The notes under the pieces are model-generated. The model had not been told where the DNA came from and ran no database searches. It saw only the letters and a list, made by a program, of their open reading frames with translations. From Synechococcus sp. NB0720_010 (GTDB lineage Bacteria; Cyanobacteriota; Cyanobacteriia; PCC-6307; Cyanobiaceae): a stretch of DNA of 64,000 nt. Shown in pieces: positions 1-64,000 of this stretch. The position numbers and the translations under genes are program-made. Within the stretch, counting starts at the first letter, position 1; every line of letters begins with the position of its first letter. The stretch spans positions 62,001 to 126,000 of the forward strand of contig NZ_CP090898.1 of the NCBI RefSeq assembly GCF_023078835.1, in the 5' to 3' direction.

Positions 1-210
1 ACGAATCCAGTCCACGGCGGCAGCGTCATCGTCTGGGTCCACCACGACGCAGGCCAGTTGCACGCTGTAGGTGCGGTTGCGGTCACCGATCTGCAGCAGA
101 GTGCCGCTCCGCACCTGCAGCACCTCGGCCGCCAAGACCTGTCCCGGCCAGAGCAGCAGGCAGGCAGCCGCTGCAGCACAGACCCAGCGGCGGATCAGCC
201 CCAGCCTCAC
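1..210 (-). CDS. Secreted SNase-like protein, 3' part outside window
   Basis: The first 70 residues of a minus-strand gene are present and the rest lies beyond the left edge. The GTG start overlaps the ilvB stop in a GTGA arrangement, so translation is probably coupled to ilvB. A basic start (RRW) followed by an Ala/Leu-rich stretch and an ALA-type site near residue 27 looks like a signal peptide. The following segment ([15 protein letters not shown], then YSVQLACV) resembles the first strands of staphylococcal-nuclease-fold domains, which usually read as V-x-x-V-x-x-G-D then V-R-L-A-C. The catalytic residues would lie outside the window, so activity cannot be judged. Exported nuclease-like protein is an inference. 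Confidence 0.6.
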
Positions 211-2060
211 AGCTTGGCGCCGCAGTTGGGGCAGTACAGGCTGGAGCTGGAGGTGCTGTGGTGGCAGCTGTGGCACTCGCGATTGGTGTCGATCGCCAGT
301 TCCGGATGGGAGGGGAGGCCCACCATCTGGGCGTTGCTGGCACCGGGGGGCACCATCGGATAGCAGTTCTCGTTGCGGCGCACCTTCACCTCAATGAAGG
401 CCGGACCGGGGTGGGCCAGGGCTTCGGCGAGTTTGGTGCGCAGTTCCTCCCGTCCTTGGATCTGAACTCCTTTGACGCCGAAGGCTTCCGCTACAGCGGG
501 GAAGTTCGGCATGCCGCCGGTCATCTCTGAGGCGCTGTAGCGCTCGCCGTAGAAGCTCTCCTGCCACTGGCGCACCATCCCCTGCCAGCCGTTGTTGAGC
601 ACCACCACCTTCACGGGGAGGTGGTACTGGCTGAGGGTCCCGAGCTCCTGGATGTTCATCAGGATGCTTGCATCGCCGGCCACGCAGATCACCGGTTCTT
701 CGGGGAAGGCGCACTGAACGCCCATGGCCGCCGGCATGCCGAAACCCATGGTCCCGAGGCCCGCGGAGCTGATCCAACGGCGGGGGAGGGTGTGCAGGAA
801 CTGCGCAGCCCACATCTGGTGCTGGCCCACGTCAGTGGTGAAGAAGGCTTTGGGGGAGAGCTCCTGCAGCATCGACACCACCTCTTGGGGCGCGATGTCT
901 CCCTCGGGTGCTGGAACCACCAAGGGGTAGTGCTGTTTCCACTGGGCGATGCGCTCGAGCCAGGCCTCGGTGCGGCCTCGGGAGTCCTCCTGGCTGGAGG
1001 CGGCCAGCAGGGCCTCGACCGCTTGCTTGACGTCGGCGACGACGGCCACATCCGGCAGACGGGTTTTGCCCATCTCTGCCGCATCAATATCGATGTGGAT
1101 GACCTGGGCCCGGGGGGCGAAGCCATCGAGGCGGCCGGTGACACGGTCGTCAAAACGGGCACCGGCGGCGATCAGCAGGTCGCAATCGGTCACCGCGAAG
1201 TTGGCGTAGGCGGTCCCGTGCATGCCGAGCATCCCCACCGAGAGGGGATGGAGCTCATCAAAGGCACCCTTCCCCATCAAGGTGGTGGTCACCGGAAGCC
1301 GGAAGCGCTCCGCCAGGGCATGGATTTCGGCGTGGGCGCCGCTGCTGATCGCCCCACCACCGACATAGAGGAGGGGACGGCGGGCATTGCGGATGAGCTC
1401 CAGCGCAGCGGAGATGGCGCTGGGGACCGGCGCGGGGGGGAGTTTGAAACCAGGGGGAACGGCCGCGCCGGGTTCAACGGGGATGTAGTCGAACTCCTCG
1501 ACTCCCACGTCCTTGGGCACGTCGATCAGAACGGGACCGGGTCGGCCGCTGGAGGCAATCAAGAATGCCTCCGAGACGATGCGGGCAATGTCCCGGGGAT
1601 CGCGCACCACCCAGGAGTGCTTCACGATCGGCAGGGTGATGCCAAAGATGTCCGTCTCCTGGAAGGCGTCCGTCCCGATGGCCGCCCGGGGGACTTGGCC
1701 GGTGATGACCACCATGGGCACGGAGTCCATGTGGGCCGTGGCGATGCCCGTCACCAGGTTGGTGGCCCCTGGACCTGAGGTGCCAAAACAGACCCCGACC
1801 TTGCCGGTCGCGCGGGCGTAGGCGTCGGCTGCGTGGGTGCCGCCCTGTTCGTGGCGCACGAGCACGTGCTTCAGCCAGCCCCTGGATTCGGCCTTGTGCA
1901 GCTCGTCGTAGATGGGAAGGATCGCGCCGCCGGGATAGCCAAAGATCGTCTCCACGCCATGGCGACGGAGGGCATCCATGAGGGCGTAACCGCCACTCAC
2001 CCGGGTCGGGGTGGAGTGATCAGCGGCGGTGGCCGCTTGTGAAACGGACGTCACGGTCAC
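207..2060 (-). CDS. ilvB: Acetolactate synthase large (catalytic) subunit
   Basis: ThDP-dependent acetohydroxyacid synthase condenses pyruvate into acetolactate, or with 2-ketobutyrate into acetohydroxybutyrate, at the start of valine, leucine and isoleucine synthesis. The 617-residue protein has the N-terminal Pyr domain with the catalytic Glu in RHEQGG (Glu71), a central domain (about 210-350), and the C-terminal PP domain with GDASILMN followed by LNN for Mg-ThDP. The start is GTG at 2060, with a second GTG two codons on. The gene lies 35 bases downstream of the M23 peptidase gene on the same strand and overlaps the next gene by 4 bases. The oddity is an extra tail of about 23 residues with two CxxC pairs (Cys596/599 and Cys610/613), a zinc-ribbon pattern not needed for catalysis. 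Confidence 0.97.
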
Positions 2061-2095
2061 GGCGGCGGCGGACAGCGTTTTCAGATCCAGTCACC

Positions 2096-2647
2096 CTAAG
2101 GTCTGGCCTGAGAAATGGGCGTTTCCAAGCGCCTGGCGTCAGCCATTGCTCGCAGCAGCAGCACCGGGTCCAGCCAACGCTCGTTCAGCTTGACGCCCCA
2201 ATGCAGGTGAGGTCCGCTGCTGCGGCCGCTCACCCCGATGGCGCCCAGGGGTTCCCCCGTCCGTAGCCAGGAGCCCTGGCGCAGGCTCGCGCCTCCGCTG
2301 TGCAGGGTGTCCTGTTCGATCGTTCCCTGCAGATGGCAGTAAAGGTGCTCGTAGGGGCCGGAGCGAATCGTCACGCCGATGCCGCAGCTCCCGTCGTTGA
2401 TCAGCCGCTCCACCCGCCCGGCCCACCAGCTGAGCACCGGGGAGCCCAGGGGAGCGGCGATGTCCAGGCCCCGGTGGAGGCTGGAGCCGCCGGATGGGCT
2501 GCTTCTGAGCCCGTAATGGCTGGTGTAGCCGCTGAACTGGGGGACGGGGAAACGGGCCTGTTGCCAGGGGTTGGCCAGGGCGGGCCCCAGCAGCAGGGAT
2601 GCTCCGAGAAGGGCCTTAGAGCAGGCCGATGGAATGCAGCGGGCCAC
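2096..2647 (-). CDS. M23 family metallopeptidase, exported
   Basis: A 183-residue peptidoglycan-hydrolase-type protein. The hydrophobic N-terminus ([14 protein letters not shown]) is a likely signal peptide. The peptidase core follows: [14 protein letters not shown] contains the first zinc His/Asp, HLYCHL lies mid-domain, and GPHLHWGV carries the H-x-H zinc/catalytic pair of lysostaphin-type enzymes. It lacks the long coiled-coil or LysM regions of NlpD/EnvC proteins, so it is a minimal periplasmic M23 domain, probably a D,D- or L,D-endopeptidase acting on the wall. The ATG at 2647 lies 32 bases inside the 3' end of hemH; a later start inside the signal peptide is possible. It sits between hemH and ilvB on one strand. 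Confidence 0.85.
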
Positions 2648-3791
2648 GACCGCTCAGCAACTCCAGCAGGAAAGCGGAGAAGCCGAGCATTGCCAAGCGT
2701 CCGTTCCAGACCTCGGAGCTGTTGTTCCAGCCCCAGGCCCACTTGTCCTGGGGATAGAGCTTGACCTGGGTTGGCAGGGCCGCGGCTTGATCCAGGTTGA
2801 CCTCTGGACCTTCCAAGGCGTGCTGGACCAGGTTGGCCAGGCCCTGAATAAAGGATGGGGTGGTGTCGAGGGCCGGAACGCGTCGGAAATTCGTGATGCC
2901 GGCTTCTGTGGCAATTTCGCGGTACTCGATATCGATCTCTTCGAGCGTTTCGATGTGCTCGCTGACGAAGCTGATGGGGACGACCACCAGGTCCTTCACC
3001 CCGGACTCCCCGAGTTCATTAAGGGCGTCATCGGTGTAGGGCTTGAGCCACTCCACCGGACCGACGCGGCTCTGGTAGGCAAGCGTGAAGGGGTTGGCGT
3101 GGCCGAGATCGGCGGCCAGCTTGTCCATGATCAGCTGGGCGCAGCCCTCGATCTCCTTTTGATAGGGGTCACCGGCTTCCTCGACGTAGCTCTTGGGGAC
3201 GCCGTGGGCGGAGAAGAAGACGTGGGCCGTGGCCGGATCGGGGCAGGCCTGGATTTCCTTGCCGATCAACTCGGCCATGGCGCCGATGTAACCGGGGTCG
3301 TTGTAGTAGCTGCGAATGCAGCGGATCGGCAGCTTGGAGAAGGCGGGGTCGCCCTGGCGCAGGCGCTGCAGTTCACGGAAGCTTGAGCCGCTGGTGCTGA
3401 TCGAGAAGTGGGGATAGAGGGGCAGGACCACCACCTCATCGATCCCATCGGCCTTGATGTCGGCCACGGCCGACTCGGTAAAGGGGTGCCAGTAGCGCAT
3501 CGCCACGTAGCTGGTGGCCTCGATGCCGCGCTGGCGCAGGGTGCTTTGCAGCTCGCGGGCCTGCTGCTCGGTGATGCGCCGGAGGGGGGAGCCCCCACCG
3601 ATGGAGCGGTAGGCGGCTTGGGACTTGCCGGCGCGCAGGCTGCTGATCAGCCAGGCCAGGGGTTTTTGTAGCGCCGGATTGGGCAGCCGGATGATTTCCG
3701 GGTCAGCGAAGAGGTTGTAGAGGAAGGGACCGACGTCCTGAATGCGCTCAGGGCCGCCCAGGTTCAGCAACACCACGCCGACCTTGGCCAT
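2616..3791 (-). CDS. hemH: Ferrochelatase with C-terminal chlorophyll-binding-type tail
   Basis: Ferrochelatase inserts Fe2+ into protoporphyrin IX, the last step of haem synthesis. From the ATG at 3791 the product has 391 residues and begins [15 protein letters not shown], the usual N-terminus; an in-frame ATG at 3803 would add four residues. The catalytic region ([16 protein letters not shown]) is intact. After a Pro-containing linker, the C-terminus carries [10 protein letters not shown], the chlorophyll a/b-binding (CAB/Hlip) motif, in a probable transmembrane helix. This tail is known in cyanobacterial and plastid type II ferrochelatases and links haem and chlorophyll supply. The gene heads a minus-strand run with the M23 peptidase and ilvB. 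Confidence 0.97.
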
Positions 3792-4012
3792 GCCCCGCTT
3801 CATCGGACAACAACAGCGGCGAGCGTAACGCTGCCGGCTGGGGGCTGGTCGCTCCCGTTCAGGCTCGATAAGGTCGGCCGGCTCGCTTTGGTCTCAAGAT
3901 CAGCCTCGAACGCCTCGATCTGGCCCTTCGGGAACACAACGCGCTGCTGGCCGCCAGCGGTGTTTCGCTGCGGCTGGAGCGCCGGGGCTCCCGGCTCGGC
4001 CTGAGGGGACCC

Positions 4013-5086
4013 TTGCCCTGCCGCAGCGGTGGGTCGGATCAGCGGGTGCAACGGATCAGCCTTGGTCTTGACGCTGACCCAGCCGGCCTCGAGCAGGCCC
4101 GCCACCAACTGAAGCTGGTCCTGCAGCAGCTTCAGCAGCAGCGCTTCTGCTGGGACGACTGGCTTCAAACCAAGGACGCTCCCACGGGGCCATTGCCCCC
4201 AGCGACGGCCTCTTCGCTTGCGGCGCGGCTGCAGCGCTTTGAGCAGGGGTTTTTCCAAGATCCGCGCCGCCGCCGCAATCCCTCCGGAGCCCGGACGACC
4301 TGGAGCAGCGCCTATCTGCCCTATGTCCGCCGCCTCGAGCGCTTGGCTGGGGATCAGGGGATGGCCTGGGGCCTGCCGCTTCTGGAGGCCGTTCTGGAGA
4401 GTTATCCCCTGGCCTCGCGGGGGCGACAGCAGTGCGGCACCACCCTCGCGGCCCTGGCTCGAGCCGAAGGGTTGGCGTTGCCCCCTGACTGGGGTGAGCG
4501 GGCGGGGGGCTATGGCCTGCATGCCGCCCAATTTCGCCAGCTCCCAAGCGACCTTCAGATCCTGGAGTGGCTTGAGCGCATTCCTAACCCCGGATGGCGC
4601 TTGGCCTACGGCCTGATGGCGACCTATGGCCTACGCAACCATGAGGTCTTCTTCACCGACCTCTCCGCCTTGGCACCCGGGGGCGATCGGGTGATCCGTG
4701 TGTTGCCCACGAGCAAGACCGGAGAGCACCAGGTTTGGCCCTTTCAACCGGAGTGGGTGGAGCGCTTCGGCTTGGAGCAACTAGGGGCTCAGCGTCAGCT
4801 TCTGCCGGCGGTCTGTACCGATCTCCGCCGCACCACCCTGCAGCAGGTCGGCCGCCGTGTTGCCGAGCAGTTCCGTCGCTACGACCTGCCCCTCACCCCC
4901 TATGACCTGCGCCATGCCTGGGCGGTTCGCACGATCCACATCGGTCTGCCCGACACGGTGGCGGCTCGGATGATGGGCCACTCCGTGGCGATCCACACCA
5001 GGACTTATCACCACTGGATCACCCGCCGGGATCAGCAGCAGGCTGTGGATACGGCCCTGGCCCGGCACCAGGCGAGCGCGGCTTAA
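4013..5086 (+). CDS. Tyrosine recombinase / phage-type integrase, solitary
   Basis: The C-terminal half has the tyrosine recombinase layout: Arg in GLRNHEVF, Lys in TSKTGEH, YDLRHAW (with Tyr where HxxR usually has His), GHS, and a TRTY nucleophile near the end. Tyr-x-x-Arg is, as I recall, tolerated in cyanobacterial members of the family. The N-terminal part looks like an arm/SAM-like DNA-binding region. The start is a problem. TTG at 4013 is the first conventional start codon, but the frame stays open back to a TAA at 3869-3871, and that extension (SLERLDLALREHNALL, then LRLERRGSRLGLRG) looks like genuine family sequence without ATG, GTG or TTG. No att sites, excisionase or cargo genes are visible. 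The gene sits between hemH and cobO in sequence of ordinary composition, which suggests a resident gene rather than a recent element. Confidence 0.85.
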   Translation: MPCRSGGSDQRVQRISLGLDADPAGLEQARHQLKLVLQQLQQQRFCWDDWLQTKDAPTGPLPPATASSLAARLQRFEQGFFQDPRRRRNPSGARTTWSSAYLPYVRRLERLAGDQGMAWGLPLLEAVLESYPLASRGRQQCGTTLAALARAEGLALPPDWGERAGGYGLHAAQFRQLPSDLQILEWLERIPNPGWRLAYGLMATYGLRNHEVFFTDLSALAPGGDRVIRVLPTSKTGEHQVWPFQPEWVERFGLEQLGAQRQLLPAVCTDLRRTTLQQVGRRVAEQFRRYDLPLTPYDLRHAWAVRTIHIGLPDTVAARMMGHSVAIHTRTYHHWITRRDQQQAVDTALARHQASAA

Positions 5087-5121
5087 CCGCGCCAGATTGG
5101 AGGCACCCCTGACCTCAAGCT

Positions 5122-5790
5122 GTGGCCGATCCCAACGCCCTGGACCAGACAGCATCGGAGTTGGGGATGGGCGGAGACCTGGCCCCTGAGGCCACAGCCG
5201 ATGCCTACCAGCGGCGCATGGCTCGCCGCAAGGAAGTGCAGCAGCAGCGGGTTGGGGAGCGCTCCCTGGAGAAGGGACTGGTGCTGGTTTTCACCGGTGA
5301 TGGCAAGGGCAAGACCACGGCAGCCCTGGGGTTGGTGCTGCGGACCTTGGGCCACGGGGAGCAGGTGGCCGTTGTGCAGTTCATTAAGGGGGGCTGGCAA
5401 CCCGGCGAGGCCAAGGCGCTGGAGCTGTTTGGTGAAGCGCTGCACTGGCATGCCCTTGGGGAGGGCTTTACCTGGGAAACCCAGGACCGCGAGCGTGACC
5501 GTGCCTTGGTGCAGCAGGCCTGGAAGCGCTCCTGCGAGTACCTCGCTGATCCCCAGCGCAAGTTGGTGGTCCTCGATGAAGTGAATGTGGCCCTCAAGTT
5601 GGGCTACCTCGATCTGGAGGATCTGTTGGAGGGATTGATGCTGCGGCCGCCCTTGACCCATGTGGCGCTCACCGGCCGCGGCGCTCCGGCGGCGTTAGTG
5701 GAGCGTGCTGATCTGGTGACGGAGATGAAGCTTGTGCGCCATCCCTTCCGGGAACAGGGGGTAAAAGCCCAGGCGGGTATTGAGTTCTAA
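5122..5790 (+). CDS. cobO: Cob(I)alamin adenosyltransferase
   Basis: CobO/BtuR-type corrinoid adenosyltransferase, which transfers the adenosyl group of ATP to cob(I)yrinate diamide in B12 synthesis and salvage. The P-loop GDGKGKTTAALG lies near residue 55. VVQFIKGG and VVLDEVNVALKLGYL, the Walker-B-like strand, follow in the usual order, and TGRGAP and DLVTEMK complete the family pattern. The product has 222 residues from a GTG start; an ATG at 5167 is an alternative, because the first 15-20 residues are not conserved-looking. It follows the recombinase gene by 35 bases and ends in a 3-base antisense overlap with a small reverse-strand ORF. Confidence 0.95.
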   Translation: MADPNALDQTASELGMGGDLAPEATADAYQRRMARRKEVQQQRVGERSLEKGLVLVFTGDGKGKTTAALGLVLRTLGHGEQVAVVQFIKGGWQPGEAKALELFGEALHWHALGEGFTWETQDRERDRALVQQAWKRSCEYLADPQRKLVVLDEVNVALKLGYLDLEDLLEGLMLRPPLTHVALTGRGAPAALVERADLVTEMKLVRHPFREQGVKAQAGIEF

Positions 5791-5993
5791 GGACTGGTCT
5801 GGGTTTGCACCGTGGCCAGGGCGCTCATCAGCACCGAGAGCCCGCTGATCAACAGCGCCCGATGCACGACCGGTTCAGCCCAGGCGCGGGGGTCTTCGGT
5901 CAGTTGTTCCACGGCCGAGAGGGTGAGCCGTGCCATGAGGCCGCTGCGGCTGGAGCCGACCGGTGGAATGGGTTGGTCCTGATGCCTGTCCAT
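5787..5993 (-). CDS. Small putative membrane protein, unknown
   Basis: A 68-codon ORF, extendable to 88 codons from a GTG at 6053, lies opposite the cobO-pyrH spacer. It contains one hydrophobic segment near its C-terminus ([19 protein letters not shown]), so a single-pass membrane protein is possible. A shorter version starts at an ATG at 5936. I do not recognise the family and see no good ribosome binding site. It fills most of an otherwise empty stretch of about 300 bases, and it converges on cobO with overlapping stop codons. It could be a chance ORF. Confidence 0.4.
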
Positions 5994-6093
5994 CCAGCAC
6001 TCCCATCTGCTGGCATCGAAGCGCTCCTGGCCAGCGTCGGCAAGGGATCTCACGCTTGCTACTGTTCGGCCAACGAAGCTGCAGCACGAAGGG

Positions 6094-6807
6094 ATGGCCT
6101 ATCAGCGCGTGTTGCTGAAGCTCAGCGGCGAAGCCCTGATGGGCGAGCAGGGCTACGGCATCGATCCTGCGGTGGTGGATGCCATCGCTAAGGATGTCGC
6201 CGCTGTGGTCTCCGACGGCAGCCAGCTGGCGATCGTGGTGGGCGGCGGCAACATCTTCCGCGGTCTTAAGGGGTCCGCCGCCGGCATGGACCGGGCCACC
6301 GCTGACTACGTCGGCATGTTGGCGACGGTGATGAATGCCATCACGCTCCAGGACGGATTGGAGCGGGCCGGCATTCCCACCCGCGTCCAGAGCGCCATCT
6401 CGATGCAGGAGGTTGCGGAGCCTTACATCCGTCGCAAGGCCATCCGCCACATGGAGAAGGGGCGCGTGGTGATCTTTGCCGCCGGTACGGGTAATCCCTT
6501 CTTCACCACGGACACCACCGCTGCGTTGCGGGCCGCTGAGATCGGAGCCGACGTGGTGTTCAAGGCCACCAAGGTCGACGGGGTCTACGACAAGGACCCC
6601 AACAAGCACGCCGACGCGGTGCGTTACGAGAGCCTCTCGTTCATGGATGTCCTCAGCAAAGAGCTAGAGGTCATGGACAGCACGGCCATCGCCCTCTGCA
6701 AGGACAACGCCATCCCAATCGTGGTGTTTGATCTGTTCGGTTCCGGCAACATTGGTCGGGCTGTGCGCGGTGAGCCCATCGGCACCAGCATCCTTCCTTC
6801 GGCCTGA
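6094..6807 (+). CDS. pyrH: UMP kinase
   Basis: Hexameric bacterial UMP kinase phosphorylates UMP to UDP in pyrimidine nucleotide synthesis. The 237-residue product begins with the amino-acid-kinase motif [12 protein letters not shown] and continues with [10 protein letters not shown] and [12 protein letters not shown], then [17 protein letters not shown] and the nucleotide-binding [13 protein letters not shown]. Family length and all motifs are complete. It starts at an ATG preceded by GAAGGG. It is followed by frr after 44 bases, the conserved bacterial pyrH-frr order. Confidence 0.98.
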
Positions 6808-6851
6808 CGGGTCGGCCCCTTTCTTTCTTCAGCGACGCCCTTTTTCTCGCC

Positions 6852-7391
6852 ATGGATCTCGAAGCCAGCATGCGCAAGTCGGTGGATTCCACCCAGCGCA
6901 CCTTCAACACGATTCGCACCGGCCGGGCGAATGCGTCGCTGCTCGACAAGATCCAGGTGGAGTACTACGGCGCGGATACGCCGCTGAAGTCCCTGGCCAC
7001 CATCAGCACCCCCGACTCCTCGACGATCCAACTGCAGCCCTTCGATGGCAGCTCCTTGGGGCTGATCGAGAAGGCCATTTCGATGAGTGACCTGGGGCTG
7101 ACTTGCAACAACGACGGCAAGTTGATCCGTATCAACATCCCGCCCCTGACGGAGGACCGCCGCAAGGAGCTCTGCAAGTTGGCGGCGAAGTATGCCGAGG
7201 AGGGCAAGGTGGCCCTGCGCAACGTTCGCCGCGATGCGATCGACAAGGTGAAAAAGCAGGAGAAGGAGGGCGAGTTCTCCGAGGATCAAAGCCGCGATGA
7301 GCAGGACAAGGTCCAAAAGCTCACCGACAAGTTCATTGCTGAGATCGAGAAACTGCTGGCTGAGAAGGAAGCAGACATCCTCAAGGTGTGA
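6852..7391 (+). CDS. frr: Ribosome recycling factor
   Basis: RRF splits the post-termination ribosome together with EF-G. The 179-residue product has the three-helix-bundle sequence: [20 protein letters not shown] at the N-terminus, the head domain ([21 protein letters not shown]-type strand), then [15 protein letters not shown] and [13 protein letters not shown]. The length is normal. It lies downstream of pyrH, and its TGA overlaps the GTG start of the next flavoprotein gene in a GTGA arrangement, so the three genes probably form one operon. Confidence 0.98.
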
Positions 7392-8536
7392 GCGAACCGC
7401 ACTGTTTTGATGTCGCCGTTGTCGGCGCCGGTGCTGCCGGCGGCGCAGCGGCCTTCCACCTGGCTGCGCGGGGACGTCGTGTTCTGCTGCTTGAGGCGCA
7501 GTCCCTTCCCAGGGCCAAACCCTGTGGCGGTGGCATGGCGGCCTCCGTGCAGCGTTGGTTTCCCTTTGATCTGCAGCCGGCCGTTGATCGCGTGATCACC
7601 CAGGTGAAATTCACCTGGTGCCTGGAGGATCCGGTGGTGGCGGTCCTTCCTGGCGACTCTCCGTTTTGGATCGTGCAGCGCTCCAAGCTGGACCACTATC
7701 TGGTTGAGCGGGCCGTTGCGGAGGGTGCGGAACTGCTGGATGGCTCCGAAGTGTCGTCAATCCACCGGGATGGCGATCGATGGATGTTGGAAGCCGGTGG
7801 CCATGGCTACCGCGCACGAGCCGTGATGATTGCCGATGGCTCCAACTCTCGTTTTGCCGCCCCCTTGGGCCTCGGTCCCAGTCAGCCGCGCTTTGCAGAA
7901 GCCCTGGCGGCTGAGGTTGATGCCGAGGTGTTGGAGGGGGACACGGCCCGATTCGAATTCGGTCTCGTGCGCCATGGCTTCTGCTGGGCCTTCCCCAGGC
8001 AAGGGGGCTACAGCATTGGAGTGGGCACCTTCATTGGCCGCGAAGCGGCGGATGCGGATGCGGTGTTAACCGAATTGCTTCCCTCCTTGGGCCTCGCGCC
8101 GGATGCCGGCCTGCGGCGCCGTTCTCCCCTCAGGGTTTGGGATGGTCACTACCCACTGCATGTCCCTGGCGCCGTGGTGGTCGGTGACGCGGCCTCCCTC
8201 TGTGATCCCTTTTTGGCGGAGGGGTTACGCCCGGCACTGATGAGTGGCGTGCGGGCCGCTGACGCGGTGGATCGCTATCTGGGCAGCTCCGCTGCCGATG
8301 AGCAACAGCAGGCCCTCGCTCAATACAGCGCCCAGATGCGCCAACACTGGGGCGACTCCATGGCCTGGGGCCGGCGCATTGCACAGGTGTTCTACCGGGT
8401 ACCGAAAGTGGGCTACCAGCTGGGGATCAAGCGACCGACAGCGCCGCAACGGATCGCCCAAATTCTTTCGGGCGAGATGGGTTACGGCGATATCGCCCAA
8501 CGCGTGATTAAACGCCTGCTGTTCCAGCGGGGCTGA
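7388..8536 (+). CDS. FAD-dependent geranylgeranyl reductase family protein
   Basis: A 382-residue flavoprotein. The N-terminal Rossmann motif [16 protein letters not shown] binds FAD. KPCGGGM is typical of geranylgeranyl-reductase-like oxidoreductases, and [19 protein letters not shown] is the second FAD-binding motif. The family includes ChlP, which reduces geranylgeranyl groups for chlorophyll and tocopherol, and archaeal lipid reductases. This is probably a paralogue rather than ChlP itself, because it lacks the extended ChlP C-terminus as I remember it. The substrate is unknown, with an isoprenoid chain the best guess. The GTG start is coupled to the frr stop. Confidence 0.85.
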
Positions 8537-8546
8537 GCGCTCAGCC
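8531..8546. repeat. 16-base perfect palindrome spanning two convergent stop codons
   Basis: GGCTGAGCGCTCAGCC is fully self-complementary. It contains the TGA of the flavoprotein gene (plus strand) and the TGA of the cNMP-binding gene (minus strand). It may form a short hairpin between two convergent genes. There is no T run, so it is not a classical terminator. Confidence 0.55.
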
Positions 8547-8921
8547 GACCTTGGTGCAGTCCTTGAGTTGCCTCAGGCGGTGATCAATTGAGCCCAGCAG
8601 CTCGATGGCGAACATGGGGGATTCCTGAACGGCGAAGAGGAACTTCTCGCGGTTCATCTTCAGCAGCTTGCAGTCGCTGACGGCTTTGGCATTGCCGTAC
8701 CGGCGATGCTCCGCCGTCACCAGGGCACCGGCACCAAAGACGTCGCCGGCCTGAATGACCTCATGGCCGACCTCGTCGTTCCAAGTGAGCTCAACGGTTC
8801 CTTCCAGAACCCCGAACATGCAGTCTCCGGTCTCCCCGGAGGAGAAGATCGCATCACCTGCCGTTGCCTGAATCACCTCTCCCTGGCTGGCCAGGGCACG
8901 CATGGTTTCGAGGGCGTTCAC
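8541..8921 (-). CDS. Stand-alone cyclic-nucleotide-binding domain protein
   Basis: About 126 residues forming a single cNMP-binding beta-roll: IFSSGETGDCMFGVLEG is the usual opening motif, and FGAGALVTAEHRRYGNAKA corresponds to the phosphate-binding cassette, with an Arg pair where the ligand phosphate would bind. There is no helix-turn-helix after the C-helix, so it is not a complete CRP/NtcA regulator. It may be a cAMP/cGMP sensor that works through a partner, or a domain that has lost ligand binding. The GTG at 8921 (reading NALETMRAL) is the likely start; the frame extends to 8936. It converges on the flavoprotein gene. Confidence 0.8.
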   Translation of the reverse strand: MNALETMRALASQGEVIQATAGDAIFSSGETGDCMFGVLEGTVELTWNDEVGHEVIQAGDVFGAGALVTAEHRRYGNAKAVSDCKLLKMNREKFLFAVQESPMFAIELLGSIDHRLRQLKDCTKVG

Positions 8922-8953
8922 GCAACAGCCAACCAACTGGCCCAGAGCCTAAG

Positions 8954-10123
8954 TCAGTTGTTAATAGCGAGGGCCGCACCGAGTCCGCCACGGATGTCAT
9001 TGGGCAAAAGACGTCCGTCGTGATCGGTGTCCAGGGCATCGAACACAGCATCGGTCCCCAGCCATTCCTCGCGAGTGATGCAGCCATCGCCATCGAGGTC
9101 GTTCAGCAGGAAGATTTCCTGGGCGGCATGTTGGAAGGCACTGGCTCCCTCCAGTTCGCCCAAACGGTGGGCCAATTGGGCTTCCAAGGTCTCGATTGCC
9201 TTGGTGAATCCCCGGATACCCTCATCCAGTTTTTCAGTGGCCATCTGATCCTCGGCCATCATCGCCTTGAAGCCTTGGGCATCCAGGTGGATCTGTTGCT
9301 CCGTCGTCGCTGGATCAAAGGGGTTCAGTTTCCGTTGCAGATCCCCTTGGGTGTTGCGCAGTTGATCCAGGAGTTTGGGCGAGATGGTGAGTAGGTCACA
9401 TCCCGCCAATTCGACGATCTCGTCGATGTTGCGGAAGCTCGCTCCCATGACCTCGGTTTTGTAGCCGAAGGTCTTGAAGTAGTTGAAGATCTTGGTGACC
9501 GAGAGCACGCCCGGATCCTCATGGCCGGGATAGCTCTCGCGGCCGGTGCTCTTTATGAACCAGTCGAGGATGCGGCCGACAAAGGGGGAGATCAAGGTGA
9601 CGCCAGCCTCAGCGGCGGCCACGGCCTGAGCGAAGCTGAAGAGGAGGGTGAGGTTGCAGTGGATGCCCTCTTTTTCGAGCACCTCCGCGGCCTTGATGCC
9701 TTCCCAGGTGGAGGCAATCTTGATCAGCACGCGATCACGGCTGATGCCCGCTTGGCGATAAAGGCCAATCAGCTTGCGGGCCTTGGTGATCGTCGCTTCG
9801 GTGTTGAAGCTCAGGCGCGCATCCACTTCGGTGGAGACCCGGCCGGGGACGATCTTGAGAATTTCCTTGCCGAAGGTGACGCAGATCTCGTCGAGGGCTT
9901 CGCGCACCACCTCTTCAGCCGGTGCCGAGGGGCCGCAGACCTCGCGGGACTCCCGCAGGGAGGTATCGATCAGGTTTTGGTAGGTCGGGATCTGGGCCGC
10001 CGCCAGGATCAACGAAGGGTTGGTGGTGGCATCCCGGGGGGTGAACTGCTGAATCGCATCGATGTCACCGGTATCGGCGACAACAACGGTCATCGCGGCC
10101 AGTTGGTCGAGGAGATTGGCCAT
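8954..10123 (-). CDS. tal: Transaldolase with C-terminal EF-hand pair
   Basis: Transaldolase B-type enzyme of the pentose phosphate pathway, which moves dihydroxyacetone units between sugar phosphates. The N-terminal 320 residues or so are canonical: [30 protein letters not shown], and the Schiff-base Lys in [15 protein letters not shown]. Past the normal end the protein continues with two 12-residue EF-hand loops, one starting DLDGDGC and the other DTDHDG. They sit about 350-361 and 373-384 on the longer 397-residue numbering, with Asp/Glu at positions 1, 3, 5 and 12. This adds a probable Ca2+-binding module to a carbon-metabolism enzyme. The ATG at 10123 is preferred; an upstream ATG at 10147 adds eight residues. 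Confidence 0.96.
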
Positions 10124-10166
10124 GCCGGGCACCAAACGTATTTTCAAGCTAGCGATGCCAATCGGG

Positions 10167-10198
10167 GCGTGACTCCCGTTGTCATCAAGCGGTCACGC
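10167..10198. repeat. 7-bp inverted repeat between ftsI and tal
   Basis: GCGTGAC and GTCACGC face each other across 18 bases in the spacer between the ftsI stop and the tal start, both minus strand. No T run follows, so it could be a weak hairpin or an operator upstream of tal. It is short enough to be chance. Confidence 0.3.
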
Positions 10199-10206
10199 AG
10201 TGCGAT

Positions 10207-12024
10207 CTACTGACGGGCCGTTGTGGGAACCGTGCGGCTGGGCGGGATTTTCTCAATCACCAATAAGGCCTCAATGATTTGCTTGGCGACGGGAACCGCC
10301 ACCGTTGATCCGTAGGCGTTTTCGCCCTTCGGCTCATCGACAACGACCAACACGACATAGCGCGGTTGGTTGATCGGCAAATGGGCGATGAAGCTCGTGA
10401 TCTTGGCTCCGGCCACGTAGACACCATTGCGTGCCTTTTGCGCCGTCCCTGTTTTGCCGCCAATCCGGTGGCCTGGGATTTGTACGCCACGGCCACTGCC
10501 TTTCTCCACCACCGTCTCCATCCAATTGAGGACGGTTTGGGCGATGGCGGGCCGGATCAGTTGCACCCCTGAGGCCGGCGGGGCGCTGGCCAGGTCATCA
10601 CCGGAGCGCAGGCCGCGGGTGATGTGGGGACTGACCAGCCTGCCGCCGTTCGCCAACATCGCGTGCAGCTGGATCAATTTCAGGGGCGTCAGGTTGAAGC
10701 CTTGACCGAAGGCGGCCGTTGCGGGCTCGATCGGTTGGGTTTTAAAGGTCTCGAGGGATTTGAGCTGACCGGCTACGGCGCCGGGCAGGTCGGTATCCGG
10801 AGTGTTGTCGATTCCCAGGGTGTGGAGCCAATGCCAGAAGCGTGCCGGTTGAACCCGCCGCATCGCTTCCACCATTGCCACGTTGCTGGAGACCTGCAGG
10901 ACCGTTGGGAAGTCGATCAAGCCATTGCCTTTGCGGTCGTGGTTAAAGATCGGCCAGCCGCCAACGGTCAGTTGGCCGGAGTCATTCACCTTTCCTGACG
11001 GGTCAATGGCGTTTTCCTGAAGGGCGATCGCCAGGTTGATCGGCTTGAAGGTTGACCCCGGTTCATAGAGATCTTGGACGGACCACTCACGGAACAATCC
11101 CGGCTGGAACTTCCAGAACTGGTTGGGGTTGTAGGTCGGGGTGGAGGCCAGGGTCAGCAGCTCACCGTTGCGGACATCCATGACCAACGCGGCCCCGCGC
11201 TTGGCCTTCCACTGCTGGACCTGTTTGGCCAGTGCCATCTGGGCGACTTGCTGCAGGCGGGCATCGAGGGTGAGCTGCAGCTTGAGGTCGTCGCCGTAGA
11301 GCACCCCTGGTTTCAGACCATCGGGCAGGGGCGTGCCATCGGCTCCACGCCGGAGACTTTTGGAGGCTTCTTGGCGACGCAGGTCGCGGTCACGGCTCTG
11401 CTCGAGACCCGCCTGGGGGACCCGCTCGAGATTGAGGAAGCCAACGACATTGGCGAAAAGTCCCCCTTGGGGGTAGACCCGCTGGGGATAGGCCTCAAGG
11501 TCGACACCGCTGATGCCCAGCTCGCGCACCCGTTGTGCGGTTTCTGGGTCGAGCTCGCTGGCCAGCTTCACCCCTGACTTACGGCCATCCATGGCCTTGA
11601 GCAACTCGCCCATGGGCTTGGCCAGGACGGGGGAGAGTTTGCGCGCCACATCCAGGGGGCTGCGCAGCCTTCCGATGTCGTCTCCAGGGAAGGAGAAGTA
11701 GCGGGGGTGGGCCCAGAGGGTGAAGCGCTCTTCATCCAGGGCAACCAGCCGACCCTGGCGATCAACGATTGTCCGCCTGCGGCCAAGGGGCGTGATCGTT
11801 TGGGTCTGAATCGCTCGGGCCCGGTTCAACAATTCGTTGCCCTGGATCACCTGAACCCAGGCCAGCCGCAGCGCTAAACCACTGAGTCCAGCCGCCAGAA
11901 GGCCGTAGACGAGCCAAAGCCGGCGCGGGGGCACCGGCTGCAAATCCACGACCCGGTTGCGTCTTGGACCACGTCCTTCCCGTGGTGCAGGGGCGCGCCG
12001 ACCCTGCAGCCCCTGCTGCGCCAT
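10207..12024 (-). CDS. ftsI: Penicillin-binding protein, FtsI type (septal transpeptidase)
   Basis: Class B PBP that crosslinks septal peptidoglycan during division. The 605-residue protein has a basic cytoplasmic tail (1-35), one membrane anchor (about 36-60), a PBP dimerisation domain, and a transpeptidase domain. That domain has the active-site Ser in STFKP (Ser324), SSN (about 379-381), and KTGTA near 530. Proteins of about 600 residues are usual for cyanobacterial FtsI. The start ATG overlaps the stop of the preceding FtsL-like gene by one base, so the two are probably translated together. Confidence 0.95.
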   Translation of the reverse strand: MAQQGLQGRRAPAPREGRGPRRNRVVDLQPVPPRRLWLVYGLLAAGLSGLALRLAWVQVIQGNELLNRARAIQTQTITPLGRRRTIVDRQGRLVALDEERFTLWAHPRYFSFPGDDIGRLRSPLDVARKLSPVLAKPMGELLKAMDGRKSGVKLASELDPETAQRVRELGISGVDLEAYPQRVYPQGGLFANVVGFLNLERVPQAGLEQSRDRDLRRQEASKSLRRGADGTPLPDGLKPGVLYGDDLKLQLTLDARLQQVAQMALAKQVQQWKAKRGAALVMDVRNGELLTLASTPTYNPNQFWKFQPGLFREWSVQDLYEPGSTFKPINLAIALQENAIDPSGKVNDSGQLTVGGWPIFNHDRKGNGLIDFPTVLQVSSNVAMVEAMRRVQPARFWHWLHTLGIDNTPDTDLPGAVAGQLKSLETFKTQPIEPATAAFGQGFNLTPLKLIQLHAMLANGGRLVSPHITRGLRSGDDLASAPPASGVQLIRPAIAQTVLNWMETVVEKGSGRGVQIPGHRIGGKTGTAQKARNGVYVAGAKITSFIAHLPINQPRYVVLVVVDEPKGENAYGSTVAVPVAKQIIEALLVIEKIPPSRTVPTTARQ

Positions 12025-12476
12025 CAGTAGCCCGGAAGAATTTGACCGGGATTGACTTGGGCCAAGAGGGCTTCGAAGTCTGGCCCTGCTGAGACGGCCG
12101 GCGGAGCGACGTACACGAGCTTTTCACTGCTGGTGGGCTCCAGCAGGGCCGGCTTGCGGGTCATCGAGAGGTGATGCTGCTCGAGCACCGCCGCTGATTC
12201 CTGCAGGCGGTGCTCCAGCCGCTGGGTCGCTTCAAGGGATTGGAAGCTGCTGGTCCAGCGGCCCTGCCAGTGGAGCGTCAGGGCGCTGAGACCGACAACG
12301 GCAACTCCCAGGCCGACGAGACTTCCATCGGCAATGCGATGCAAATTGCCAAGCCACGGCGCTTGGCGATCCAGCTTGCGGGCAAGCAGCGTGCCTTGAA
12401 TCAGCTCGAGGGAACGGCTGGAGCGGCTGCCCGGCGCTCTGTTGCTCTTCTGGAGCGGAACGGCAACCACAAACAT
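12024..12476 (-). CDS. Possible FtsL-like division protein
   Basis: About 150 residues: a basic N-terminal region of roughly 50 residues, one transmembrane segment (SLVGLGVAVVGLSALTLHW), a helical segment rich in Glu, Gln and Leu (QSLEATQRLEHRLQESAAVLEQHHL), and a Pro-containing tail. The topology (short cytoplasmic part, single anchor, periplasmic coiled coil) and the position directly upstream of ftsI with a one-base overlap match FtsL, a protein with almost no sequence conservation. I do not recognise the sequence itself. The frame starts with TTG-ATG, and the ATG at 12476 is preferred. An alternative is an unrelated membrane protein. Confidence 0.6.
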   Translation of the reverse strand: MFVVAVPLQKSNRAPGSRSSRSLELIQGTLLARKLDRQAPWLGNLHRIADGSLVGLGVAVVGLSALTLHWQGRWTSSFQSLEATQRLEHRLQESAAVLEQHHLSMTRKPALLEPTSSEKLVYVAPPAVSAGPDFEALLAQVNPGQILPGY

Positions 12477-12529
12477 CAACGCGTGCTGCGCAAGTCAACC
12501 ACGCGAGAGCGCTTCCAGCAAGGGGGTTT

Positions 12530-13939
12530 TCACCAACCCAGAACAACGAGATTGGCGAAGGTCAGGCTGTTCCAGAGGGCGTGCATCAGCACGCAACTGC
12601 CGAGCCGTCCACTGCGCCAGCGCAGCCAGCCCAAGCCGAGCCCCAGCACCATCAGCGGTGGAAATTCTCCGAGGCTGGAATGGGCCACGGCGAAGACAGC
12701 GGCGCTGACCACAATTCCCCAGCCCGATCCCCAGTAGCGCGCGGCAACGGGCAGCAGCGCACCGCGAAAGATCGTCTCCTCAAACAAGGGGGCAAGGACG
12801 ATGGCGGTGATTCCAAAACAAGCCAGAGCGGGGATGTTGTGTCCGTTGAGGACCAATTCCAGGAGGGGATTGCTGCCGCCCGGATCGCCAAAGAGTTGTC
12901 CCTGAAGCCAGCCCACCAGGCTCACCAGGGGCAGCACCATCAAGAATCCTTTGAGGGCTTGGCCAAAGCAAAGCGGCAGGGGGGACCAGCGGAATTGCAA
13001 CCATCCCCCCTGGGGCCCTGGCCCGAGGGGCTTCAGCAGCAGCCGCAGGATCAGCAGTGGCCCTGTCATCAAGGCGCCGTAGAGGACCACGACACTGATC
13101 CCCTGTTTGAGCACAGCCTCGATCGGCCAGTCCTGCAGCAGCCGCGTCAGCAGCGGTGCCACCAGCAGGGGAGTGATGAGCTCACCGACGACCACAAAAC
13201 CGCCGGCCACCAGCAGAACTGTGTCAATGCCGGAGAGGGCTGGGCCGAGCCATGGGGGCGCCGCTGGAGTCTTTCCGCGCCAGCGCCTCCAGAGCTCGCG
13301 AATCAGCAGGGCGATGCCGCCGAGCAGTCCCAGGCCGGGCACCAGGGTGACCGCCAGCAGCTGCACGCTGGCCTGCCTGGCGACCTGATCCCCCTGGCAG
13401 GCCTCAGGGCCCAGCAGTGCTTCGCAGCTCCACTGGCGTACAAGCGTTGATCCCTTGAGCTCGGCAAGAAGTTGCTCGCGCGACTGGCGGCCGTGCTGTT
13501 CGGGGTTCAGCAGCACGGTGGCGATCGCCTGCTGGGCTCCCCCTTCTTGGCGGAGCTGCTTCAGCAGGGACTGCGCTTGGCTCAGGTCCCCTGTGCGTTG
13601 CAGCAGCAGGGCTTGCTCAAGCAGCAGTCCTGGGGGTGGATTGCGCCCCTCCTCCTCGCTGTCGTTGATCGCGTTCTGGAGGCTCTCCTGGAGGGTTCGC
13701 AGGGGATCACCCGAGCTCAGCAGCGGACGGATGGGCTCGCTCAAGTTCCCCTGGGCCAGCACGCTCAGCTCCAGCTGGCGTCGGCTGAGGTCATCGCCAA
13801 CGGAGGGGCGTTGCAGGCTGCTGACGAGTCCGTTGAGCCAGAGCAACAGGCTGAGGGCCAGGCTGACCAGCGCCAGGGCCGATTTCCAGTTGGGTGTGTC
13901 TGACCTGCGTGGACTGTTGGACTCCTTTTCCGTGCTCAC
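12530..13939 (-). CDS. CPBP family intramembrane metalloprotease
   Basis: A 469-residue polytopic membrane protein. The C-terminal third has the CPBP (Abi/CaaX) motifs in order: EETIFRG (EExxxR), FAVAHSSLGEFP (FxxxH) and HALWNS. The N-terminal part has one membrane segment and a soluble region of about 150 helical residues (QAQSLLKQLRQEGG), then several membrane helices. Family members process prenylated proteins or act in stress response and peptide maturation; this one's substrate is unknown. It is transcribed away from the histidine phosphatase gene, and the spacer holds a strong inverted repeat at 13957-13987. Confidence 0.88.
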   Translation of the reverse strand: MSTEKESNSPRRSDTPNWKSALALVSLALSLLLWLNGLVSSLQRPSVGDDLSRRQLELSVLAQGNLSEPIRPLLSSGDPLRTLQESLQNAINDSEEEGRNPPPGLLLEQALLLQRTGDLSQAQSLLKQLRQEGGAQQAIATVLLNPEQHGRQSREQLLAELKGSTLVRQWSCEALLGPEACQGDQVARQASVQLLAVTLVPGLGLLGGIALLIRELWRRWRGKTPAAPPWLGPALSGIDTVLLVAGGFVVVGELITPLLVAPLLTRLLQDWPIEAVLKQGISVVVLYGALMTGPLLILRLLLKPLGPGPQGGWLQFRWSPLPLCFGQALKGFLMVLPLVSLVGWLQGQLFGDPGGSNPLLELVLNGHNIPALACFGITAIVLAPLFEETIFRGALLPVAARYWGSGWGIVVSAAVFAVAHSSLGEFPPLMVLGLGLGWLRWRSGRLGSCVLMHALWNSLTFANLVVLGW

Positions 13940-13956
13940 CCCACCGCCCCGTGCAT

Positions 13957-13987
13957 CTCACTGGGCTGCATTCTGCGGCCCAGTGAG
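13957..13987. promoter_or_regulatory. 10-bp perfect inverted repeat in a divergent promoter region
   Basis: CTCACTGGGC and its exact complement GCCCAGTGAG flank an 11-base centre in the 90-base spacer between the CPBP protease (minus) and the tandem histidine phosphatase (plus). A -10-like TACGAT at 14007-14012 places the repeat over the -35 region of the plus-strand gene. It could be an operator for a dimeric repressor or an RNA hairpin in the CPBP leader. Confidence 0.55.
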
Positions 13988-14035
13988 GGGCCATAGAGCC
14001 CTCAAATACGATGCCGTTTCGTTAAGGAAGTGCCC

Positions 14036-15397
14036 GTGTCCCTCCGGATCCTGCTGGTTCGCCACGGCCTGAGCAGCTTCAACCTCGAGCACCGGATCCA
14101 GGGCCGAGATGACCTCTCGAGCTTGACCGATGTGGGCGCTAAGCAGGCGCTGGCCACCGGTGAAGCCCTGCGGGCTCTGACGATTGATGCGGCTTACAGC
14201 TCTCCGCTGCGGCGCGCCCACGACACGGCCAAGGCCCTGCTGGCGGCGCAGGGATCCAGCGTGGATCTGCAGTTGAGCGATGACCTGCTCGAGGTGGACC
14301 TGGCCCCTTGGAGTGGCCTGCTGAGCAGTGAGGTCCAGACGCAGTTTCCCCAGGACTACGCCACATGGAAACGGAGCCCTGAGCAGCTCCAGCTGCGGCG
14401 CGCCGATGGATCCGAGTACGCCCCGATCCCAGAGTTGATGGCGCAGGCCCAGCGCTTTCTCGATGGTCTGCTGGCGGCCCATGAGCCAGGGGGAAGCCCC
14501 AAGACCGTTCTGGTGGTCGGTCACAACGCGATCCTGCGTTGCCTCGTGCTGGCCCTCCTTGGCTTGGAGGCTTCCGGCTTCCGTCGCCTTCGCTTAGAGA
14601 ACGCCTCCTTGTCGGTGTTCAACGTCAGTCCTGCGCCAGCCGGTTCGGCCTCCAAGCCCGTCGCGGTTCAAATCGAATCGCTGAACGGCACGACCCACCT
14701 GCAGCCCGAGGTCTGCGGAAGCAGCCTGCCCAGCAAAGGTCCAGGCCCCCGGATGCTGCTGGTGCGCCATGGCGAAACCGACTGGAACCGCCAAGGGCGC
14801 TTCCAGGGGCAAATCGATATCCCCTTGAACGAGAACGGCCGAGCCCAAGCCGCCGCCGCCGGCGAGTTCCTGCGCAAGGTGAGCTTTGATCGGGCCTATT
14901 CCAGTTCCATGTCTCGCCCCCGTCAGACGGCGGAGGGGATCTTGAAGCACCACGCGGGGGTGCCCCTCACCAGCGTCTCTGATCTGGTGGAAATCGGCCA
15001 CGGTGAATGGGAGGGCCGCCTGGAGGAGGAGATCTCTGCGGGCTGGGCGGAGCTCCTGGCCGACTGGAAACGTGCCCCCGAAACCGTGCAGATGCCTGGT
15101 GGGGAGACCATTCACGACGTCTGGGATCGCTCCTTGCGGGGCTGGAACACCATTGCTGCGAGCTTGGCCGCAGAAGAGACCGCCCTGGTGGTGGCCCACG
15201 ATGCCGTGAATAAGACGATCCTCTGCGCGTTGCTGGGCCTGACTCCGGCAGATATCTGGGCCGTCAAGCAGGGCAACGGCGGCGTCACCGTGATCGACTA
15301 CCCCAACGGAGCCGATCAAGCCCCAGTGGTGGTGTGTTTGAACCAAACGGCGCATCTTGGGGGGGTGATCGATCGAACCGCTGCCGGTGCGCTCTGA
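14036..15397 (+). CDS. Tandem-domain histidine phosphatase (phosphoglycerate mutase family)
   Basis: One chain of about 453 residues with two complete histidine phosphatase domains. The first starts LLVRHGLSSFN with its distal His in VVGHNAIL. A linker of about 50 residues leads to the second, LLVRHGETDWNRQGRF, with its distal His in VVAHDAVN. Both RHG motifs are intact, so both domains could be active. Candidate substrates include 2-phosphoglycolate-like or ribazole phosphates, but none is indicated. GTG at 14036 is preferred over GTG at 14030, because AAGGAA lies six bases before the former and directly abuts the latter. Confidence 0.9.
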   Translation: MSLRILLVRHGLSSFNLEHRIQGRDDLSSLTDVGAKQALATGEALRALTIDAAYSSPLRRAHDTAKALLAAQGSSVDLQLSDDLLEVDLAPWSGLLSSEVQTQFPQDYATWKRSPEQLQLRRADGSEYAPIPELMAQAQRFLDGLLAAHEPGGSPKTVLVVGHNAILRCLVLALLGLEASGFRRLRLENASLSVFNVSPAPAGSASKPVAVQIESLNGTTHLQPEVCGSSLPSKGPGPRMLLVRHGETDWNRQGRFQGQIDIPLNENGRAQAAAAGEFLRKVSFDRAYSSSMSRPRQTAEGILKHHAGVPLTSVSDLVEIGHGEWEGRLEEEISAGWAELLADWKRAPETVQMPGGETIHDVWDRSLRGWNTIAASLAAEETALVVAHDAVNKTILCALLGLTPADIWAVKQGNGGVTVIDYPNGADQAPVVVCLNQTAHLGGVIDRTAAGAL

Positions 15398-15421
15398 TCG
15401 CCCCAGTCCCCCGCGTTGACC

Positions 15422-16705
15422 ATGTCCATGTCTCTCCCCCAAGCCCTGGTGCTGCGCCAGGTTCAGCTGTTGGAGGGACCAGGCCAGGCGCTTCGCCGCA
15501 CTGACGTGCGTCTGGAGCAGGGCCGGATCGTCTCCTGGGGTGAGGGTTGCCTGGATCAAGGCACCCCAGAGATCGAGGCCTCGGGGCTCCTGTTGGCCCC
15601 TGCCCTGGTCGATCCCCATTCCTGCCTGGACGATCCCCAGAACGGGGTGGCTGAAACCAGGGCCTCCCTCGAGCGTTCCGCGATTGCCGCGGGGTACGGC
15701 ACCGTCGCTGTTCTGCCGGACTCCTGCCAGTGGCGCGACTCCCCTGAACGACTACAGGCTTTGGCTCCGGTGTCCTCAGGGAGCTTCGAGCTTCTGCGCT
15801 GGGGCAGCTTCAGCCTGGCGGGGGATGGCCAGGAGCTGGCCCCCCACGGCGATCAATTGGCCAGTGGAGCCCTGGGGCTGGCGGATGGCGCCCAACTCCC
15901 CTCTCTGCCGCTGCTTGAGCGTGGCCTCAGCCTGGCGGAAATGGACAACGCTCCCGTCCTCCTCTCTCCCCGTGATCGCCGCCTGGCCCAAGAGGGGTTT
16001 GTCCGAGAGGGTGTCGCGGCCCTGCGGGCGGGATGGCCCATGGATCCCTCCACCAGTGAAAGCCTGCCCCTGCGCAGCCTGTTGGCGCTGGCCGAGCGCT
16101 ATCCCTCGCGACGCCTGCAGCTGATGAATCTCTCCACCGCCGAGGCGGTGAACCTGCTCGAGGCCGTGGCCCCAGACCAGCGCCCGCCCGCCACGGTCTG
16201 TTGGTGGCATCTGCTGGTGGACTCCGCCAGCTTGGATCCAATCGCGGAGGGGTGGCGTGTGGAGCCGCCCCTGGGATCCGCCCTGGATCGCCAGCGGCTG
16301 AAGCATGGGCTGCGCCAGGGGCTGATCAGCGCCGTGGCGGTTAACCATCAAGCGCTGGATCCTGAAGAGCAGCTGCTTCCGGTGGATCAGCGCCGCCCTG
16401 GTGTCGCCGGCCATCGCTTCGTTCTGCCGGCCCTCTGGCAGGAGCTGGTGCAGGTGGATGGCTGGAGTGCCGAGGAGCTCTGGCAGGTGCTCTGTTTTGG
16501 CCCCGCCTCACTGCTGGGTCTCGCTCCTCCCCAGCTGTCTCTCGGCACGGATCGCTGGTTGCTCTTTGATCCCCAGCAGGTCTGGTCGGCCCAGCAGGAT
16601 TCCTACGCTCCGCTGGCTGCCAACCAGCCCCTGGCGAAGGCAACCCTCAAGGGGCAGGTGCTGGCGACGGGGCTCAACCCCCAGCTTTGGCGCCGGAGTC
16701 CTTAA
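15422..16705 (+). CDS. Dihydroorotase-like protein lacking metal ligands
   Basis: An amidohydrolase-fold protein of about 427 residues that aligns by eye with PyrC: GLLLAPALVDPHSCLDDP corresponds to PGLIDxHVHLREPG, GYGTVAVLP to GGxTTVxxMP, VEPPLGSALDRQRL to NPPLRsxxDR, and ISAVAVNHQAL to the DHAPH region. The key residues differ. The H-x-H pair reads HSC, a conserved His position in the middle reads MNLST, and the catalytic Asp position reads VNH. It therefore probably does not hydrolyse dihydroorotate. Inactive homologues (PyrX type) can scaffold aspartate carbamoyltransferase. ATG at 15422 is preferred over an upstream TTG. Its 3' end overlaps lepB by 32 bases. Confidence 0.85.
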   Translation: MSMSLPQALVLRQVQLLEGPGQALRRTDVRLEQGRIVSWGEGCLDQGTPEIEASGLLLAPALVDPHSCLDDPQNGVAETRASLERSAIAAGYGTVAVLPDSCQWRDSPERLQALAPVSSGSFELLRWGSFSLAGDGQELAPHGDQLASGALGLADGAQLPSLPLLERGLSLAEMDNAPVLLSPRDRRLAQEGFVREGVAALRAGWPMDPSTSESLPLRSLLALAERYPSRRLQLMNLSTAEAVNLLEAVAPDQRPPATVCWWHLLVDSASLDPIAEGWRVEPPLGSALDRQRLKHGLRQGLISAVAVNHQALDPEEQLLPVDQRRPGVAGHRFVLPALWQELVQVDGWSAEELWQVLCFGPASLLGLAPPQLSLGTDRWLLFDPQQVWSAQQDSYAPLAANQPLAKATLKGQVLATGLNPQLWRRSP

Positions 16706-17435
16706 GCGGATCGCTGCTCGCTAACGCACCGGATGTGGGGAGGGGCCAGAAGCGCCAGAAGGCCCGTCCAATGATTTCCTGCTCAGGAAGGAAGGCGCCA
16801 CCGGGCCAGAAACGACCATCCCAGCTATTCGCCCGGTTGTCCCCCAGCACCAGGACATGGCCCGGAGGGACAACGGCATTCAGGGTCCGGCATTGCCCCA
16901 TGCCCAGGGCATCGACGGGGCAGTAGTTCTGCACGTAGGGCTCCTTGAGCCAGCTGCCGTTGATGTTGACCTGCCCTCGCGGGTTGACGACGACCCGATC
17001 ACCGGAGACGGCGACGACGCGTTTGATGTAGGCATCACAGGCAGGATCGGCGACCCCTGGAATGCTGTTCAGAATGGGCAGCTGGGCCAGGACGCAACTG
17101 AAGGGTCCGACCTTGCGATCAGCGCTCAGAACGGGATCGAAGTGGTGGGGTGCATGGAAGACCACGATCTCCCCTCGTTTGGGTGAGCGGCTGCGCAGGG
17201 AGAGTTTCTCCACCAGCAGCCGGTCCTGCAGCTGTAGTCCAGGCAGCATCGAACCCGAGGGGATGTAGCGGGCCTCCAGGACGTAATGGCGCACGCCCAG
17301 GGCCACTCCGAGGGTGATCAGCACCCCCCTCCAGAACACCCAGGGACTCTCCTGGGGGGGCTGTTGAGGGGTGCGTTCGGGGTCTGAACCTCCGCTGTTG
17401 CTGCTGGCGGCTTGTGTTGGATCGTGCGAGGACAA
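16674..17435 (-). CDS. lepB: Signal peptidase I
   Basis: Membrane-bound leader peptidase that removes signal peptides of exported proteins. The 253-residue protein has a Pro/Gln/Ser-rich cytoplasmic start, one membrane anchor (VFWRGVLITLGVALGV), the catalytic Ser in YIPSGSMLPGL, the catalytic Lys in YIKRVVAVSGDRV, and the box E motif LGDNRANSWDGR. Length and motif order match S26 peptidases. The C-terminus overlaps the end of the convergent dihydroorotase-like gene. Confidence 0.96.
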   Translation of the reverse strand: MSSHDPTQAASSNSGGSDPERTPQQPPQESPWVFWRGVLITLGVALGVRHYVLEARYIPSGSMLPGLQLQDRLLVEKLSLRSRSPKRGEIVVFHAPHHFDPVLSADRKVGPFSCVLAQLPILNSIPGVADPACDAYIKRVVAVSGDRVVVNPRGQVNINGSWLKEPYVQNYCPVDALGMGQCRTLNAVVPPGHVLVLGDNRANSWDGRFWPGGAFLPEQEIIGRAFWRFWPLPTSGALASSDPLKDSGAKAGG

Positions 17436-17497
17436 GGACGGGGCTGCCAGCTGGGGGTTCGGCTAGGGAAGATTAGGTCCGTCCCCTCGCTTGATCG

Positions 17498-18991
17498 ATG
17501 GTTCGTCCGCGTTGGTTGTCCGTTCAGCGAACCGGCGCGGCGCGCAGCTGGTTGATCTGGGATCGGACCATTGCCCTTTGGGCCACGGTCAATTTGGTCT
17601 GGGTGGTCTTTGACATCACCTATGTCCCATTCCGCACCTTCTGGTTGCAACGGAATCTGACCCCGATTCCCCAGGTGCCGCTGGTGGTTCCGCTGACGGT
17701 TCTGCCCAACATCACCCCGCTCTACGACCCGGTGAAGGGCATTGAGCCCCATCGGGAGACCCAGGGCTATCTGCAGCAGTTCGATCAACTGGATGGGGCC
17801 CTGCTCAAACCCGCTCCATTGAGCAATTCGCTTCAGCTGCGCCGTCAACAGGTGGCACTGACCGAGGCGATGATCAACGAGAACCCCTTTGCCGCCTCAG
17901 GTAACAGCGGCACCCTCGAGAAAATCAAGAATCGCCTGCGTCAGCGAGCTGGCTTGGACTCCGCTAAGGAGTCCGCGCAGCGCCTGCTCTCGGACGGCTG
18001 GCTACAGCAACACTCCTGGGAGGAGGAGCGGCGTTTCTGGCAGCAGCAGATCCTGCCGCTGGTGGCCACGAGCTATTGGCGCTCCATTGATGAGAACGGC
18101 CGCCCCACGGATCACTTCTGGCGCTACGACCTTCTGCTCTTTCAAAGCGTCTTCGCCTTCGACATCCTGCTGCGGATGCTGCGTTTGCGGCGGCGCTTCC
18201 CAGGCCTGAGTTGGCGGGATGCCCTGCTGCGGCGTTGGATCGATCTGCCGCTGTTGCTGCCCTTTTGGCGCTGGATGCGCCTGGCGCCGGTGGTGGAGCG
18301 CTTGAGTCAGACGGGAATGATCAATGTCGAGCCGCTGCGGGCCGTGATTAGTCGCGGTGTCGTCTCACTCTTGGCATTGGAGCTCTTTGAGGTTTTGGCT
18401 CTGCAATTGGTGGATGGCACCCAATCGCTGATTCGATCGCCCCAGTGGCCGCGCATGATTCGGAGCCTGCGTAGCCACCAGAGTGTCAGCGCGCTACCCC
18501 CCCAGCTCGAGCAGCCCCTGCTGGGTTTGCTGCAGTTGTGGGGACCGATGGTGCTCGGCCAGGTCACCCCCAGGCTGACCCCAGAGCTGCAGTCCCTGCT
18601 CAGCCATGCCCTCGAGCAAAGTCTCCGAGAGGTGCCAGGGGGGGCGGTGGTTCCCTCTGCCCTGGCCCGTCAGCTCACCGCCAGCATGGTGGAGACCGTC
18701 GTTGAGCTCTCCCGGACAACTGCGGATCGCTTGGCACAGAGCGATGACCGGCAGGCGGAACTGCTGCAGCGCTTCGGCGATCGCTTCTGGGAGGAGTTGG
18801 CGGCGGCTCTGGAGCGCGGGGACACCCTGGAGCGCAGTCAGGAGCTGCTCTGCGGCTTGCTCCAGCAGGTGAAGTTGAACTACTTGGCCCAGGTCAACCG
18901 CGCCGGCATCGGCGCCTTGATGGAGGAACTCGATGAACTGACAGCGCCTGTGCCGCTTAGCCCAGAGCCGCCTGCCACTCCTCAGGCTTGA
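17498..18991 (+). CDS. Large membrane-associated protein of unknown function
   Basis: A 497-residue protein with a basic start, a first membrane segment (IALWATVNLVWVVFDITYVPF) and a second near residues 210-225 (LLLFQSVFAFDILLRML), between which lies a soluble region of about 150 residues. The C-terminal half is helical and rich in Leu, Gln and Arg. I do not recognise a named family; it looks like a conserved cyanobacterial protein. It is transcribed away from lepB and its end overlaps the convergent ArsC/Spx-type gene by 35 bases. The alternating soluble and membrane layout suggests a role at the thylakoid or plasma membrane, but this is a guess. Confidence 0.8.
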   Translation: MVRPRWLSVQRTGAARSWLIWDRTIALWATVNLVWVVFDITYVPFRTFWLQRNLTPIPQVPLVVPLTVLPNITPLYDPVKGIEPHRETQGYLQQFDQLDGALLKPAPLSNSLQLRRQQVALTEAMINENPFAASGNSGTLEKIKNRLRQRAGLDSAKESAQRLLSDGWLQQHSWEEERRFWQQQILPLVATSYWRSIDENGRPTDHFWRYDLLLFQSVFAFDILLRMLRLRRRFPGLSWRDALLRRWIDLPLLLPFWRWMRLAPVVERLSQTGMINVEPLRAVISRGVVSLLALELFEVLALQLVDGTQSLIRSPQWPRMIRSLRSHQSVSALPPQLEQPLLGLLQLWGPMVLGQVTPRLTPELQSLLSHALEQSLREVPGGAVVPSALARQLTASMVETVVELSRTTADRLAQSDDRQAELLQRFGDRFWEELAAALERGDTLERSQELLCGLLQQVKLNYLAQVNRAGIGALMEELDELTAPVPLSPEPPATPQA

Positions 18992-19331
18992 ATCCCACCA
19001 GGGCCGTGCCGGCTTCGGTGATCGCGAAGGGACGTTTGATCAGCTTCCCGTCAGCAGCCAAGGCAGCAAGGGCCTCGTCATCGCTGAGTGCAGCCACGGC
19101 TGCGGCACCAAGGGCTCGATAGCTCTGGCCACTGGTGTTGAACAGCCGCTTTCGCCCCAGGCTGTTGAAGGCCAGGCGCAGGTCGTCCGGGCCCGGGGGA
19201 TTGAGGGTGATATCGATCAGCTCGAGATTCCCATTCCCAACAGAAAAGCCCTGCTGGTCAAGCCATTGCAGGGCTTTGCGGCAGGTGCCGCACTTGGGAT
19301 AACTGAAGAGCCGAAGACGGCTGCTGCTCAC
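18957..19331 (-). CDS. ArsC/Spx/MgsR family thioredoxin-fold protein
   Basis: A 124-residue protein with the N-terminal CxxC in SYPKCGTCRKALQWLDQQG, followed by IDITLNPPGPDDL, and the C-terminal RPFAIT and LVGFKPEEW segments of the ArsC/Spx superfamily. The CxxC pair and the lack of the arsenate reductase Arg triad in full suggest a redox-active Spx/MgsR-like or glutathione-linked reductase rather than a true arsenate reductase. It starts where the ferredoxin gene ends on the same strand (4-base overlap), so a redox pair encoded by one transcript is likely. Confidence 0.88.
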   Translation of the reverse strand: MSSSRLRLFSYPKCGTCRKALQWLDQQGFSVGNGNLELIDITLNPPGPDDLRLAFNSLGRKRLFNTSGQSYRALGAAAVAALSDDEALAALAADGKLIKRPFAITEAGTALVGFKPEEWQAALG

Positions 19332-19807
19332 TTGCCCAGCAGGCTCTTGATGGCGCCCACGAGGCTGTTGGAGCCGCTTCCGGTGCCGCCTTGGGGCCGG
19401 GTGCGAACGGTCACATCACCGTTGACGCTGGTGCGGCAGCTCAGGCGGTAGTTAGCGGGACGGTCAGCCAGGTAGACCTGCTCGACGTCACTACGGGGGG
19501 AGAGGTTCTGCATGCCCTCAACCACCTCGACGACGCAGGTGCCGCACTGGCCGACGCCACCACAGTTATTGAGGTTGTTCAGACCGCCGTAGGGATTGAC
19601 GCCTGCATCCACGGCAGCCTTGCGAAGGTTGGCCCCTTCAATGCATCCGACCTGCTGGCCTTCCTGTTCAAAACGGATGGTGGGCACGGTCGGGCGGGGA
19701 TCTTCGGCGCCGACAAACCTACCTGGCCGCAGACGTTCTTTGACGTTGTTTGCTGCGGCTGACACCAAATGCAGCGTCCTGCCGTGTCGCATTGGGCTGC
19801 TTAGCAT
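19328..19807 (-). CDS. 2Fe-2S plant-type ferredoxin
   Basis: A 159-residue protein with a ferredoxin domain from about residue 45. The cluster ligands are in NCGGVGQCGTC (C-x5-C-x2-C, rather than the C-x4-C-x2-C of photosynthetic PetF) and a fourth Cys in RLSC 32 residues later. It has an N-terminal extension of about 40 residues and a Gly/Ser-rich tail. It is therefore not the main photosynthetic ferredoxin but a divergent one of unknown partner. It is divergently arranged with the methyltransferase gene and precedes the ArsC/Spx-type gene with a 4-base overlap. Confidence 0.9.
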   Translation of the reverse strand: MLSSPMRHGRTLHLVSAAANNVKERLRPGRFVGAEDPRPTVPTIRFEQEGQQVGCIEGANLRKAAVDAGVNPYGGLNNLNNCGGVGQCGTCVVEVVEGMQNLSPRSDVEQVYLADRPANYRLSCRTSVNGDVTVRTRPQGGTGSGSNSLVGAIKSLLGK

Positions 19808-19817
19808 TGGCCTTTCT

Positions 19818-20498
19818 TTGGCCGAAACGGTGCATCCAGCGGGTTACGACCGTCTCCAGAGCCAAGTCATTCCCGGCTACGGAAGTCTGGCTCGCCTGGC
19901 CGTGGCCCTGCTCAGCAGCTCACCTCAGGCTCAGATCGAGGGATCATCCGTCCTGGTGGCGGGCTGCGGCACCGGTGCGGAGCTTCTGGAAGCGGTTGCG
20001 CAGCGTCCGGATTGGCGGCTGACGGCCTTGGATCCCAGCGACGAGATGCTCCAGGCCTCGCGCGATCGCCTGGGTGAAGGGGTTCCCATTCGTTGGCATC
20101 AAGACACGGTCGAGGGGTTTGTCGCCGCTGACGCCGAAGCCGGTGGCTACGCCGGCGCCCTCTCGGTGCTGGTGCTTCAGTCCCTTCCTGATGACGGCAG
20201 CAAACTGGCCTATCTGAGCGCCCTAGCCCAGTGCCTTCAGCTCGGGGCTCAGCTGGTCTTAGTTGACTTGATGCGCAGCTCCCTGACGTCGTTGGAGCCC
20301 CAGCTCGATGCGGCCTGGGATCGCTTCCAGCGCGCAAGTGGCCTCGATCTCACCCGCGATCAGTTGGCCTCGGAGGGTTTGCATCCCATCGGTCTGGCCC
20401 GTCTCACCAGCCTGGTCAACGCCGCTGGTTTTGGTGATCCGGCCCGGGTGTTTCAGGCCCTGGGTTTTGAAGGCTTTTTGCTCCAGAAGCGGGGTTAA
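19818..20498 (+). CDS. SAM-dependent methyltransferase, class I
   Basis: A methyltransferase of about 226 residues. Motif I is [17 protein letters not shown], followed by [18 protein letters not shown] (the acidic residue that binds the ribose of SAM) and [11 protein letters not shown]. The fold is complete and the methyl acceptor is unknown. The open frame runs back into the antisense of the ferredoxin gene, but that part is not protein-like. TTG at 19818 or GTG at 19830 is the likely start, giving [13 protein letters not shown] or a shorter form. The stop overlaps the convergent pyrophosphatase gene by 4 bases. Confidence 0.85.
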
Positions 20499-21010
20499 GG
20501 CTGTTGCGCTGCGGCGCTGCAGGCTTCGATCAGCGCAGGGACGGCGTCCGCATCGAGCCACCCCAGGATGTCGACGACCCGGCCCTCCATGCTCTTGTAG
20601 GTCCGGAAGAATTCGGCCACCTCTTCGAGCTGCACCGGAGCGATCTGTCGAATGCTGTTGATGCCCCGTTGGTTGGGATCGGCCGCAGGAACGCAGAGGA
20701 GCTTGCCGTCATGGGCCCCCTCGTCGAGCATGTCGAGGATGCCGATGGGACGGGCCTGGATCAGGCATCCGGCAAAGGTGGGTTCGTGCATGATCACCAT
20801 CGCGTCCAGAGGAGCGCCGTCCTCTGCGAGGGTGTTGGGGATAAAGCCGTAGTCGAAGGGGTAGCGCACGGAGGAGTGCAGCACCCGATCGAGGGCCATC
20901 ACTCCAGCCTCTTGGTTGAACTCGTATTTATTGCGGCTTCCAGCTGGAATCTCCACCACGAGGTTCACTAGCCCTGGCCGCGGGGAGGCCTGCAGACTGC
21001 GCAAATCCAT
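20495..21010 (-). CDS. ppa: Inorganic pyrophosphatase, family I (first copy)
   Basis: Soluble pyrophosphatase hydrolyses PPi made in biosynthesis. The 171-residue product has [32 protein letters not shown], and LCVP with the Asp and Lys upstream ([11 protein letters not shown]), plus FRTYKSMEG. Compared with the E. coli enzyme, the metal-binding D-x-D-x-x-D loop reads DGAPLD, so the middle Asp is Ala. As I remember, this variant is common in marine picocyanobacteria. A second, canonical copy lies at 42407-42994. Confidence 0.95.
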
Positions 21011-21287
21011 GGCTGGGTTGCTCGATCACGCCAGAGGGGGGAGCCGCTACCTGAGCGGGACCCGATCGACTGCCCAGCACGCTGGCGATCGGAATCACCA
21101 TGGTGCAGACGGCAACGACAAAGCCCAGAAGGGGAGCGGCGGAGTCGTAAATAGGGCTGGAACTAAAGGGTTCCTCGCTCGATTCGCTCAACACGGGGGT
21201 GGATCTGCTGCTTGCGGCTTGCGTGGTGGCCGGAGCCTGAGCCGCAGGAGCGGATCCGCTGGTTCGGGGAGGGGGATCTGAGTCCAT
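20928..21287 (-). CDS. Pro/Ser/Ala-rich single-pass membrane protein, unknown
   Basis: A 119-residue ORF with a low-complexity Ser/Pro/Ala-rich N-terminus, one strong membrane segment ([19 protein letters not shown]), and a second low-complexity tail. The ATG is preceded on the minus strand by an AT-richer stretch with a possible -10 (TAATCT), which supports transcription. Its end overlaps the start of the pyrophosphatase gene by 83 bases in another frame, more than is usual here. It could be a small membrane protein or a partly spurious ORF. No family recognised. Confidence 0.45.
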
Positions 21288-21332
21288 CGACGGGGTTAAT
21301 GAAAACCCTCAGTACAGATTAGATATGTGCAT

Positions 21333-21360
21333 CCTGACATCCGGCGATGGGACTGTCAGG
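21333..21360. repeat. 7-bp inverted repeat downstream of the HTH gene
   Basis: CCTGACA and TGTCAGG are separated by 14 bases, just past the end of the minus-strand HTH gene and upstream of the membrane-protein gene. It could act as a hairpin at the 3' end of the HTH mRNA. No T run follows. Confidence 0.35.
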
Positions 21361-21368
21361 TGCAGCGT

Positions 21369-21854
21369 CTATGCCGCGGGGCGTTCTTGCTCGTGCTGAT
21401 CCCGCCGGCTATCGAGGGTGGTTGGGCTGAGATTGCTCGAGTCCAGAAGCTCTCGAATCGTGCGCAGTTCTTCGAGGATCGAACCCAGGAGTTGCTGGGT
21501 TGCCGTTGAAGGGGAGTTCAGTACCTCAACGGTCACTTCCTTGATGCGCAGGACGTCCCGGGCGAAGCGAGCCACCTCATTGGGGTGGAACATCAAGGGT
21601 TCTTTCTGATCGCTGCGGTACTCGGGGTTGAGTTTGCGGGGATTGAAAGGCGGGTTGAGGTTGCGCGGATCGGTGTTGGTGTAGCGGTAGACCGAGGCCC
21701 GTGAGCGGTTCAACGAACGCTGAACTTCGTCGATGCCAATCAGGTTCTCGGATTGTTCGGAGCTATTGGCTGCGCCTTCTGCACTGGCTTCAATCGCAGC
21801 GGCTGCACTGGCCATCCCTTGCCCCATTCCTGAAGTGAACGAATGGGGGTTCAT
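21369..21854 (-). CDS. Putative helix-turn-helix protein, cyanobacterial
   Basis: A 161-residue protein. A Ser/Ala/Met-rich start of about 40 residues precedes LIGIDEVQRSLNRSRASVYRYTNTD, which reads like a MerR- or phage-Cox-type winged helix: the helix pair is followed by a turn with FNPRKLNPEYR and then FHPNEVARFARDVL. The C-terminal region (TATQQLLGSILEELRTIRELL) is helical and could dimerise. DNA-binding function is inferred. It starts 200 bases from proS and is transcribed away from it, so it could regulate itself or its neighbour. Confidence 0.75.
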   Translation of the reverse strand: MNPHSFTSGMGQGMASAAAAIEASAEGAANSSEQSENLIGIDEVQRSLNRSRASVYRYTNTDPRNLNPPFNPRKLNPEYRSDQKEPLMFHPNEVARFARDVLRIKEVTVEVLNSPSTATQQLLGSILEELRTIRELLDSSNLSPTTLDSRRDQHEQERPAA

Positions 21855-21881
21855 GAGACGTGCGTGCGACGGGTTGGAATC

Positions 21882-21963
21882 AAGCGGAAACTAGCAGGCT
21901 TTCCTCTCTGCAACTGAAATTTCGTCTTGATTTCCGCTTCACTTGTGGCGCTTTTTTAAGCGG
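21882..21963. promoter_or_regulatory. proS leader with competing inverted repeats
   Basis: The 200-base spacer upstream of proS holds AAGCGGAAA (21882-21890), its exact complement TTTCCGCTT (21931-21939), and a third element AAGCGG (21958-21963) that can pair with the CCGCTT of the second. Between them CGCTT-TTTT-AAGCG forms a small hairpin. Two exclusive structures are therefore possible. A role in proS expression is inferred only from position. Confidence 0.4.
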
Positions 21964-22055
21964 GTGGGACGGAACGGTTCGTGGGGCTGCAAATGCTGGC
22001 TCCAGGGCTGCTCGAGCAGGTGATAGCTTCCGGCCTCTTTCCTTGCTCGGATCTC

Positions 22056-23882
22056 ATGCGCGTCTCCCGCCTGATGCTGGTGACGCTGCGGGATGACCCC
22101 GCCGAGGCTGAGATTGCCTCCCACAAGCTGTTGCTGCGAGCCGGCTATATCCGCAGGATTGGCAGCGGCATCTACGCCTATCTCCCCCTCCTCTGGCGCG
22201 TCCTTCAGAAGGTCTCAGCCGTTGTCCGCGAGGAACTCAACGCGGCGGGTGCCCTGGAGACGCTCCTGCCCCAGCTCCAGCCGTCTGAGCTCTGGCAGCG
22301 CAGCGGGCGCTGGGCCGGGTACACCGACGGCGAGGGGATCATGTTTCACCTTGAGGACCGTCAAGGTCGCGAGCTCGGTCTCGGCCCGACCCACGAGGAG
22401 GTCATCACGGCACTCGCCGCTGATCTGCTTCGTTCCTACCGGCAACTCCCGGTCAACCTGTATCAGGTGCAGACCAAGTTTCGCGATGAGATTCGTCCCC
22501 GCTTCGGTCTGATGCGTGGGCGCGAATTCATCATGAAGGACGCCTATTCGTTCCACGCCAATGAGGACTGCCTGAAGCAGACCTACGGCCTGATGGACCA
22601 GGCTTACCGCAGGATCTTTCAGCGTTGTGGCCTGCGGGCCGTCGCCGTCGAGGCCGACAGTGGTGCCATCGGCGGTTCGGCCAGCCAGGAATTCATGGTC
22701 ACGGCTGAATCCGGTGAGGATTTGATCTTGGCCGCCGGCGATGGCCGCTACGCGGCGAACCAAGAGCGGGCGGTTTCCCTACCACCCGAGCCCCAGCCGC
22801 TTCCGCCCGGCTCGGCTGTGGAGCGGATCGAGACCCCTGGTCAAAGCACCATTGAGGCCCTGAGCCAGGCCCAGGGTTGGCACCCCACGCAGGTGGTCAA
22901 GGTGCTCCTATTGCTGGCTCGCTTTGAAGACGGCCTGCAGCAGCCGTTGCTCGTCTCCCTGCGGGGCGACCAGCAGCTCAATGAGGTCAAGTTGAGCAAT
23001 GCCGTCAGTCACCGGCTCTCGGCTAAGCACGGCACCCTTTTGGACCTGCAAGCACTGCAGCCCGATGAGGCGGCCAAGCAAGGCCTGACGGGGATTCCCT
23101 TTGGTTACATCGGGCCGGATTTGAGCGATTCGATGCTCTCCGGTGCCAAGTCTTGGGCCCCCCGCTTTGAGCGCTTTGCCGATGGCACCGCCACGGCCTT
23201 GGAGGTCTTCATTTGCGGCGCGAATGAGCGTGATGACCATCGGCTGGGCGTGAGCTGGGCTGCGCTCGGGGGTGCTCCTGATTCAGGCGATCTGCGCTCC
23301 GCGCAGCCCGGGGATCGCTGCGTCCATGACCCCAGTCAAACCCTCGAAGCCAGCCGTGGAATCGAGGTTGGGCACATCTTCCAGCTCGGCAGGAAGTACT
23401 CCACGGCCCTGGACGCCACCTTTACCAATGAGTCCGGCCAGGAGGAGCCCCTGTGGATGGGCTGCTACGGCATCGGTGTATCGAGGCTGGCCCAGGCCGC
23501 CGTCGAGCAACACCACGACGCCAACGGAATCTGTTGGCCCACCGCAATCGCTCCCTATGAGGTGATTGTCGTGATCGCCAACGTCAAAGAAACGGAGCAG
23601 GTGGACTTGGCGGAACGTCTCTACGACCAGTTGCAGGCGGCCGGCGTTGATGTGTTGCTCGACGACCGCTCTGAACGGGCTGGCGTCAAGTTCAAGGACT
23701 CAGAGCTGCTCGGAATTCCCTGGCGGGTCGTGGTCGGTCGCGGCGCGGCTGAGGGGCAGGTGGAGTTGGTTCAGCGCTCCACTGGTGCCAAACAGGACCT
23801 CGCGGCCGACCAGCTGGAAGCCACCTTGCTGCCCCAGCTCCTGCTGGAGCGTCAAGGACTTCTGGCCGCCGAGGCCCCCTAG
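22056..23882 (+). CDS. proS: Prolyl-tRNA synthetase, bacterial type
   Basis: Class II synthetase that charges tRNA-Pro. From the ATG at 22056 (MRVSRLMLVTLRDDPAEAE) the protein has 608 residues; the longer frame from 21981 adds 25 residues without family likeness. Class II motif 1 region (RAGYIRRIGSGIYAYLPL), motif 2 (TKFRDEIRPRFGLMRGREFIMKDAYSFH) and motif 3 (GCYGIGVSRL) are present. Between motifs 2 and 3 lies the YbaK-like editing insertion (about 200-390), which removes mischarged alanine. It is followed by psb27 28 bases later, so the two may be co-transcribed. Confidence 0.97.
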   Translation: MRVSRLMLVTLRDDPAEAEIASHKLLLRAGYIRRIGSGIYAYLPLLWRVLQKVSAVVREELNAAGALETLLPQLQPSELWQRSGRWAGYTDGEGIMFHLEDRQGRELGLGPTHEEVITALAADLLRSYRQLPVNLYQVQTKFRDEIRPRFGLMRGREFIMKDAYSFHANEDCLKQTYGLMDQAYRRIFQRCGLRAVAVEADSGAIGGSASQEFMVTAESGEDLILAAGDGRYAANQERAVSLPPEPQPLPPGSAVERIETPGQSTIEALSQAQGWHPTQVVKVLLLLARFEDGLQQPLLVSLRGDQQLNEVKLSNAVSHRLSAKHGTLLDLQALQPDEAAKQGLTGIPFGYIGPDLSDSMLSGAKSWAPRFERFADGTATALEVFICGANERDDHRLGVSWAALGGAPDSGDLRSAQPGDRCVHDPSQTLEASRGIEVGHIFQLGRKYSTALDATFTNESGQEEPLWMGCYGIGVSRLAQAAVEQHHDANGICWPTAIAPYEVIVVIANVKETEQVDLAERLYDQLQAAGVDVLLDDRSERAGVKFKDSELLGIPWRVVVGRGAAEGQVELVQRSTGAKQDLAADQLEATLLPQLLLERQGLLAAEAP

Positions 23883-23910
23883 GATCCCGCTCAAGTTGAT
23901 CCCGAGTCCG

Positions 23911-24321
23911 ATGGCAGCTGGTTGGCGTCGAATCAAAGCAGCCCTGCTGGCTGTCTGCCTGGGCCTGACCCTGCTGGTGACGGCTTGCTCTGGCAGCTCG
24001 GGTCCCCTGACCGGTAACTACGCGGAGGACACGGTTGTCGTCGCGGATCAGCTGATGGCCACCATTGCCATTGCGGCTGATGATCCTGGCCGCAGTGAGG
24101 CGGAGACCTCGGCACGGGCCCTGATCAATGACTACATGGCCCGCTACCGCCCCCAGGCCAAATTCAACGGCTTGGCCTCCTTCACCACCATGCAGACGGC
24201 CCTGAACTCCCTGGCGGGCCACTACGCGAACTACCCAAATCGCCCCGTCCCCGATGCCCTGAAGGAGCGCCTGAATAAGGAGCTCAAAAAAGCTGAGACC
24301 GGTGTCGTGCGCGGCGCCTGA
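23911..24321 (+). CDS. psb27: Photosystem II assembly lipoprotein Psb27
   Basis: Psb27 is a lumenal lipoprotein that binds CP43 and the unfinished oxygen-evolving site during photosystem II assembly and repair. From the ATG at 23911 the product has 136 residues. The signal peptide (ALLAVCLGLTLLVTAC) ends in a lipobox with its Cys before SGSSG. The mature part has the four-helix pattern LTGNYAEDTVVVADQL, INDYMARYR, FTTMQTALNSLAGHYANYPNRP and LKERLNKELKKAE. A strong terminator follows. Location after proS is not functional in an obvious way. Confidence 0.96.
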   Translation: MAAGWRRIKAALLAVCLGLTLLVTACSGSSGPLTGNYAEDTVVVADQLMATIAIAADDPGRSEAETSARALINDYMARYRPQAKFNGLASFTTMQTALNSLAGHYANYPNRPVPDALKERLNKELKKAETGVVRGA

Positions 24322-24348
24322 TCGTCTCCGCCTTCGTTGTTTGAACCC

Positions 24349-24375
24349 AAAGCGGTCCGGATGGGCCGCTTTTTT
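24349..24375 (+). terminator. Rho-independent terminator after psb27
   Basis: A 10-bp stem AAAGCGGTCC / GGGCCGCTTT (one G-T pair) with the loop GGAT, continuing into TTT (24373-24375). It ends the proS-psb27 transcript before purA. Confidence 0.88.
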
Positions 24376-24445
24376 AATCCAAACAATTCCGTGATTGTTT
24401 TGACGGAGGGTCACCTCATCTGAGATCCTTGATCCTTGTGCTTAG

Positions 24446-25783
<1,338 letters not shown>

Positions 25784-25788
25784 TTCCC

Positions 25789-26784
25789 ATGCCTGAAGTG
25801 AAGACCTTGGATGTTGTCGGGATCGGCAACGCGATCGTTGACGTGCTTGTTCAGGCCGACGATGCCGTCATTGAGGGCTTTGGTCTGACCAAGGGCACGA
25901 TGGCCCTGATTGATCAGGACCAAGCCGAGTCGCTCTACTCCAAGCTCGGCCCTGGCTTGGAAACCTCTGGGGGATCCGCGGCTAACACCCTGGCTGGCAT
26001 TGCCCAGCTTGGCGGGCGTGCTGGCTTTATTGGTCGGGTGCGGGATGACCAATTGGGCACGATCTTTGCCCATGACATCCGTGCTGTGGGGACCCGTTAT
26101 GAGACCCCCGCAGCAACGACCGGGGCCTCGACCGCACGCTGCTTGATCCTGGTGTCACCGGATGCGCAGCGCACCATGTGCACCTACTTGGGTGCCTCGG
26201 TTGGCCTCGATCCCAGCGATCTGAATCTCGAGATGGTGGCCCAGGCGAAGGTGCTCTACCTCGAGGGCTATCTCTGGGATAGCGACGACGCCAAGGCTGC
26301 TTTTCTTGCGGCCGCCAAGGTGGCGAAAGAGAACGGTGCCGAAGTGGCGCTGAGCCTCTCCGATGCGTTCTGCGTCGAACGCCATCGCGACAGCTTCCTT
26401 GAGCTGGTCGACGGCCATGTCGACATTCTCTTTGCCAATGAGATGGAGATCACCTCCCTCTACAAGGCCAATAGCTTTGATGAGGCCGCCCAGGCTGTCC
26501 GCGGCCGCTGCCGTATCGCCGCCCTGACTCGCAGCGAGCAGGGTTCTGTGATTCTCAGCGGCGATTCATCGATCGCCATCAAGCCCTTCAACCTGGGCCC
26601 GCTTGTGGACACCACGGGCGCCGGTGACCTTTATGCCGGTGGTTTCCTGCATGCCTATACCCAGGGCGAATTGCTGGAGCGCTGTGGTCAGCTCGCCTCG
26701 CTCTGCGCTGGTCAGGTGGTGACCCAGCTGGGTCCCCGCTCCCAGGTCGATCTGAAGGCCCTCGCCCAGACGCACCTCAACTAG
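25789..26784 (+). CDS. PfkB-family carbohydrate/nucleoside kinase
   Basis: A 331-residue ribokinase-fold protein. The sugar-binding motif SGGSAANTLAGIAQLGG lies near residue 60 and the PfkB signature 2 with the catalytic Asp is DTTGAGDLYAGGFL near 270. The early segment GNAIVDVLVQ matches adenosine-kinase-like members. Position directly after purA suggests adenosine or another nucleoside, but fructose- or ribose-type sugars cannot be excluded. It ends with an 8-base antisense overlap with cutA. Confidence 0.92.
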   Translation: MPEVKTLDVVGIGNAIVDVLVQADDAVIEGFGLTKGTMALIDQDQAESLYSKLGPGLETSGGSAANTLAGIAQLGGRAGFIGRVRDDQLGTIFAHDIRAVGTRYETPAATTGASTARCLILVSPDAQRTMCTYLGASVGLDPSDLNLEMVAQAKVLYLEGYLWDSDDAKAAFLAAAKVAKENGAEVALSLSDAFCVERHRDSFLELVDGHVDILFANEMEITSLYKANSFDEAAQAVRGRCRIAALTRSEQGSVILSGDSSIAIKPFNLGPLVDTTGAGDLYAGGFLHAYTQGELLERCGQLASLCAGQVVTQLGPRSQVDLKALAQTHLN

Positions 26785-27097
26785 GGCTGCAGGCCGCCTG
26801 AGCCCAGGCTCCATAGCCAGGGCTGGCCTCTGCACTCCAGACGATCCATTCGGGTGTCTCGTAGCTGTGGTGCTCATGGACGGCGGCCTCCAGGGCCTGC
26901 TGCTGCTCTCGAGTGGTTTTGATCAGCAGCTCGACCTCCGCGCTGTCCTCGATCTGTCCCTGCCACCAGTAGAGGGCCCGTTGCGGTCGCAGGGCGACGC
27001 AGGCCGCCAGACGCCTCTCCAGAAGAACGCGGGCGAGGGCCTCGGCGGTCTCTGGGTTTGCCTCGGTGGTGAGGGCCAGGATCAATGATGGGCTCAT
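26777..27097 (-). CDS. cutA: CutA1 divalent-cation tolerance protein
   Basis: A 106-residue trimeric ferredoxin-like protein of the CutA1 family, linked to copper tolerance and metal binding in bacteria. Characteristic segments are LLERRLAACVALRP, YWWQGQIEDSAEVELLIKT and HSYETPEWIVW. The role is not settled for cyanobacteria. Its start overlaps the cobK stop by 4 bases on the same strand, so they are translated together. Confidence 0.95.
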   Translation of the reverse strand: MSPSLILALTTEANPETAEALARVLLERRLAACVALRPQRALYWWQGQIEDSAEVELLIKTTREQQQALEAAVHEHHSYETPEWIVWSAEASPGYGAWAQAACSPS

Positions 27098-27936
27098 GAC
27101 CGCGCTTGCGCTGCCCCAACTTGACGCAGGATTCCTTCCGGTGTCAGGCCTACTGGCAGCTGTTCTGCGGGGGGGCGGATCTGGATCAACTGCAGGCCCA
27201 GCTCCTGGCTGAGGTTCTGCCAGATCTGCTGGGTGAGTCCCCCGGATTGCCTGCAGAGCACGGCGCTGATCCCCCAGCGCCGGCAGAGGGCGCGTTCGAT
27301 GGAGCCCTCGGGCAAAGCCCCGGGCCGCACGCAGGCCAGCTGCTGCGGTTCAAAGCCTGCCGCTAGGGCAAGACGCAGGCTCTCCGGGTTGTCGAGGATC
27401 CGCGCGAAGTGCTGCGAAGCGGAGCTCTGGCGCAGGGCCGCTTGGAGGTGTCTCGAGCCAATGGCCAGGAGCAGTCGCTCTCCCCGCAGCGCGATGGAAC
27501 GCAGATCCTCGAACTGTTGGATCCCATGGATCCGGGTTCCTTCAGGCAGGCGAGGGGTCTCCCGTTGCAGTCGCAGCAGGGGTTGGTTCATGGCCTGGCA
27601 GCGCCGTTGCAGCCTGCCGCTGATCACTGCGGCGAAGGGATGGGAGGCATCGAGCACCCAGCGGGGTCTGAGCGTCCTCAGCAGTTGATCAACGGCCTCA
27701 TCCTCCTGGAGCTTCCCCACCTGAAAGCGCAGATTGGGGTGGGACCGATAGGCCCGTGTGGCGAAGGCGCTGACCACGCTGACCAGGACGTTCCAGCCCT
27801 GCTGCAGCAAGGCCTGGGCCAGGGGCGGACCATCCCCGGTGCCTGAGACCAACCAGATCGTCTCGGCAGGGGCAGAGGTCGAGGAATCCCCCTGGTGAAA
27901 TTCCAGGCCTTGCATCAGGATGTGGCCCCGTGCCAT
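27094..27936 (-). CDS. cobK: Precorrin-6A reductase
   Basis: CobK/CbiJ reduces precorrin-6A during corrin ring synthesis. The 280-residue product has the N-terminal WLVSGTGDGPPLAQALL nucleotide-binding strand, LDASHPFAAVISGRLQRRC (family motif), and later LACVRPGALPEGS. The first ATG-type start at 27936 overlaps the divergent ssb region; an internal ATG at 27915 (MQGLEFHQG) is also possible. Together with cobO at 5.1 kb it shows that this organism makes its own corrinoid (pseudocobalamin in marine Synechococcus, from general knowledge). Confidence 0.9.
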   Translation of the reverse strand: MARGHILMQGLEFHQGDSSTSAPAETIWLVSGTGDGPPLAQALLQQGWNVLVSVVSAFATRAYRSHPNLRFQVGKLQEDEAVDQLLRTLRPRWVLDASHPFAAVISGRLQRRCQAMNQPLLRLQRETPRLPEGTRIHGIQQFEDLRSIALRGERLLLAIGSRHLQAALRQSSASQHFARILDNPESLRLALAAGFEPQQLACVRPGALPEGSIERALCRRWGISAVLCRQSGGLTQQIWQNLSQELGLQLIQIRPPAEQLPVGLTPEGILRQVGAAQARS

Positions 27937-27947
27937 TGACCGGTCCT

Positions 27948-28424
27948 GTGAACCATTGCTTGCTGGAGGTGGAGGTGCTGGAGGCGCCTCAGGTTCGATA
28001 CACCCAGGACAACCAAACTCCAGTGGCGGAGATGGCCGTTCAGTTCGATGGGCTGCGTCCTGATGATCCGGCGGGTCAGCTCAAGGTTGTCGGCTGGGGA
28101 AGTCTTGCTCAGGACCTGCAGAACCGTGTGCAGGTTGGCCAGCGGCTAATGGTCGAGGGTCGTCTGCGGATGAACACTGTGAGCCGCCAGGACGGGACCA
28201 AGGAGAAGCGCGCTGAATTCACGCTCTCCCGCCTGCATCCCCTCGTTAGCAGTGGCGGTGGCAGTGCCGCCCCTCGTCCCGCCGCTGCTGCACCGGCTGC
28301 TGCACCGGCTTCGGCTCCTGCCCCTGTCCGCAGTGCCGCCCCCGCACAGCAGCAGCCTCCCACCTGGAACACCGCACCCCTGGTTCCTGACCTTCCCGAA
28401 GGCGAGGACGAGATTCCGTTCTGA
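27948..28424 (+). CDS. ssb: Single-stranded DNA-binding protein
   Basis: The OB-fold domain is recognisable from VEVLEAPQVRYTQDNQTPVAEM, LKVVGWGSLAQDL and GQRLMVEGRLRMNT. It is followed by an Ala/Pro-rich disordered linker and an acidic tip (EGEDEIPF) that binds partner proteins. GTG at 27948 (NHCLLEVEVLEAP) is the preferred start, giving 158 residues; GTG at 27930 and TTG at 27936 give longer forms. The gene is divergent to cobK and convergent with the small coiled-coil gene next to it. Confidence 0.93.
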   Translation: MNHCLLEVEVLEAPQVRYTQDNQTPVAEMAVQFDGLRPDDPAGQLKVVGWGSLAQDLQNRVQVGQRLMVEGRLRMNTVSRQDGTKEKRAEFTLSRLHPLVSSGGGSAAPRPAAAAPAAAPASAPAPVRSAAPAQQQPPTWNTAPLVPDLPEGEDEIPF

Positions 28425-28428
28425 TCGC

Positions 28429-28650
28429 TTAGCTGCTGGGGCTGAGTCGTTCTTGGGCCTGCTCCAGCAGCTGACCCAGTTCACGCTCCAGGGCGGCCAG
28501 GTCTAGGCGCAGTTCTGGCCAACGTCCCTGGTCCAGCTGCTGCAACAACCAGAGCCGGTCCCGTTGCAGCTGTTCAACCAGCTCCGCCGTGCTGGGGGCA
28601 TCCTGCGCGGGGTTGGGCTCCTGCCCCCCGTTGACCGAAGATGCCTGCAT
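28429..28650 (-). CDS. Small coiled-coil protein, unknown
   Basis: A 73-residue protein with a polar N-terminus followed by a helix rich in Leu, Gln and Glu (ELVEQLQRDRLWLLQQLDQG, then LAALERELGQLLEQAQERL), a likely coiled coil. ATG at 28650 is used; a GTG near 28635 is an alternative. Its start codon overlaps that of the divergent DUF2854 gene. No family recognised. The codon pattern and regular heptads favour a real gene over chance. Confidence 0.6.
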   Translation of the reverse strand: MQASSVNGGQEPNPAQDAPSTAELVEQLQRDRLWLLQQLDQGRWPELRLDLAALERELGQLLEQAQERLSPSS

Positions 28651-29191
28651 GCTCGCAATCGCTTCCCCCGGCAGCCTAGTCACCTTGGCTGGTGCGGCCC
28701 TCTCGGTCATTGGCTGGATTGGCTACGCCACCTCCAATCCGAACCTCAGCCTGCCGACGATTTTTTACGGCATCCCGATCCTCTTGGGTGGGTTGGCTCT
28801 CAAGTCCTCCGAACTGCCCCCCGCAGAGCTCCTGGAGGCAGAGCCAGATGCGGTTGCCCTGCGTGAGCAGGCCGCCAGTAAGACCCTCCGCAAGCTGGTG
28901 AAAGACGTCACCCGTTGGCGCTATGGCCAGAAGGCTCACCTCGAGAGCTCCCTCGAGGCCCTCAAACTTTGGGATGAGGATGAGCCCCCTCAGTTGATCA
29001 GCGTGCTTGAGCGCGCCGTCGACGGTCGCTATGCCGTTGTGATGCGGTTTCGCTGTGAAGCGGTTCCCTTCGAGCGTTGGCAGGAGAAACAGGACCGACT
29101 GGGCCGATTCTTCGATCGCGGCCTGCGGGCAGAGCTGAGTGAGCCCTCCAAAGGTGAGGTGCTCCTTGAGTTGTTGCCTGCTGCTGGCTAA
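28649..29191 (+). CDS. DUF2854 membrane protein (cyanobacteria/plastid)
   Basis: A 180-residue protein with two hydrophobic segments at the N-terminus ([19 protein letters not shown] and [17 protein letters not shown]), then a charged soluble domain ([51 protein letters not shown]). This matches the DUF2854 family shared by cyanobacteria and chloroplasts, of unknown function. The ATG at 28649 lies in GCATGC, with the start of the minus-strand coiled-coil gene on the other strand. It precedes argB by 44 bases. Confidence 0.83.
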
Positions 29192-29235
29192 ACCTGAGCA
29201 CATCTAGGCCCCTCTTCTCGAGACAAGTCCCTCCC

Positions 29236-30120
29236 TTGAGCGAACGTCCTGCTGATCGCACTGACGCCCTGCGGGTGTCGGTGCTGAGTGAAGCCCTCCC
29301 CTACATCCAACGTTTTTCCGGCCGCCGCGTCGTCGTGAAATACGGCGGTGCCGCCATGGTTCGCGAAGACCTGCGCGATGCGGTCTATCGCGACTTGGTG
29401 CTGCTTGCTTCGGTCGGCGTGAAGCCGGTGGTCGTGCACGGCGGCGGGCCCGAGATCAATGAGTGGTTGGGGCGCCTGAATATCGAGCCCCAATTCCGCA
29501 ATGGCCTGCGGGTGACCTGCCCGGACACCATGGATGTGGTGGAGATGGTTCTGGTGGGCCGGGTCAACAAGCAGATCGTCAACGGCTTGAATCGTCTGGG
29601 CGCTAGGGCCGTGGGCCTCTCCGGTAGCGATGGCCCGCTGGTGCGGGCTCGCACCTATGGCGATGGGACCAATGGCCTGGTGGGGGATGTGGCTGCGGTG
29701 GACCCGTCTGTTCTCTTCCCCTTGCTGGATGCCGGCTACATCCCCGTCATCTCCTCGGTGGCAGCCGACGCTGAGGGCCAAGCCCACAACATCAATGCCG
29801 ACACGGTCGCTGGGGAGTTGGCTGCAGCCCTGGAAGCGGAGAAATTGATTCTCTTGACCGATACCCCGGGGATCCTGCGGGACCGGGAAGACCCCAGTTC
29901 GTTGATTCGCTCCGTGAGTCTCTCCGGCGCCCGCGAGCTGATCAGCAGCGGTGTCGTGGCCGGCGGGATGACGCCGAAAACCGAATGCTGCATTCGCGCC
30001 TTGGCCCAGGGGGTCGCCGCCGCCCACATCGTCGATGGCCGAACACCCCATGCGCTCTTGCTGGAGGTGTTCACCGACGCGGGCATCGGCACGATGGTCA
30101 CCGGCCGAACCAACCTCTAG
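29236..30120 (+). CDS. argB: Acetylglutamate kinase
   Basis: NAGK phosphorylates N-acetylglutamate in arginine synthesis and in cyanobacteria is activated by the nitrogen-signalling protein PII. The 294-residue product has [45 protein letters not shown] and [12 protein letters not shown], all standard. The start is TTG ([13 protein letters not shown]). It ends in TAG directly followed by the GTG start of the next gene, so the two are coupled. Confidence 0.97.
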
Positions 30121-31272
30121 GTGCCGGTGGAGGAGTCCAACGCGGCCCAGCCCGCGGAGGCGTTTGATCCAGCGACGCTTCTCCCGGCCCGATCAGCCCT
30201 GGAGAGGGGCGACTACGGCACCTGTGAACGCTTGCTGGAGCCGCTGCTGCAAGCCCACGGTGCGATGACCCGGGCTGGGGGAGAGGTCCGGCTTCTGCTG
30301 GCCACGGCCCAGTTGGGGCGTGGGGATCACAAGGCCGCCGCTGCGACCTGCCGCAGCCTTCGGGCCTGCCGCGACACCACCCTGCGCGCCCAGGCCAAGG
30401 ACCTCCAGGAGATCCTTGACGCGCCGGCCTTGGTGAGGCCCAGGGAGTGGTCGATGACCCTTCCGAGCCTGGGGGAGATGAAGCCCCTGGAGGGCGAGCT
30501 CAAGGCGATGGCCCGTCAACGCCGCCGCCGCCGCGGCCCCCCAGAACCACCACCACCGCCCACTGGACCCACCCAGGCTCCCTTGGGTTTCGCTGTCGTG
30601 GCGATCGTTCTTTTACTGCTGACGGCTTTGCTCGGTGGGTGCGTTGACCTCGAGACCCAGCTGCGCTTCCCCGGCCCTGGACGCCTGCAGTTTGAGCAGC
30701 GCAGTCAATCCCAGACGGATCAGCCCCTTCCTTGGCAGAGCCAATGGCGGCAAGGACTGCGCGGCCGCTCCCTGCGCGTGGATCAAGACCATGGCCGCCT
30801 GACGCTGGCCTCGCCGGTGCTGCCTGCTGCTCAGGCTTTGGAGCTGCTCCAGGACAGTCTTGAGCAGGGTGCTGCATTGGCCAACCTGGATCTACCCGCA
30901 CCTGAACTGGACTTCCAGGAGCGCAACTGGTTGATCGGCGTGCGTCAGCGGCTGGCCATCCAGCTGGATCTGGAGACGCTCCAGCCCCTGCCTGGATTGC
31001 AGTTGAGCGTTGCCCTCGAACCACTTCCGCTGCGTGCGATTCAGGCCTCTGGGCCCATCCCCGCCCGCGCCATGCGCCGGGGCAAGGGCGAGCCTGAGGT
31101 TGTCCGTTGGCGCCTTGAGCCCGGGGCGGTGAATACGCTTCAGCTCTCCTGCTGGCGCTGGAGCAAGCTTGGCCTGGGTACCCTGGCCATCAGCCTGCTC
31201 CTGCTGCTGGTGGCACTGCTTCAGCGGCTGCGCATCGCCGCTGGTTTTGGCTTGCCCCAGCTGCCGGCCTAG
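30121..31272 (+). CDS. TPR-like N-terminus fused to a DUF3153-like membrane-anchored domain
   Basis: A 383-residue protein. Residues 1-140 are helical with TPR-like repeats (RSALERGDYGTCERLLEPLL, ATAQLGRGDHKAAAATCRSL), followed by a basic/Pro-rich stretch. Then comes a lipoprotein-like segment (FAVVAIVLLLLTALLGGC, with VDLETQ after the Cys), an exported-type beta-rich domain resembling DUF3153/LppM, and a final membrane helix (LGLGTLAISLLLLLVALL). The internal lipobox suggests two ancestral genes joined in frame, or one protein with two membrane segments. Function unknown. It starts with GTG directly at the argB stop and converges on priA. Confidence 0.75.
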   Translation: MPVEESNAAQPAEAFDPATLLPARSALERGDYGTCERLLEPLLQAHGAMTRAGGEVRLLLATAQLGRGDHKAAAATCRSLRACRDTTLRAQAKDLQEILDAPALVRPREWSMTLPSLGEMKPLEGELKAMARQRRRRRGPPEPPPPPTGPTQAPLGFAVVAIVLLLLTALLGGCVDLETQLRFPGPGRLQFEQRSQSQTDQPLPWQSQWRQGLRGRSLRVDQDHGRLTLASPVLPAAQALELLQDSLEQGAALANLDLPAPELDFQERNWLIGVRQRLAIQLDLETLQPLPGLQLSVALEPLPLRAIQASGPIPARAMRRGKGEPEVVRWRLEPGAVNTLQLSCWRWSKLGLGTLAISLLLLLVALLQRLRIAAGFGLPQLPA

Positions 31273-33524
31273 AGCTCCAGCGGATCTGGGTCGATCGCCA
31301 GACTGACGTCATTGGGGAGCAGGGCCCGCAGCTCTGTCTCCATGGGCAGTGGAAGCTCAGAGTCGGCTGGTCCGTGCAGCAGGAGCTGCCAGCGGCTGTT
31401 CCCCGCCACCCTGGCCACCGGTGCTGGAGCTGGTCCGATCAGCAGCCACCCCTGCTGCATCAGCGCCGCACGCAGGTGTTCCGCCAGGCTTGAGGCGGCC
31501 GTCGCGGTTCGACTGGCGGATGGTCCCGCGAGGCGCAGCAGGCATGCCCGGCTAAAGGGAACCAGGGATGCGGCCTGCCGTTGTTGGAGTTCCTCCTTCA
31601 AAAAGGCTTCATAGCGGCCATCCACCAGATGGCGAATCACGGGATGTTCGGGGCTGTAGGTCTGCACTAGGACCTCCCCAGGACGGTCCCCTCTCCCCGC
31701 ACGGCCGGCCAATTGCAGCAGCAGCTGCAGGCTTTCCTCTGCGGCCCGCAGATCGGGTCGATGCAGGAGCCCATCGGCGGCCAGCACGGCAGCCAGGGTC
31801 ACCCGCGGCAGATCCATCCCCTTGGCGAGCATCTGGGTTCCGATCAAGACATCGGCTTCCCCGCGGGCAAACCGCTCAAGGAGTTGCCGATGGCCATCGC
31901 GCCCGCGGGTGGTGTCCCTGTCGAAGCGCAGCAGCCGCAGCTCCTCCAGTTCGCCCGAGAGGTGCTCCAGCACCTGTTGCGTTCCGGCCCCAAAGGGCTT
32001 GAAGGCCGTGGAGCCGCAATGGCCGCAGCGGCGCTCCACCTCTGCACGGTGGTCGCACCAGTGGCAGCGCAGCCAGGAGCGCTCCCGTTGCCGGTGCACC
32101 GTGAGGGCCACGTCGCAGTGGGGACACTGCACCACTTCGCCGCAGCTGCGGCAACTTAAAAAACTGCTGTAGCCCCGCCTGGGAACCAGCACGACCGCCT
32201 GCTCCCCCCGTTCTTTCAGGGTCTGGAGCCGGTCCATCAGCGGCCGACTCACCAGACGCCGGTGGCCCTCCGCCAGTTCCTGCCGCATGTCCACCACCAG
32301 GACCGGTGGCAGGACACTGCTGCCAATGCGCTTGGGGAGTCGCACCAACTGACACTGCGCCTGGGGGCCTTGGCAGGCGCGCCAGGTCTCCAGGCTTGGG
32401 GTGGCACTGCCGAGGATCAACTTGGCCCCGCTGGCCTGAACCCGCAGTTGGGCCACATCTCGGGCGTGATAACAGGGCATCGGGCTGTCCTGTTTGTAGG
32501 AGCGATCGTGCTCCTCATCGAGCACCACCAAGCCCAGCTGCTTGAGCGGTAGAAAGATCGCCGAACGGGTGCCCACCACCAGCAGCGGAGAGGGGCTATC
32601 GAGGCAGTGGCGCCAGGTTCGAATGCGCGCGCCATCACTGCAACCCGAGTGGTATTCCGCCACCGCCGCACCAAAGCGGGCTCGGCTGCGATCCAGCAGC
32701 TGGGGAATGAGTCCAATCTCTGGGGTCAGCAGCAACACGGACCGTCCTGCCTGAAGCTCGCGTGCGGCGGCCTGGAGATAGACCTCCGTCTTGCCAGCCC
32801 CCGTCACCCCCCAGAGCAGGAGCTGGCTTCCTGGTTGAGCTCCCTCAATGGCGGCTAGCGCTTGGGCTTGATCCTCAGTGAGCTGCTGGGGGATGCTGCT
32901 GTCGCCCCCTTGGCGCATCACCTCCTCGGCCTGAAAGGGGCGCCGCTCTCGCCGAAGGATTCCCCGGCGCTGCAGGGTGTCACTGACCGAGCGGCTGACC
33001 TGGGCGGCCTCGAGGGCCTGGGTTTGCCAGCACTGGCCGCCGTGGGCCTCCAGCACCTGGAGCAGACGGTTTTGGGCGTCGCTCCAGCTGCTCCGTTCCG
33101 TTTCCGTGGGGGGCTGAATCAGCTCGAGCCAGAGCTGCTCCCGCGGCCGCTGAGCCGCTGCGGCCGGGCGCTGCCCAAGCCAGCCAGGGGGCAGGACCGC
33201 TTTGAGCGTTCGGAAGGAGGTGGTTCGGCACTGTTGCGCAACCGTCTCAATCAGGCTTTGCCAGTCGGGCTCAACAGCGGCCTGTTGATGGACGGTTTCG
33301 ATCGGTTGCAGGGCTTTGCCGGCTAAGGCCGCGGGCCGTTCATCCAGCAGCTCCAGCACCAGCCCGATGTGGCGCCGTCCCCGGAGTCGAATTTGCACCA
33401 GATCCCCTCTGGCGCAGGGGAGTTGCTTGGGGTTGCTGTAGGTGAACACCTGCCCCTCACGGCCCGCCTCAAGCCAGACCTGGACCCAGGAACCCTGGCC
33501 ATCTGCTGGGGTGGGGCCGGTCAC
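31269..33524 (-). CDS. priA: Primosomal protein N' (PriA helicase)
   Basis: PriA restarts stalled replication forks by reloading the replisome. The 751-residue protein has an N-terminal DNA-binding part, Walker A GVTGAGKTEVYL near residue 240, the DEEH Walker B in LVVLDEEHDRSYKQ, and the zinc-binding Cys cluster CRSCGEVVQCPHC, then CHWCDHRAEVERRCGHCGS. A later helicase motif is AGRAGRGDRPGEV. The start near 33524 sits next to the predicted rpoD promoter region on the other strand, so the two genes have divergent regulatory DNA. Confidence 0.96.
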   Translation of the reverse strand: MTGPTPADGQGSWVQVWLEAGREGQVFTYSNPKQLPCARGDLVQIRLRGRRHIGLVLELLDERPAALAGKALQPIETVHQQAAVEPDWQSLIETVAQQCRTTSFRTLKAVLPPGWLGQRPAAAAQRPREQLWLELIQPPTETERSSWSDAQNRLLQVLEAHGGQCWQTQALEAAQVSRSVSDTLQRRGILRRERRPFQAEEVMRQGGDSSIPQQLTEDQAQALAAIEGAQPGSQLLLWGVTGAGKTEVYLQAAARELQAGRSVLLLTPEIGLIPQLLDRSRARFGAAVAEYHSGCSDGARIRTWRHCLDSPSPLLVVGTRSAIFLPLKQLGLVVLDEEHDRSYKQDSPMPCYHARDVAQLRVQASGAKLILGSATPSLETWRACQGPQAQCQLVRLPKRIGSSVLPPVLVVDMRQELAEGHRRLVSRPLMDRLQTLKERGEQAVVLVPRRGYSSFLSCRSCGEVVQCPHCDVALTVHRQRERSWLRCHWCDHRAEVERRCGHCGSTAFKPFGAGTQQVLEHLSGELEELRLLRFDRDTTRGRDGHRQLLERFARGEADVLIGTQMLAKGMDLPRVTLAAVLAADGLLHRPDLRAAEESLQLLLQLAGRAGRGDRPGEVLVQTYSPEHPVIRHLVDGRYEAFLKEELQQRQAASLVPFSRACLLRLAGPSASRTATAASSLAEHLRAALMQQGWLLIGPAPAPVARVAGNSRWQLLLHGPADSELPLPMETELRALLPNDVSLAIDPDPLEL

Positions 33525-33526
33525 TC

Positions 33527-33555
33527 TTGCAAAGCTCTTGGGAGTTTCTTAAGAT
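33527..33555 (+). promoter_or_regulatory. Sigma-70-type promoter for rpoD (predicted)
   Basis: TTGCAA (33527-33532) and TAAGAT (33550-33555) are separated by exactly 17 bases. The element lies just upstream of the priA start on the opposite strand and about 370 bases before rpoD. Transcription would begin near 33562. Confidence 0.6.
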
Positions 33556-33932
33556 GAGTCTGTTGAGCAGTCCATAGGGCTGCAGTCGGAACCCGGCAAA
33601 GTTCCGTCCAGCGGGAAGATCTTGAGGACAGCCAGCACTGCTGCGCGCCCGATCTGCGACCACCCCTGACAGCCTTGCTGGGCTTCTGGCCCTGTTCCCA
33701 TTCCTTTCTATTCCCCTCAGCATGCCGCCAAGTCCCTTGGCAAGTCTGCTGGGTTCGTTGACGCCCCACCCATTCATCGTTCCCATGGGTCATTGAGCCT
33801 TGACCGGCTCTGTAGCCCGATCGATGCGGCCTTTCGCCGATTCCGGTCGATTGATGATTGGCACCTCGCCCTTGGCTTGGTCGGGTCTGCGTCTGACGTG
33901 TCAACCGCCTCAACATCATCTAGCCGAACGCG
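33556..33932 (+). other. Long rpoD leader region, no supported gene
   Basis: About 375 bases between the predicted promoter and the rpoD ATG. I see no convincing gene here. A 24-codon ORF at 33722-33796 (ATG to TGA) has no ribosome binding site. Minus-strand ORFs across this stretch have no family likeness. It may be a long 5' leader, or contain a second promoter. Confidence 0.45.
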
Positions 33933-35345
<1,413 letters not shown>

Positions 35346-35386
35346 CCAACTCTTTGACTGCGCCCCAAGCGGTTTAAGGTTCACCC

Positions 35387-35411
35387 GCCGGCGGGATTTC
35401 CCGCCGGCTTT
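35387..35411 (+). terminator. Rho-independent terminator after rpoD
   Basis: A 9-bp perfect stem GCCGGCGGG / CCCGCCGGC with the loop ATTT, followed by TTT and a T-rich run (TTTGTCTTG). It lies 41 bases after the rpoD stop and before the glycosyltransferase gene. Confidence 0.85.
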
Positions 35412-35425
35412 GTCTTGAGAATTCG

Positions 35426-36526
35426 ATGGGCTTGCGGGTCTCGATTGTTCTGCCCACCTACAACGAGCGGGGCAACATCGAGCCGCTTCTGGCACAGCTG
35501 CTTCCCCTGGGTGAGCAGTGGGATTTGGAAATCCTTGTGGTGGATGACGACTCGGCGGATGGGACAGCAGAGCTGGTTCGTCAGCTCGCCCATGACGAAC
35601 CGCGGCTTCGTCTGATCCGCCGGGTCGGGCGCTCCGGTTTGGCCAGCGCCATCAAAGAAGGTCTGCTGGATGCCACGGGCGACTTTGTCCTGGTGATGGA
35701 CAGTGACGGCCAGCATGAGCCTGGCTCTGTCCGCCGCGCGATCGAGACCCTGGAAGCCGGTGGTGCGGACCTGGTCATCGGCAGCCGCTTCCATCCCGAG
35801 GCCCAGATCCTGGGGCTGAGCGATCGGCGGGAAACCGGATCGACGTGGGCCAATGCCAGTGCCCGCTTCAGCCTGCCCAAGCGCTATGCCCATCTCACGG
35901 ACTACATGAGTGGCTTCTTTGCCCTGCGCCTAGAGCCGCTGCTGCCCTTGATCCGTGGCGTGGATGTCAACGGGTTCAAGTTCCTCTACGAACTGCTGGC
36001 GGTGAGTCGTGGGCGCTTGAGCACCGCCGAGGTGCCCCTGACCTTCCAGCCCCGCACCTATGGCAGCTCCAAGCTGGATCTGGCCATCTTCTGGGATTTC
36101 CTGATCTCAATCCTCCACACCCTGAGCTTCCGCCTGCTGCCCAGGCGAGCCATCAGTTTTGGTTTGGTCGGTCTCAGTGGCGTTGCGGTGCAGCTGCTGA
36201 TCACGCAGCTGTTCATGGCTCTCTGGGGTCTTGGCTTTGAGCAGGCGCTCCCGATCGGTGTGATCTCGGCAGCCAGCTCGAACTACCTGATCAACAACGC
36301 CCTGACCTTCCGTTTCGCTCGCTTGAAGGGCATCCTGCTGCTGCGCGGACTGTTCAAGTTCCTGTTGGTGGCCTCCTTACCGGTGATGGCCAATGTGGGC
36401 TTGGCTTCGGCCTACTACAGCCTGATCGCACCGAATGTCTTCTGGGCCCAGTTGGCCGGGATCATTGTGGTGTTCGTCTGGAACTACGCCGCCAGCAGCC
36501 GTTTCGTCTGGAACACCCCCAACTAG
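35426..36526 (+). CDS. Dolichyl/polyprenyl-phosphate glycosyltransferase with GtrA domain
   Basis: A 366-residue fusion. Residues 1-235 or so form a GT-2 domain: SIVLPTYNERGNIEPLL, LVVDDDSADGTAELV, MDSDGQHEP (the DxD metal site), and GSSKLDL, as in DPM1-type enzymes that put a sugar on polyprenyl phosphate. The C-terminal part (about 240-366) is a four-helix GtrA domain (FGLVGLSGVAVQLLITQLFM, NALTFRF), thought to move or anchor lipid-linked sugars. The next gene, a GT-C enzyme, starts at its stop codon, so this is probably the donor-making step. Confidence 0.93.
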   Translation: MGLRVSIVLPTYNERGNIEPLLAQLLPLGEQWDLEILVVDDDSADGTAELVRQLAHDEPRLRLIRRVGRSGLASAIKEGLLDATGDFVLVMDSDGQHEPGSVRRAIETLEAGGADLVIGSRFHPEAQILGLSDRRETGSTWANASARFSLPKRYAHLTDYMSGFFALRLEPLLPLIRGVDVNGFKFLYELLAVSRGRLSTAEVPLTFQPRTYGSSKLDLAIFWDFLISILHTLSFRLLPRRAISFGLVGLSGVAVQLLITQLFMALWGLGFEQALPIGVISAASSNYLINNALTFRFARLKGILLLRGLFKFLLVASLPVMANVGLASAYYSLIAPNVFWAQLAGIIVVFVWNYAASSRFVWNTPN

Positions 36527-36528
36527 TG

Positions 36529-38295
36529 ATGCAGAGGCTCAAAACCTGGCTGGATGCCAATCCCACCCGGGCGCTCATCACGGCGATCGCAGCCCTGTTG
36601 GGCCTCTGTGTTCTGGCTTTCTTTAACCAGTTGGGAAGCCTGGGCCTACTGGATAAAACCGAGGGGTTGTTCGTTGAGGTCCCCCACCAGATGCTTCTCA
36701 GCGGTGACTGGGTCACCCCCCGCTGGAACGGTGAAACCTTTTTCGATTACCCCGTTTGGGGGTACTGGATGGTGGGCCTCAGCTTCCAGCTATTCGGTGT
36801 CAGTGAATGGGCAGCCCGCTTCCCTGCGGCCCTCGCCGCCAGCGCGGTTGTCTTCGCCGTTTTTGGTCTGCTTCTAGCCCTGGCGCCATCGACGGAGTCC
36901 GTCAGTCAACGGCTGGGGCGCGCGACCCTCTGCAGCGGGCTGTTGGCCTTGAGTCCCGGCTGGGTGGGCTGGGGCCGCTCCTCTGTCACCGACATGTTTC
37001 TGGCCAGTGGCATCAGCCTGGCCCTGTTGGGCTTTGCCCTGGCCTACTGGCGCAGGGATCAAGAGGTCCTGAGGCGCCTAGGCCATGTGATGTTGGCGCT
37101 CTTCTGCGGGATTGCGGTGCTGGCGAAAGGTCCCGTTGGCCTGCTCCTACCGGGCCTGGTGATCATTGGTTTTCTGCTGCTGCGGCGTGATCTCTGGCCG
37201 GAGGTTCGTCAGACCCCATGGCTGGCGCTGCTGTCCCTGTTTTTGGGTGTGACCCTGCCTTGGTATGTGGCAGCGACCCAGGCCAACGGGTTCACCTTCC
37301 TCGCGCGCTTCATTGGCTTCAGCAACCTGGAGCGCTTCACCTCGGTGATCTACGCCCACCCAGGTCCCCCTTGGTTTTATTTGCCCTGGTTGCTGCTACT
37401 GGCACTGCCCTGGTCGCTGTATCTCCCGGCGGCAATCCTCAAGCTGCAGGTCTGGGCTCCCCAGCGCTGGCATCGCAGTGATGCGGGCGAGGCCCTCGCC
37501 CAATTCGGCTTGATTTGGCTTGTGGTGGTGGTGGCTTTCTTCTCCGCCGCGGCGACCAAATTGCCCGGCTACATCCTTCCGGCCGTTCCGGGTGCAGTCC
37601 TTCTGGTGGGCCTCTTGTTTGCGCCCCTTTCCCCGAGCACGGGCCATCCCCCTTGGCTGGATCGTCTGCAGCGGGGCAGCGGTTGGTTCAATGCCGTTCT
37701 CCTTGGGCTGATGGCCTTGGCCGCCGTCCTTGCCCCTCGCTTGATTGAGGTGGATCCGGCCTACCCCGGTTTCGCGGATGCCATCGCCCAGTCCGGCTTG
37801 CCCTGGCTGCTGGCACTCCCCTTGGCAGGTGCCTGCGGCGCGTTGATCTGGTTGCTTCGTGCGCGGGATGGCGTCGCCCTGCGTTGGCTTTGGCTCCCCA
37901 ATGCCGCTGGGTTTGCGGCGGTTTTGGCCTTGGTCATTCCCGTCTTGGCGCCCCTGATGGATCGTGAGCGCCTGCTGCCGATCCGGGTGCTGGCCCGTCA
38001 GGCCGCTGCCTCAGCTCTGCCTGGCGAACCGCTGCTGGTGGCCGGCTACAAGCGCTACAGCGTGGTGTTCTACAGCGGTCGTCCGGTGCTCTTCGTTCAC
38101 GACGCCCGTTCGGCCATCGATCAGCTGGAGGCCCAGGCTCTACCCGCTGATTCCGTCTTGGTCCTGGGGTCTGATCGTGAATTGCTGGACCTGGGCGTGG
38201 GACCCGGTGATGCGGAGCTGCTGGGCCGCCTGGATGCCCACCGCCTGATCAGACTGGACCGCACCACCCTCGATCAGTTGAGCCAGAGACGGTGA
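36529..38295 (+). CDS. GT-C family (ArnT/PMT-like) glycosyltransferase
   Basis: A 588-residue integral membrane protein. The first loop has DKTEGLFVEVPHQML and GDWVTPRWNGETFFDYPVWGYW, the acidic catalytic loop of ArnT/PMT-type enzymes, which use polyprenyl-phosphate sugars as donors. It then has about ten or more membrane helices and a soluble C-terminal part. The acceptor (lipid A-like, protein or glycolipid) is unknown. ATG at 36529 is preferred; GTG at 36526 overlaps the preceding stop. It is encoded with the DPM1-GtrA gene and a PAP2 phosphatase. Confidence 0.9.
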   Translation: MQRLKTWLDANPTRALITAIAALLGLCVLAFFNQLGSLGLLDKTEGLFVEVPHQMLLSGDWVTPRWNGETFFDYPVWGYWMVGLSFQLFGVSEWAARFPAALAASAVVFAVFGLLLALAPSTESVSQRLGRATLCSGLLALSPGWVGWGRSSVTDMFLASGISLALLGFALAYWRRDQEVLRRLGHVMLALFCGIAVLAKGPVGLLLPGLVIIGFLLLRRDLWPEVRQTPWLALLSLFLGVTLPWYVAATQANGFTFLARFIGFSNLERFTSVIYAHPGPPWFYLPWLLLLALPWSLYLPAAILKLQVWAPQRWHRSDAGEALAQFGLIWLVVVVAFFSAAATKLPGYILPAVPGAVLLVGLLFAPLSPSTGHPPWLDRLQRGSGWFNAVLLGLMALAAVLAPRLIEVDPAYPGFADAIAQSGLPWLLALPLAGACGALIWLLRARDGVALRWLWLPNAAGFAAVLALVIPVLAPLMDRERLLPIRVLARQAAASALPGEPLLVAGYKRYSVVFYSGRPVLFVHDARSAIDQLEAQALPADSVLVLGSDRELLDLGVGPGDAELLGRLDAHRLIRLDRTTLDQLSQRR

Positions 38296-38969
38296 TCGCC
38301 ATGCCTCCTCTTCTGCGTGAGTGGTTGAACGCCCTTGGACGGCGCCGATTGCTGTTGACCCTGGCCATTGCGGTTGTCTTGCTGGTGGTGAGTCCAACCC
38401 TCAAGGCCAATGCCTCGGACTCCTTCGATCGCGTCCTGCTCGATGGGCTGCATCAGCGCATCCCCGCCTGGCTTGGACAGCTCCTGCTGGTTGTCTATCA
38501 AGCCAGTGGCATTCATGTGACCGCGGTGTTGGTCCTGGCTGTTCTGGGTTTCCTGGCCTTCAAGCGCTTCTGGCCTGATTTGGTCTGCGTCGTGGCCGGA
38601 ACCGGCGGCATTTTGGTGATCGTTGATCGCTTGCTGAAGCCCTGGTTTGATCGACCCCGCCCCGACGCCAGCCTGCTGGAGCTGAGTGGCCGCAGTTTTC
38701 CCAGCGGCCATGCAGCCGGTTCGGTGGTCTTCTATTTCATGAGCTGCACCCTGCTGGCGGCCCACTACCCCAGGTTGCGCCGGCCATTGTTTCTCCTCTC
38801 GAGTCTTTGGGTCGCCTTGGTTTGGCTGAGCACCCTCTATTGCCGCGCCCATTGGCCAACGGACATCCTGGCTGGGGCGGCCGTCGGTTATGTGTGGCTC
38901 AGCTTCTGCCTGGCCGGTTTCACCGTCTGGGAACGGCACCACCCCACTTCTTCCTCCATCCATGGCTGA
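38292..38969 (+). CDS. PAP2-family phosphatase
   Basis: A membrane-bound phosphatase of about 225 residues (222 if the ATG at 38301 is used). The three acid-phosphatase motifs are LLKPWFDRPRP (KxxxxxxRP), FPSGHAAGS (PSGH) and LYCRAHWPTDILAG (RxxxHxxxD). It has about six membrane helices. In this position it would most simply recycle polyprenyl diphosphate or hydrolyse lipid phosphate in the same glycosylation pathway as the two preceding genes. Its GTG start overlaps the GT-C stop by 4 bases. Confidence 0.92.
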   Translation: MIAMPPLLREWLNALGRRRLLLTLAIAVVLLVVSPTLKANASDSFDRVLLDGLHQRIPAWLGQLLLVVYQASGIHVTAVLVLAVLGFLAFKRFWPDLVCVVAGTGGILVIVDRLLKPWFDRPRPDASLLELSGRSFPSGHAAGSVVFYFMSCTLLAAHYPRLRRPLFLLSSLWVALVWLSTLYCRAHWPTDILAGAAVGYVWLSFCLAGFTVWERHHPTSSSIHG

Positions 38970-39375
38970 CGGGCCCTCGCTGCTGGGATCACTAAAGGGA
39001 CTGCGCACGGCCCCTGAGCTCTCCTCAGCTGAGCAGGGGCAACTGCTGGAGGAACTGACCCAGGCCATGGCGACCTGCGAGTGGTTCACCGTGGGTGTGA
39101 TGGCCCCCTCCGCAGCCCTTGCGGTCGCGACCCTGCGGGCGCTTGAGCAGCGCTTCTCCTGGGAAACCCTGGAGCTGGATCCAGCCGGTGAGGAGCTGGC
39201 GACGATCGAGGGTCCCGTCTTCCTGAAGGCGAATCAGAACAACGGTCGTTTTTTGGTGCGCCGTGAGAGTGGCCTGGGCCAAGGTCTGTTGATCACTGGA
39301 CACAACCCCGTGGATCCCAGCACCGAGGACACCTGGGGCCCCATTCCCCTGGCCCTCTTCGCAAACGACGACTGA
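38962..39375 (+). CDS. DUF1824 family protein
   Basis: From the ATG at 38962 a 137-residue soluble protein (the frame also runs upstream to 38890). Features are ATCEWFTVGVMAPSAALAVATLRALEQRF, then VFLKANQNNGRFLVRRESGLGQGLLITGHN, the pattern of the cyanobacterial DUF1824 family. Function is unknown. It overlaps the end of the PAP2 gene by 8 bases and is followed by a hairpin and then hemC. Confidence 0.82.
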   Translation: MADGPSLLGSLKGLRTAPELSSAEQGQLLEELTQAMATCEWFTVGVMAPSAALAVATLRALEQRFSWETLELDPAGEELATIEGPVFLKANQNNGRFLVRRESGLGQGLLITGHNPVDPSTEDTWGPIPLALFANDD

Positions 39376-39385
39376 TCAAGACTTT

Positions 39386-39400
39386 GCGGCCTTTGGCCGC
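39386..39400. terminator. Short hairpin after the DUF1824 gene
   Basis: A 6-bp perfect stem GCGGCC / GGCCGC with a TTT loop, 10 bases past the DUF1824 stop. No T run follows, so it is at most a weak terminator or pause site. Confidence 0.35.
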
Positions 39401-39455
39401 GATGGGCACACCACTCCCTAGGCTTGGCGGCTGTTTGCTGCCTTGATGCATTCCG

Positions 39456-40409
39456 ATGGCTGGTTCCCAACTGCGCATTGCCTCTCGCCGCAGCCAGCTG
39501 GCCATGGTCCAGACCCATTGGGTGCGTGACGAGCTAGCCAAGGCCCATGACGGTCTCGAGATCACCATCGAGGCGATGGCCACCCAGGGCGACAAGATCC
39601 TCGATGTGGCCCTGGCCAAGATTGGGGACAAGGGTCTGTTCACCAAGGAGCTCGAGGCTCAGATGCTGGTGGACCGTGCCGACATCGCCGTCCACAGCCT
39701 GAAGGACCTGCCCACCAACCTGCCTGAGGGGCTGATGTTGGGCTGCATCACCGAGCGGGAGGATCCCGCCGATGCCTTGGTGGTGCACGAGAAGCACAAG
39801 GACAAGACCCTCGCGACCCTTCCTGACGGGGCCGTGGTGGGCACCAGCTCCCTGCGTCGTCTGGCCCAGCTGCGTCACCACTACCCGCACCTCACCTTTA
39901 AGGATGTGCGCGGCAACGTCATCACCCGCCTGGAGAAGCTCGATTCCGGCGAATTCGATTGCTTGATCCTGGCCGCCGCCGGTCTCGGTCGCCTGGGCTT
40001 GGGCGATCGCATCCACGAGCTGATCGATCCCTCCATCTCCCTCCATGCCGTGGGTCAAGGGGCCCTGGGGATTGAGTGCCGCGATGGCGACGCCGAGGTG
40101 CTGGAGCAGATCAAAGTGCTGGAGCACGTTCCCACCGCCCGTCGCTGCCTGGCTGAGCGCGCCTTCCTGCGCGAACTGGAGGGCGGCTGTCAGGTCCCCA
40201 TCGGTGTGAACACCCGTTTTGAAGGGGACGAGCTCGTGCTCACCGGCATGGTCGCCAGCCTGGATGGCAAGCGTCTGATCCGCGATCAGGTGCAGGGGGA
40301 TCAAACCAACCCTGAAGCCCTGGGGATTGACTTGGCCCACAAACTGAAGGCCCAGGGAGCAGGAGAGATCCTGGAGGAGATCTTTGCAACCGTTCGGCCC
40401 GAGGCCTGA
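39456..40409 (+). CDS. hemC: Porphobilinogen deaminase (hydroxymethylbilane synthase)
   Basis: HemC joins four porphobilinogens into hydroxymethylbilane, the tetrapyrrole precursor for haem, chlorophyll and phycobilins. The 317-residue product has [14 protein letters not shown] at the N-terminus, [31 protein letters not shown], and the cofactor-attachment Cys in [10 protein letters not shown]. The length is normal. The next gene (ClC channel) begins inside its last codons. Confidence 0.98.
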
Positions 40410-42375
40410 CACCCTTCCGGACGGGGCCCCGCCTGAGCTCGATGAGGCTCGGCCCCTTCCGTTTCAATGGAGCCTGTTGGCCTGGGCATCCCTCGTTGGC
40501 GGTCTGACGGGATTGGCCGTGGTCGGCTTCCACGAGCTGCTCGGCCTGATCAATAACGGTCTGTTTGGCCCGGCCGTGTCCTGGGCCCTGGCCTTGGTGG
40601 GACAGACCCAGCCCGAGCCGCCCGTTCTGCCGGTGGATCCCTTGCCGGTCGACAGCGGCACACCGCTGCGGGCCTTGCTTCAGATCGGCCTGGGGGGCGT
40701 GGGCTTTTTGCCGGATCCCACGCCGCTTCCTCCGGATCCCACACCAGCGATCACGGGCAGTCTCCCCCTGTGGTTGGCCTCCTGGCCGGTTGTGCTGATG
40801 CCCGTGCTCGGTGGATTGGGGGTCGGTCTGCTGCGGCTGTGGTCCAGGGACCTGGGTCCAGGACTGCCCAGCTTGATGGCCATGGCTGACGGCGCGGTTC
40901 AGGCCAAGCCCAAGCTGCCCTTTCAGCGCTTGCTGGGCGCTTCGCTGAGCCTGGGCAGCGGCGCGTCCCTTGGCCCTGAGGGGCCCAGCGTTGAGAGCGG
41001 CGGCAACATTGGCCTGTGGCTTGGGATGCGCGGCGGACTGCCCCCCGAGTCCCAGAAGGCCTTGGTGGCGGCAGGTGTTGCGGCTGGACTGGCGGCCGGT
41101 TTTAAGGCCCCGATCGCCGGTGTCTTTTTTGCCTTTGAGGGCAGCTACAGCACCATCCCCGGCCGTCCCAGTATCCGCGCAGTGCTGGTGGCTGCGGTGG
41201 CCTCCGCCCTTGTCACGCAGCTCTGTTTGGGCAGTGACCCGATCTTTCGCCTGCCGGCCTACGAGGTGCGCTCGCCCCTGGAATTGCCCCTTTATCTGGG
41301 CTTGGGGCTCTTGGCGAGCGGAGTGTCCTTGGCGCTCCTGCGCCTGCTGGCGGCTGGCAGGAGTCCACGGGTCCAGCGCCTGCTGGGACGCCTGCCATCT
41401 TGGTCCCTGCCTGCCCTGGGGGGCTTGGCCATTGGCTTGATGGCCCTGGGCTTTCCCCAGGTGCTTGGGGTGGGCTACGACACGATCGAGGCGCTGCTCG
41501 GCAGTGGGGGCGGCATCGCCCTATTCACCCTGGTGGGTCTGCTGCTGGTGAAGCTGCTGGCTACGGCCTTGAGCAGTGCCACAGGCTTTGTGGGCGGTGG
41601 TTTTGCGCCGTCGCTGTTTGCCGGCGCGGTGCTGGGCAACGTCTATGGCCAACTGCTGGGGGACAGCGGTTTTGGCCTGCCGGTCGCGGAACCCCCCGCC
41701 TACGCCATGGTCGGGATGGCTGCGGTTCTGGCCGGCAGTGCCCGCGCCCCTTTGACCGCCCTCTTGCTGCTGTTTGAGCTCACGCGTGACATCCGCATCG
41801 TCCTGCCGCTGATGGCGGCCGCGGGTCTGAGTGCAGCCTTGGTGGAGCGCTGGCAGGGCCTGGCTGACCCCGGTCTGCTGGGGCCTGATCTGATTGAGGA
41901 CCAGCGCCGTCATGCCTTGGCGTCCCTGCCCGTGCTCGATGCCTTTGAACCCGAGGCACCGCTGGTTCTCAATGCTGCGGAGTCGGCCCAGTCAGCGCTG
42001 CAGCAACTGCTCTCGGCCCATGGTCACTGCCTGATGGTCGAGCAGGACAACTGGGTGGTGGGCCTGGTCACCCTGGCTGACCTGCAGCGGGCCCTCACCG
42101 GCTTGGGGCCGGCTGTCACCTTGGCGGACTGCCGGCGCTCGGAGCTGCTCTGGCTGCCGGCTTCCGCGAACCTCGCCCAGTTGGAAGATCAGTTGCGTCC
42201 CAACGGCCTGCGTCAACTGCCGGTCTTTGAACTCGCCCTGCCGGACCTGCCCCATCTCCCCAGCGCCCTCCCTGCCACGGGCCTTCCCGTGAAGGCCCTG
42301 CAGGGATTGGCCAGCCGCGACGGCATGGCGCGGGCCGTAGCTCGAGCCCAAACGTCCGCAGACTCCAAGCCATGA
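40384..42375 (+). CDS. ClC-family chloride channel/antiporter with CBS domain
   Basis: A 663-residue membrane protein with the ClC signature [14 protein letters not shown], whose Glu is the gating residue, and FFAFEGSY with the proton-pathway Glu, so a Cl-/H+ antiporter is more likely than a pure channel. About 16-18 membrane helices are followed by a C-terminal CBS-type domain (about 520-650). The TTG start at 40384 overlaps hemC by 26 bases; the first 25 residues are hydrophilic and weakly supported. It may serve chloride or osmotic balance. Confidence 0.93.
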
Positions 42376-42398
42376 AAAAAGCCCCCGGTTGGGGGCTT
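42374..42398 (-). terminator. Rho-independent terminator for the second pyrophosphatase
   Basis: Read on the minus strand: stem AAGCCCCC / GGGGGCTT with the loop AACC, followed by TTTT. The A run lies at about 42375-42380 on the plus strand. It follows the minus-strand ppa stop by a few bases, next to the ClC stop. Confidence 0.82.
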
Positions 42399-42406
42399 GG
42401 CTGCGA

Positions 42407-42994
42407 TCAGTTGACCAGCTTGGGCGCGATCACTTCCATGTAGCGGGCCTCGCACTCCTTGACGATCTTCACGGCTTCTGCGGAGTCGAAGAAACCATTG
42501 ACGCGGCAGGTGCCGGGCTTCTTGAGGTCCTTGTAGTGCTCCCAGTAGTACTGGGTTTCCTTCAGCCAGTGCTCACCAAGTTGGGTGTAGCTGGTGATGT
42601 GGTCCATGCGCTTGTCATCGGCCAGCACGGCAATGACCTTGTCGTCGACTTCGCCGCCGTCGTCGAATTTCATGATGCCGATGATGCGGGCTTCCACCAG
42701 GGAGCCGGGCACCAGGGGCTCGGTCACACCGACGATCTCGATGTCGAGCGGGTCGCCGTCCTCATCCCAGGTGCGGGGGATGGTGCCGTAGGCGAAGGGG
42801 TAGGCCAGGGAGGAGTAGCCGACGCGATCGAGCTTGAGGTGACCGGTTTCGGTGATCAGCTCGTACTTGTTGATCGTGTTGCTGTTCAGCTCAACGATGG
42901 TGTTCAGCCGCAGTTCCGCTTCATCGGCAAAGGCCGGCAGCACGTGCAGCAGGTTGAGCATCGTGCGGCTTGGGGCGTGGTCGATGTTCGCCAT
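42407..42994 (-). CDS. ppa: Inorganic pyrophosphatase, family I (second copy)
   Basis: A 195-residue enzyme with every active-site segment in the E. coli order: VELNSNTINKYELI, LDRVGYSSLAYPFAYG, DEDGDPLDIE (complete D-x-D-x-x-D), KFDDGGEVDDKVIAVL and YYWEHYKDLKKPG. It is distinct in sequence from the copy at 20495 and keeps the middle Asp that the other lacks. It has an N-terminal extension of about 15 residues. Its start is at 42994 and it has its own terminator, so it is an independent transcription unit. Confidence 0.95.
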   Translation of the reverse strand: MANIDHAPSRTMLNLLHVLPAFADEAELRLNTIVELNSNTINKYELITETGHLKLDRVGYSSLAYPFAYGTIPRTWDEDGDPLDIEIVGVTEPLVPGSLVEARIIGIMKFDDGGEVDDKVIAVLADDKRMDHITSYTQLGEHWLKETQYYWEHYKDLKKPGTCRVNGFFDSAEAVKIVKECEARYMEVIAPKLVN

Positions 42995-43055
42995 CAGGGC
43001 AGCGGGCCTTAAGGATGGGCGGCATCCTACGGAGTTCCCGGAACCGGCCTTTGGC

Positions 43056-44045
43056 CTAGGCCGCGAGCGCCTCGGAGCTCAGATCTTCGTGATCCTGCTG
43101 GGCTTCGCAGGCCTGGATCCAGGACCAGGCTTCTTGCGCTGAGTCGGTGAACCTGACGAGCTCCAGGTGCTCCTCGCGGATCAGCCCGCAGTCCGCCAGG
43201 TAATCAAAATCGATCAGCCGTTGCCAAAACTCCGTTCCAAAGAGGATGACGGGCATCTGACCCTTGATCGCGGTCTGGCGGAGTGTCAGGACTTCAAACA
43301 GCTCATCAAGGGTGCCGAAGCCGCCGGGGAAGAGGACTGCAGCGGCCGAGCGTTTGACGAAGTGGAACTTGCGTAGGGCGAAGTAATTGAACTGAAAGCA
43401 GAGCTCGGGACTGATGTAGGGGTTGGGCTCGGGTTCCCCCGGGAGCTTGATGCTCAGACCGATCGAGCGTCCACCGGCATCAAAGGCACCGCGGTTTGCC
43501 GCTTCCATGATTCCGGGGCCGCCACCGGTGACGATCACATGGTTGTGATGACCTGCCTGTTGGTCCGCCGAGACCAGCCGGCTGAACTCACGGGCCGCGT
43601 CGTAGTACCGCGAGAACTCCAACTGGGTCTGGCTGCGTCTCAACTGCCGTTGCAGTGGGCCGCTGTTGGGGTTACGGGCGAGTTCGGCTTCTGCGGCGGC
43701 CAGTCGCCCCTCGGCAGCGGAGCGCTCAATGATGTTCACCCCACCAAAAATGATGATGGTGGACTCAACGCCCTCGGCTTCAAGGACCTGCTGTGGCTTG
43801 GTGATTTCCAGCAACATGCGGACGCCGCGCATCTCGGCGCTGGAGAGCAGTTCCTCATCGGCGTGGGCCAGCTGATAGCTGGAGGACTGCAAGATCCGGC
43901 TTAGGTTTTCATTGACCAAGCGCTCGTCTTCACTGCGCCTGGTTGCTTTCGCTCCTGCAGAGTTGGTGGCTTGGCTGTTAACGCTCTGCCCATGCTGCTG
44001 GGGCGAGAGATCGAAACTGGCCTTGCGGGGGAATTGATTTGCCAT
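43056..44045 (-). CDS. LOG family protein (cytokinin riboside monophosphate hydrolase type)
   Basis: A Rossmann-fold protein of about 329 residues (337 from the upstream ATG at 44069). It has VTGGGPGIMEAANRGAF and the family signature LFPGGFGTLDELFEVLTL. Members were long called lysine decarboxylases but hydrolyse nucleoside monophosphates to free base and ribose phosphate. An N-terminal extension of about 70 residues and a C-terminal region of about 40 residues add to the core domain. The start is uncertain between 44069 and 44045. Its role here could be purine salvage or stress signalling. Confidence 0.9.
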   Translation of the reverse strand: MANQFPRKASFDLSPQQHGQSVNSQATNSAGAKATRRSEDERLVNENLSRILQSSSYQLAHADEELLSSAEMRGVRMLLEITKPQQVLEAEGVESTIIIFGGVNIIERSAAEGRLAAAEAELARNPNSGPLQRQLRRSQTQLEFSRYYDAAREFSRLVSADQQAGHHNHVIVTGGGPGIMEAANRGAFDAGGRSIGLSIKLPGEPEPNPYISPELCFQFNYFALRKFHFVKRSAAAVLFPGGFGTLDELFEVLTLRQTAIKGQMPVILFGTEFWQRLIDFDYLADCGLIREEHLELVRFTDSAQEAWSWIQACEAQQDHEDLSSEALAA

Positions 44046-44112
44046 CTCTTTCCTTTCGCGCAGGCCCATCAGAGCGCAACGGTCAGCGTTTGCACACCTT
44101 TGTTCCGTTTCT

Positions 44113-45687
44113 TCACGCGGCGAGTCGTTCGAGCTTCTGCTGCAGGTAGCGCAGGAACGGACGATGGCTCAAGGGGGAGCCTGAGATCTGCTCGACGAGC
44201 TCCATGGCGTTGACACTGCGCCCCAGGGGATACACCCGCTGTTTGAGCCAGTGGCCCAGGGCTGCGTCATCGCCCGCTTCTAGTAGCGATTCGATCGGAC
44301 CGAGCTGCCCTTCGATCGTCTCGCTGATCTGGGCGCTGATCAGGTGTCCCAGGGCATAGGAGGGGAAGTAGCCAAAGAGTCCTTCACTCCAGTGCACGTC
44401 CTGCAGGCAGCCCTCTCGGTCGTTGCTCGGCTCGATGCCGAGGAGCTCCTTCATGGCCCGGTTCCAGGCACTGGGCAACTCCTCAACGGGCATCCCCCCC
44501 TCCAGCAGTGCGAGCTCGAGCTCGTAGCGCAGCAGCACGTGCAGGCCGTAGCTGACCTCATCGGCCTCCACCCGGGTCAATCCCGGAGCGATCGGATTGA
44601 GATCGCGCCAGAACCCCTGGCTGCTCCCCCAGACATCCTGGCCAAGGGCCTGGGCGAAACGCGGATGCCAGCGGCAGGCCATGGTCTGGCTGCGGGCCAA
44701 TCGGTTTTCGTAGAAGAGGCTCTGGCTTTCGTGAACGGCCATGGAGGTGGCTTCCCCCAGGGGCCAGGGGAACCAGTGATCCCCCGTGCGCGGCAGTCCC
44801 TGTTCATAGAGGCTGTGCCCCCATTCATGGGCGGTGGCCAGGAAGGCCGAGAAGGGTTGTCCCTCGACGACGCGGGTGGTGATCCGGAAGTCATCCGGCC
44901 CCAGGGTGCTGGAGAACGGGTGGGGTGAGCGGGCCCGGCAGCAGCGCTGAGGGTTGTACCCCCACTCCTGCAGCAATTGATCGCAGAGGCTCTCCTGGGA
45001 TTGGTCGCTGAGATCCCACCGCTCAGTGCTGCCCTTGGGGAGCGCCTGGGCTCGCTCAAGCAGCGGCGGCAGCTCGTTGCGCAGGGGAAGCAGCCAGCGG
45101 CTGAGCGCCTCTTTGCTGACGTCCGGTTCAAAGGGTTGGGCCAGGATTTCCCAGGGGCTTCGCTCCTGGCCCGAGGCATCCCGTTCGGCCGGAGCCAGTT
45201 GACGTGCCTGCTCGAGCCTTAGATCAATCAGGGATTGGATGGCCGGGGCAAAGCGGGCGAAGGCGTTGTCGCGCTTGGCCTCTTGCCAAAGGGCGTAGCC
45301 CTGGGCCTGGGCCTGGGCCAGTTGCCCCACCAGGGCAGGATCCAGGCGGGACTGCCGCTCCCATTGCTGGCGCAACAGTTGGAGGTTGCGGTGCTGCTCG
45401 TGACTGGCCTGGGCTCCTGCTTCGGCCTCGGCATTGGCCAGCAGATCGGCGTATTCCGTTGAGGTCTGCCGCTCGTGCAATTGCAGCGCCAGCAGGGCCA
45501 GCTGCTCGCCGCGCCAGTGGGCCGATCCCGGCGGCATGGCGGTGTTCTGGTCGAAGTAGAGCGTGCTCTGAATCCCTCCGAGCAGTTGGGTGGTGTGCAG
45601 GTGATCGCGAAGCTGTGCGTATGCCTGTCCTGCGCTCAAGGGAATGCCCGGCTCTGGGCGCGACCCTAGGTGTGTGACTGGGATCAC
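44113..45687 (-). CDS. M32 family carboxypeptidase (Taq type)
   Basis: A 524-residue cytoplasmic zinc metallocarboxypeptidase. The HExxH motif is in ATAHEWGHSLYEQGL, and the third zinc ligand Glu follows in VHESQSLFYENRLARS. The fold is almost wholly helical, matching the family's channel-shaped structure. It cleaves C-terminal residues of short peptides, probably in peptide recycling. It is transcribed away from the secreted protein gene to its right. Confidence 0.94.
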   Translation of the reverse strand: MIPVTHLGSRPEPGIPLSAGQAYAQLRDHLHTTQLLGGIQSTLYFDQNTAMPPGSAHWRGEQLALLALQLHERQTSTEYADLLANAEAEAGAQASHEQHRNLQLLRQQWERQSRLDPALVGQLAQAQAQGYALWQEAKRDNAFARFAPAIQSLIDLRLEQARQLAPAERDASGQERSPWEILAQPFEPDVSKEALSRWLLPLRNELPPLLERAQALPKGSTERWDLSDQSQESLCDQLLQEWGYNPQRCCRARSPHPFSSTLGPDDFRITTRVVEGQPFSAFLATAHEWGHSLYEQGLPRTGDHWFPWPLGEATSMAVHESQSLFYENRLARSQTMACRWHPRFAQALGQDVWGSSQGFWRDLNPIAPGLTRVEADEVSYGLHVLLRYELELALLEGGMPVEELPSAWNRAMKELLGIEPSNDREGCLQDVHWSEGLFGYFPSYALGHLISAQISETIEGQLGPIESLLEAGDDAALGHWLKQRVYPLGRSVNAMELVEQISGSPLSHRPFLRYLQQKLERLAA

Positions 45688-45759
45688 GGCCGGGCTTGAT
45701 TTCGCTCATGCCCGTTGCTTGGCGCAGCCCCGAGGCTGAAGGGAGCTTCAGCCCGAGCC

Positions 45760-46389
45760 ATGTCAGCTACATACGTGCTTCGCAACGCCCTGGCCGCAGG
45801 CCTCTGTCTGTCTTCCGCCCTGCTCTGCTCGGCCGCCAAGGCTGTTGAAACAGCCCCTTTTCCGCGGCCGCGCCCAAGCGGCTCAGACCTGGGAAAATTT
45901 GCCTCGCTTCTGATCTCGGGCAGCCTCGACAGGCTGCACCCTCTTGAAAAAGGTCAGCAGCGGTTTTTGATTGATACCCGCTGGGATGAAGGCAAAAAGG
46001 TCGCCCCCGGTTCGATCGAGGTTCGGGTTGGTCAGACGGTTCTGTCTGACTGCAATGGAGTGGCGTTTGCTGGCTCCTTCAAAGCGGTGAGCTCTGTTCG
46101 CTCGGAGCGCTATCAGTTTTGGAGTTTCGAGAGCGGTGGCCTGATGAGCACCTTGAAGCTCTGTCCGGATTCCGCGCGCCATGAGCGGCTGGTGTGGATG
46201 TCCGGAAAGCCCGCTCAGATTCCTTGGAGAGGTCGCGCCACGGTGATCGATCTGCCCGAAGGCTGGACGCTGCAGTGGCGACGCCAGGGCGGGGCCAGCC
46301 CTGGGCCCTGGATCAATGCCCGTTCACTGCAATCGCGTTTCAGCTCCAGTGGAGCTGCATCGCCACAGCCCCTTCAAGACTCAATTTGA
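45760..46389 (+). CDS. Secreted protein of unknown function
   Basis: From the ATG at 45760 a 209-residue protein with a clear signal peptide (ALAAGLCLSSALLCSAAKA). The mature part has a beta-rich middle (FLIDTRWDEGKKVAPGSIEVRVGQ) and a Ser-rich tail, with two Cys in the core. I do not recognise the family. A periplasmic or extracellular role is the only safe inference. Its 3' end overlaps the convergent OsmC-type gene by 50 bases. Confidence 0.75.
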   Translation: MSATYVLRNALAAGLCLSSALLCSAAKAVETAPFPRPRPSGSDLGKFASLLISGSLDRLHPLEKGQQRFLIDTRWDEGKKVAPGSIEVRVGQTVLSDCNGVAFAGSFKAVSSVRSERYQFWSFESGGLMSTLKLCPDSARHERLVWMSGKPAQIPWRGRATVIDLPEGWTLQWRRQGGASPGPWINARSLQSRFSSSGAASPQPLQDSI

Positions 46390-46741
46390 CCGGGCAGTTT
46401 TCAGCGGCTTTGCGCAGGATCTTGCGGGCCTTCTCATCGAGGTGGGCCGGTAGTTCGATCCAGACCTCGAGCTGGGCGATCTTGCGCGGGGCTTCGCTGG
46501 TCATGACCTTCTCCACCCGGGCCGTGCATCCCTTGAGATCCCAGTCGTGGCGTTCGGCGACGATGCCCATGATCGTCAGGATGCAGGTGCTCAGAGCTGT
46601 CGCCACCAGGTCGGTTGGTGAGAAGCGCTCGCCCTTGCCTTGGTTGTCGGTTGGGGCATCGGTTTCCAGGGCGGAGCCCGATGGCCCGTGCAGCGAGGCA
46701 CAACGCAGGTCCCCGCTGTAGCTGCTGTTGATTTGGGTCAC
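46340..46741 (-). CDS. OsmC family peroxidase-like protein
   Basis: A 133-residue protein of the OsmC/Ohr superfamily, which reduces organic hydroperoxides with two reactive cysteines. Characteristic segments are FSPTDLVATALSTCILTIMG (peroxidatic Cys) and AENCPVKLSL (resolving Cys). The YhfA/OsmC branch fits better than Ohr. Its role in oxidative or osmotic stress is inferred from the family. It overlaps the end of the secreted-protein gene and is divergent from the DUF2721 gene. Confidence 0.92.
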   Translation of the reverse strand: MTQINSSYSGDLRCASLHGPSGSALETDAPTDNQGKGERFSPTDLVATALSTCILTIMGIVAERHDWDLKGCTARVEKVMTSEAPRKIAQLEVWIELPAHLDEKARKILRKAAENCPVKLSLEGAVAMQLHWS

Positions 46742-46793
46742 GGGGCGGTGAGTGGTTGCCGCCAGGTTGGCAGTTTTGTCTCGCCTCGCTTAG

Positions 46794-47234
46794 GTGGACC
46801 TGTCGATGTGGCTGACGATGGATCCCGGAGCTGGCTCACCGATGCTCGGCTTGGCCAAGGCGATTCAGCTCTCAGTGGCCCCAGTGTTTCTGCTGACGGC
46901 CATCGCGGGCCTATTGAGTGTGATCAGTAACCGCCTGGCCCGTGTGCTGGACCGGGCCCAGCGGTTGCAGAGCATCCGGGACGAAGCCATGGATCTGGCG
47001 TTGTTGAAGCGGCGGATGACCCTGCTGACCCGAGCCAGCGAAGCGGTCACCACAACCGGCGTACTGGTGGCAGCCGTGGTGGCGGTCACCTTCATCAGTG
47101 CGATCGCCGTGATTGACCTGACGGCGATCGTGGTGCCGCTGTTCGTTGTGGCGATGCTCTCGCTGATGGTGGGGCTATTGACCCTGCTGTTGGATACCCG
47201 CGTCTCAGCGCGTCTGATCCGCCGTCGCTTCTAA
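46794..47234 (+). CDS. DUF2721 membrane protein
   Basis: A 146-residue protein with an N-terminal membrane segment (IQLSVAPVFLLTAIAGLLSV), a basic helix (NRLARVLDRAQRLQSIRD), and two C-terminal membrane helices (VLVAAVVAVTFISAIAVID and LFVVAMLSLMVGLLTLLL). This matches the DUF2721 family, of unknown function. The start is GTG at 46794 or ATG at 46806. It ends with a 30-base antisense overlap with the DCC-type gene. Confidence 0.85.
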   Translation: MDLSMWLTMDPGAGSPMLGLAKAIQLSVAPVFLLTAIAGLLSVISNRLARVLDRAQRLQSIRDEAMDLALLKRRMTLLTRASEAVTTTGVLVAAVVAVTFISAIAVIDLTAIVVPLFVVAMLSLMVGLLTLLLDTRVSARLIRRRF

Positions 47235-47615
47235 GCGGCAGTTGCAGAGTTGATCCAGGTTCGGGCGTCCCGTGAGGGCGAGGCGCCACTGGGCCCAGAG
47301 GCCATAGACCCAGTCCGCCAACGGTCCGATGACGGGCCAGGCCGTCGGGGCGTACAACCAGCCCAGGCCGATCAGGCGATAGGCCTCGCGGAAGACCGCG
47401 ACATCCTTCAGAACGGTCCCATTCCCCTGGATGGCATGGATGCGCCCCATGGCCTGCCGGTAGCTGATTCCCTGGTGCTGCTCCGGGCTGTAATCGCTGG
47501 CGTTGATGTCGACAAAGCCGATCCGCGAGTGCTGATCTCTTTTTCGCAGGAAATTCACCTCCCGCAGACAGAGCGGGCAGCCACCGTCGTAGAGGAGTGT
47601 GAGTTCTGTCGTCAT
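47205..47615 (-). CDS. DCC family thiol-disulfide oxidoreductase-like protein
   Basis: From the ATG at 47615 a 136-residue protein starting TELTLLYDGGCPLCLREVNFL, the DxxCxxC motif of the DCC/DUF393 family with a thioredoxin-like fold. Later segments (GFVDINASDY and FREAYRLIGLGWL) agree. It may reduce or isomerise disulfides; the target is unknown. The longer frame upstream to 47852 has no family likeness and overlaps the YjbQ gene. It is divergent from the yjbQ-led cluster. Confidence 0.88.
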   Translation of the reverse strand: MTTELTLLYDGGCPLCLREVNFLRKRDQHSRIGFVDINASDYSPEQHQGISYRQAMGRIHAIQGNGTVLKDVAVFREAYRLIGLGWLYAPTAWPVIGPLADWVYGLWAQWRLALTGRPNLDQLCNCRLEATADQTR

Positions 47616-47691
47616 CGGCCCAGCCTGAACGATGGCCCTGGCTCTCCGTGGCTGATCGCTTTGACTGGAGCCGGGTTGCGCTGGATCAGTG

Positions 47692-48147
47692 ATGGGCTTG
47701 CAGCAGGCGCTCGAGCAATTCGAGTTCAACAGCAGCGGCAAGGGGTTCTTGCGCATCGACCCTGAGCTGAACCGCTGGATTCGCTCCACGGGCCTGCGAC
47801 AGGGCGTCCTGCATCTGAGTGCTCTCCACACCAGCTGCAGCCTGACCATCAATGAGAATGCCGATCCGCGGGTTCTCGATGACCTGGCGGCCTGGATGGA
47901 GGCCGTGGTTCCTCAGGTCGCCCATGGCGCCTTGGATGGCTCTGATTCCCTGCGCCGTTATCGCCATGACGACGAGGGGCCTGACGACATGCCCGCCCAC
48001 ATCCGCTCGGCGCTGACCAGCCAAACCCTCTCCCTGAGTGTTGTGGATGGGGAGTTGCTGCTTGGCATCTGGCAGGCGGTTTACCTCTGGGAGCACCGCT
48101 CGAGGCCCCAGCGCAGGCGGGTCGCGGCCCATCTGGTCGGGGAGTGA
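47692..48147 (+). CDS. YjbQ family protein (UPF0047)
   Basis: A 151-residue protein. The family motif LHTSCSLTINENADPRVLDDL near residue 45, then RYRHDDEGPDDMPAHIRSAL, and GIWQAVYLWEHR near the C-terminus are diagnostic. Members have weak thiamine phosphate synthase activity and their real function is unsettled. ATG at 47692 is preferred over GTG at 47689. It opens a run of short, closely spaced genes leading to asnB. Confidence 0.94.
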   Translation: MGLQQALEQFEFNSSGKGFLRIDPELNRWIRSTGLRQGVLHLSALHTSCSLTINENADPRVLDDLAAWMEAVVPQVAHGALDGSDSLRRYRHDDEGPDDMPAHIRSALTSQTLSLSVVDGELLLGIWQAVYLWEHRSRPQRRRVAAHLVGE

Positions 48148-48150
48148 GTG

Positions 48151-48420
48151 ATGACGCTTTCTCTTGAGGAACTGACCCTGGCGCTGACGCGCCTGCAACA
48201 GCGGGTGGAGACGCTGGAGGCGGAACTGGCATCCCTGCGTGGCCGGGACCTCTCGCCTTCAACCCAGTTGGCGCGGCGCAATGCCGAGCGACTGGCGGAG
48301 GAGGTGCGGCGCCGCAGGGAGACCACACCGGAGCCTGAGGAGGACACGGATATTGATCTGCTGATCGATCGCTTGCACGATCTGGCCCTTGAGAATGGCC
48401 CCAGTTCTGGCAGCCGTTGA
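48151..48420 (+). CDS. Small coiled-coil protein, unknown
   Basis: An 89-residue protein. The helix LEELTLALTRLQQRVETLEAELASLRG at the N-terminus is a clear coiled coil with a leucine heptad. The middle is charged, and the acidic end has EDTDIDLLIDRLHDLALE. I recognise no family. It starts at the YjbQ stop (GTG-ATG) and its stop overlaps the ATG of the cupin by one base, so it is clearly part of this unit. Confidence 0.75.
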   Translation: MTLSLEELTLALTRLQQRVETLEAELASLRGRDLSPSTQLARRNAERLAEEVRRRRETTPEPEEDTDIDLLIDRLHDLALENGPSSGSR

Positions 48421-48698
48421 TGGCCTCATCAATCACCGTTGTCCATGGGCCTGAGCCTGCCCAGCTCGAGGCGTTGGGGGTGGAGCAGTGGCCGATCTGG
48501 AGCTGCGAGATCAGTTCCTTCCCCTGGACCTACGACGAGCAGGAAACCTGCCTGCTGCTGGAGGGGGATGTCACGGTGACTCCCGAGGGCGGTGAACCGG
48601 TGCGCTTTGGTGCCGGTGATCTGGTCACCTTTGCGTCCGGTCTCTCCTGCCACTGGGATGTGCATCAGCCTGTACGCAAGCACTACCGCTTCGGTTGA
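48420..48698 (+). CDS. Cupin-fold protein
   Basis: A 92-residue single-domain cupin of the (S)-ureidoglycine aminohydrolase-like/DUF861 type. PWTYDEQETCLLLEGDVTVTP matches cupin motif 1 with changed ligands, and VRFGAGDLVTFASGLSCHWDV matches motif 2. Its metal and substrate are unknown. The ATG overlaps the preceding TGA by one base. Confidence 0.88.
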   Translation: MASSITVVHGPEPAQLEALGVEQWPIWSCEISSFPWTYDEQETCLLLEGDVTVTPEGGEPVRFGAGDLVTFASGLSCHWDVHQPVRKHYRFG

Positions 48699-48734
48699 GG
48701 GGCGCCAGCCTGGGTGCAGTACTGGTGATGATTG

Positions 48735-49019
48735 ATGGCTGCTGTTCCGCTGACTCCGGCTGAGATTGATCAGCTGCCGCAGCAGTTGCTCGGCTGGAGT
48801 CTGGTGGATGGAAAGCTGCACCGAGAGCTGGTCTTTGCTGATTTCAACGAGGCCTTTGGCTTCATGAGCCGGGTGGCCCTGATCGCCGAAGCCATGGGCC
48901 ATCACCCGGAGTGGCGCAACGTCTGGAACCGGGTTGTCGTTGATCTCACGACCCATGACACCGGTGGGCTCTCCAACCTGGATCGGCAGTTGGCGCAGCG
49001 GATCAACGCGTTGCTTTGA
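48735..49019 (+). CDS. Pterin-4a-carbinolamine dehydratase
   Basis: A 94-residue PCD/DCoH-type enzyme that dehydrates 4a-hydroxytetrahydrobiopterin. The catalytic motif [18 protein letters not shown], with the two His, Pro and Trp, and the later His in TTHD plus LSNLD, are intact. This separates it from acRAF, the Rubisco-assembly relative, which is degenerate at these positions. No phenylalanine hydroxylase is seen nearby. It precedes asnB. Confidence 0.95.
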
Positions 49020-49051
49020 CCGTAGATTCACTCCACTGAGGGGCGCCTCGC

Positions 49052-50845
49052 ATGTGCGGATTGGCAGGCGAACTCACGCGTGGATCGGCCGAGACCATGC
49101 CTCGCGCCCAAGCCGAGCGCATTGCTGAACTCCTGGTCCACCGCGGCCCTGACGATGCCGGGATTTGGCAGAGCCCGACCTGCACCCTGATCCACCGCAG
49201 GCTCTCGATTCAGGACCTCTCCCCGGCGGGGCACCAGCCGATGCAGTCCCCCTGCGGGCGCTATCGGCTGGTTTTTAACGGCGAGATCTACAACTACAAA
49301 ACCCTGCGTGCCCAGCTGGAGGCCGAGGGTGAGACCTTTGTCTCCACGGGCGACACCGAGGTGCTCCTGCGGCTGTTGATCCGTGAGGGGGCCTCAGCCT
49401 TGCCTCGCCTGCGCGGCATGTTCGCGTTCTGCCTGTTCGACCAGGAGCGCCAGAGCGCCCTGCTGGGCCGGGATCCCTTTGGGATCAAACCGCTCTATCT
49501 CTACCGATCGTCAGACCAACGCCTGCTGTTCTCATCGGAGGTGCGGGCGCTGCTGCGCAGCGGATCAATCCCTCGTGAACTCAATGGGGAGGCGCTGCAG
49601 CACTACCTGATGTTCGGCTGCGTTCCCCAGCTCGGGACCTTGGTCGAAGGATTTAACGCCCTGCCGCCTGGCCATCTGGCCCGTTGGGCCAACGGCGCGT
49701 TGACGATTGAACGCTTTTGGCAGCCGCGCTTTGGGGAGGAGAAGGGCGACTCCTATGGCGCCTTGGTGGAGCGCACACGAACGGCCGTCAAGGAGAGCGT
49801 CGAAGCGCACATGGTCTCCGATGTGCCCGTGGGTCTGTTCCTCTCTGGTGGACTGGATTCATCGGCGATCCTGGCGGCCTCTGACCAACGGCTGACGACC
49901 CTCTCGATCGGTTTTGAAGAGGAGGCTTTCGATGAAAGTGTCCTCGCCGAGCAGGTGGCCCAACGCTTTGGTTCCGACCATCGCCGCCTCTTGTTGCGAC
50001 GCGACAAGGCTTGGTCCCGTCTCCCGGCGTTCTTTGATGACCTGGATCAACCCAGCACCGATGGCTTCAACACCTACTGCGTTTCGGCTGAGGCGGCGGA
50101 TGCGGGATTGAAGGTGGTGATGAGTGGCTTGGGGGGCGATGAACTCTTCGGCGGCTACCCGCTGTTCCAAACCGTTCCGAAGTTGCTGGCGTTGCGTCAA
50201 CGGCTCGGGCCGGCCGCCTGGGCCGCCTCCCAGCTGATTCGGCCGATCAAGCGTGCCAAGCTCCAGCGCTTCTCGGACTACCTGGCCAGTCCGCCCGGTG
50301 TGCCCGCGGCCCACCGCTGCATGCGCACGATTTTTTCAGCCCGCGAGGCCTCCCGTTTGATCAAGCTCTGGGATCTCCCCGCTCCATCAACGCCTCCCCT
50401 GCATGAGGGGTTGGAGTCTGCAGCTCTCGCCGATCAGATCGCCTGGCTCGAGACGTCGAGCTACATGGGAGCGATGCTGCTGCGCGATAGCGATGCCCTC
50501 TCCATGGCGAGTTCACTGGAGCTTCGGGTGCCGCTGGTCGATGTCGCTCTCTTTGAGGCTCTCGCGCCCATCGCAGCCTCAGAGCGCTTGGCCCAGGGGA
50601 AGCAACTGCTGCGGGATGCCTTCCCGGAGGTGACGGCGGTTCTGCAGGACGCCCCCAAGCGTGGGTTTGTGATTCCCTTTGACCAGTGGCTCCGCTCGCC
50701 ATCGGCTAGTAGCGGTCTTCCTCAACTGGATCTGAAGGCGGCATCGCGGCGGGTTGACCTCAGGCCCTGGGCGCGCCAGTGGGGACTGCTGGTTCTGGCC
50801 GATTGGTTGGAGCGCAACATGGGGATTGCGCTCCAACCCGGCTAG
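49052..50845 (+). CDS. asnB: Asparagine synthase (glutamine-hydrolysing)
   Basis: AsnB makes asparagine from aspartate, glutamine and ATP. The start ATG-TGC encodes MCGLAGEL, with Cys2 as the glutaminase nucleophile after Met removal. RGPDDAGIWQ and FNGEIYNY follow in the Ntn domain. The synthetase domain has the PPi-binding SGGLDSSAIL near residue 270 and GLGGDELFGGYP near 360. The length (597 residues) is normal for bacterial AsnB; some relatives act in surface-polymer amidation, and the sequence does not separate the two. It converges on clpB. Confidence 0.94.
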   Translation: MCGLAGELTRGSAETMPRAQAERIAELLVHRGPDDAGIWQSPTCTLIHRRLSIQDLSPAGHQPMQSPCGRYRLVFNGEIYNYKTLRAQLEAEGETFVSTGDTEVLLRLLIREGASALPRLRGMFAFCLFDQERQSALLGRDPFGIKPLYLYRSSDQRLLFSSEVRALLRSGSIPRELNGEALQHYLMFGCVPQLGTLVEGFNALPPGHLARWANGALTIERFWQPRFGEEKGDSYGALVERTRTAVKESVEAHMVSDVPVGLFLSGGLDSSAILAASDQRLTTLSIGFEEEAFDESVLAEQVAQRFGSDHRRLLLRRDKAWSRLPAFFDDLDQPSTDGFNTYCVSAEAADAGLKVVMSGLGGDELFGGYPLFQTVPKLLALRQRLGPAAWAASQLIRPIKRAKLQRFSDYLASPPGVPAAHRCMRTIFSAREASRLIKLWDLPAPSTPPLHEGLESAALADQIAWLETSSYMGAMLLRDSDALSMASSLELRVPLVDVALFEALAPIAASERLAQGKQLLRDAFPEVTAVLQDAPKRGFVIPFDQWLRSPSASSGLPQLDLKAASRRVDLRPWARQWGLLVLADWLERNMGIALQPG

Positions 50846-50854
50846 TTCGAGGGA

Positions 50855-53473
50855 CTAGACCAACAGCGGCAGCTTGCTGGGGTCCACCTGCTGGAAGCGC
50901 AATGTCTCGCCTTCCACGTCGACTGCCACGTCGTGCCCGGCGCTGAATTGCCCCGCGAGGATCCCTTTGGCAATCGGAGTCTCCAGCTCCTTCTGGATCG
51001 CGCGTTTCAGAGGGCGGGCGCCGTAGACGGGGTCATAGCCAACTCCGGCGAGCCAGTCGAGGGCATCGGCATTGACCTGCAGCCCCAGCTTCTTGTCCTC
51101 TAGGCGCTTGGCCAGCCGCTGGATCTGCAGCTCCACGATCTGCCGCAGTTCCTCCTGCTTGAGGCTGTGGAAGATGATCGACTCATCGAGTCGGTTGAGG
51201 AACTCGGGGCGGAAGTGTCCGCGCAGGGCCTCATTGACTCGTGCTTCCATCTCGCTGTGGCGAGCGGGATCACCGGCGAGATCCAGAATCGACTGGCTGC
51301 CGATGTTGCTGGTCAGGATCAGGACGGTATTGGTGAAATCCACGGTGCGCCCCTGGCCATCGGTGACGCGACCGTCATCGAGGATCTGCAGCATCACGTT
51401 GAAGACGTCGGGGTGCGCCTTCTCCACCTCGTCAAAGAGGATCACGGCGTAGGGCCGGCGGCGAACGGCCTCAGTGAGTTGTCCTCCTTCCTCGTAGCCG
51501 ACGTAGCCCGGAGGCGCTCCGATCAGACGGCTGACGGTGTGTTTCTCCATGTACTCGGACATGTCGATGCGCACCATCGCCTCCTCGCTGTCGAACAGCT
51601 GGGAGGCCAGGGCCTTGGAGAGCTCGGTCTTGCCCACACCGGTGGGGCCGAGGAAGAGGAAGCTGGCGATCGGGCGGTTGGGATCGCTTAAACCAGCGCG
51701 GGAGCGTTGGATGGCATCAGCCACGGCGGTCACCGCCTGCTCCTGGCCGATCACCCGGGTGTGCAGTTCATCCTCGAGCTGCAGCAACTTCTGCATCTCG
51801 CTTTGCACCAGCTTGGCCACAGGAATCCCGGTCCACTTGGCGATCACCTCAGCGATGTCGTCTTCAGTGACCTCCTCACGCAGCAGCGACTTGTCATCGC
51901 CCTCGCCCGTGAGTTCCTCTTCTTTGGCGGCAAGCTTCTTGTGCAGACCCGTCAGGGTGCCGTACTCCAGCTCGGCGGCCTTGTTGAGGTCGTAGCTGCG
52001 TTTGGCCTGCTCGATCTGCAGCTGCACTTGCTCGATCTCCTCTTTGATTGAGCTGAGCTCATCGATGGAGCCTTTCTCTTTTTGCCACTGGGCATTCAGG
52101 GCGCTTTGCTGCTCACTGAGGTCCGCGAGTTCCTTCTCCAGCCGCTCCAGCCGGTCCTTGCTGGCGGCATCGGATTCACGTCCGAGCGAGAGCTTCTCCA
52201 TCTCCAGCTGCAGGATGCGGCGATCGAGTTCGTCGATCTGCTCCGGCTTGGAGGTGATCTCCATCTTCAGGCGCGCGGCGGATTCATCCACCAGGTCGAT
52301 GGCCTTATCCGGCAGGAAGCGATCAGCGATGTAACGGCTACTGAGGACAGCAGCAGCCACCAGGGCGTTGTCGGCGATGCGCACGCCGTGGTGCACCTCG
52401 TAGCGCTCCTTCAGGCCCCGCAGGATTGAGACGGTGTCCTCCACCGTGGGCTGGTCGACAAAGACCTGCTGGAAGCGGCGCTCCAGGGCCGGGTCCTTCT
52501 CGATGTGCTGACGGTGCTCATCAAGGGTGGTGGCCCCGATGCAGCGCAGCTCACCGCGGGCGAGCATCGGCTTGAGCAGGTTGCTGGCATCCATGGCGCC
52601 ACCGCTGGCACCGGCGCCGACCACGGTGTGGATCTCGTCGATGAACAGCACGATCTGTCCCTCGGAGGCCGTGACCTCCTTGAGCACAGCCTTGAGCCGC
52701 TCCTCGAATTCACCGCGGTACTTGGCCCCGGCGATCAGGGCCCCCATGTCCAGGGCAATCAGTTGACGGTTCTGCAGGGCCTGGGGGACGTCTCCATTGA
52801 CGATCCGTTGGGCAAGCCCCTCGACGATTGCCGTTTTGCCCACCCCGGGTTCACCGATCAGGACGGGGTTGTTCTTGGTGCGGCGGCTGAGGATCTGAAT
52901 CGTGCGGCGAATCTCCTCGTCGCGACCGATCACCGGATCGAGTTTTCCATCGCGGGCGGCCTGGGTGAGATCGCGGCCGTATTTCTCCAGGGATTCGTAG
53001 GTGCCTTCGGGGTTCTGGTCAGTCACTTTCTGGGATCCGCGAATCGCCTGAACGGCCTCTTTGAGCTGGGCGGCATCGCTGCCGGCCTGCTTGAGCAGTT
53101 GTTTGCCGCAGCGATCATCACTCGCCAGGGCGAGTAGTAAATGCTCAATGGCGATGTAGCTATCGCCGTAGGACTCCTTGAGGCCATTGGCTTGATCCAG
53201 GACGCTGTTGAGTCCTTTGCCGAGATAGACGTTCTCAGGCGGAGAGCTCAAGGAAGGCTGCCCTTCGATGAAGGCCTCGATGGTCTGGCTGAGGGTCCCC
53301 ACATCCACCCCGGCCTTCTCGAGCACCCGATTGGCCAGACCCTGTTGAGCCAGGAGCGCGGCGAAGAGATGCTCGCTTTCCATCTGCTGCTGCCGGCGCT
53401 GCTGCGCGAGCTGCTGCGCTGCAACAACTGAGGCCCAGGCTTTCTCGGTAAACAGTTCGGCGGTGGGATGCAT
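50855..53473 (-). CDS. clpB: ClpB disaggregase
   Basis: An 872-residue Hsp104-type AAA+ chaperone that with DnaK reactivates aggregated proteins. Clp N domain repeats (about 1-150) are followed by the first Walker [11 protein letters not shown], a middle coiled-coil domain ([18 protein letters not shown] region), and the second Walker [16 protein letters not shown] with [11 protein letters not shown] as the pore loop. The lack of an IGF loop and the middle domain separate it from ClpA/ClpC. A strong AGGGAGGA precedes the ATG. Confidence 0.98.
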
Positions 53474-53500
53474 GGCGGTCCTCCCTCAACTGGGTGGTGA

Positions 53501-53524
53501 CCAAACCGTATGGCGATTGTTTGG
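53501..53524. repeat. 6-bp inverted repeat upstream of clpB
   Basis: CCAAAC and GTTTGG are separated by 12 bases, about 30 bases upstream of the clpB ATG. It may be an operator, but it is not the CIRCE element (TTAGCACTC-N9-GAGTGCTAA). The six-base arms could be chance. Confidence 0.35.
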
Positions 53525-53584
53525 CTTTGAAGGAGGGGAGAACCGAAGTTGCAGCTTCGGTCCTCCACCCCTCGGGGATGCAGG

Positions 53585-53601
53585 CCGTCCGCTCCGGACG
53601 G
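53585..53601. terminator. Hairpin after the small secreted protein gene
   Basis: CCGTCCG and CGGACGG with a three-base loop, starting 9 bases past the end of the minus-strand secreted-protein gene. A TTTT run lies on its plus-strand side, not downstream on the minus strand, so termination is uncertain. A second hairpin, ACCGAAG / CTTCGGT, lies about 30 bases further on. Confidence 0.4.
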
Positions 53602-53609
53602 TTTTCCGA

Positions 53610-53972
53610 TCAGCGGGGCGAGCCGTTGTAGATGACGTTGCTGACCGTGCGGCCATCGCTTGAGATCTGGATCTCGGTTTCCGTGGTGGCGGGAGTGCCC
53701 TGCTGCTGCCAGCCGGGTGCACCGCCGAGGAATTTGAAGCGGAAGCCCTGGCTGTTGTTCTGCGTCAGGCAGCTGCCGCCGCCATCACCGGTGTTGAACA
53801 TGCAGGCGGCGGGACGATAGACGCTCAGGCCACCGTTGTTATCCACGGCCCAGTTGCGGGCGGAATTGAGGGCCCGGACGTTGGCGGCGCTCACCTGGGC
53901 GAGGGCAGGAAGGCTGCTGAGTACAGCGGTCGTTGCGACCAGCACAGAGGTCTTCACCAGCGACTTGAACAT
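53610..53972 (-). CDS. Small secreted protein, unknown
   Basis: A 120-residue protein with a clear signal peptide ending ALAQ (SVLVATTAVLSSLPALAQ). The mature part is rich in Asn, Gly and Ser, has one Cys pair (AACMFNTGDGGGSCL) that may form a disulfide, and ends in beta-prone sequence (ETEIQISSDGRTVSNVIY). It seems to be a lineage-specific secreted protein, and I recognise no family. It lies between clpB and another secreted-protein gene on the same strand. Confidence 0.75.
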   Translation of the reverse strand: MFKSLVKTSVLVATTAVLSSLPALAQVSAANVRALNSARNWAVDNNGGLSVYRPAACMFNTGDGGGSCLTQNNSQGFRFKFLGGAPGWQQQGTPATTETEIQISSDGRTVSNVIYNGSPR

Positions 53973-54023
53973 GACCGTTGCTGCGGAATGAGAGGAGTCC
54001 TCCTCAGTGTGTCCAGAGTTTCT

Positions 54024-54380
54024 CTATTGGGCAGCCGGCAGGGTCAAGACACCACTGGTCTGGCTGCAGAGCCTGGTCGGGCAGCCGTCGGCTCCGTAGA
54101 TCGCATCCGCCGGGGACAGACAACCCAGGCGGTTTTTCGCCGCAACGGCACTCGGTGCGATCCGTAGGGGTTGGAGTGCTGGCAGCTCTGGGTTGACCAC
54201 CAGTCGGCAGCGCTTGGCCTCAAGGATGCGCAGCGCATTCGGCCCAATCGCAGCCGGTGTCCCCCCTCCTTGAATCAGTTCGAGTGGGGCGAAATTAGTG
54301 CTGGACTGGGCTTTGACCGTCGTCCCCAGCAGCGTCAGGCTCAGCAGCAGTAGCGGCCAGGCTCTCTCTCTCGCCATCAT
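54024..54380 (-). CDS. Secreted protein of unknown function
   Basis: From the ATG at 54380 a 118-residue protein (the frame extends ten codons further). The signal peptide is RAWPLLLLSLTLLGTTVKAQ. The mature part has four Cys (one near AKRC, one in LGC and two in GCPTRLC) that could form disulfides. No family recognised. It is divergent from the small cytoplasmic gene at 54422 and is separated by about 50 bases from the preceding secreted-protein gene. Confidence 0.65.
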   Translation of the reverse strand: MMARERAWPLLLLSLTLLGTTVKAQSSTNFAPLELIQGGGTPAAIGPNALRILEAKRCRLVVNPELPALQPLRIAPSAVAAKNRLGCLSPADAIYGADGCPTRLCSQTSGVLTLPAAQ

Positions 54381-54421
54381 GGCTGGGTCCAGTGACTCCA
54401 GTCTGGTCAAGACACGCCGAG

Positions 54422-54652
54422 ATGCCCGTCGATTCAGCAGAGCAAGAACCTTCCCGGTCTGAATTGGTGCAGCGGTTAGCCCAGGAGTCCTTCACCTTCG
54501 ACGGCACAGCCCGCGACCCTGAGCGCAATTGCTGGCTTGTGGTGCATCGCCATCAGCACGGTTGCCTGCCGAGTGAATACGACATCCGCGAGGTGGATGA
54601 GGCGCTCTATCTCGAGGTGCTTGAGGCCCGGCGTGCTCTGGCTCAGTCCTGA
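54422..54652 (+). CDS. Small soluble protein, unknown
   Basis: A 76-residue acidic protein starting at ATG 54422. It has a polar N-terminus, then LVQRLAQESFTFDGTARDPERNCWLVVHRHQHGC and a helical tail (YLEVLEARRALAQS). I do not recognise the family, but the even amino acid composition and codon use support a gene. It starts opposite the 5' end of the divergent secreted-protein gene. Confidence 0.6.
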   Translation: MPVDSAEQEPSRSELVQRLAQESFTFDGTARDPERNCWLVVHRHQHGCLPSEYDIREVDEALYLEVLEARRALAQS

Positions 54653-54884
54653 CTCCAGTGGCGCTCGGCGGTTTGTTGTGCACTGCCCGTACCGCCGTCA
54701 GCTGCATTTCTGAGCGGTGGAATCGCGGCGAGTTTCGAGCGCTTGAGAAAGTCCACGACCGATTGCTCTTGAGTCGTTCTGCTCCTCTCGTGGCCTGTGC
54801 GGTTGCCCATGGCGTTGGCTGTTGCGCATCGTTCACCCTCGCGCGCTCAGCCTTGTACGGCAACGGCTCTCGCCTTTAGCAGGC
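54653..54884. other. Intergenic stretch, no supported gene
   Basis: About 230 bases between the small soluble protein gene and the petJ terminator. A plus-strand ORF of 73 codons begins with GTG but has no family likeness and no ribosome binding site, and the minus-strand ORF has none either. I see no tRNA or structured RNA here. Confidence 0.45.
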
Positions 54885-54886
54885 AT

Positions 54887-54914
54887 AAAAAAACCGCCCC
54901 CGAAGAGGCGGTTT
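54887..54914 (-). terminator. Rho-independent terminator after petJ
   Basis: Read on the minus strand: stem AAACCGCC / GGCGGTTT with an eight-base loop, followed by a T run (A run at 54887-54893 on the plus strand). It follows the petJ stop by about 20 bases. Confidence 0.88.
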
Positions 54915-54934
54915 GGTCTGTGGGGTCTGAGAGA

Positions 54935-55276
54935 TCAGGCCCAGCCGTTCTGGCTCTGGGACTCGACGTAGGCAGCGACGTCAGCGATGTCACCTTCGCT
55001 CAGCTTGCCGCCGAAGGCGGGCATGGCGTTCTTGCCATTGGTGACCTGGTACTGGATGGCCTCTTCGTGACCAGCGCTGTAGTTAGCGAGGTAGGACTCG
55101 AGGGCCTCTTTCTTGAGGGTGCGCTCTGCGTTCACCACGTTGCCGCCGCCCATGTGGCAAGCAGCGCAGTTCGCGGAGAAGATTTGAGCGCCGTGGTCGG
55201 CATCAGCGGCGAAGCTGGGGGAAGCACCCAGCACCAGCGCCAGGCAAAGGGCAATCAGGGAGAGGAGACGGCGCAT
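54935..55276 (-). CDS. petJ: Cytochrome c6
   Basis: Lumenal electron carrier from cytochrome b6f to photosystem I or cytochrome oxidase. The 113-residue precursor has a signal peptide (LLSLIALCLALVLGASPSFA), the haem-binding ANCAACHMGG (CxxCH), the axial Met region in NAMPAFGGKLS, and the end DIADVAAYVESQSQNGW. Length and motifs are typical of PetJ. No plastocyanin gene is visible in the window. A terminator follows. Confidence 0.97.
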   Translation of the reverse strand: MRRLLSLIALCLALVLGASPSFAADADHGAQIFSANCAACHMGGGNVVNAERTLKKEALESYLANYSAGHEEAIQYQVTNGKNAMPAFGGKLSEGDIADVAAYVESQSQNGWA

Positions 55277-55370
55277 CTGAGCTCGTGCAACCTGGCCAAA
55301 TTAAGAGGCCGAAGTGGCCCTCGTCGCGTTTGCTGCAGAGGTTCGCAACATTTGAAACCTCCTGTTGTGA

Positions 55371-56369
55371 TTAGCCCCGGTGTTTCAGCCCGGCGTCCTC
55401 GAAGACCGCCTCGAGCGTGGGCGCATGGCTCACCAAGCCAAAGCGCTCCGGAGGGCTGATCGGGTCGTGGACAAAGTGCCGCTGGCGGATCGAGAAACGA
55501 TCCCAAGCATTCACTTCGATCCGCAGGAGCTTGATCAGGCCTTCAATCAGCCAACCCTGGAGATCCAGGCCAAATGGTGGGTACCAGGCGCGGCGCCAGC
55601 GGCAGAGGCGTCTGACGGTTTCATCCACCGTCACCATCGGCTGTCCCAGCACCAAGCGTCGGACGGCACCCTGGCCGACCTCTGGATTGGGCTGATGGGG
55701 ATGGGTCGCCAGCTGGACGCAAACCCGGGCGATGTCGGCCGCATGGATGAAGTGGAAGCTGGCCTCGGCCCGCAGCCACTTGGCCAGCCAGAGCCAGCGG
55801 GCGCCTTCCTTCAGTCCGGCCGTCAGGTAGCTGGTGGGGAATTTGCCGCCGCCGTCCACCCGTCCGCCAAACACAAGTGTCGGGAACACCGCCACGATGC
55901 GCTGGGCTAAGGGATGCTGCTCCAGCTGCTCCAGGCACTGGGCTTTGGTTTGGATGTATTCGGTGCCGTAGGGCATCGCCTCCGGCAGCAGCTTCAGGTC
56001 CTTGTTGAGGATGCTCGCGGTGGAGAAATAGACCACCTGCTCCAGCACCTCTGGATTGGTGGCCGCCAGCATCTGCTTCACCGCCACCACGTTCACCTGT
56101 TGGGCCCGTTCGGGATCGCCCCAGGCGGTGGCGGTATGGATGATGCGGGTGGCCGAGGCGATCTGGGCGCGGTGGGGTTCCACATCGCGTAGGTCGCCCA
56201 CCAACAGGGTGATGCGCGGATCGTTGGCCGGGACGGCGGTCAGCTTGCTGGGATCGCGAAGCCAGAGCAACAGCTCGGCGTCGCTCTCGCGGTAGAGCAG
56301 ATCAGCGATGTGCTGGCCAACGCAGCCGCTGGCCCCAGTAATCAGGATCCGTGCGGGGGCCGAACTCAA
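55371..56369 (-). CDS. NAD-dependent epimerase/dehydratase family protein
   Basis: A 332-residue extended short-chain dehydrogenase. The N-terminal Rossmann motif is [16 protein letters not shown], the catalytic Tyr/Lys pair is in TEYIQTKAQ (YxxxK), and HTATAWGD and [12 protein letters not shown] fit nucleotide-sugar or dihydroflavonol-reductase-like enzymes. Substrate unknown. It ends about 95 bases upstream of petJ and its start overlaps the hemE stop by 4 bases. Confidence 0.9.
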
Positions 56370-57424
56370 ACCGCAGCTCCGAGGCGGTCCATCACGGACT
56401 TGCCGGCTTCGAAGAAGAACTGACCGTTCTCTTCAGGGGTTCCAGGAAGGATGCCGTGACCCAGGTTCAGGATGTGCTTCCGGCCGCGGGCCTTACGCAC
56501 GCAATCGTCGATGCGATCGCGGATCGCGTCTTGGCTGCCGAAGAGCAGGCCGGGGTCCACGTTGCCCTGAACACCGATGTGCTCGGGCATGCGGGCCAGG
56601 CCTTCGGCCATGTCCACGGTCCAGTCCAGGGAGACGATGTCCACACCGGTCTTGGCCATCCGCTCAATCACGCCAGCGCTGCCGGAGATGTAGAGGATGA
56701 AGGGGGTGTCGGGGTGGGTCTGCTTGACCAGGTCCACCACCTTCTTTTGATAGGGCGCGGCGAAGGTGTCGTAGTCAGCTGGGCTCAGCTGACCGGCCCA
56801 GGAGTCGAACATCTGCACCACCTGTGCACCGGAATCGATCTGGTAGCGCAGGTAGTTGGCGATCGACTCGGCGAAGTGATCCAGCAACTTGTGCAGGATC
56901 TGGGGTTCGCGGAAGGCCATGGCCTTGATCACCGCGTAGTTCTTGCTGCTCTTGCCCTCAACGACGTAGGCCGCCAGGGTCCAGGGGGCACCGACAAAAC
57001 CGAGGACGGCAGCCTCGTTGCCCACGCTTTGGCGCAGGCGGCCCAGCACCTCACCCACAAAAGGCATGGTCTCAGCCGGGTTCAGGGGAGTCAGGGCCTC
57101 CACCTGAGCCATCGAGCGGATGGGGTCCTGGATTTGGGGCCCCTTGCTCTCGATGATGTCGAAGTCAATGCCCATGCCGGGCAGGGGCGTGAGGATGTCG
57201 GAGAAGAGGATGACGCCGTCGGGCTTGAAGGCGTTGAACGGCTGCATCGAGATCTCGTAGGAGAGATCCGGGTTCTCCGAGCGCTCGCGGAAGCTGGGGT
57301 ATTTGTCGCGCAGGTCGCGGTAGATCTTCATGTACCGCCCGGCCTGGCGCATCATCCAGACCGGAGGACGCTCCACCTGCTCACCACGGGCGGCGCGCAG
57401 CAGCAGAGGGGCGTTGGAAGACAT
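56366..57424 (-). CDS. hemE: Uroporphyrinogen decarboxylase
   Basis: HemE removes four carboxyl groups from uroporphyrinogen III on the way to haem and chlorophyll. The 352-residue product has the N-terminal [25 protein letters not shown]-type segment ([16 protein letters not shown]), [16 protein letters not shown], and [12 protein letters not shown]. The length is typical. It lies between glgB and the epimerase gene on the same strand, with the epimerase coupled by a 4-base overlap. Confidence 0.97.
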
Positions 57425-57450
57425 GAGGACCAGCGAAGGGGCCTTGGAAC

Positions 57451-59805
57451 CTACCCGAGCAGACCCCCGATTGAGGCCTTCCAGGCGCCGGGTTCCGCCG
57501 CATCGTCATGAACTTCAGTCTCGCCGGCAGCCTGGCCCTCCTGGCTGCGCTTCTCATCCCGCTTGAAGACCAGCACCGACAGGGGGGGCAGGCAGAGATC
57601 GAGGGAGTTCTCGTAGCTGTGAATGCCCCACTCGTCGGTGAACTTGCCGCCGAGGTTGCCCAGGTTGCTGCCGCCATAACGGGCGGCATCAGTGTTCAAC
57701 ACCTCGGTGTAGAAGCCGCTCAGCGGCACGCCCACCCGGTAGTGCGAGTGGCTTTGCGGGGTGAAGTTCGCCACCACGACCAACCATTGGCCGGTCGTGC
57801 TCTCCCGGCGCATGAAGCTGATGACTGAATGACGGTTGTCATTGCAGTCGATCCATTGGAAGCCGTACTCCTCAAAGTCATCCCGCCAGAGAGCTGGTTG
57901 TGACTTGTAGAAGACGTTCAGGTCATCCACCAAGCACTGCAGGCCTTGATGGGGCTCGTACTGCAGCAGATCCCACTGCAGGTCACCCCAGACATTCCAT
58001 TCGGCCCGTTGACCGAATTCCATCCCCATGAAGATGGTCTTCTTGCCGGGATGGGTCCACATGTAGGCCAGCAGTGCCCGGGTGTTGGCGAACTTCTGCC
58101 AGTCGTCCCCAGGCATCTTGTGGAGCAGGTTGCTCTTGCCGTGCACCACCTCGTCGTGGCTCAGGGCGAGCATGAAGTTCTCGGTGTAGGCGTACCAGAT
58201 CGAGAAGGTGACGTTGTTCTGGTGGAACTGGCGGAACCAGGGGTCGAGCTCGAAGTAATCGAGCATGTCGTGCATCCAGCCCATGTTCCATTTGAGGTTG
58301 AACCCCAAACCGCCCATGTCCGTGGGCTTGGTCACCATCGGCCAGGTGGTGGATTCCTCGGCAATCGAGAGGGCCCCAGGGAAGTGCTGGAAGAGCACGT
58401 GGTTGGCCTGCTGGAGGAACTGAACCGCTTCGGTGTTCTCCCGCCCGCCGTGCTCATTGGCAATCCACTCGCCATCGGGACGCAGGTAATCCCGGTAGAG
58501 CATCGAGGCCACCGCATCGACGCGGATGCCATCGATGTGGAACTGCTCAAACCAATAGATCAGGTTGGCAACAAGGAAGTTGCGGACTTCGTTGCGGCTG
58601 TAGTTGAAGATCAGCGTTCCCCATTCCTTGTGCTCACCGATGCGGGGATCAGCGTGCTCATAGAGGTGGGCGCCATCAAAGAAGGCCAGGCCATGGGCAT
58701 CCTTCGGGAAGTGCCCAGGAACCCAATCGAGAATCACGCCAATGCCTTCGGCGTGGCAGCGATCGACGAAGGCCCGGAATTCATCGGGCCGGCCAAAGCG
58801 GCTGGTGGGCGCATACCAACCCGTGACCTGGTAGCCCCAGGAGCCATCGAAGGGATGCTCCGAGATCGGCATCAATTCGATGTGGGTGAAGCCCCGTTCC
58901 TTCACATAGGGGATCACCCGATCGGCTAGCTCGGGGTAGGTCAGGAGGCGCGCGCCGGGCTTGAGGTCGGCGGCGGGGACGGGCGCACGGGCTTTGCCGT
59001 CGGCCTCGATGTAGGGCTGATCGGCGCTGGCGTGCATCCAGCTGCCCAGGTGCATCTCATAGACCGAGATCGGCTGGTCGAGGGGATTGCGGCTATCCCG
59101 CTCCTGCATCCAGCTGCTGTCCGCCCAGGTGTAACCCTCCAGGGCTTCGACCACCGAGCCGTTATCGGGCCTGACCTCGTGGCGGAAGCCGTAGGGATCG
59201 GCTTTTTGATAGCAGTGCCCCTGCTGGCTGCGGATCTCGTACTTGTAGATCTCGCCAGGCTTGAGCCCCGGGATGAACAGTTCCCAGCAGCCGCCCAGGC
59301 GCGACTGCATGGGGTGATGACGACCGTCCCAGCCATTGAAGTTGCCCAGCACCGAGACGCTGCGGGCGTTCGGAGCCCAGAGGCAGAACATCACCCCGGC
59401 GACACCATCGCGGCTCACCACATGGGCGCCCATCCGCTGCCAGATGTGGTGGTGGTTGCCTTCGGCAAAAAGATGGCGATCGAGATCGCCCATCCACTCG
59501 TCGCGGAAGGCCCAGGGGTCATGGGCGACGTGTTCGATGCCGCCGCGCTGCACCCGGACCTGATAGCCGCTGCCGGGGTTGCTGGGCAGCTCAGCCTCAA
59601 ACACCCAGGGGTGATGGGGCGTTTCCATCGCCTGGGGGGCGCCTGCGCCGATCAGTTCAACCCGATCGGCCTCAGGCATCCAGACCCGGACCACCCATTG
59701 ACCGTTGTCGAGGGGCTGTGGACCGAGGACAGCCTGGGGATGGTCATGGCGGCATTCCGCAAGGCGCTGACCGTCTTCAACCATCCACTCGAGCTGAGCC
59801 AGCAC
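57451..59805 (-). CDS. glgB: 1,4-alpha-glucan branching enzyme
   Basis: GH13 enzyme that adds alpha-1,6 branches to glycogen. The 784-residue protein has two N-terminal carbohydrate-binding (CBM48-type) modules, then the catalytic barrel with the four GH13 regions: [19 protein letters not shown] (nucleophile Asp), AEESTTWP (acid Glu) and LSHDEVVHG. The C-terminal beta domain is followed by an extra acidic/Glu-rich tail of about 40 residues that is not in the usual fold. Glycogen is the picocyanobacterial storage polymer. Confidence 0.97.
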
Positions 59806-59851
59806 AGGACCTCAAGGCAAAGCGTGGCTGGGAGCTTAAGCGGGTTTTTGC

Positions 59852-60616
59852 CTAAGAAGCTGCAGCCGGTGCAGCAGGTTGTTCGGGGAAGTCGACGCCG
59901 GTGATTTGGTTCTCGTTGTTGAGGATCACGTAGAGGTTGTCGCTGAGGCGGTTGAAGTGAACATTCACCAGAACCAGACGCATCTCCGGCGTCGACTCCG
60001 CCTCAACGACGCGGTTGATGTTGACGAAGTTTCCGGTGATGCGCTGCAGCCCGAGCCACTTGCGCTGGAGGGCGTCAGGGGTGATCTCCTCCTGGAAGGA
60101 GGGGCTGAGGAAGCTTTGGGCCGTGATGAAGTTCCCCGTGCTCACGGCCTCGATGAAGCTCTTGGCCACCAGGCTCGTGGCATCGTCGGCACGGTCGACG
60201 TAGTAGCGGGAGAGTTTGCCCTCGCCATTGAGGACCATGAAGACCACGCGCTTACCGGCGCTGGTGTTCAGTTCCGCCTCGACGATGCTCTTGCCCATGC
60301 CGCTGCGAACACTCAGCAGGGTGTAGCCCAGGATCTTGGGCTGGGTGCGCATGGTGGCCGCGATCATCGAGGGGCTGGTGATCGCTTGCCGTTCAGCCGA
60401 AAACTGGGCGTAGCGGGCGTTGGCATCTCCGTCTTTAACGGCCTTCAAGATCCGGAGTGCCGCTGCCCTGGCCTGGTCCACGCTCAGCGCGCTGCCTTGG
60501 GCAATGGCCTTGGGCTGCGGATTGGACACCGCTTGCCCAGGCGCGGGGCTTGCCAACAGGCCAGACGTCGCCATGGCCAGGAGACCGGCGGAGAGCAGGC
60601 GCAGGTGGCGCGGCAT
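59852..60616 (-). CDS. Secreted protein, DUF3887-like, unknown
   Basis: A 254-residue protein with a signal peptide (LLSAGLLAMATSGLLASPAPGQA). The mature region contains two similar alpha/beta segments, AALRILKAVKDGDANARYAQF then SLVAKSFIEAVSTGNFITAQSFL. Each resembles the small alpha+beta fold of DUF3887/SnoaL-like domains. Function unknown; a periplasmic role is inferred from the signal peptide. It lies between glgB and the CocE-type hydrolase. Confidence 0.78.
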   Translation of the reverse strand: MPRHLRLLSAGLLAMATSGLLASPAPGQAVSNPQPKAIAQGSALSVDQARAAALRILKAVKDGDANARYAQFSAERQAITSPSMIAATMRTQPKILGYTLLSVRSGMGKSIVEAELNTSAGKRVVFMVLNGEGKLSRYYVDRADDATSLVAKSFIEAVSTGNFITAQSFLSPSFQEEITPDALQRKWLGLQRITGNFVNINRVVEAESTPEMRLVLVNVHFNRLSDNLYVILNNENQITGVDFPEQPAAPAAAS

Positions 60617-60618
60617 TG

Positions 60619-60641
60619 CTGAGGCTCAAAGTGGGCCTCAG
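60619..60641. repeat. Inverted repeat at the CocE-type hydrolase stop
   Basis: CTGAGGC and GCCTCAG are separated by nine bases and overlap the last codons of the hydrolase gene, just upstream of the secreted-protein start. It could be a hairpin at the gene boundary; there is no T run. Confidence 0.3.
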
Positions 60642-62200
60642 TTTGCCCCAACCATCGGAAGAATGCTGAGGGCTGCGTTGCCCAGCCTGAGGGACACCGT
60701 GATCACGCGATGGTTGGGGCCCGCACCGGAGCGGGGCTGCGAGCCATCGCCCGGATTCACGGCAATCTGAGGCCAAGCAGCCAGGGCGATCGACAGCCTG
60801 AGGGCACAGCCCGCGTCGACGTTCAGCAGCAGCGGCTGCAGTGAGACCGTGCGCCGCTGAGACACCTGGGCTGATGCGCCAAGGATGCGGGAGAACCCCG
60901 TTGAGAGCTGCTCAATCCGGCCATCGCCATGGCAGAGCGAGAGGGCGACGCAGAGATCAAACCCCGGTTGATCCGAGACAGCCTCCAGCTCCAATTGCGG
61001 TTGGCCAAACACCTCGGTCGGGCGATCAAAGCGGGCGCTGGTGAAACAGCCCACGTCGGTGCGTGCATCGAGATCACGTCGATCGACCAGGCCCGCATCC
61101 AGTCCGAGGTGTCCTCCGCGGCCGGCCATGGGGCGCCATGGGTCGTGCACGATCACCACCTCCGGAGAGGGAGTGGCGTCCTGGCGGAGTTGCCCTTCAG
61201 CGGCGAGGCCGTTGCTGGCCAGGGACCAGCGTTGGCCGCTGCACTGCCGTGGTGATCGCTGCTGCCAGGCGCCGGAGCCCATCTCCATCAACTGGGTTTC
61301 CGGCAACGGCTGGGCTGGGGGCCGTCCACAGAGGTGCTCCTGGAAAAAGTCCAGCTGCAGCTGATCTAGTCCCCCCTGCCAGTTCAGGTGACTCCAGGCG
61401 CCAATGCGCAGCAGGCTGGATCCGCCGGCAGCCGTGGAACGTCTCCAAAGATCCAGCACACCCCTGAGGTGGGGGTCATGCCACCCGCCAATCAGAAGCA
61501 TCGGCCGCTGCCAGAGTTCCTCAGGCGGCTCGTAATGCCTCCAGCCCTCTGGACGCTCTGGGTCGCTCTTCAGCCAGCGCAGCCCCATGCCTGTGGGGTC
61601 GAAGCGCTCCAGCAAGTCCCAGCCTTCGCGCAAGAAGGATCCGCTCTCGAGGCTGCGGCGGATCTCCTCCCAGCCTTGATGATCCCCCTGCCGCTGGCAG
61701 CGTTGGGCGGCAAGCTGCAGCGCCCAGCCCAGGCCCAGGGCCCACCAATGACAGCCCCCCTCGCTGGCCCAATGCAGCCGTTCATCCAGGCCGCACATGG
61801 CCGGTGCAAGGGCATCCGGCAGATGCTCCGAGCCGGAGAGCAGTAGCTGGCTCAGTCCCTGGTAGGAGAAGCCGTAGGTCCCCACCTTTCCGTTGCACCA
61901 GGGCTGTTGGCGGATCCAGCGCAGGGTTGCGGTGGTGTCGCTGGCCTCCTGCTGGAAGCCGAGGAACTCCCCCTCCGAATCGCCGCGGCCGCGGACGTCT
62001 TGGACGAGAACGGCGAAGCCCCGCCTGGCGTACCAACTGGGGTGGGCGTAGGTGACGGTTGAGGCGATCGCCCGCCCGTAGGGCTGACGCATCAACAGGG
62101 AGGGCCAGGGACCTTGGCCCTCTGGCTTCCAGAGGGTTGACCTCAGGGCAGTCCCGTCAGAGCAGCGCAGCTGCTCTTGACTCACCGGACTTTCGGGCAA
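60638..62200 (-). CDS. CocE/NonD family hydrolase (X-Pro dipeptidyl peptidase type)
   Basis: A 520-residue alpha/beta hydrolase. The oxyanion and nucleophile region is GTYGFSYQGLSQLL, with the nucleophile Ser in GFSYQG, and GGWHDPHLRGVLDLW holds the later Asp/His positions. The C-terminal jelly-roll part follows (LELEAVSDQPGFDLCVALS). This matches acyl-esterase or dipeptidyl-peptidase members such as CocE. The substrate is unknown. The start overlaps the small secreted-protein gene by 19 bases. Confidence 0.9.
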   Translation of the reverse strand: MPESPVSQEQLRCSDGTALRSTLWKPEGQGPWPSLLMRQPYGRAIASTVTYAHPSWYARRGFAVLVQDVRGRGDSEGEFLGFQQEASDTTATLRWIRQQPWCNGKVGTYGFSYQGLSQLLLSGSEHLPDALAPAMCGLDERLHWASEGGCHWWALGLGWALQLAAQRCQRQGDHQGWEEIRRSLESGSFLREGWDLLERFDPTGMGLRWLKSDPERPEGWRHYEPPEELWQRPMLLIGGWHDPHLRGVLDLWRRSTAAGGSSLLRIGAWSHLNWQGGLDQLQLDFFQEHLCGRPPAQPLPETQLMEMGSGAWQQRSPRQCSGQRWSLASNGLAAEGQLRQDATPSPEVVIVHDPWRPMAGRGGHLGLDAGLVDRRDLDARTDVGCFTSARFDRPTEVFGQPQLELEAVSDQPGFDLCVALSLCHGDGRIEQLSTGFSRILGASAQVSQRRTVSLQPLLLNVDAGCALRLSIALAAWPQIAVNPGDGSQPRSGAGPNHRVITVSLRLGNAALSILPMVGAN

Positions 62201-62466
62201 TACAGGCCCACCACATAGGTGGAGAGGATCTCGGCGTCGGTGGTGTTCAGACCCTGCTGCTTGGCGACCAGGGCTGTCGCCTCAGGGGAGTTGTAAGAGA
62301 TGCCCTTGGCGTTGAGAGCCTGCAGTTCTCCGCAGAGGGCCTTGGCTTTCTGGGGGTTCTGCTTGACCGACTCCAGCAGCGCAGAGTCCGCAAGTGCCGG
62401 AGCGGCCTGGATGAAACAGAGGGTTGCAGCGGCCAGGGACAGGCCGCAAAGGCGGAGGCGTGTCAC
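62182..62466 (-). CDS. Small secreted protein, unknown
   Basis: A 94-residue protein with a signal peptide (LRLCGLSLAAATLCFIQAAPALA) and a mature helical domain (SALLESVKQNPQKAKALCGELQAL, then ALVAKQQGLNTTDAEILSTYVVGLYCPKV) with a conserved-looking Cys pair. The compact helical pattern is typical of small cyanobacterial lumenal proteins, but I recognise no named family. It overlaps the start of the CocE-type gene by 19 bases. Confidence 0.72.
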   Translation of the reverse strand: MTRLRLCGLSLAAATLCFIQAAPALADSALLESVKQNPQKAKALCGELQALNAKGISYNSPEATALVAKQQGLNTTDAEILSTYVVGLYCPKVR

Positions 62467-62527
62467 TGAAAGGACTCCCGATGGATCTATTTGAGGTCGC
62501 CTGTGCTACAGCGCTGCGCGCTAGGGG

Positions 62528-62932
62528 TCACTTCGTCGAGCGACTGGCCGCCTGCGCCCGTTTGATCCAAGTTCGAATCAGGGCGGGTGTGATGCGTGCC
62601 GGGGCCATCCCAGTCAGCGAGCGCTCGAGGCGCCCCAGCTGGGTCAAGAGCTGCTGGGGCGATGCCGCCGCTAGGCCCTGACGATTGGCGATCCCCGCGT
62701 AGAGCAGGAGGGCCGCTTGGTAGGGCTCAAGATCGAGCTCCACCACCAGCTGGGCCTGACCGCGCAGTTTGCGCAGCTGACGTTCCAGCGCCCCACCCCG
62801 TCTGGAGAGCTGATCGAGGTCCCGATCGGAGAGGGCGGCAATCGCTGGCCAGCTTTGGATGCCGGCTTCCATCAGGACAGCCTGCTCCCTGGCGAAATGT
62901 GAGGGAAGCGGATAGGGGCTGCCTTCGCTCAC
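62528..62932 (-). CDS. DUF4332-like helix-hairpin-helix protein
   Basis: From GTG at 62932 a 134-residue soluble protein. Two internally similar helical segments, EAGIQSWPAIAALSDRDLDQL and YAGIANRQGLAAASPQQLLTQLGRL, look like helix-hairpin-helix units of the DUF4332 type found with radixin-like or DNA/protein-binding domains. GTG at 62932 overlaps the Ycf51 stop in GTGA, which makes it better than the ATG at 62974. The cellular role is unknown. Confidence 0.72.
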   Translation of the reverse strand: MSEGSPYPLPSHFAREQAVLMEAGIQSWPAIAALSDRDLDQLSRRGGALERQLRKLRGQAQLVVELDLEPYQAALLLYAGIANRQGLAAASPQQLLTQLGRLERSLTGMAPARITPALIRTWIKRAQAASRSTK

Positions 62933-63402
62933 CGCTTGGCGTTGACGCTCACTGTCACGTCGCCCGTGGCCCAATCGCGAACGGCGGTGGCCAGCACCAC
63001 GGGGCGATCAACGCCATCGCCTTGGGGTTCGACCCGGCGGAGGCGGACTTCAACGGTGGGGTCCTTGCGGCCGCTGCCGCGTAGGTTGCGGGCGACCTGT
63101 TCCACGCTGGGTCCAAAGGTCTCGGCAGCGAGGTCCGCTGGTGCGGCTGCCACGACGAGATCAGAGCCGTTGTCGAAGACCACGGGAACACTGACGGCCC
63201 CCTCCACCAACAGCCGGGGCGCGTAGCTCACGGCAAAGGCCAGACAGGACAGCGAGAGGAGCACGGTGAAGCTGGTGACGCCCACCAAGCGGAAGCGGAA
63301 GCCCCAGCGGGCCAGAAAGGCCACCACGGTGATCAGCAGTAGTCCACCAGCGGCAATCCCCAGCCATTCGCCAGCCGTGAGCAAGAGGGGATCGGCGCGC
63401 AT
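62929..63402 (-). CDS. Ycf51 family protein (DUF2518)
   Basis: A 157-residue protein with two N-terminal membrane helices (LGIAAGGLLLITVVAFLARW and SFTVLLSLSCLAFAVSYA) and a soluble part with EQVARNLRGSGRKDPTVEVRLRRV. This matches Ycf51/DUF2518, shared by cyanobacteria and some plastids, with a thylakoid-associated but unsettled role. It is divergent from the TamB-like gene, and its stop is coupled to the next gene by GTGA. Confidence 0.83.
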   Translation of the reverse strand: MRADPLLLTAGEWLGIAAGGLLLITVVAFLARWGFRFRLVGVTSFTVLLSLSCLAFAVSYAPRLLVEGAVSVPVVFDNGSDLVVAAAPADLAAETFGPSVEQVARNLRGSGRKDPTVEVRLRRVEPQGDGVDRPVVLATAVRDWATGDVTVSVNAKR

Positions 63403-63435
63403 GGCGGATGTTCTGGATCAAGAAACACTCTTATA

Positions 63436-64000
63436 TTGCGGCCTTCTCAGCCCCCGAGACCCACGGGCCCAGCGCGCCGCCGAAGGAATCCCAGAACGCG
63501 CGGCCCCGCGGCCTCTTCCCTGCCTGCCCTGCTGGCGGCCGCGGGGATCGCGCTGACTTGGTTTGGCCTCGATCGTGTCGCGGCCTGGCAGTACGGCCTG
63601 CGAAAGCCCTGGCTCGAGTTCCTCGCCAGTCGCTCCATGGGGCATCCCCTGGAGCTCGGTCCCTATCGCGGATTGCGGCCCCTCGGTCTGGCGGCCGGCG
63701 CCAGTCGCTTCACGCCGGGGCTCGACAACCCATCCACGATCGAGGCCCAGGCGGTTTCGGTCTCCCTGGACCCCCTGCGCAGCCTGCTGACCCGCAGCTG
63801 GGTGTTGCAGTTTCAAATTGATCGTGCCCGCGTTGACCTGCGGCGCAACAGCCAAGGCTCCTTCTGGCAACTGGGGCGTGTGCCTGCGGGGGGACAACCG
63901 CCCGCATTGACACTGCGTTATGGCTTGAGCGGCGGCCCCGCCCAGGTGCGCATTCACGGGGCGAAGGGTGAGTCGACGTCCCTGGCGCTGGAGGGATCCC
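63436..64000 (+). CDS. TamB-like (DUF490) translocation/assembly protein, 5' part
   Basis: The first 188 codons of a plus-strand gene that continues past the right edge. After a basic Pro/Arg-rich start comes one membrane helix (LPALLAAAGIALTWFGL), then the periplasmic beginning of the TamB family (LELGPYRGLRPLGLAAGAS, STIEAQAVSVSLDPLRSLL, WVLQFQIDRARVDLRRNSQG). Large AsmA/TamB proteins help insert outer-membrane proteins or move lipids. TTG at 63436 is the only plausible start in this frame, but it lies in a TATATT that looks like a -10, so the real start may be different. Confidence 0.75.
   Translation, partial: MRPSQPPRPTGPARRRRNPRTRGPAASSLPALLAAAGIALTWFGLDRVAAWQYGLRKPWLEFLASRSMGHPLELGPYRGLRPLGLAAGASRFTPGLDNPSTIEAQAVSVSLDPLRSLLTRSWVLQFQIDRARVDLRRNSQGSFWQLGRVPAGGQPPALTLRYGLSGGPAQVRIHGAKGESTSLALEGS

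Follow-up and report, generated by a model that had tools for sequence, protein, structure and literature searches.

What a protein is kept for when it has the whole fold of dihydroorotase (DHO) and not its catalytic residues is the question raised by one gene in the window, the 64,000-nucleotide stretch of Synechococcus sp. NB0720_010 DNA analysed here. The source genome is a single contig of 2.41 Mb, on which the gene lies at 77422-78702. We call it pDHO, pseudo-dihydroorotase, and suggest that its product is now probably a helper protein and not an enzyme; there is about an even chance that it descends from the DHO partner of ATCase (PyrB) and is now a non-catalytic ATCase subunit, similar to PyrX/PyrC'. 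The gene and its two neighbours are:

15422..16705, plus strand: pseudo-dihydroorotase (pDHO) gene, 427 aa, PRK07369-related (ORF and profile match, AlphaFold2, Foldseek)
14030..15397, plus strand: tandem histidine phosphatase with two His_Phos_1 domains, directly upstream of pDHO, 24-nt gap
16674..17435, minus strand: convergent ORF that we take, from its sequence, to be lepB (signal peptidase I), its 3' end overlapping pDHO by 32 nt

The pDHO ORF consists of 427 codons followed by a stop, with no internal stops. Its best-matching model is NCBIfam PRK07369 (NF005614), aligned from residue 9 to 416 (profile 4-416 of 419, E 1.1e-85) at 288 bits, below the curated cut-off of 456, which locus L060 from Cyanobacteriia outside the window's family passes with 673 bits. 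TIGR00857 (E 8e-45) and the sequence of the Aquifex DHO 3d6n (E 7.8e-26) were also matched, and the Pfam search gave no match at E<=1. The AlphaFold2 model (mean pLDDT 94.3) has the full-length fold of a catalytic type-I DHO: Foldseek detected 3d6n_A, Aquifex DHO from co-crystals with ATCase, as the best match (E 2.1e-34, TM 0.86), and VIA-align gave Z of about 47-48 to 2z00, 4bjh and 3d6n (46.9 over 414 residues). The initial annotation, made from the DNA letters, had claimed a full-length alignment to DHO in an intact frame, and both claims agree with these matches, the uninterrupted ORF and dN/dS of 0.11-0.14 (below). The nearest solved pseudo-DHO, Chaetomium 5nnl (named in PMC12524618), is not among the best 60 of 86 matches listed, from which nothing is concluded. 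The promoter and terminator scan found no promoter-like sites and 3 terminator-like sites, with 1.9 expected.

The active-site counterparts in the window protein (plus strand), each with the Aquifex DHO position to which it corresponds, are:

15617..15625, plus strand: H66-S67-C68, counterpart of the zinc ligands H61xH63; H66 is kept, C68 stands for H63
15629..15631, plus strand: D70, counterpart of the substrate-binding R65
15719..15721, plus strand: D100, counterpart of the substrate residue N95
15884..15886, plus strand: D155, counterpart of the zinc ligand D153, kept in the window protein
15965..15967, plus strand: S182, counterpart of H180
16127..16129, plus strand: N236, counterpart of H232 (MNLST motif)
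16343..16345, plus strand: N308, counterpart of the catalytic D305 (VNH motif)

The set formed by the alpha-site zinc ligands H61, H63 and D153 and by D305 is thus broken at C68 and N308, and both substrate residues, R65 and N95, are replaced (D70 and D100). Three replacements had been proposed initially, and their positions stand: HSC for HxH, MNLST at a zinc His and VNH at the catalytic Asp. To these we add R65 to D70, N95 to D100, H180 to S182 and H309 to L312. MNLST is not decisive, since the Aquifex enzyme tolerates loss of H232: in this one-zinc enzyme the double mutant H180A/H232A remains active (PMC3880350), so the losses at H232 and H180 prove little. Nor are missing zinc ligands alone proof of inactivity, because PyrC2 of P. 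aeruginosa is DHO-active and complements without them (PMC2770081 and PMC10393844). The losses at H63, D305, R65 and N95 are more telling.

The tally of these positions in relatives, which had been suggested as a check, shows that they are altered throughout Cyanobacteriia. It covered 41 loci from the window's family, 38 from other Cyanobacteriia and 8 from the phylum's other classes, with the nine loci L148-L156 outside it; the 8 loci from other classes have the Aquifex residue at each of the eight positions that follow. H61 is His in 41/41 family loci and Tyr in 38/38 other Cyanobacteriia. H63 is His in 1/41 (11 different residues occur there in the family) and 34/38, respectively; R65 is Arg in 1/41 and 0/38, and N95 is Asn in 2/41 and 2/38. 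D153 is Asp in 8/41 (Glu in 27) and 38/38, H180 is His in 0/41 and 0/38, H232 is Asn in all 41 family loci and His in 0/38, and D305 is Asp in 0/41 and 35/38. The complete DHO active site was found in 0/79 Cyanobacteriia loci versus 8/8 relatives from other classes. From these tallies, Cyanobacteriia therefore appear to share the inactive state, which is further advanced in the window's family. The active-site residues rule out an active DHO of the usual kind, and the loss of pDHO catalysis is well supported by them.

Dihydroorotate is probably made by another enzyme. A search for the organism's active pyrC, also suggested initially, detected a separate type-II PyrC elsewhere in the source genome, predicted to be active from its score (433.8 bits, cut-off 292.95) and its HLHLRD, MPN and AAKLYPAG motifs. 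Type-II PyrC is present in 36/36 sampled genomes of the window's family. Among 105 other Cyanobacteriia, at the thresholds used, type II alone was found in 19 and PRK07575 alone in 82, while two have both and two neither; from these counts, pDHO is not the sole DHO in 103/105. The two with neither (G323 and G415) have pDHO. In the two with both (G378 and G420) the PRK07575-type DHO carries an in-frame stop and the type-II PyrC does not, as if one DHO were replacing another.

The pDHO gene was found in 182/201 genomes of the window's family with the protein as query, and the PRK07369 model matched in 105/105 sampled Cyanobacteriia outside the family, 104 of them above the cut-off (105/105 is read from the no-match genomes listed, which in order of kinship pass from the family to the phylum with none from the class). 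The cut-off was exceeded in 104/291 sampled genomes of the phylum. This family-wide and class-wide presence, together with the residue tally, rules out a peculiarity of the source genome. In a tree of 44 rows, with the root placed at the midpoint for drawing only, all 29 pDHO rows are split from 15 active DHOs by a branch of 100/100 support, and the stem of the window's family is very long (1.73 changes per column).

Three pairwise comparisons among the three closest genomes gave dN/dS of 0.14, 0.129 and 0.112, and in a set of 40 family loci that excludes L077, conservation reaches 95% or more at 114/427 positions. The pDHO gene is maintained under purifying selection. A pseudogene or frame artefact in the source genome is ruled out by the absence of stops and by these dN/dS values. 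The values for the neighbouring phosphatase are 0.08 and 0.062, and pyrB gave 0.056 versus 0.14 for pDHO in the single pyrB pair compared. The claim of a retained non-catalytic protein is supported by the residue losses, the dN/dS, the pLDDT and the separate PyrC. Three pDHO matches (G050, G020 and G018) have one in-frame stop each; that of G020 may lie near the start, because the long open frame of its locus L085 has none.

The ATCase-subunit reading rests on descent and fold, and on the arrangement in another class of the phylum, where pyrB is followed after 2-29 nt by the active DHO counterpart in 5/5 loci of f31 genomes (in f37 genomes pyrB was nearby in 0/3; we presume both groups to be non-photosynthetic). 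It rests further on PyrB of the source genome, whose best solved match, by a narrow lead, is the Aquifex ATCase that partners DHO (170.3 bits, 164.3 for the next, 2at2), and on PyrI, found in 0/40 genomes searched. The P. aeruginosa and S. meliloti precedents also support it: PMC7053772 describes a pseudo-DHO as ATCase partner in P. aeruginosa, and disruption of smc01361 in S. meliloti leads to pyrimidine auxotrophy (PMC5929573). Against it stand the lack of pyrB adjacency, the losses with pyrB kept, the lack of excess change in PyrB of the loss lineages, the faster evolution of pDHO than of PyrB in the single pair compared, and the long family stem. In the Cyanobacteriia loci examined, pDHO was not found beside pyrB, and pyrB of the source genome is at 1275492-1276463, far away on the same contig.

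The losses bear on this directly. No pDHO match was detected in 14/15 g13 and 4/15 g38 genomes, the small-genome genera of the window's family. The phosphatase adjoins lepB without an intact pDHO in 11/11 loss loci inspected (7 g13, 4 g38); two of these g38 loci (L160 and L161) retain pDHO remnants, and in G178 (L163), another g38 genome, pDHO is split over frames, where an assembly error is possible. One apparent loss, G118, was discounted because its assembly, 82% complete, lacks the neighbouring phosphatase too. The sole g13 genome with a match, G119, has a very divergent copy (L077, 245 bits, branch 1.84). The pyrB gene is kept in 44/44 genomes searched. A first count detected changes at 9/109 conserved PyrB sites in the g13 loss lineage, shared by all its members or limited to some. 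In the lineage-by-lineage control, which took sites that do not vary among the other pDHO-bearing genomes and counted a change if it occurred in all lineage members, no PyrB signature of pDHO loss was found: 3/84 sites changed in the g13 and 0/84 in the g38 loss lineage, the three g13 changes are all conservative, and pDHO-bearing lineages have 0 to 9 changes at invariant sites, a range that covers the loss lineages. That these lineages keep pyrB, with nothing unusual in how PyrB has changed, is evidence against ATCase strictly depending on pDHO in the window's family.

The most constant neighbour of pDHO in Cyanobacteriia is the histidine phosphatase. The order phosphatase, pDHO and lepB, with the phosphatase upstream on the same strand and lepB downstream and opposite, occurs in 41/41 family loci, and the phosphatase is upstream in 33 of 47 loci from 45 other Cyanobacteriia genomes, where flanks are often short. 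This neighbourhood would fit a repurposed amidohydrolase fold that acts with or regulates the phosphatase, or binds a metabolite in the old pocket, with no tie to ATCase; H66, S67, N236, W261, W262 and H263, which lie in that pocket or close to it, hardly vary across the window's family though not catalytic. We consider this unlikely, since the phosphatase does not need pDHO: it is kept in 16/17 other genomes searched, 12 of them without pDHO or with a broken one, and the adjacency was not found in 14 of those 47 loci with their often short flanks. It is similarly doubtful that a pseudo-enzyme fixed before the Cyanobacteriia radiation became, instead of an ATCase scaffold, a metabolite sensor or regulator working with the neighbouring phosphatase, and was discarded in the smallest-genome lineages of the family. 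The phosphatase itself scores 216.3 with the NCBIfam model for cobC, above the cut-off of 162.9, and 234.6 with that for PspA, below the cut-off of 350. Elsewhere in the window, an ORF at 8954-10147 (minus strand) is transaldolase-like and ends, at its C-terminus, in two EF-hand-like motifs; both names are tentative.

The same losses, at least two in small-genome lineages, together with the frameshifted copy and deletion scars, the long family stem and the divergent G119 copy, would be expected if pDHO were a dispensable relic being lost, under weak constraint and without any important role in the window's family. We regard this as improbable in view of the dN/dS of 0.11-0.14, the conserved positions, and retention in 182/201 family genomes and, among the genomes listed, in all 105 other Cyanobacteriia.

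Two further readings are very improbable. A zinc-free backup DHO, still catalytic, has its precedent in the active and complementing PyrC2 of P. aeruginosa (PMC2770081 and PMC10393844), but in the window's family R65, N95 and the base D305 are either missing or left to vary, and the gene is class-wide, in one conserved order in the family. A scaffold or inhibitor subunit for an active DHO, not for ATCase, could be suggested by the PRK07575-type (type-I) active DHO found just beyond lepB in 12/47 other Cyanobacteriia loci; we give it similarly little credence, as pDHO is kept regardless in the window's family, where the type-II PyrC of all 36 sampled genomes belongs to another family.

We return to the ATCase-subunit reading; the PyrX role proposed initially is plausible but unproven, and is our best guess. 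The ancestor would have been a type-I DHO like those that assemble with ATCase (PyrB) into a dodecamer. Catalysis would have been lost in the ancestor of Cyanobacteriia, the dihydroorotate step being done by another DHO, of PRK07575 type or, in the window's family as in some others, type-II PyrC. The pDHO would then have been kept as a folded, non-catalytic protein, which most likely continues to bind PyrB trimers and to stabilise or tune ATCase, the part played by PyrX/PyrC' in Pseudomonas and probably in rhizobia; we infer this partnership, and in the window's family its role may be accessory rather than essential. We recognised no paper on a cyanobacterial pseudo-DHO in the open-access literature, as judged by titles and abstract starts.

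The family shows a pseudo-enzyme that a whole bacterial class has retained and small-genome lineages have since lost, and its losses are a natural experiment on the need of ATCase for a pseudo-DHO partner. PRK07369 (NF005614) is named "dihydroorotase", and its Cyanobacteriia members are without the complete DHO active site, so the label looks wrong there; on these residues the database name is probably wrong for the Cyanobacteriia family, and this probable misnaming touches metabolic models and essential-gene lists.

Among known systems, the DHO of Aquifex aeolicus (3d6n, 4bjh; an active partner of ATCase) is the best Foldseek match and has the full-length fold at about 23% identity to pDHO. 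It has H61, H63, R65, N95, D153, H180, H232 and D305, whereas the window pDHO has only H61 and D153. Unlike PyrX/PyrC', pDHO is class-wide in Cyanobacteriia, is absent from certain lineages in which pyrB persists, and is a putative partner of PyrB; PyrX/PyrC' typically, though not as a strict definition, lies beside pyrB and the cyanobacterial pDHO does not. Nevertheless, PyrX/PyrC' of Pseudomonas and smc01361 of S. meliloti, the pseudo-DHO of class A2 ATCase, are like pDHO without the zinc and substrate residues, and their genomes encode a separate active PyrC, as does that of the window pDHO with its type-II PyrC.
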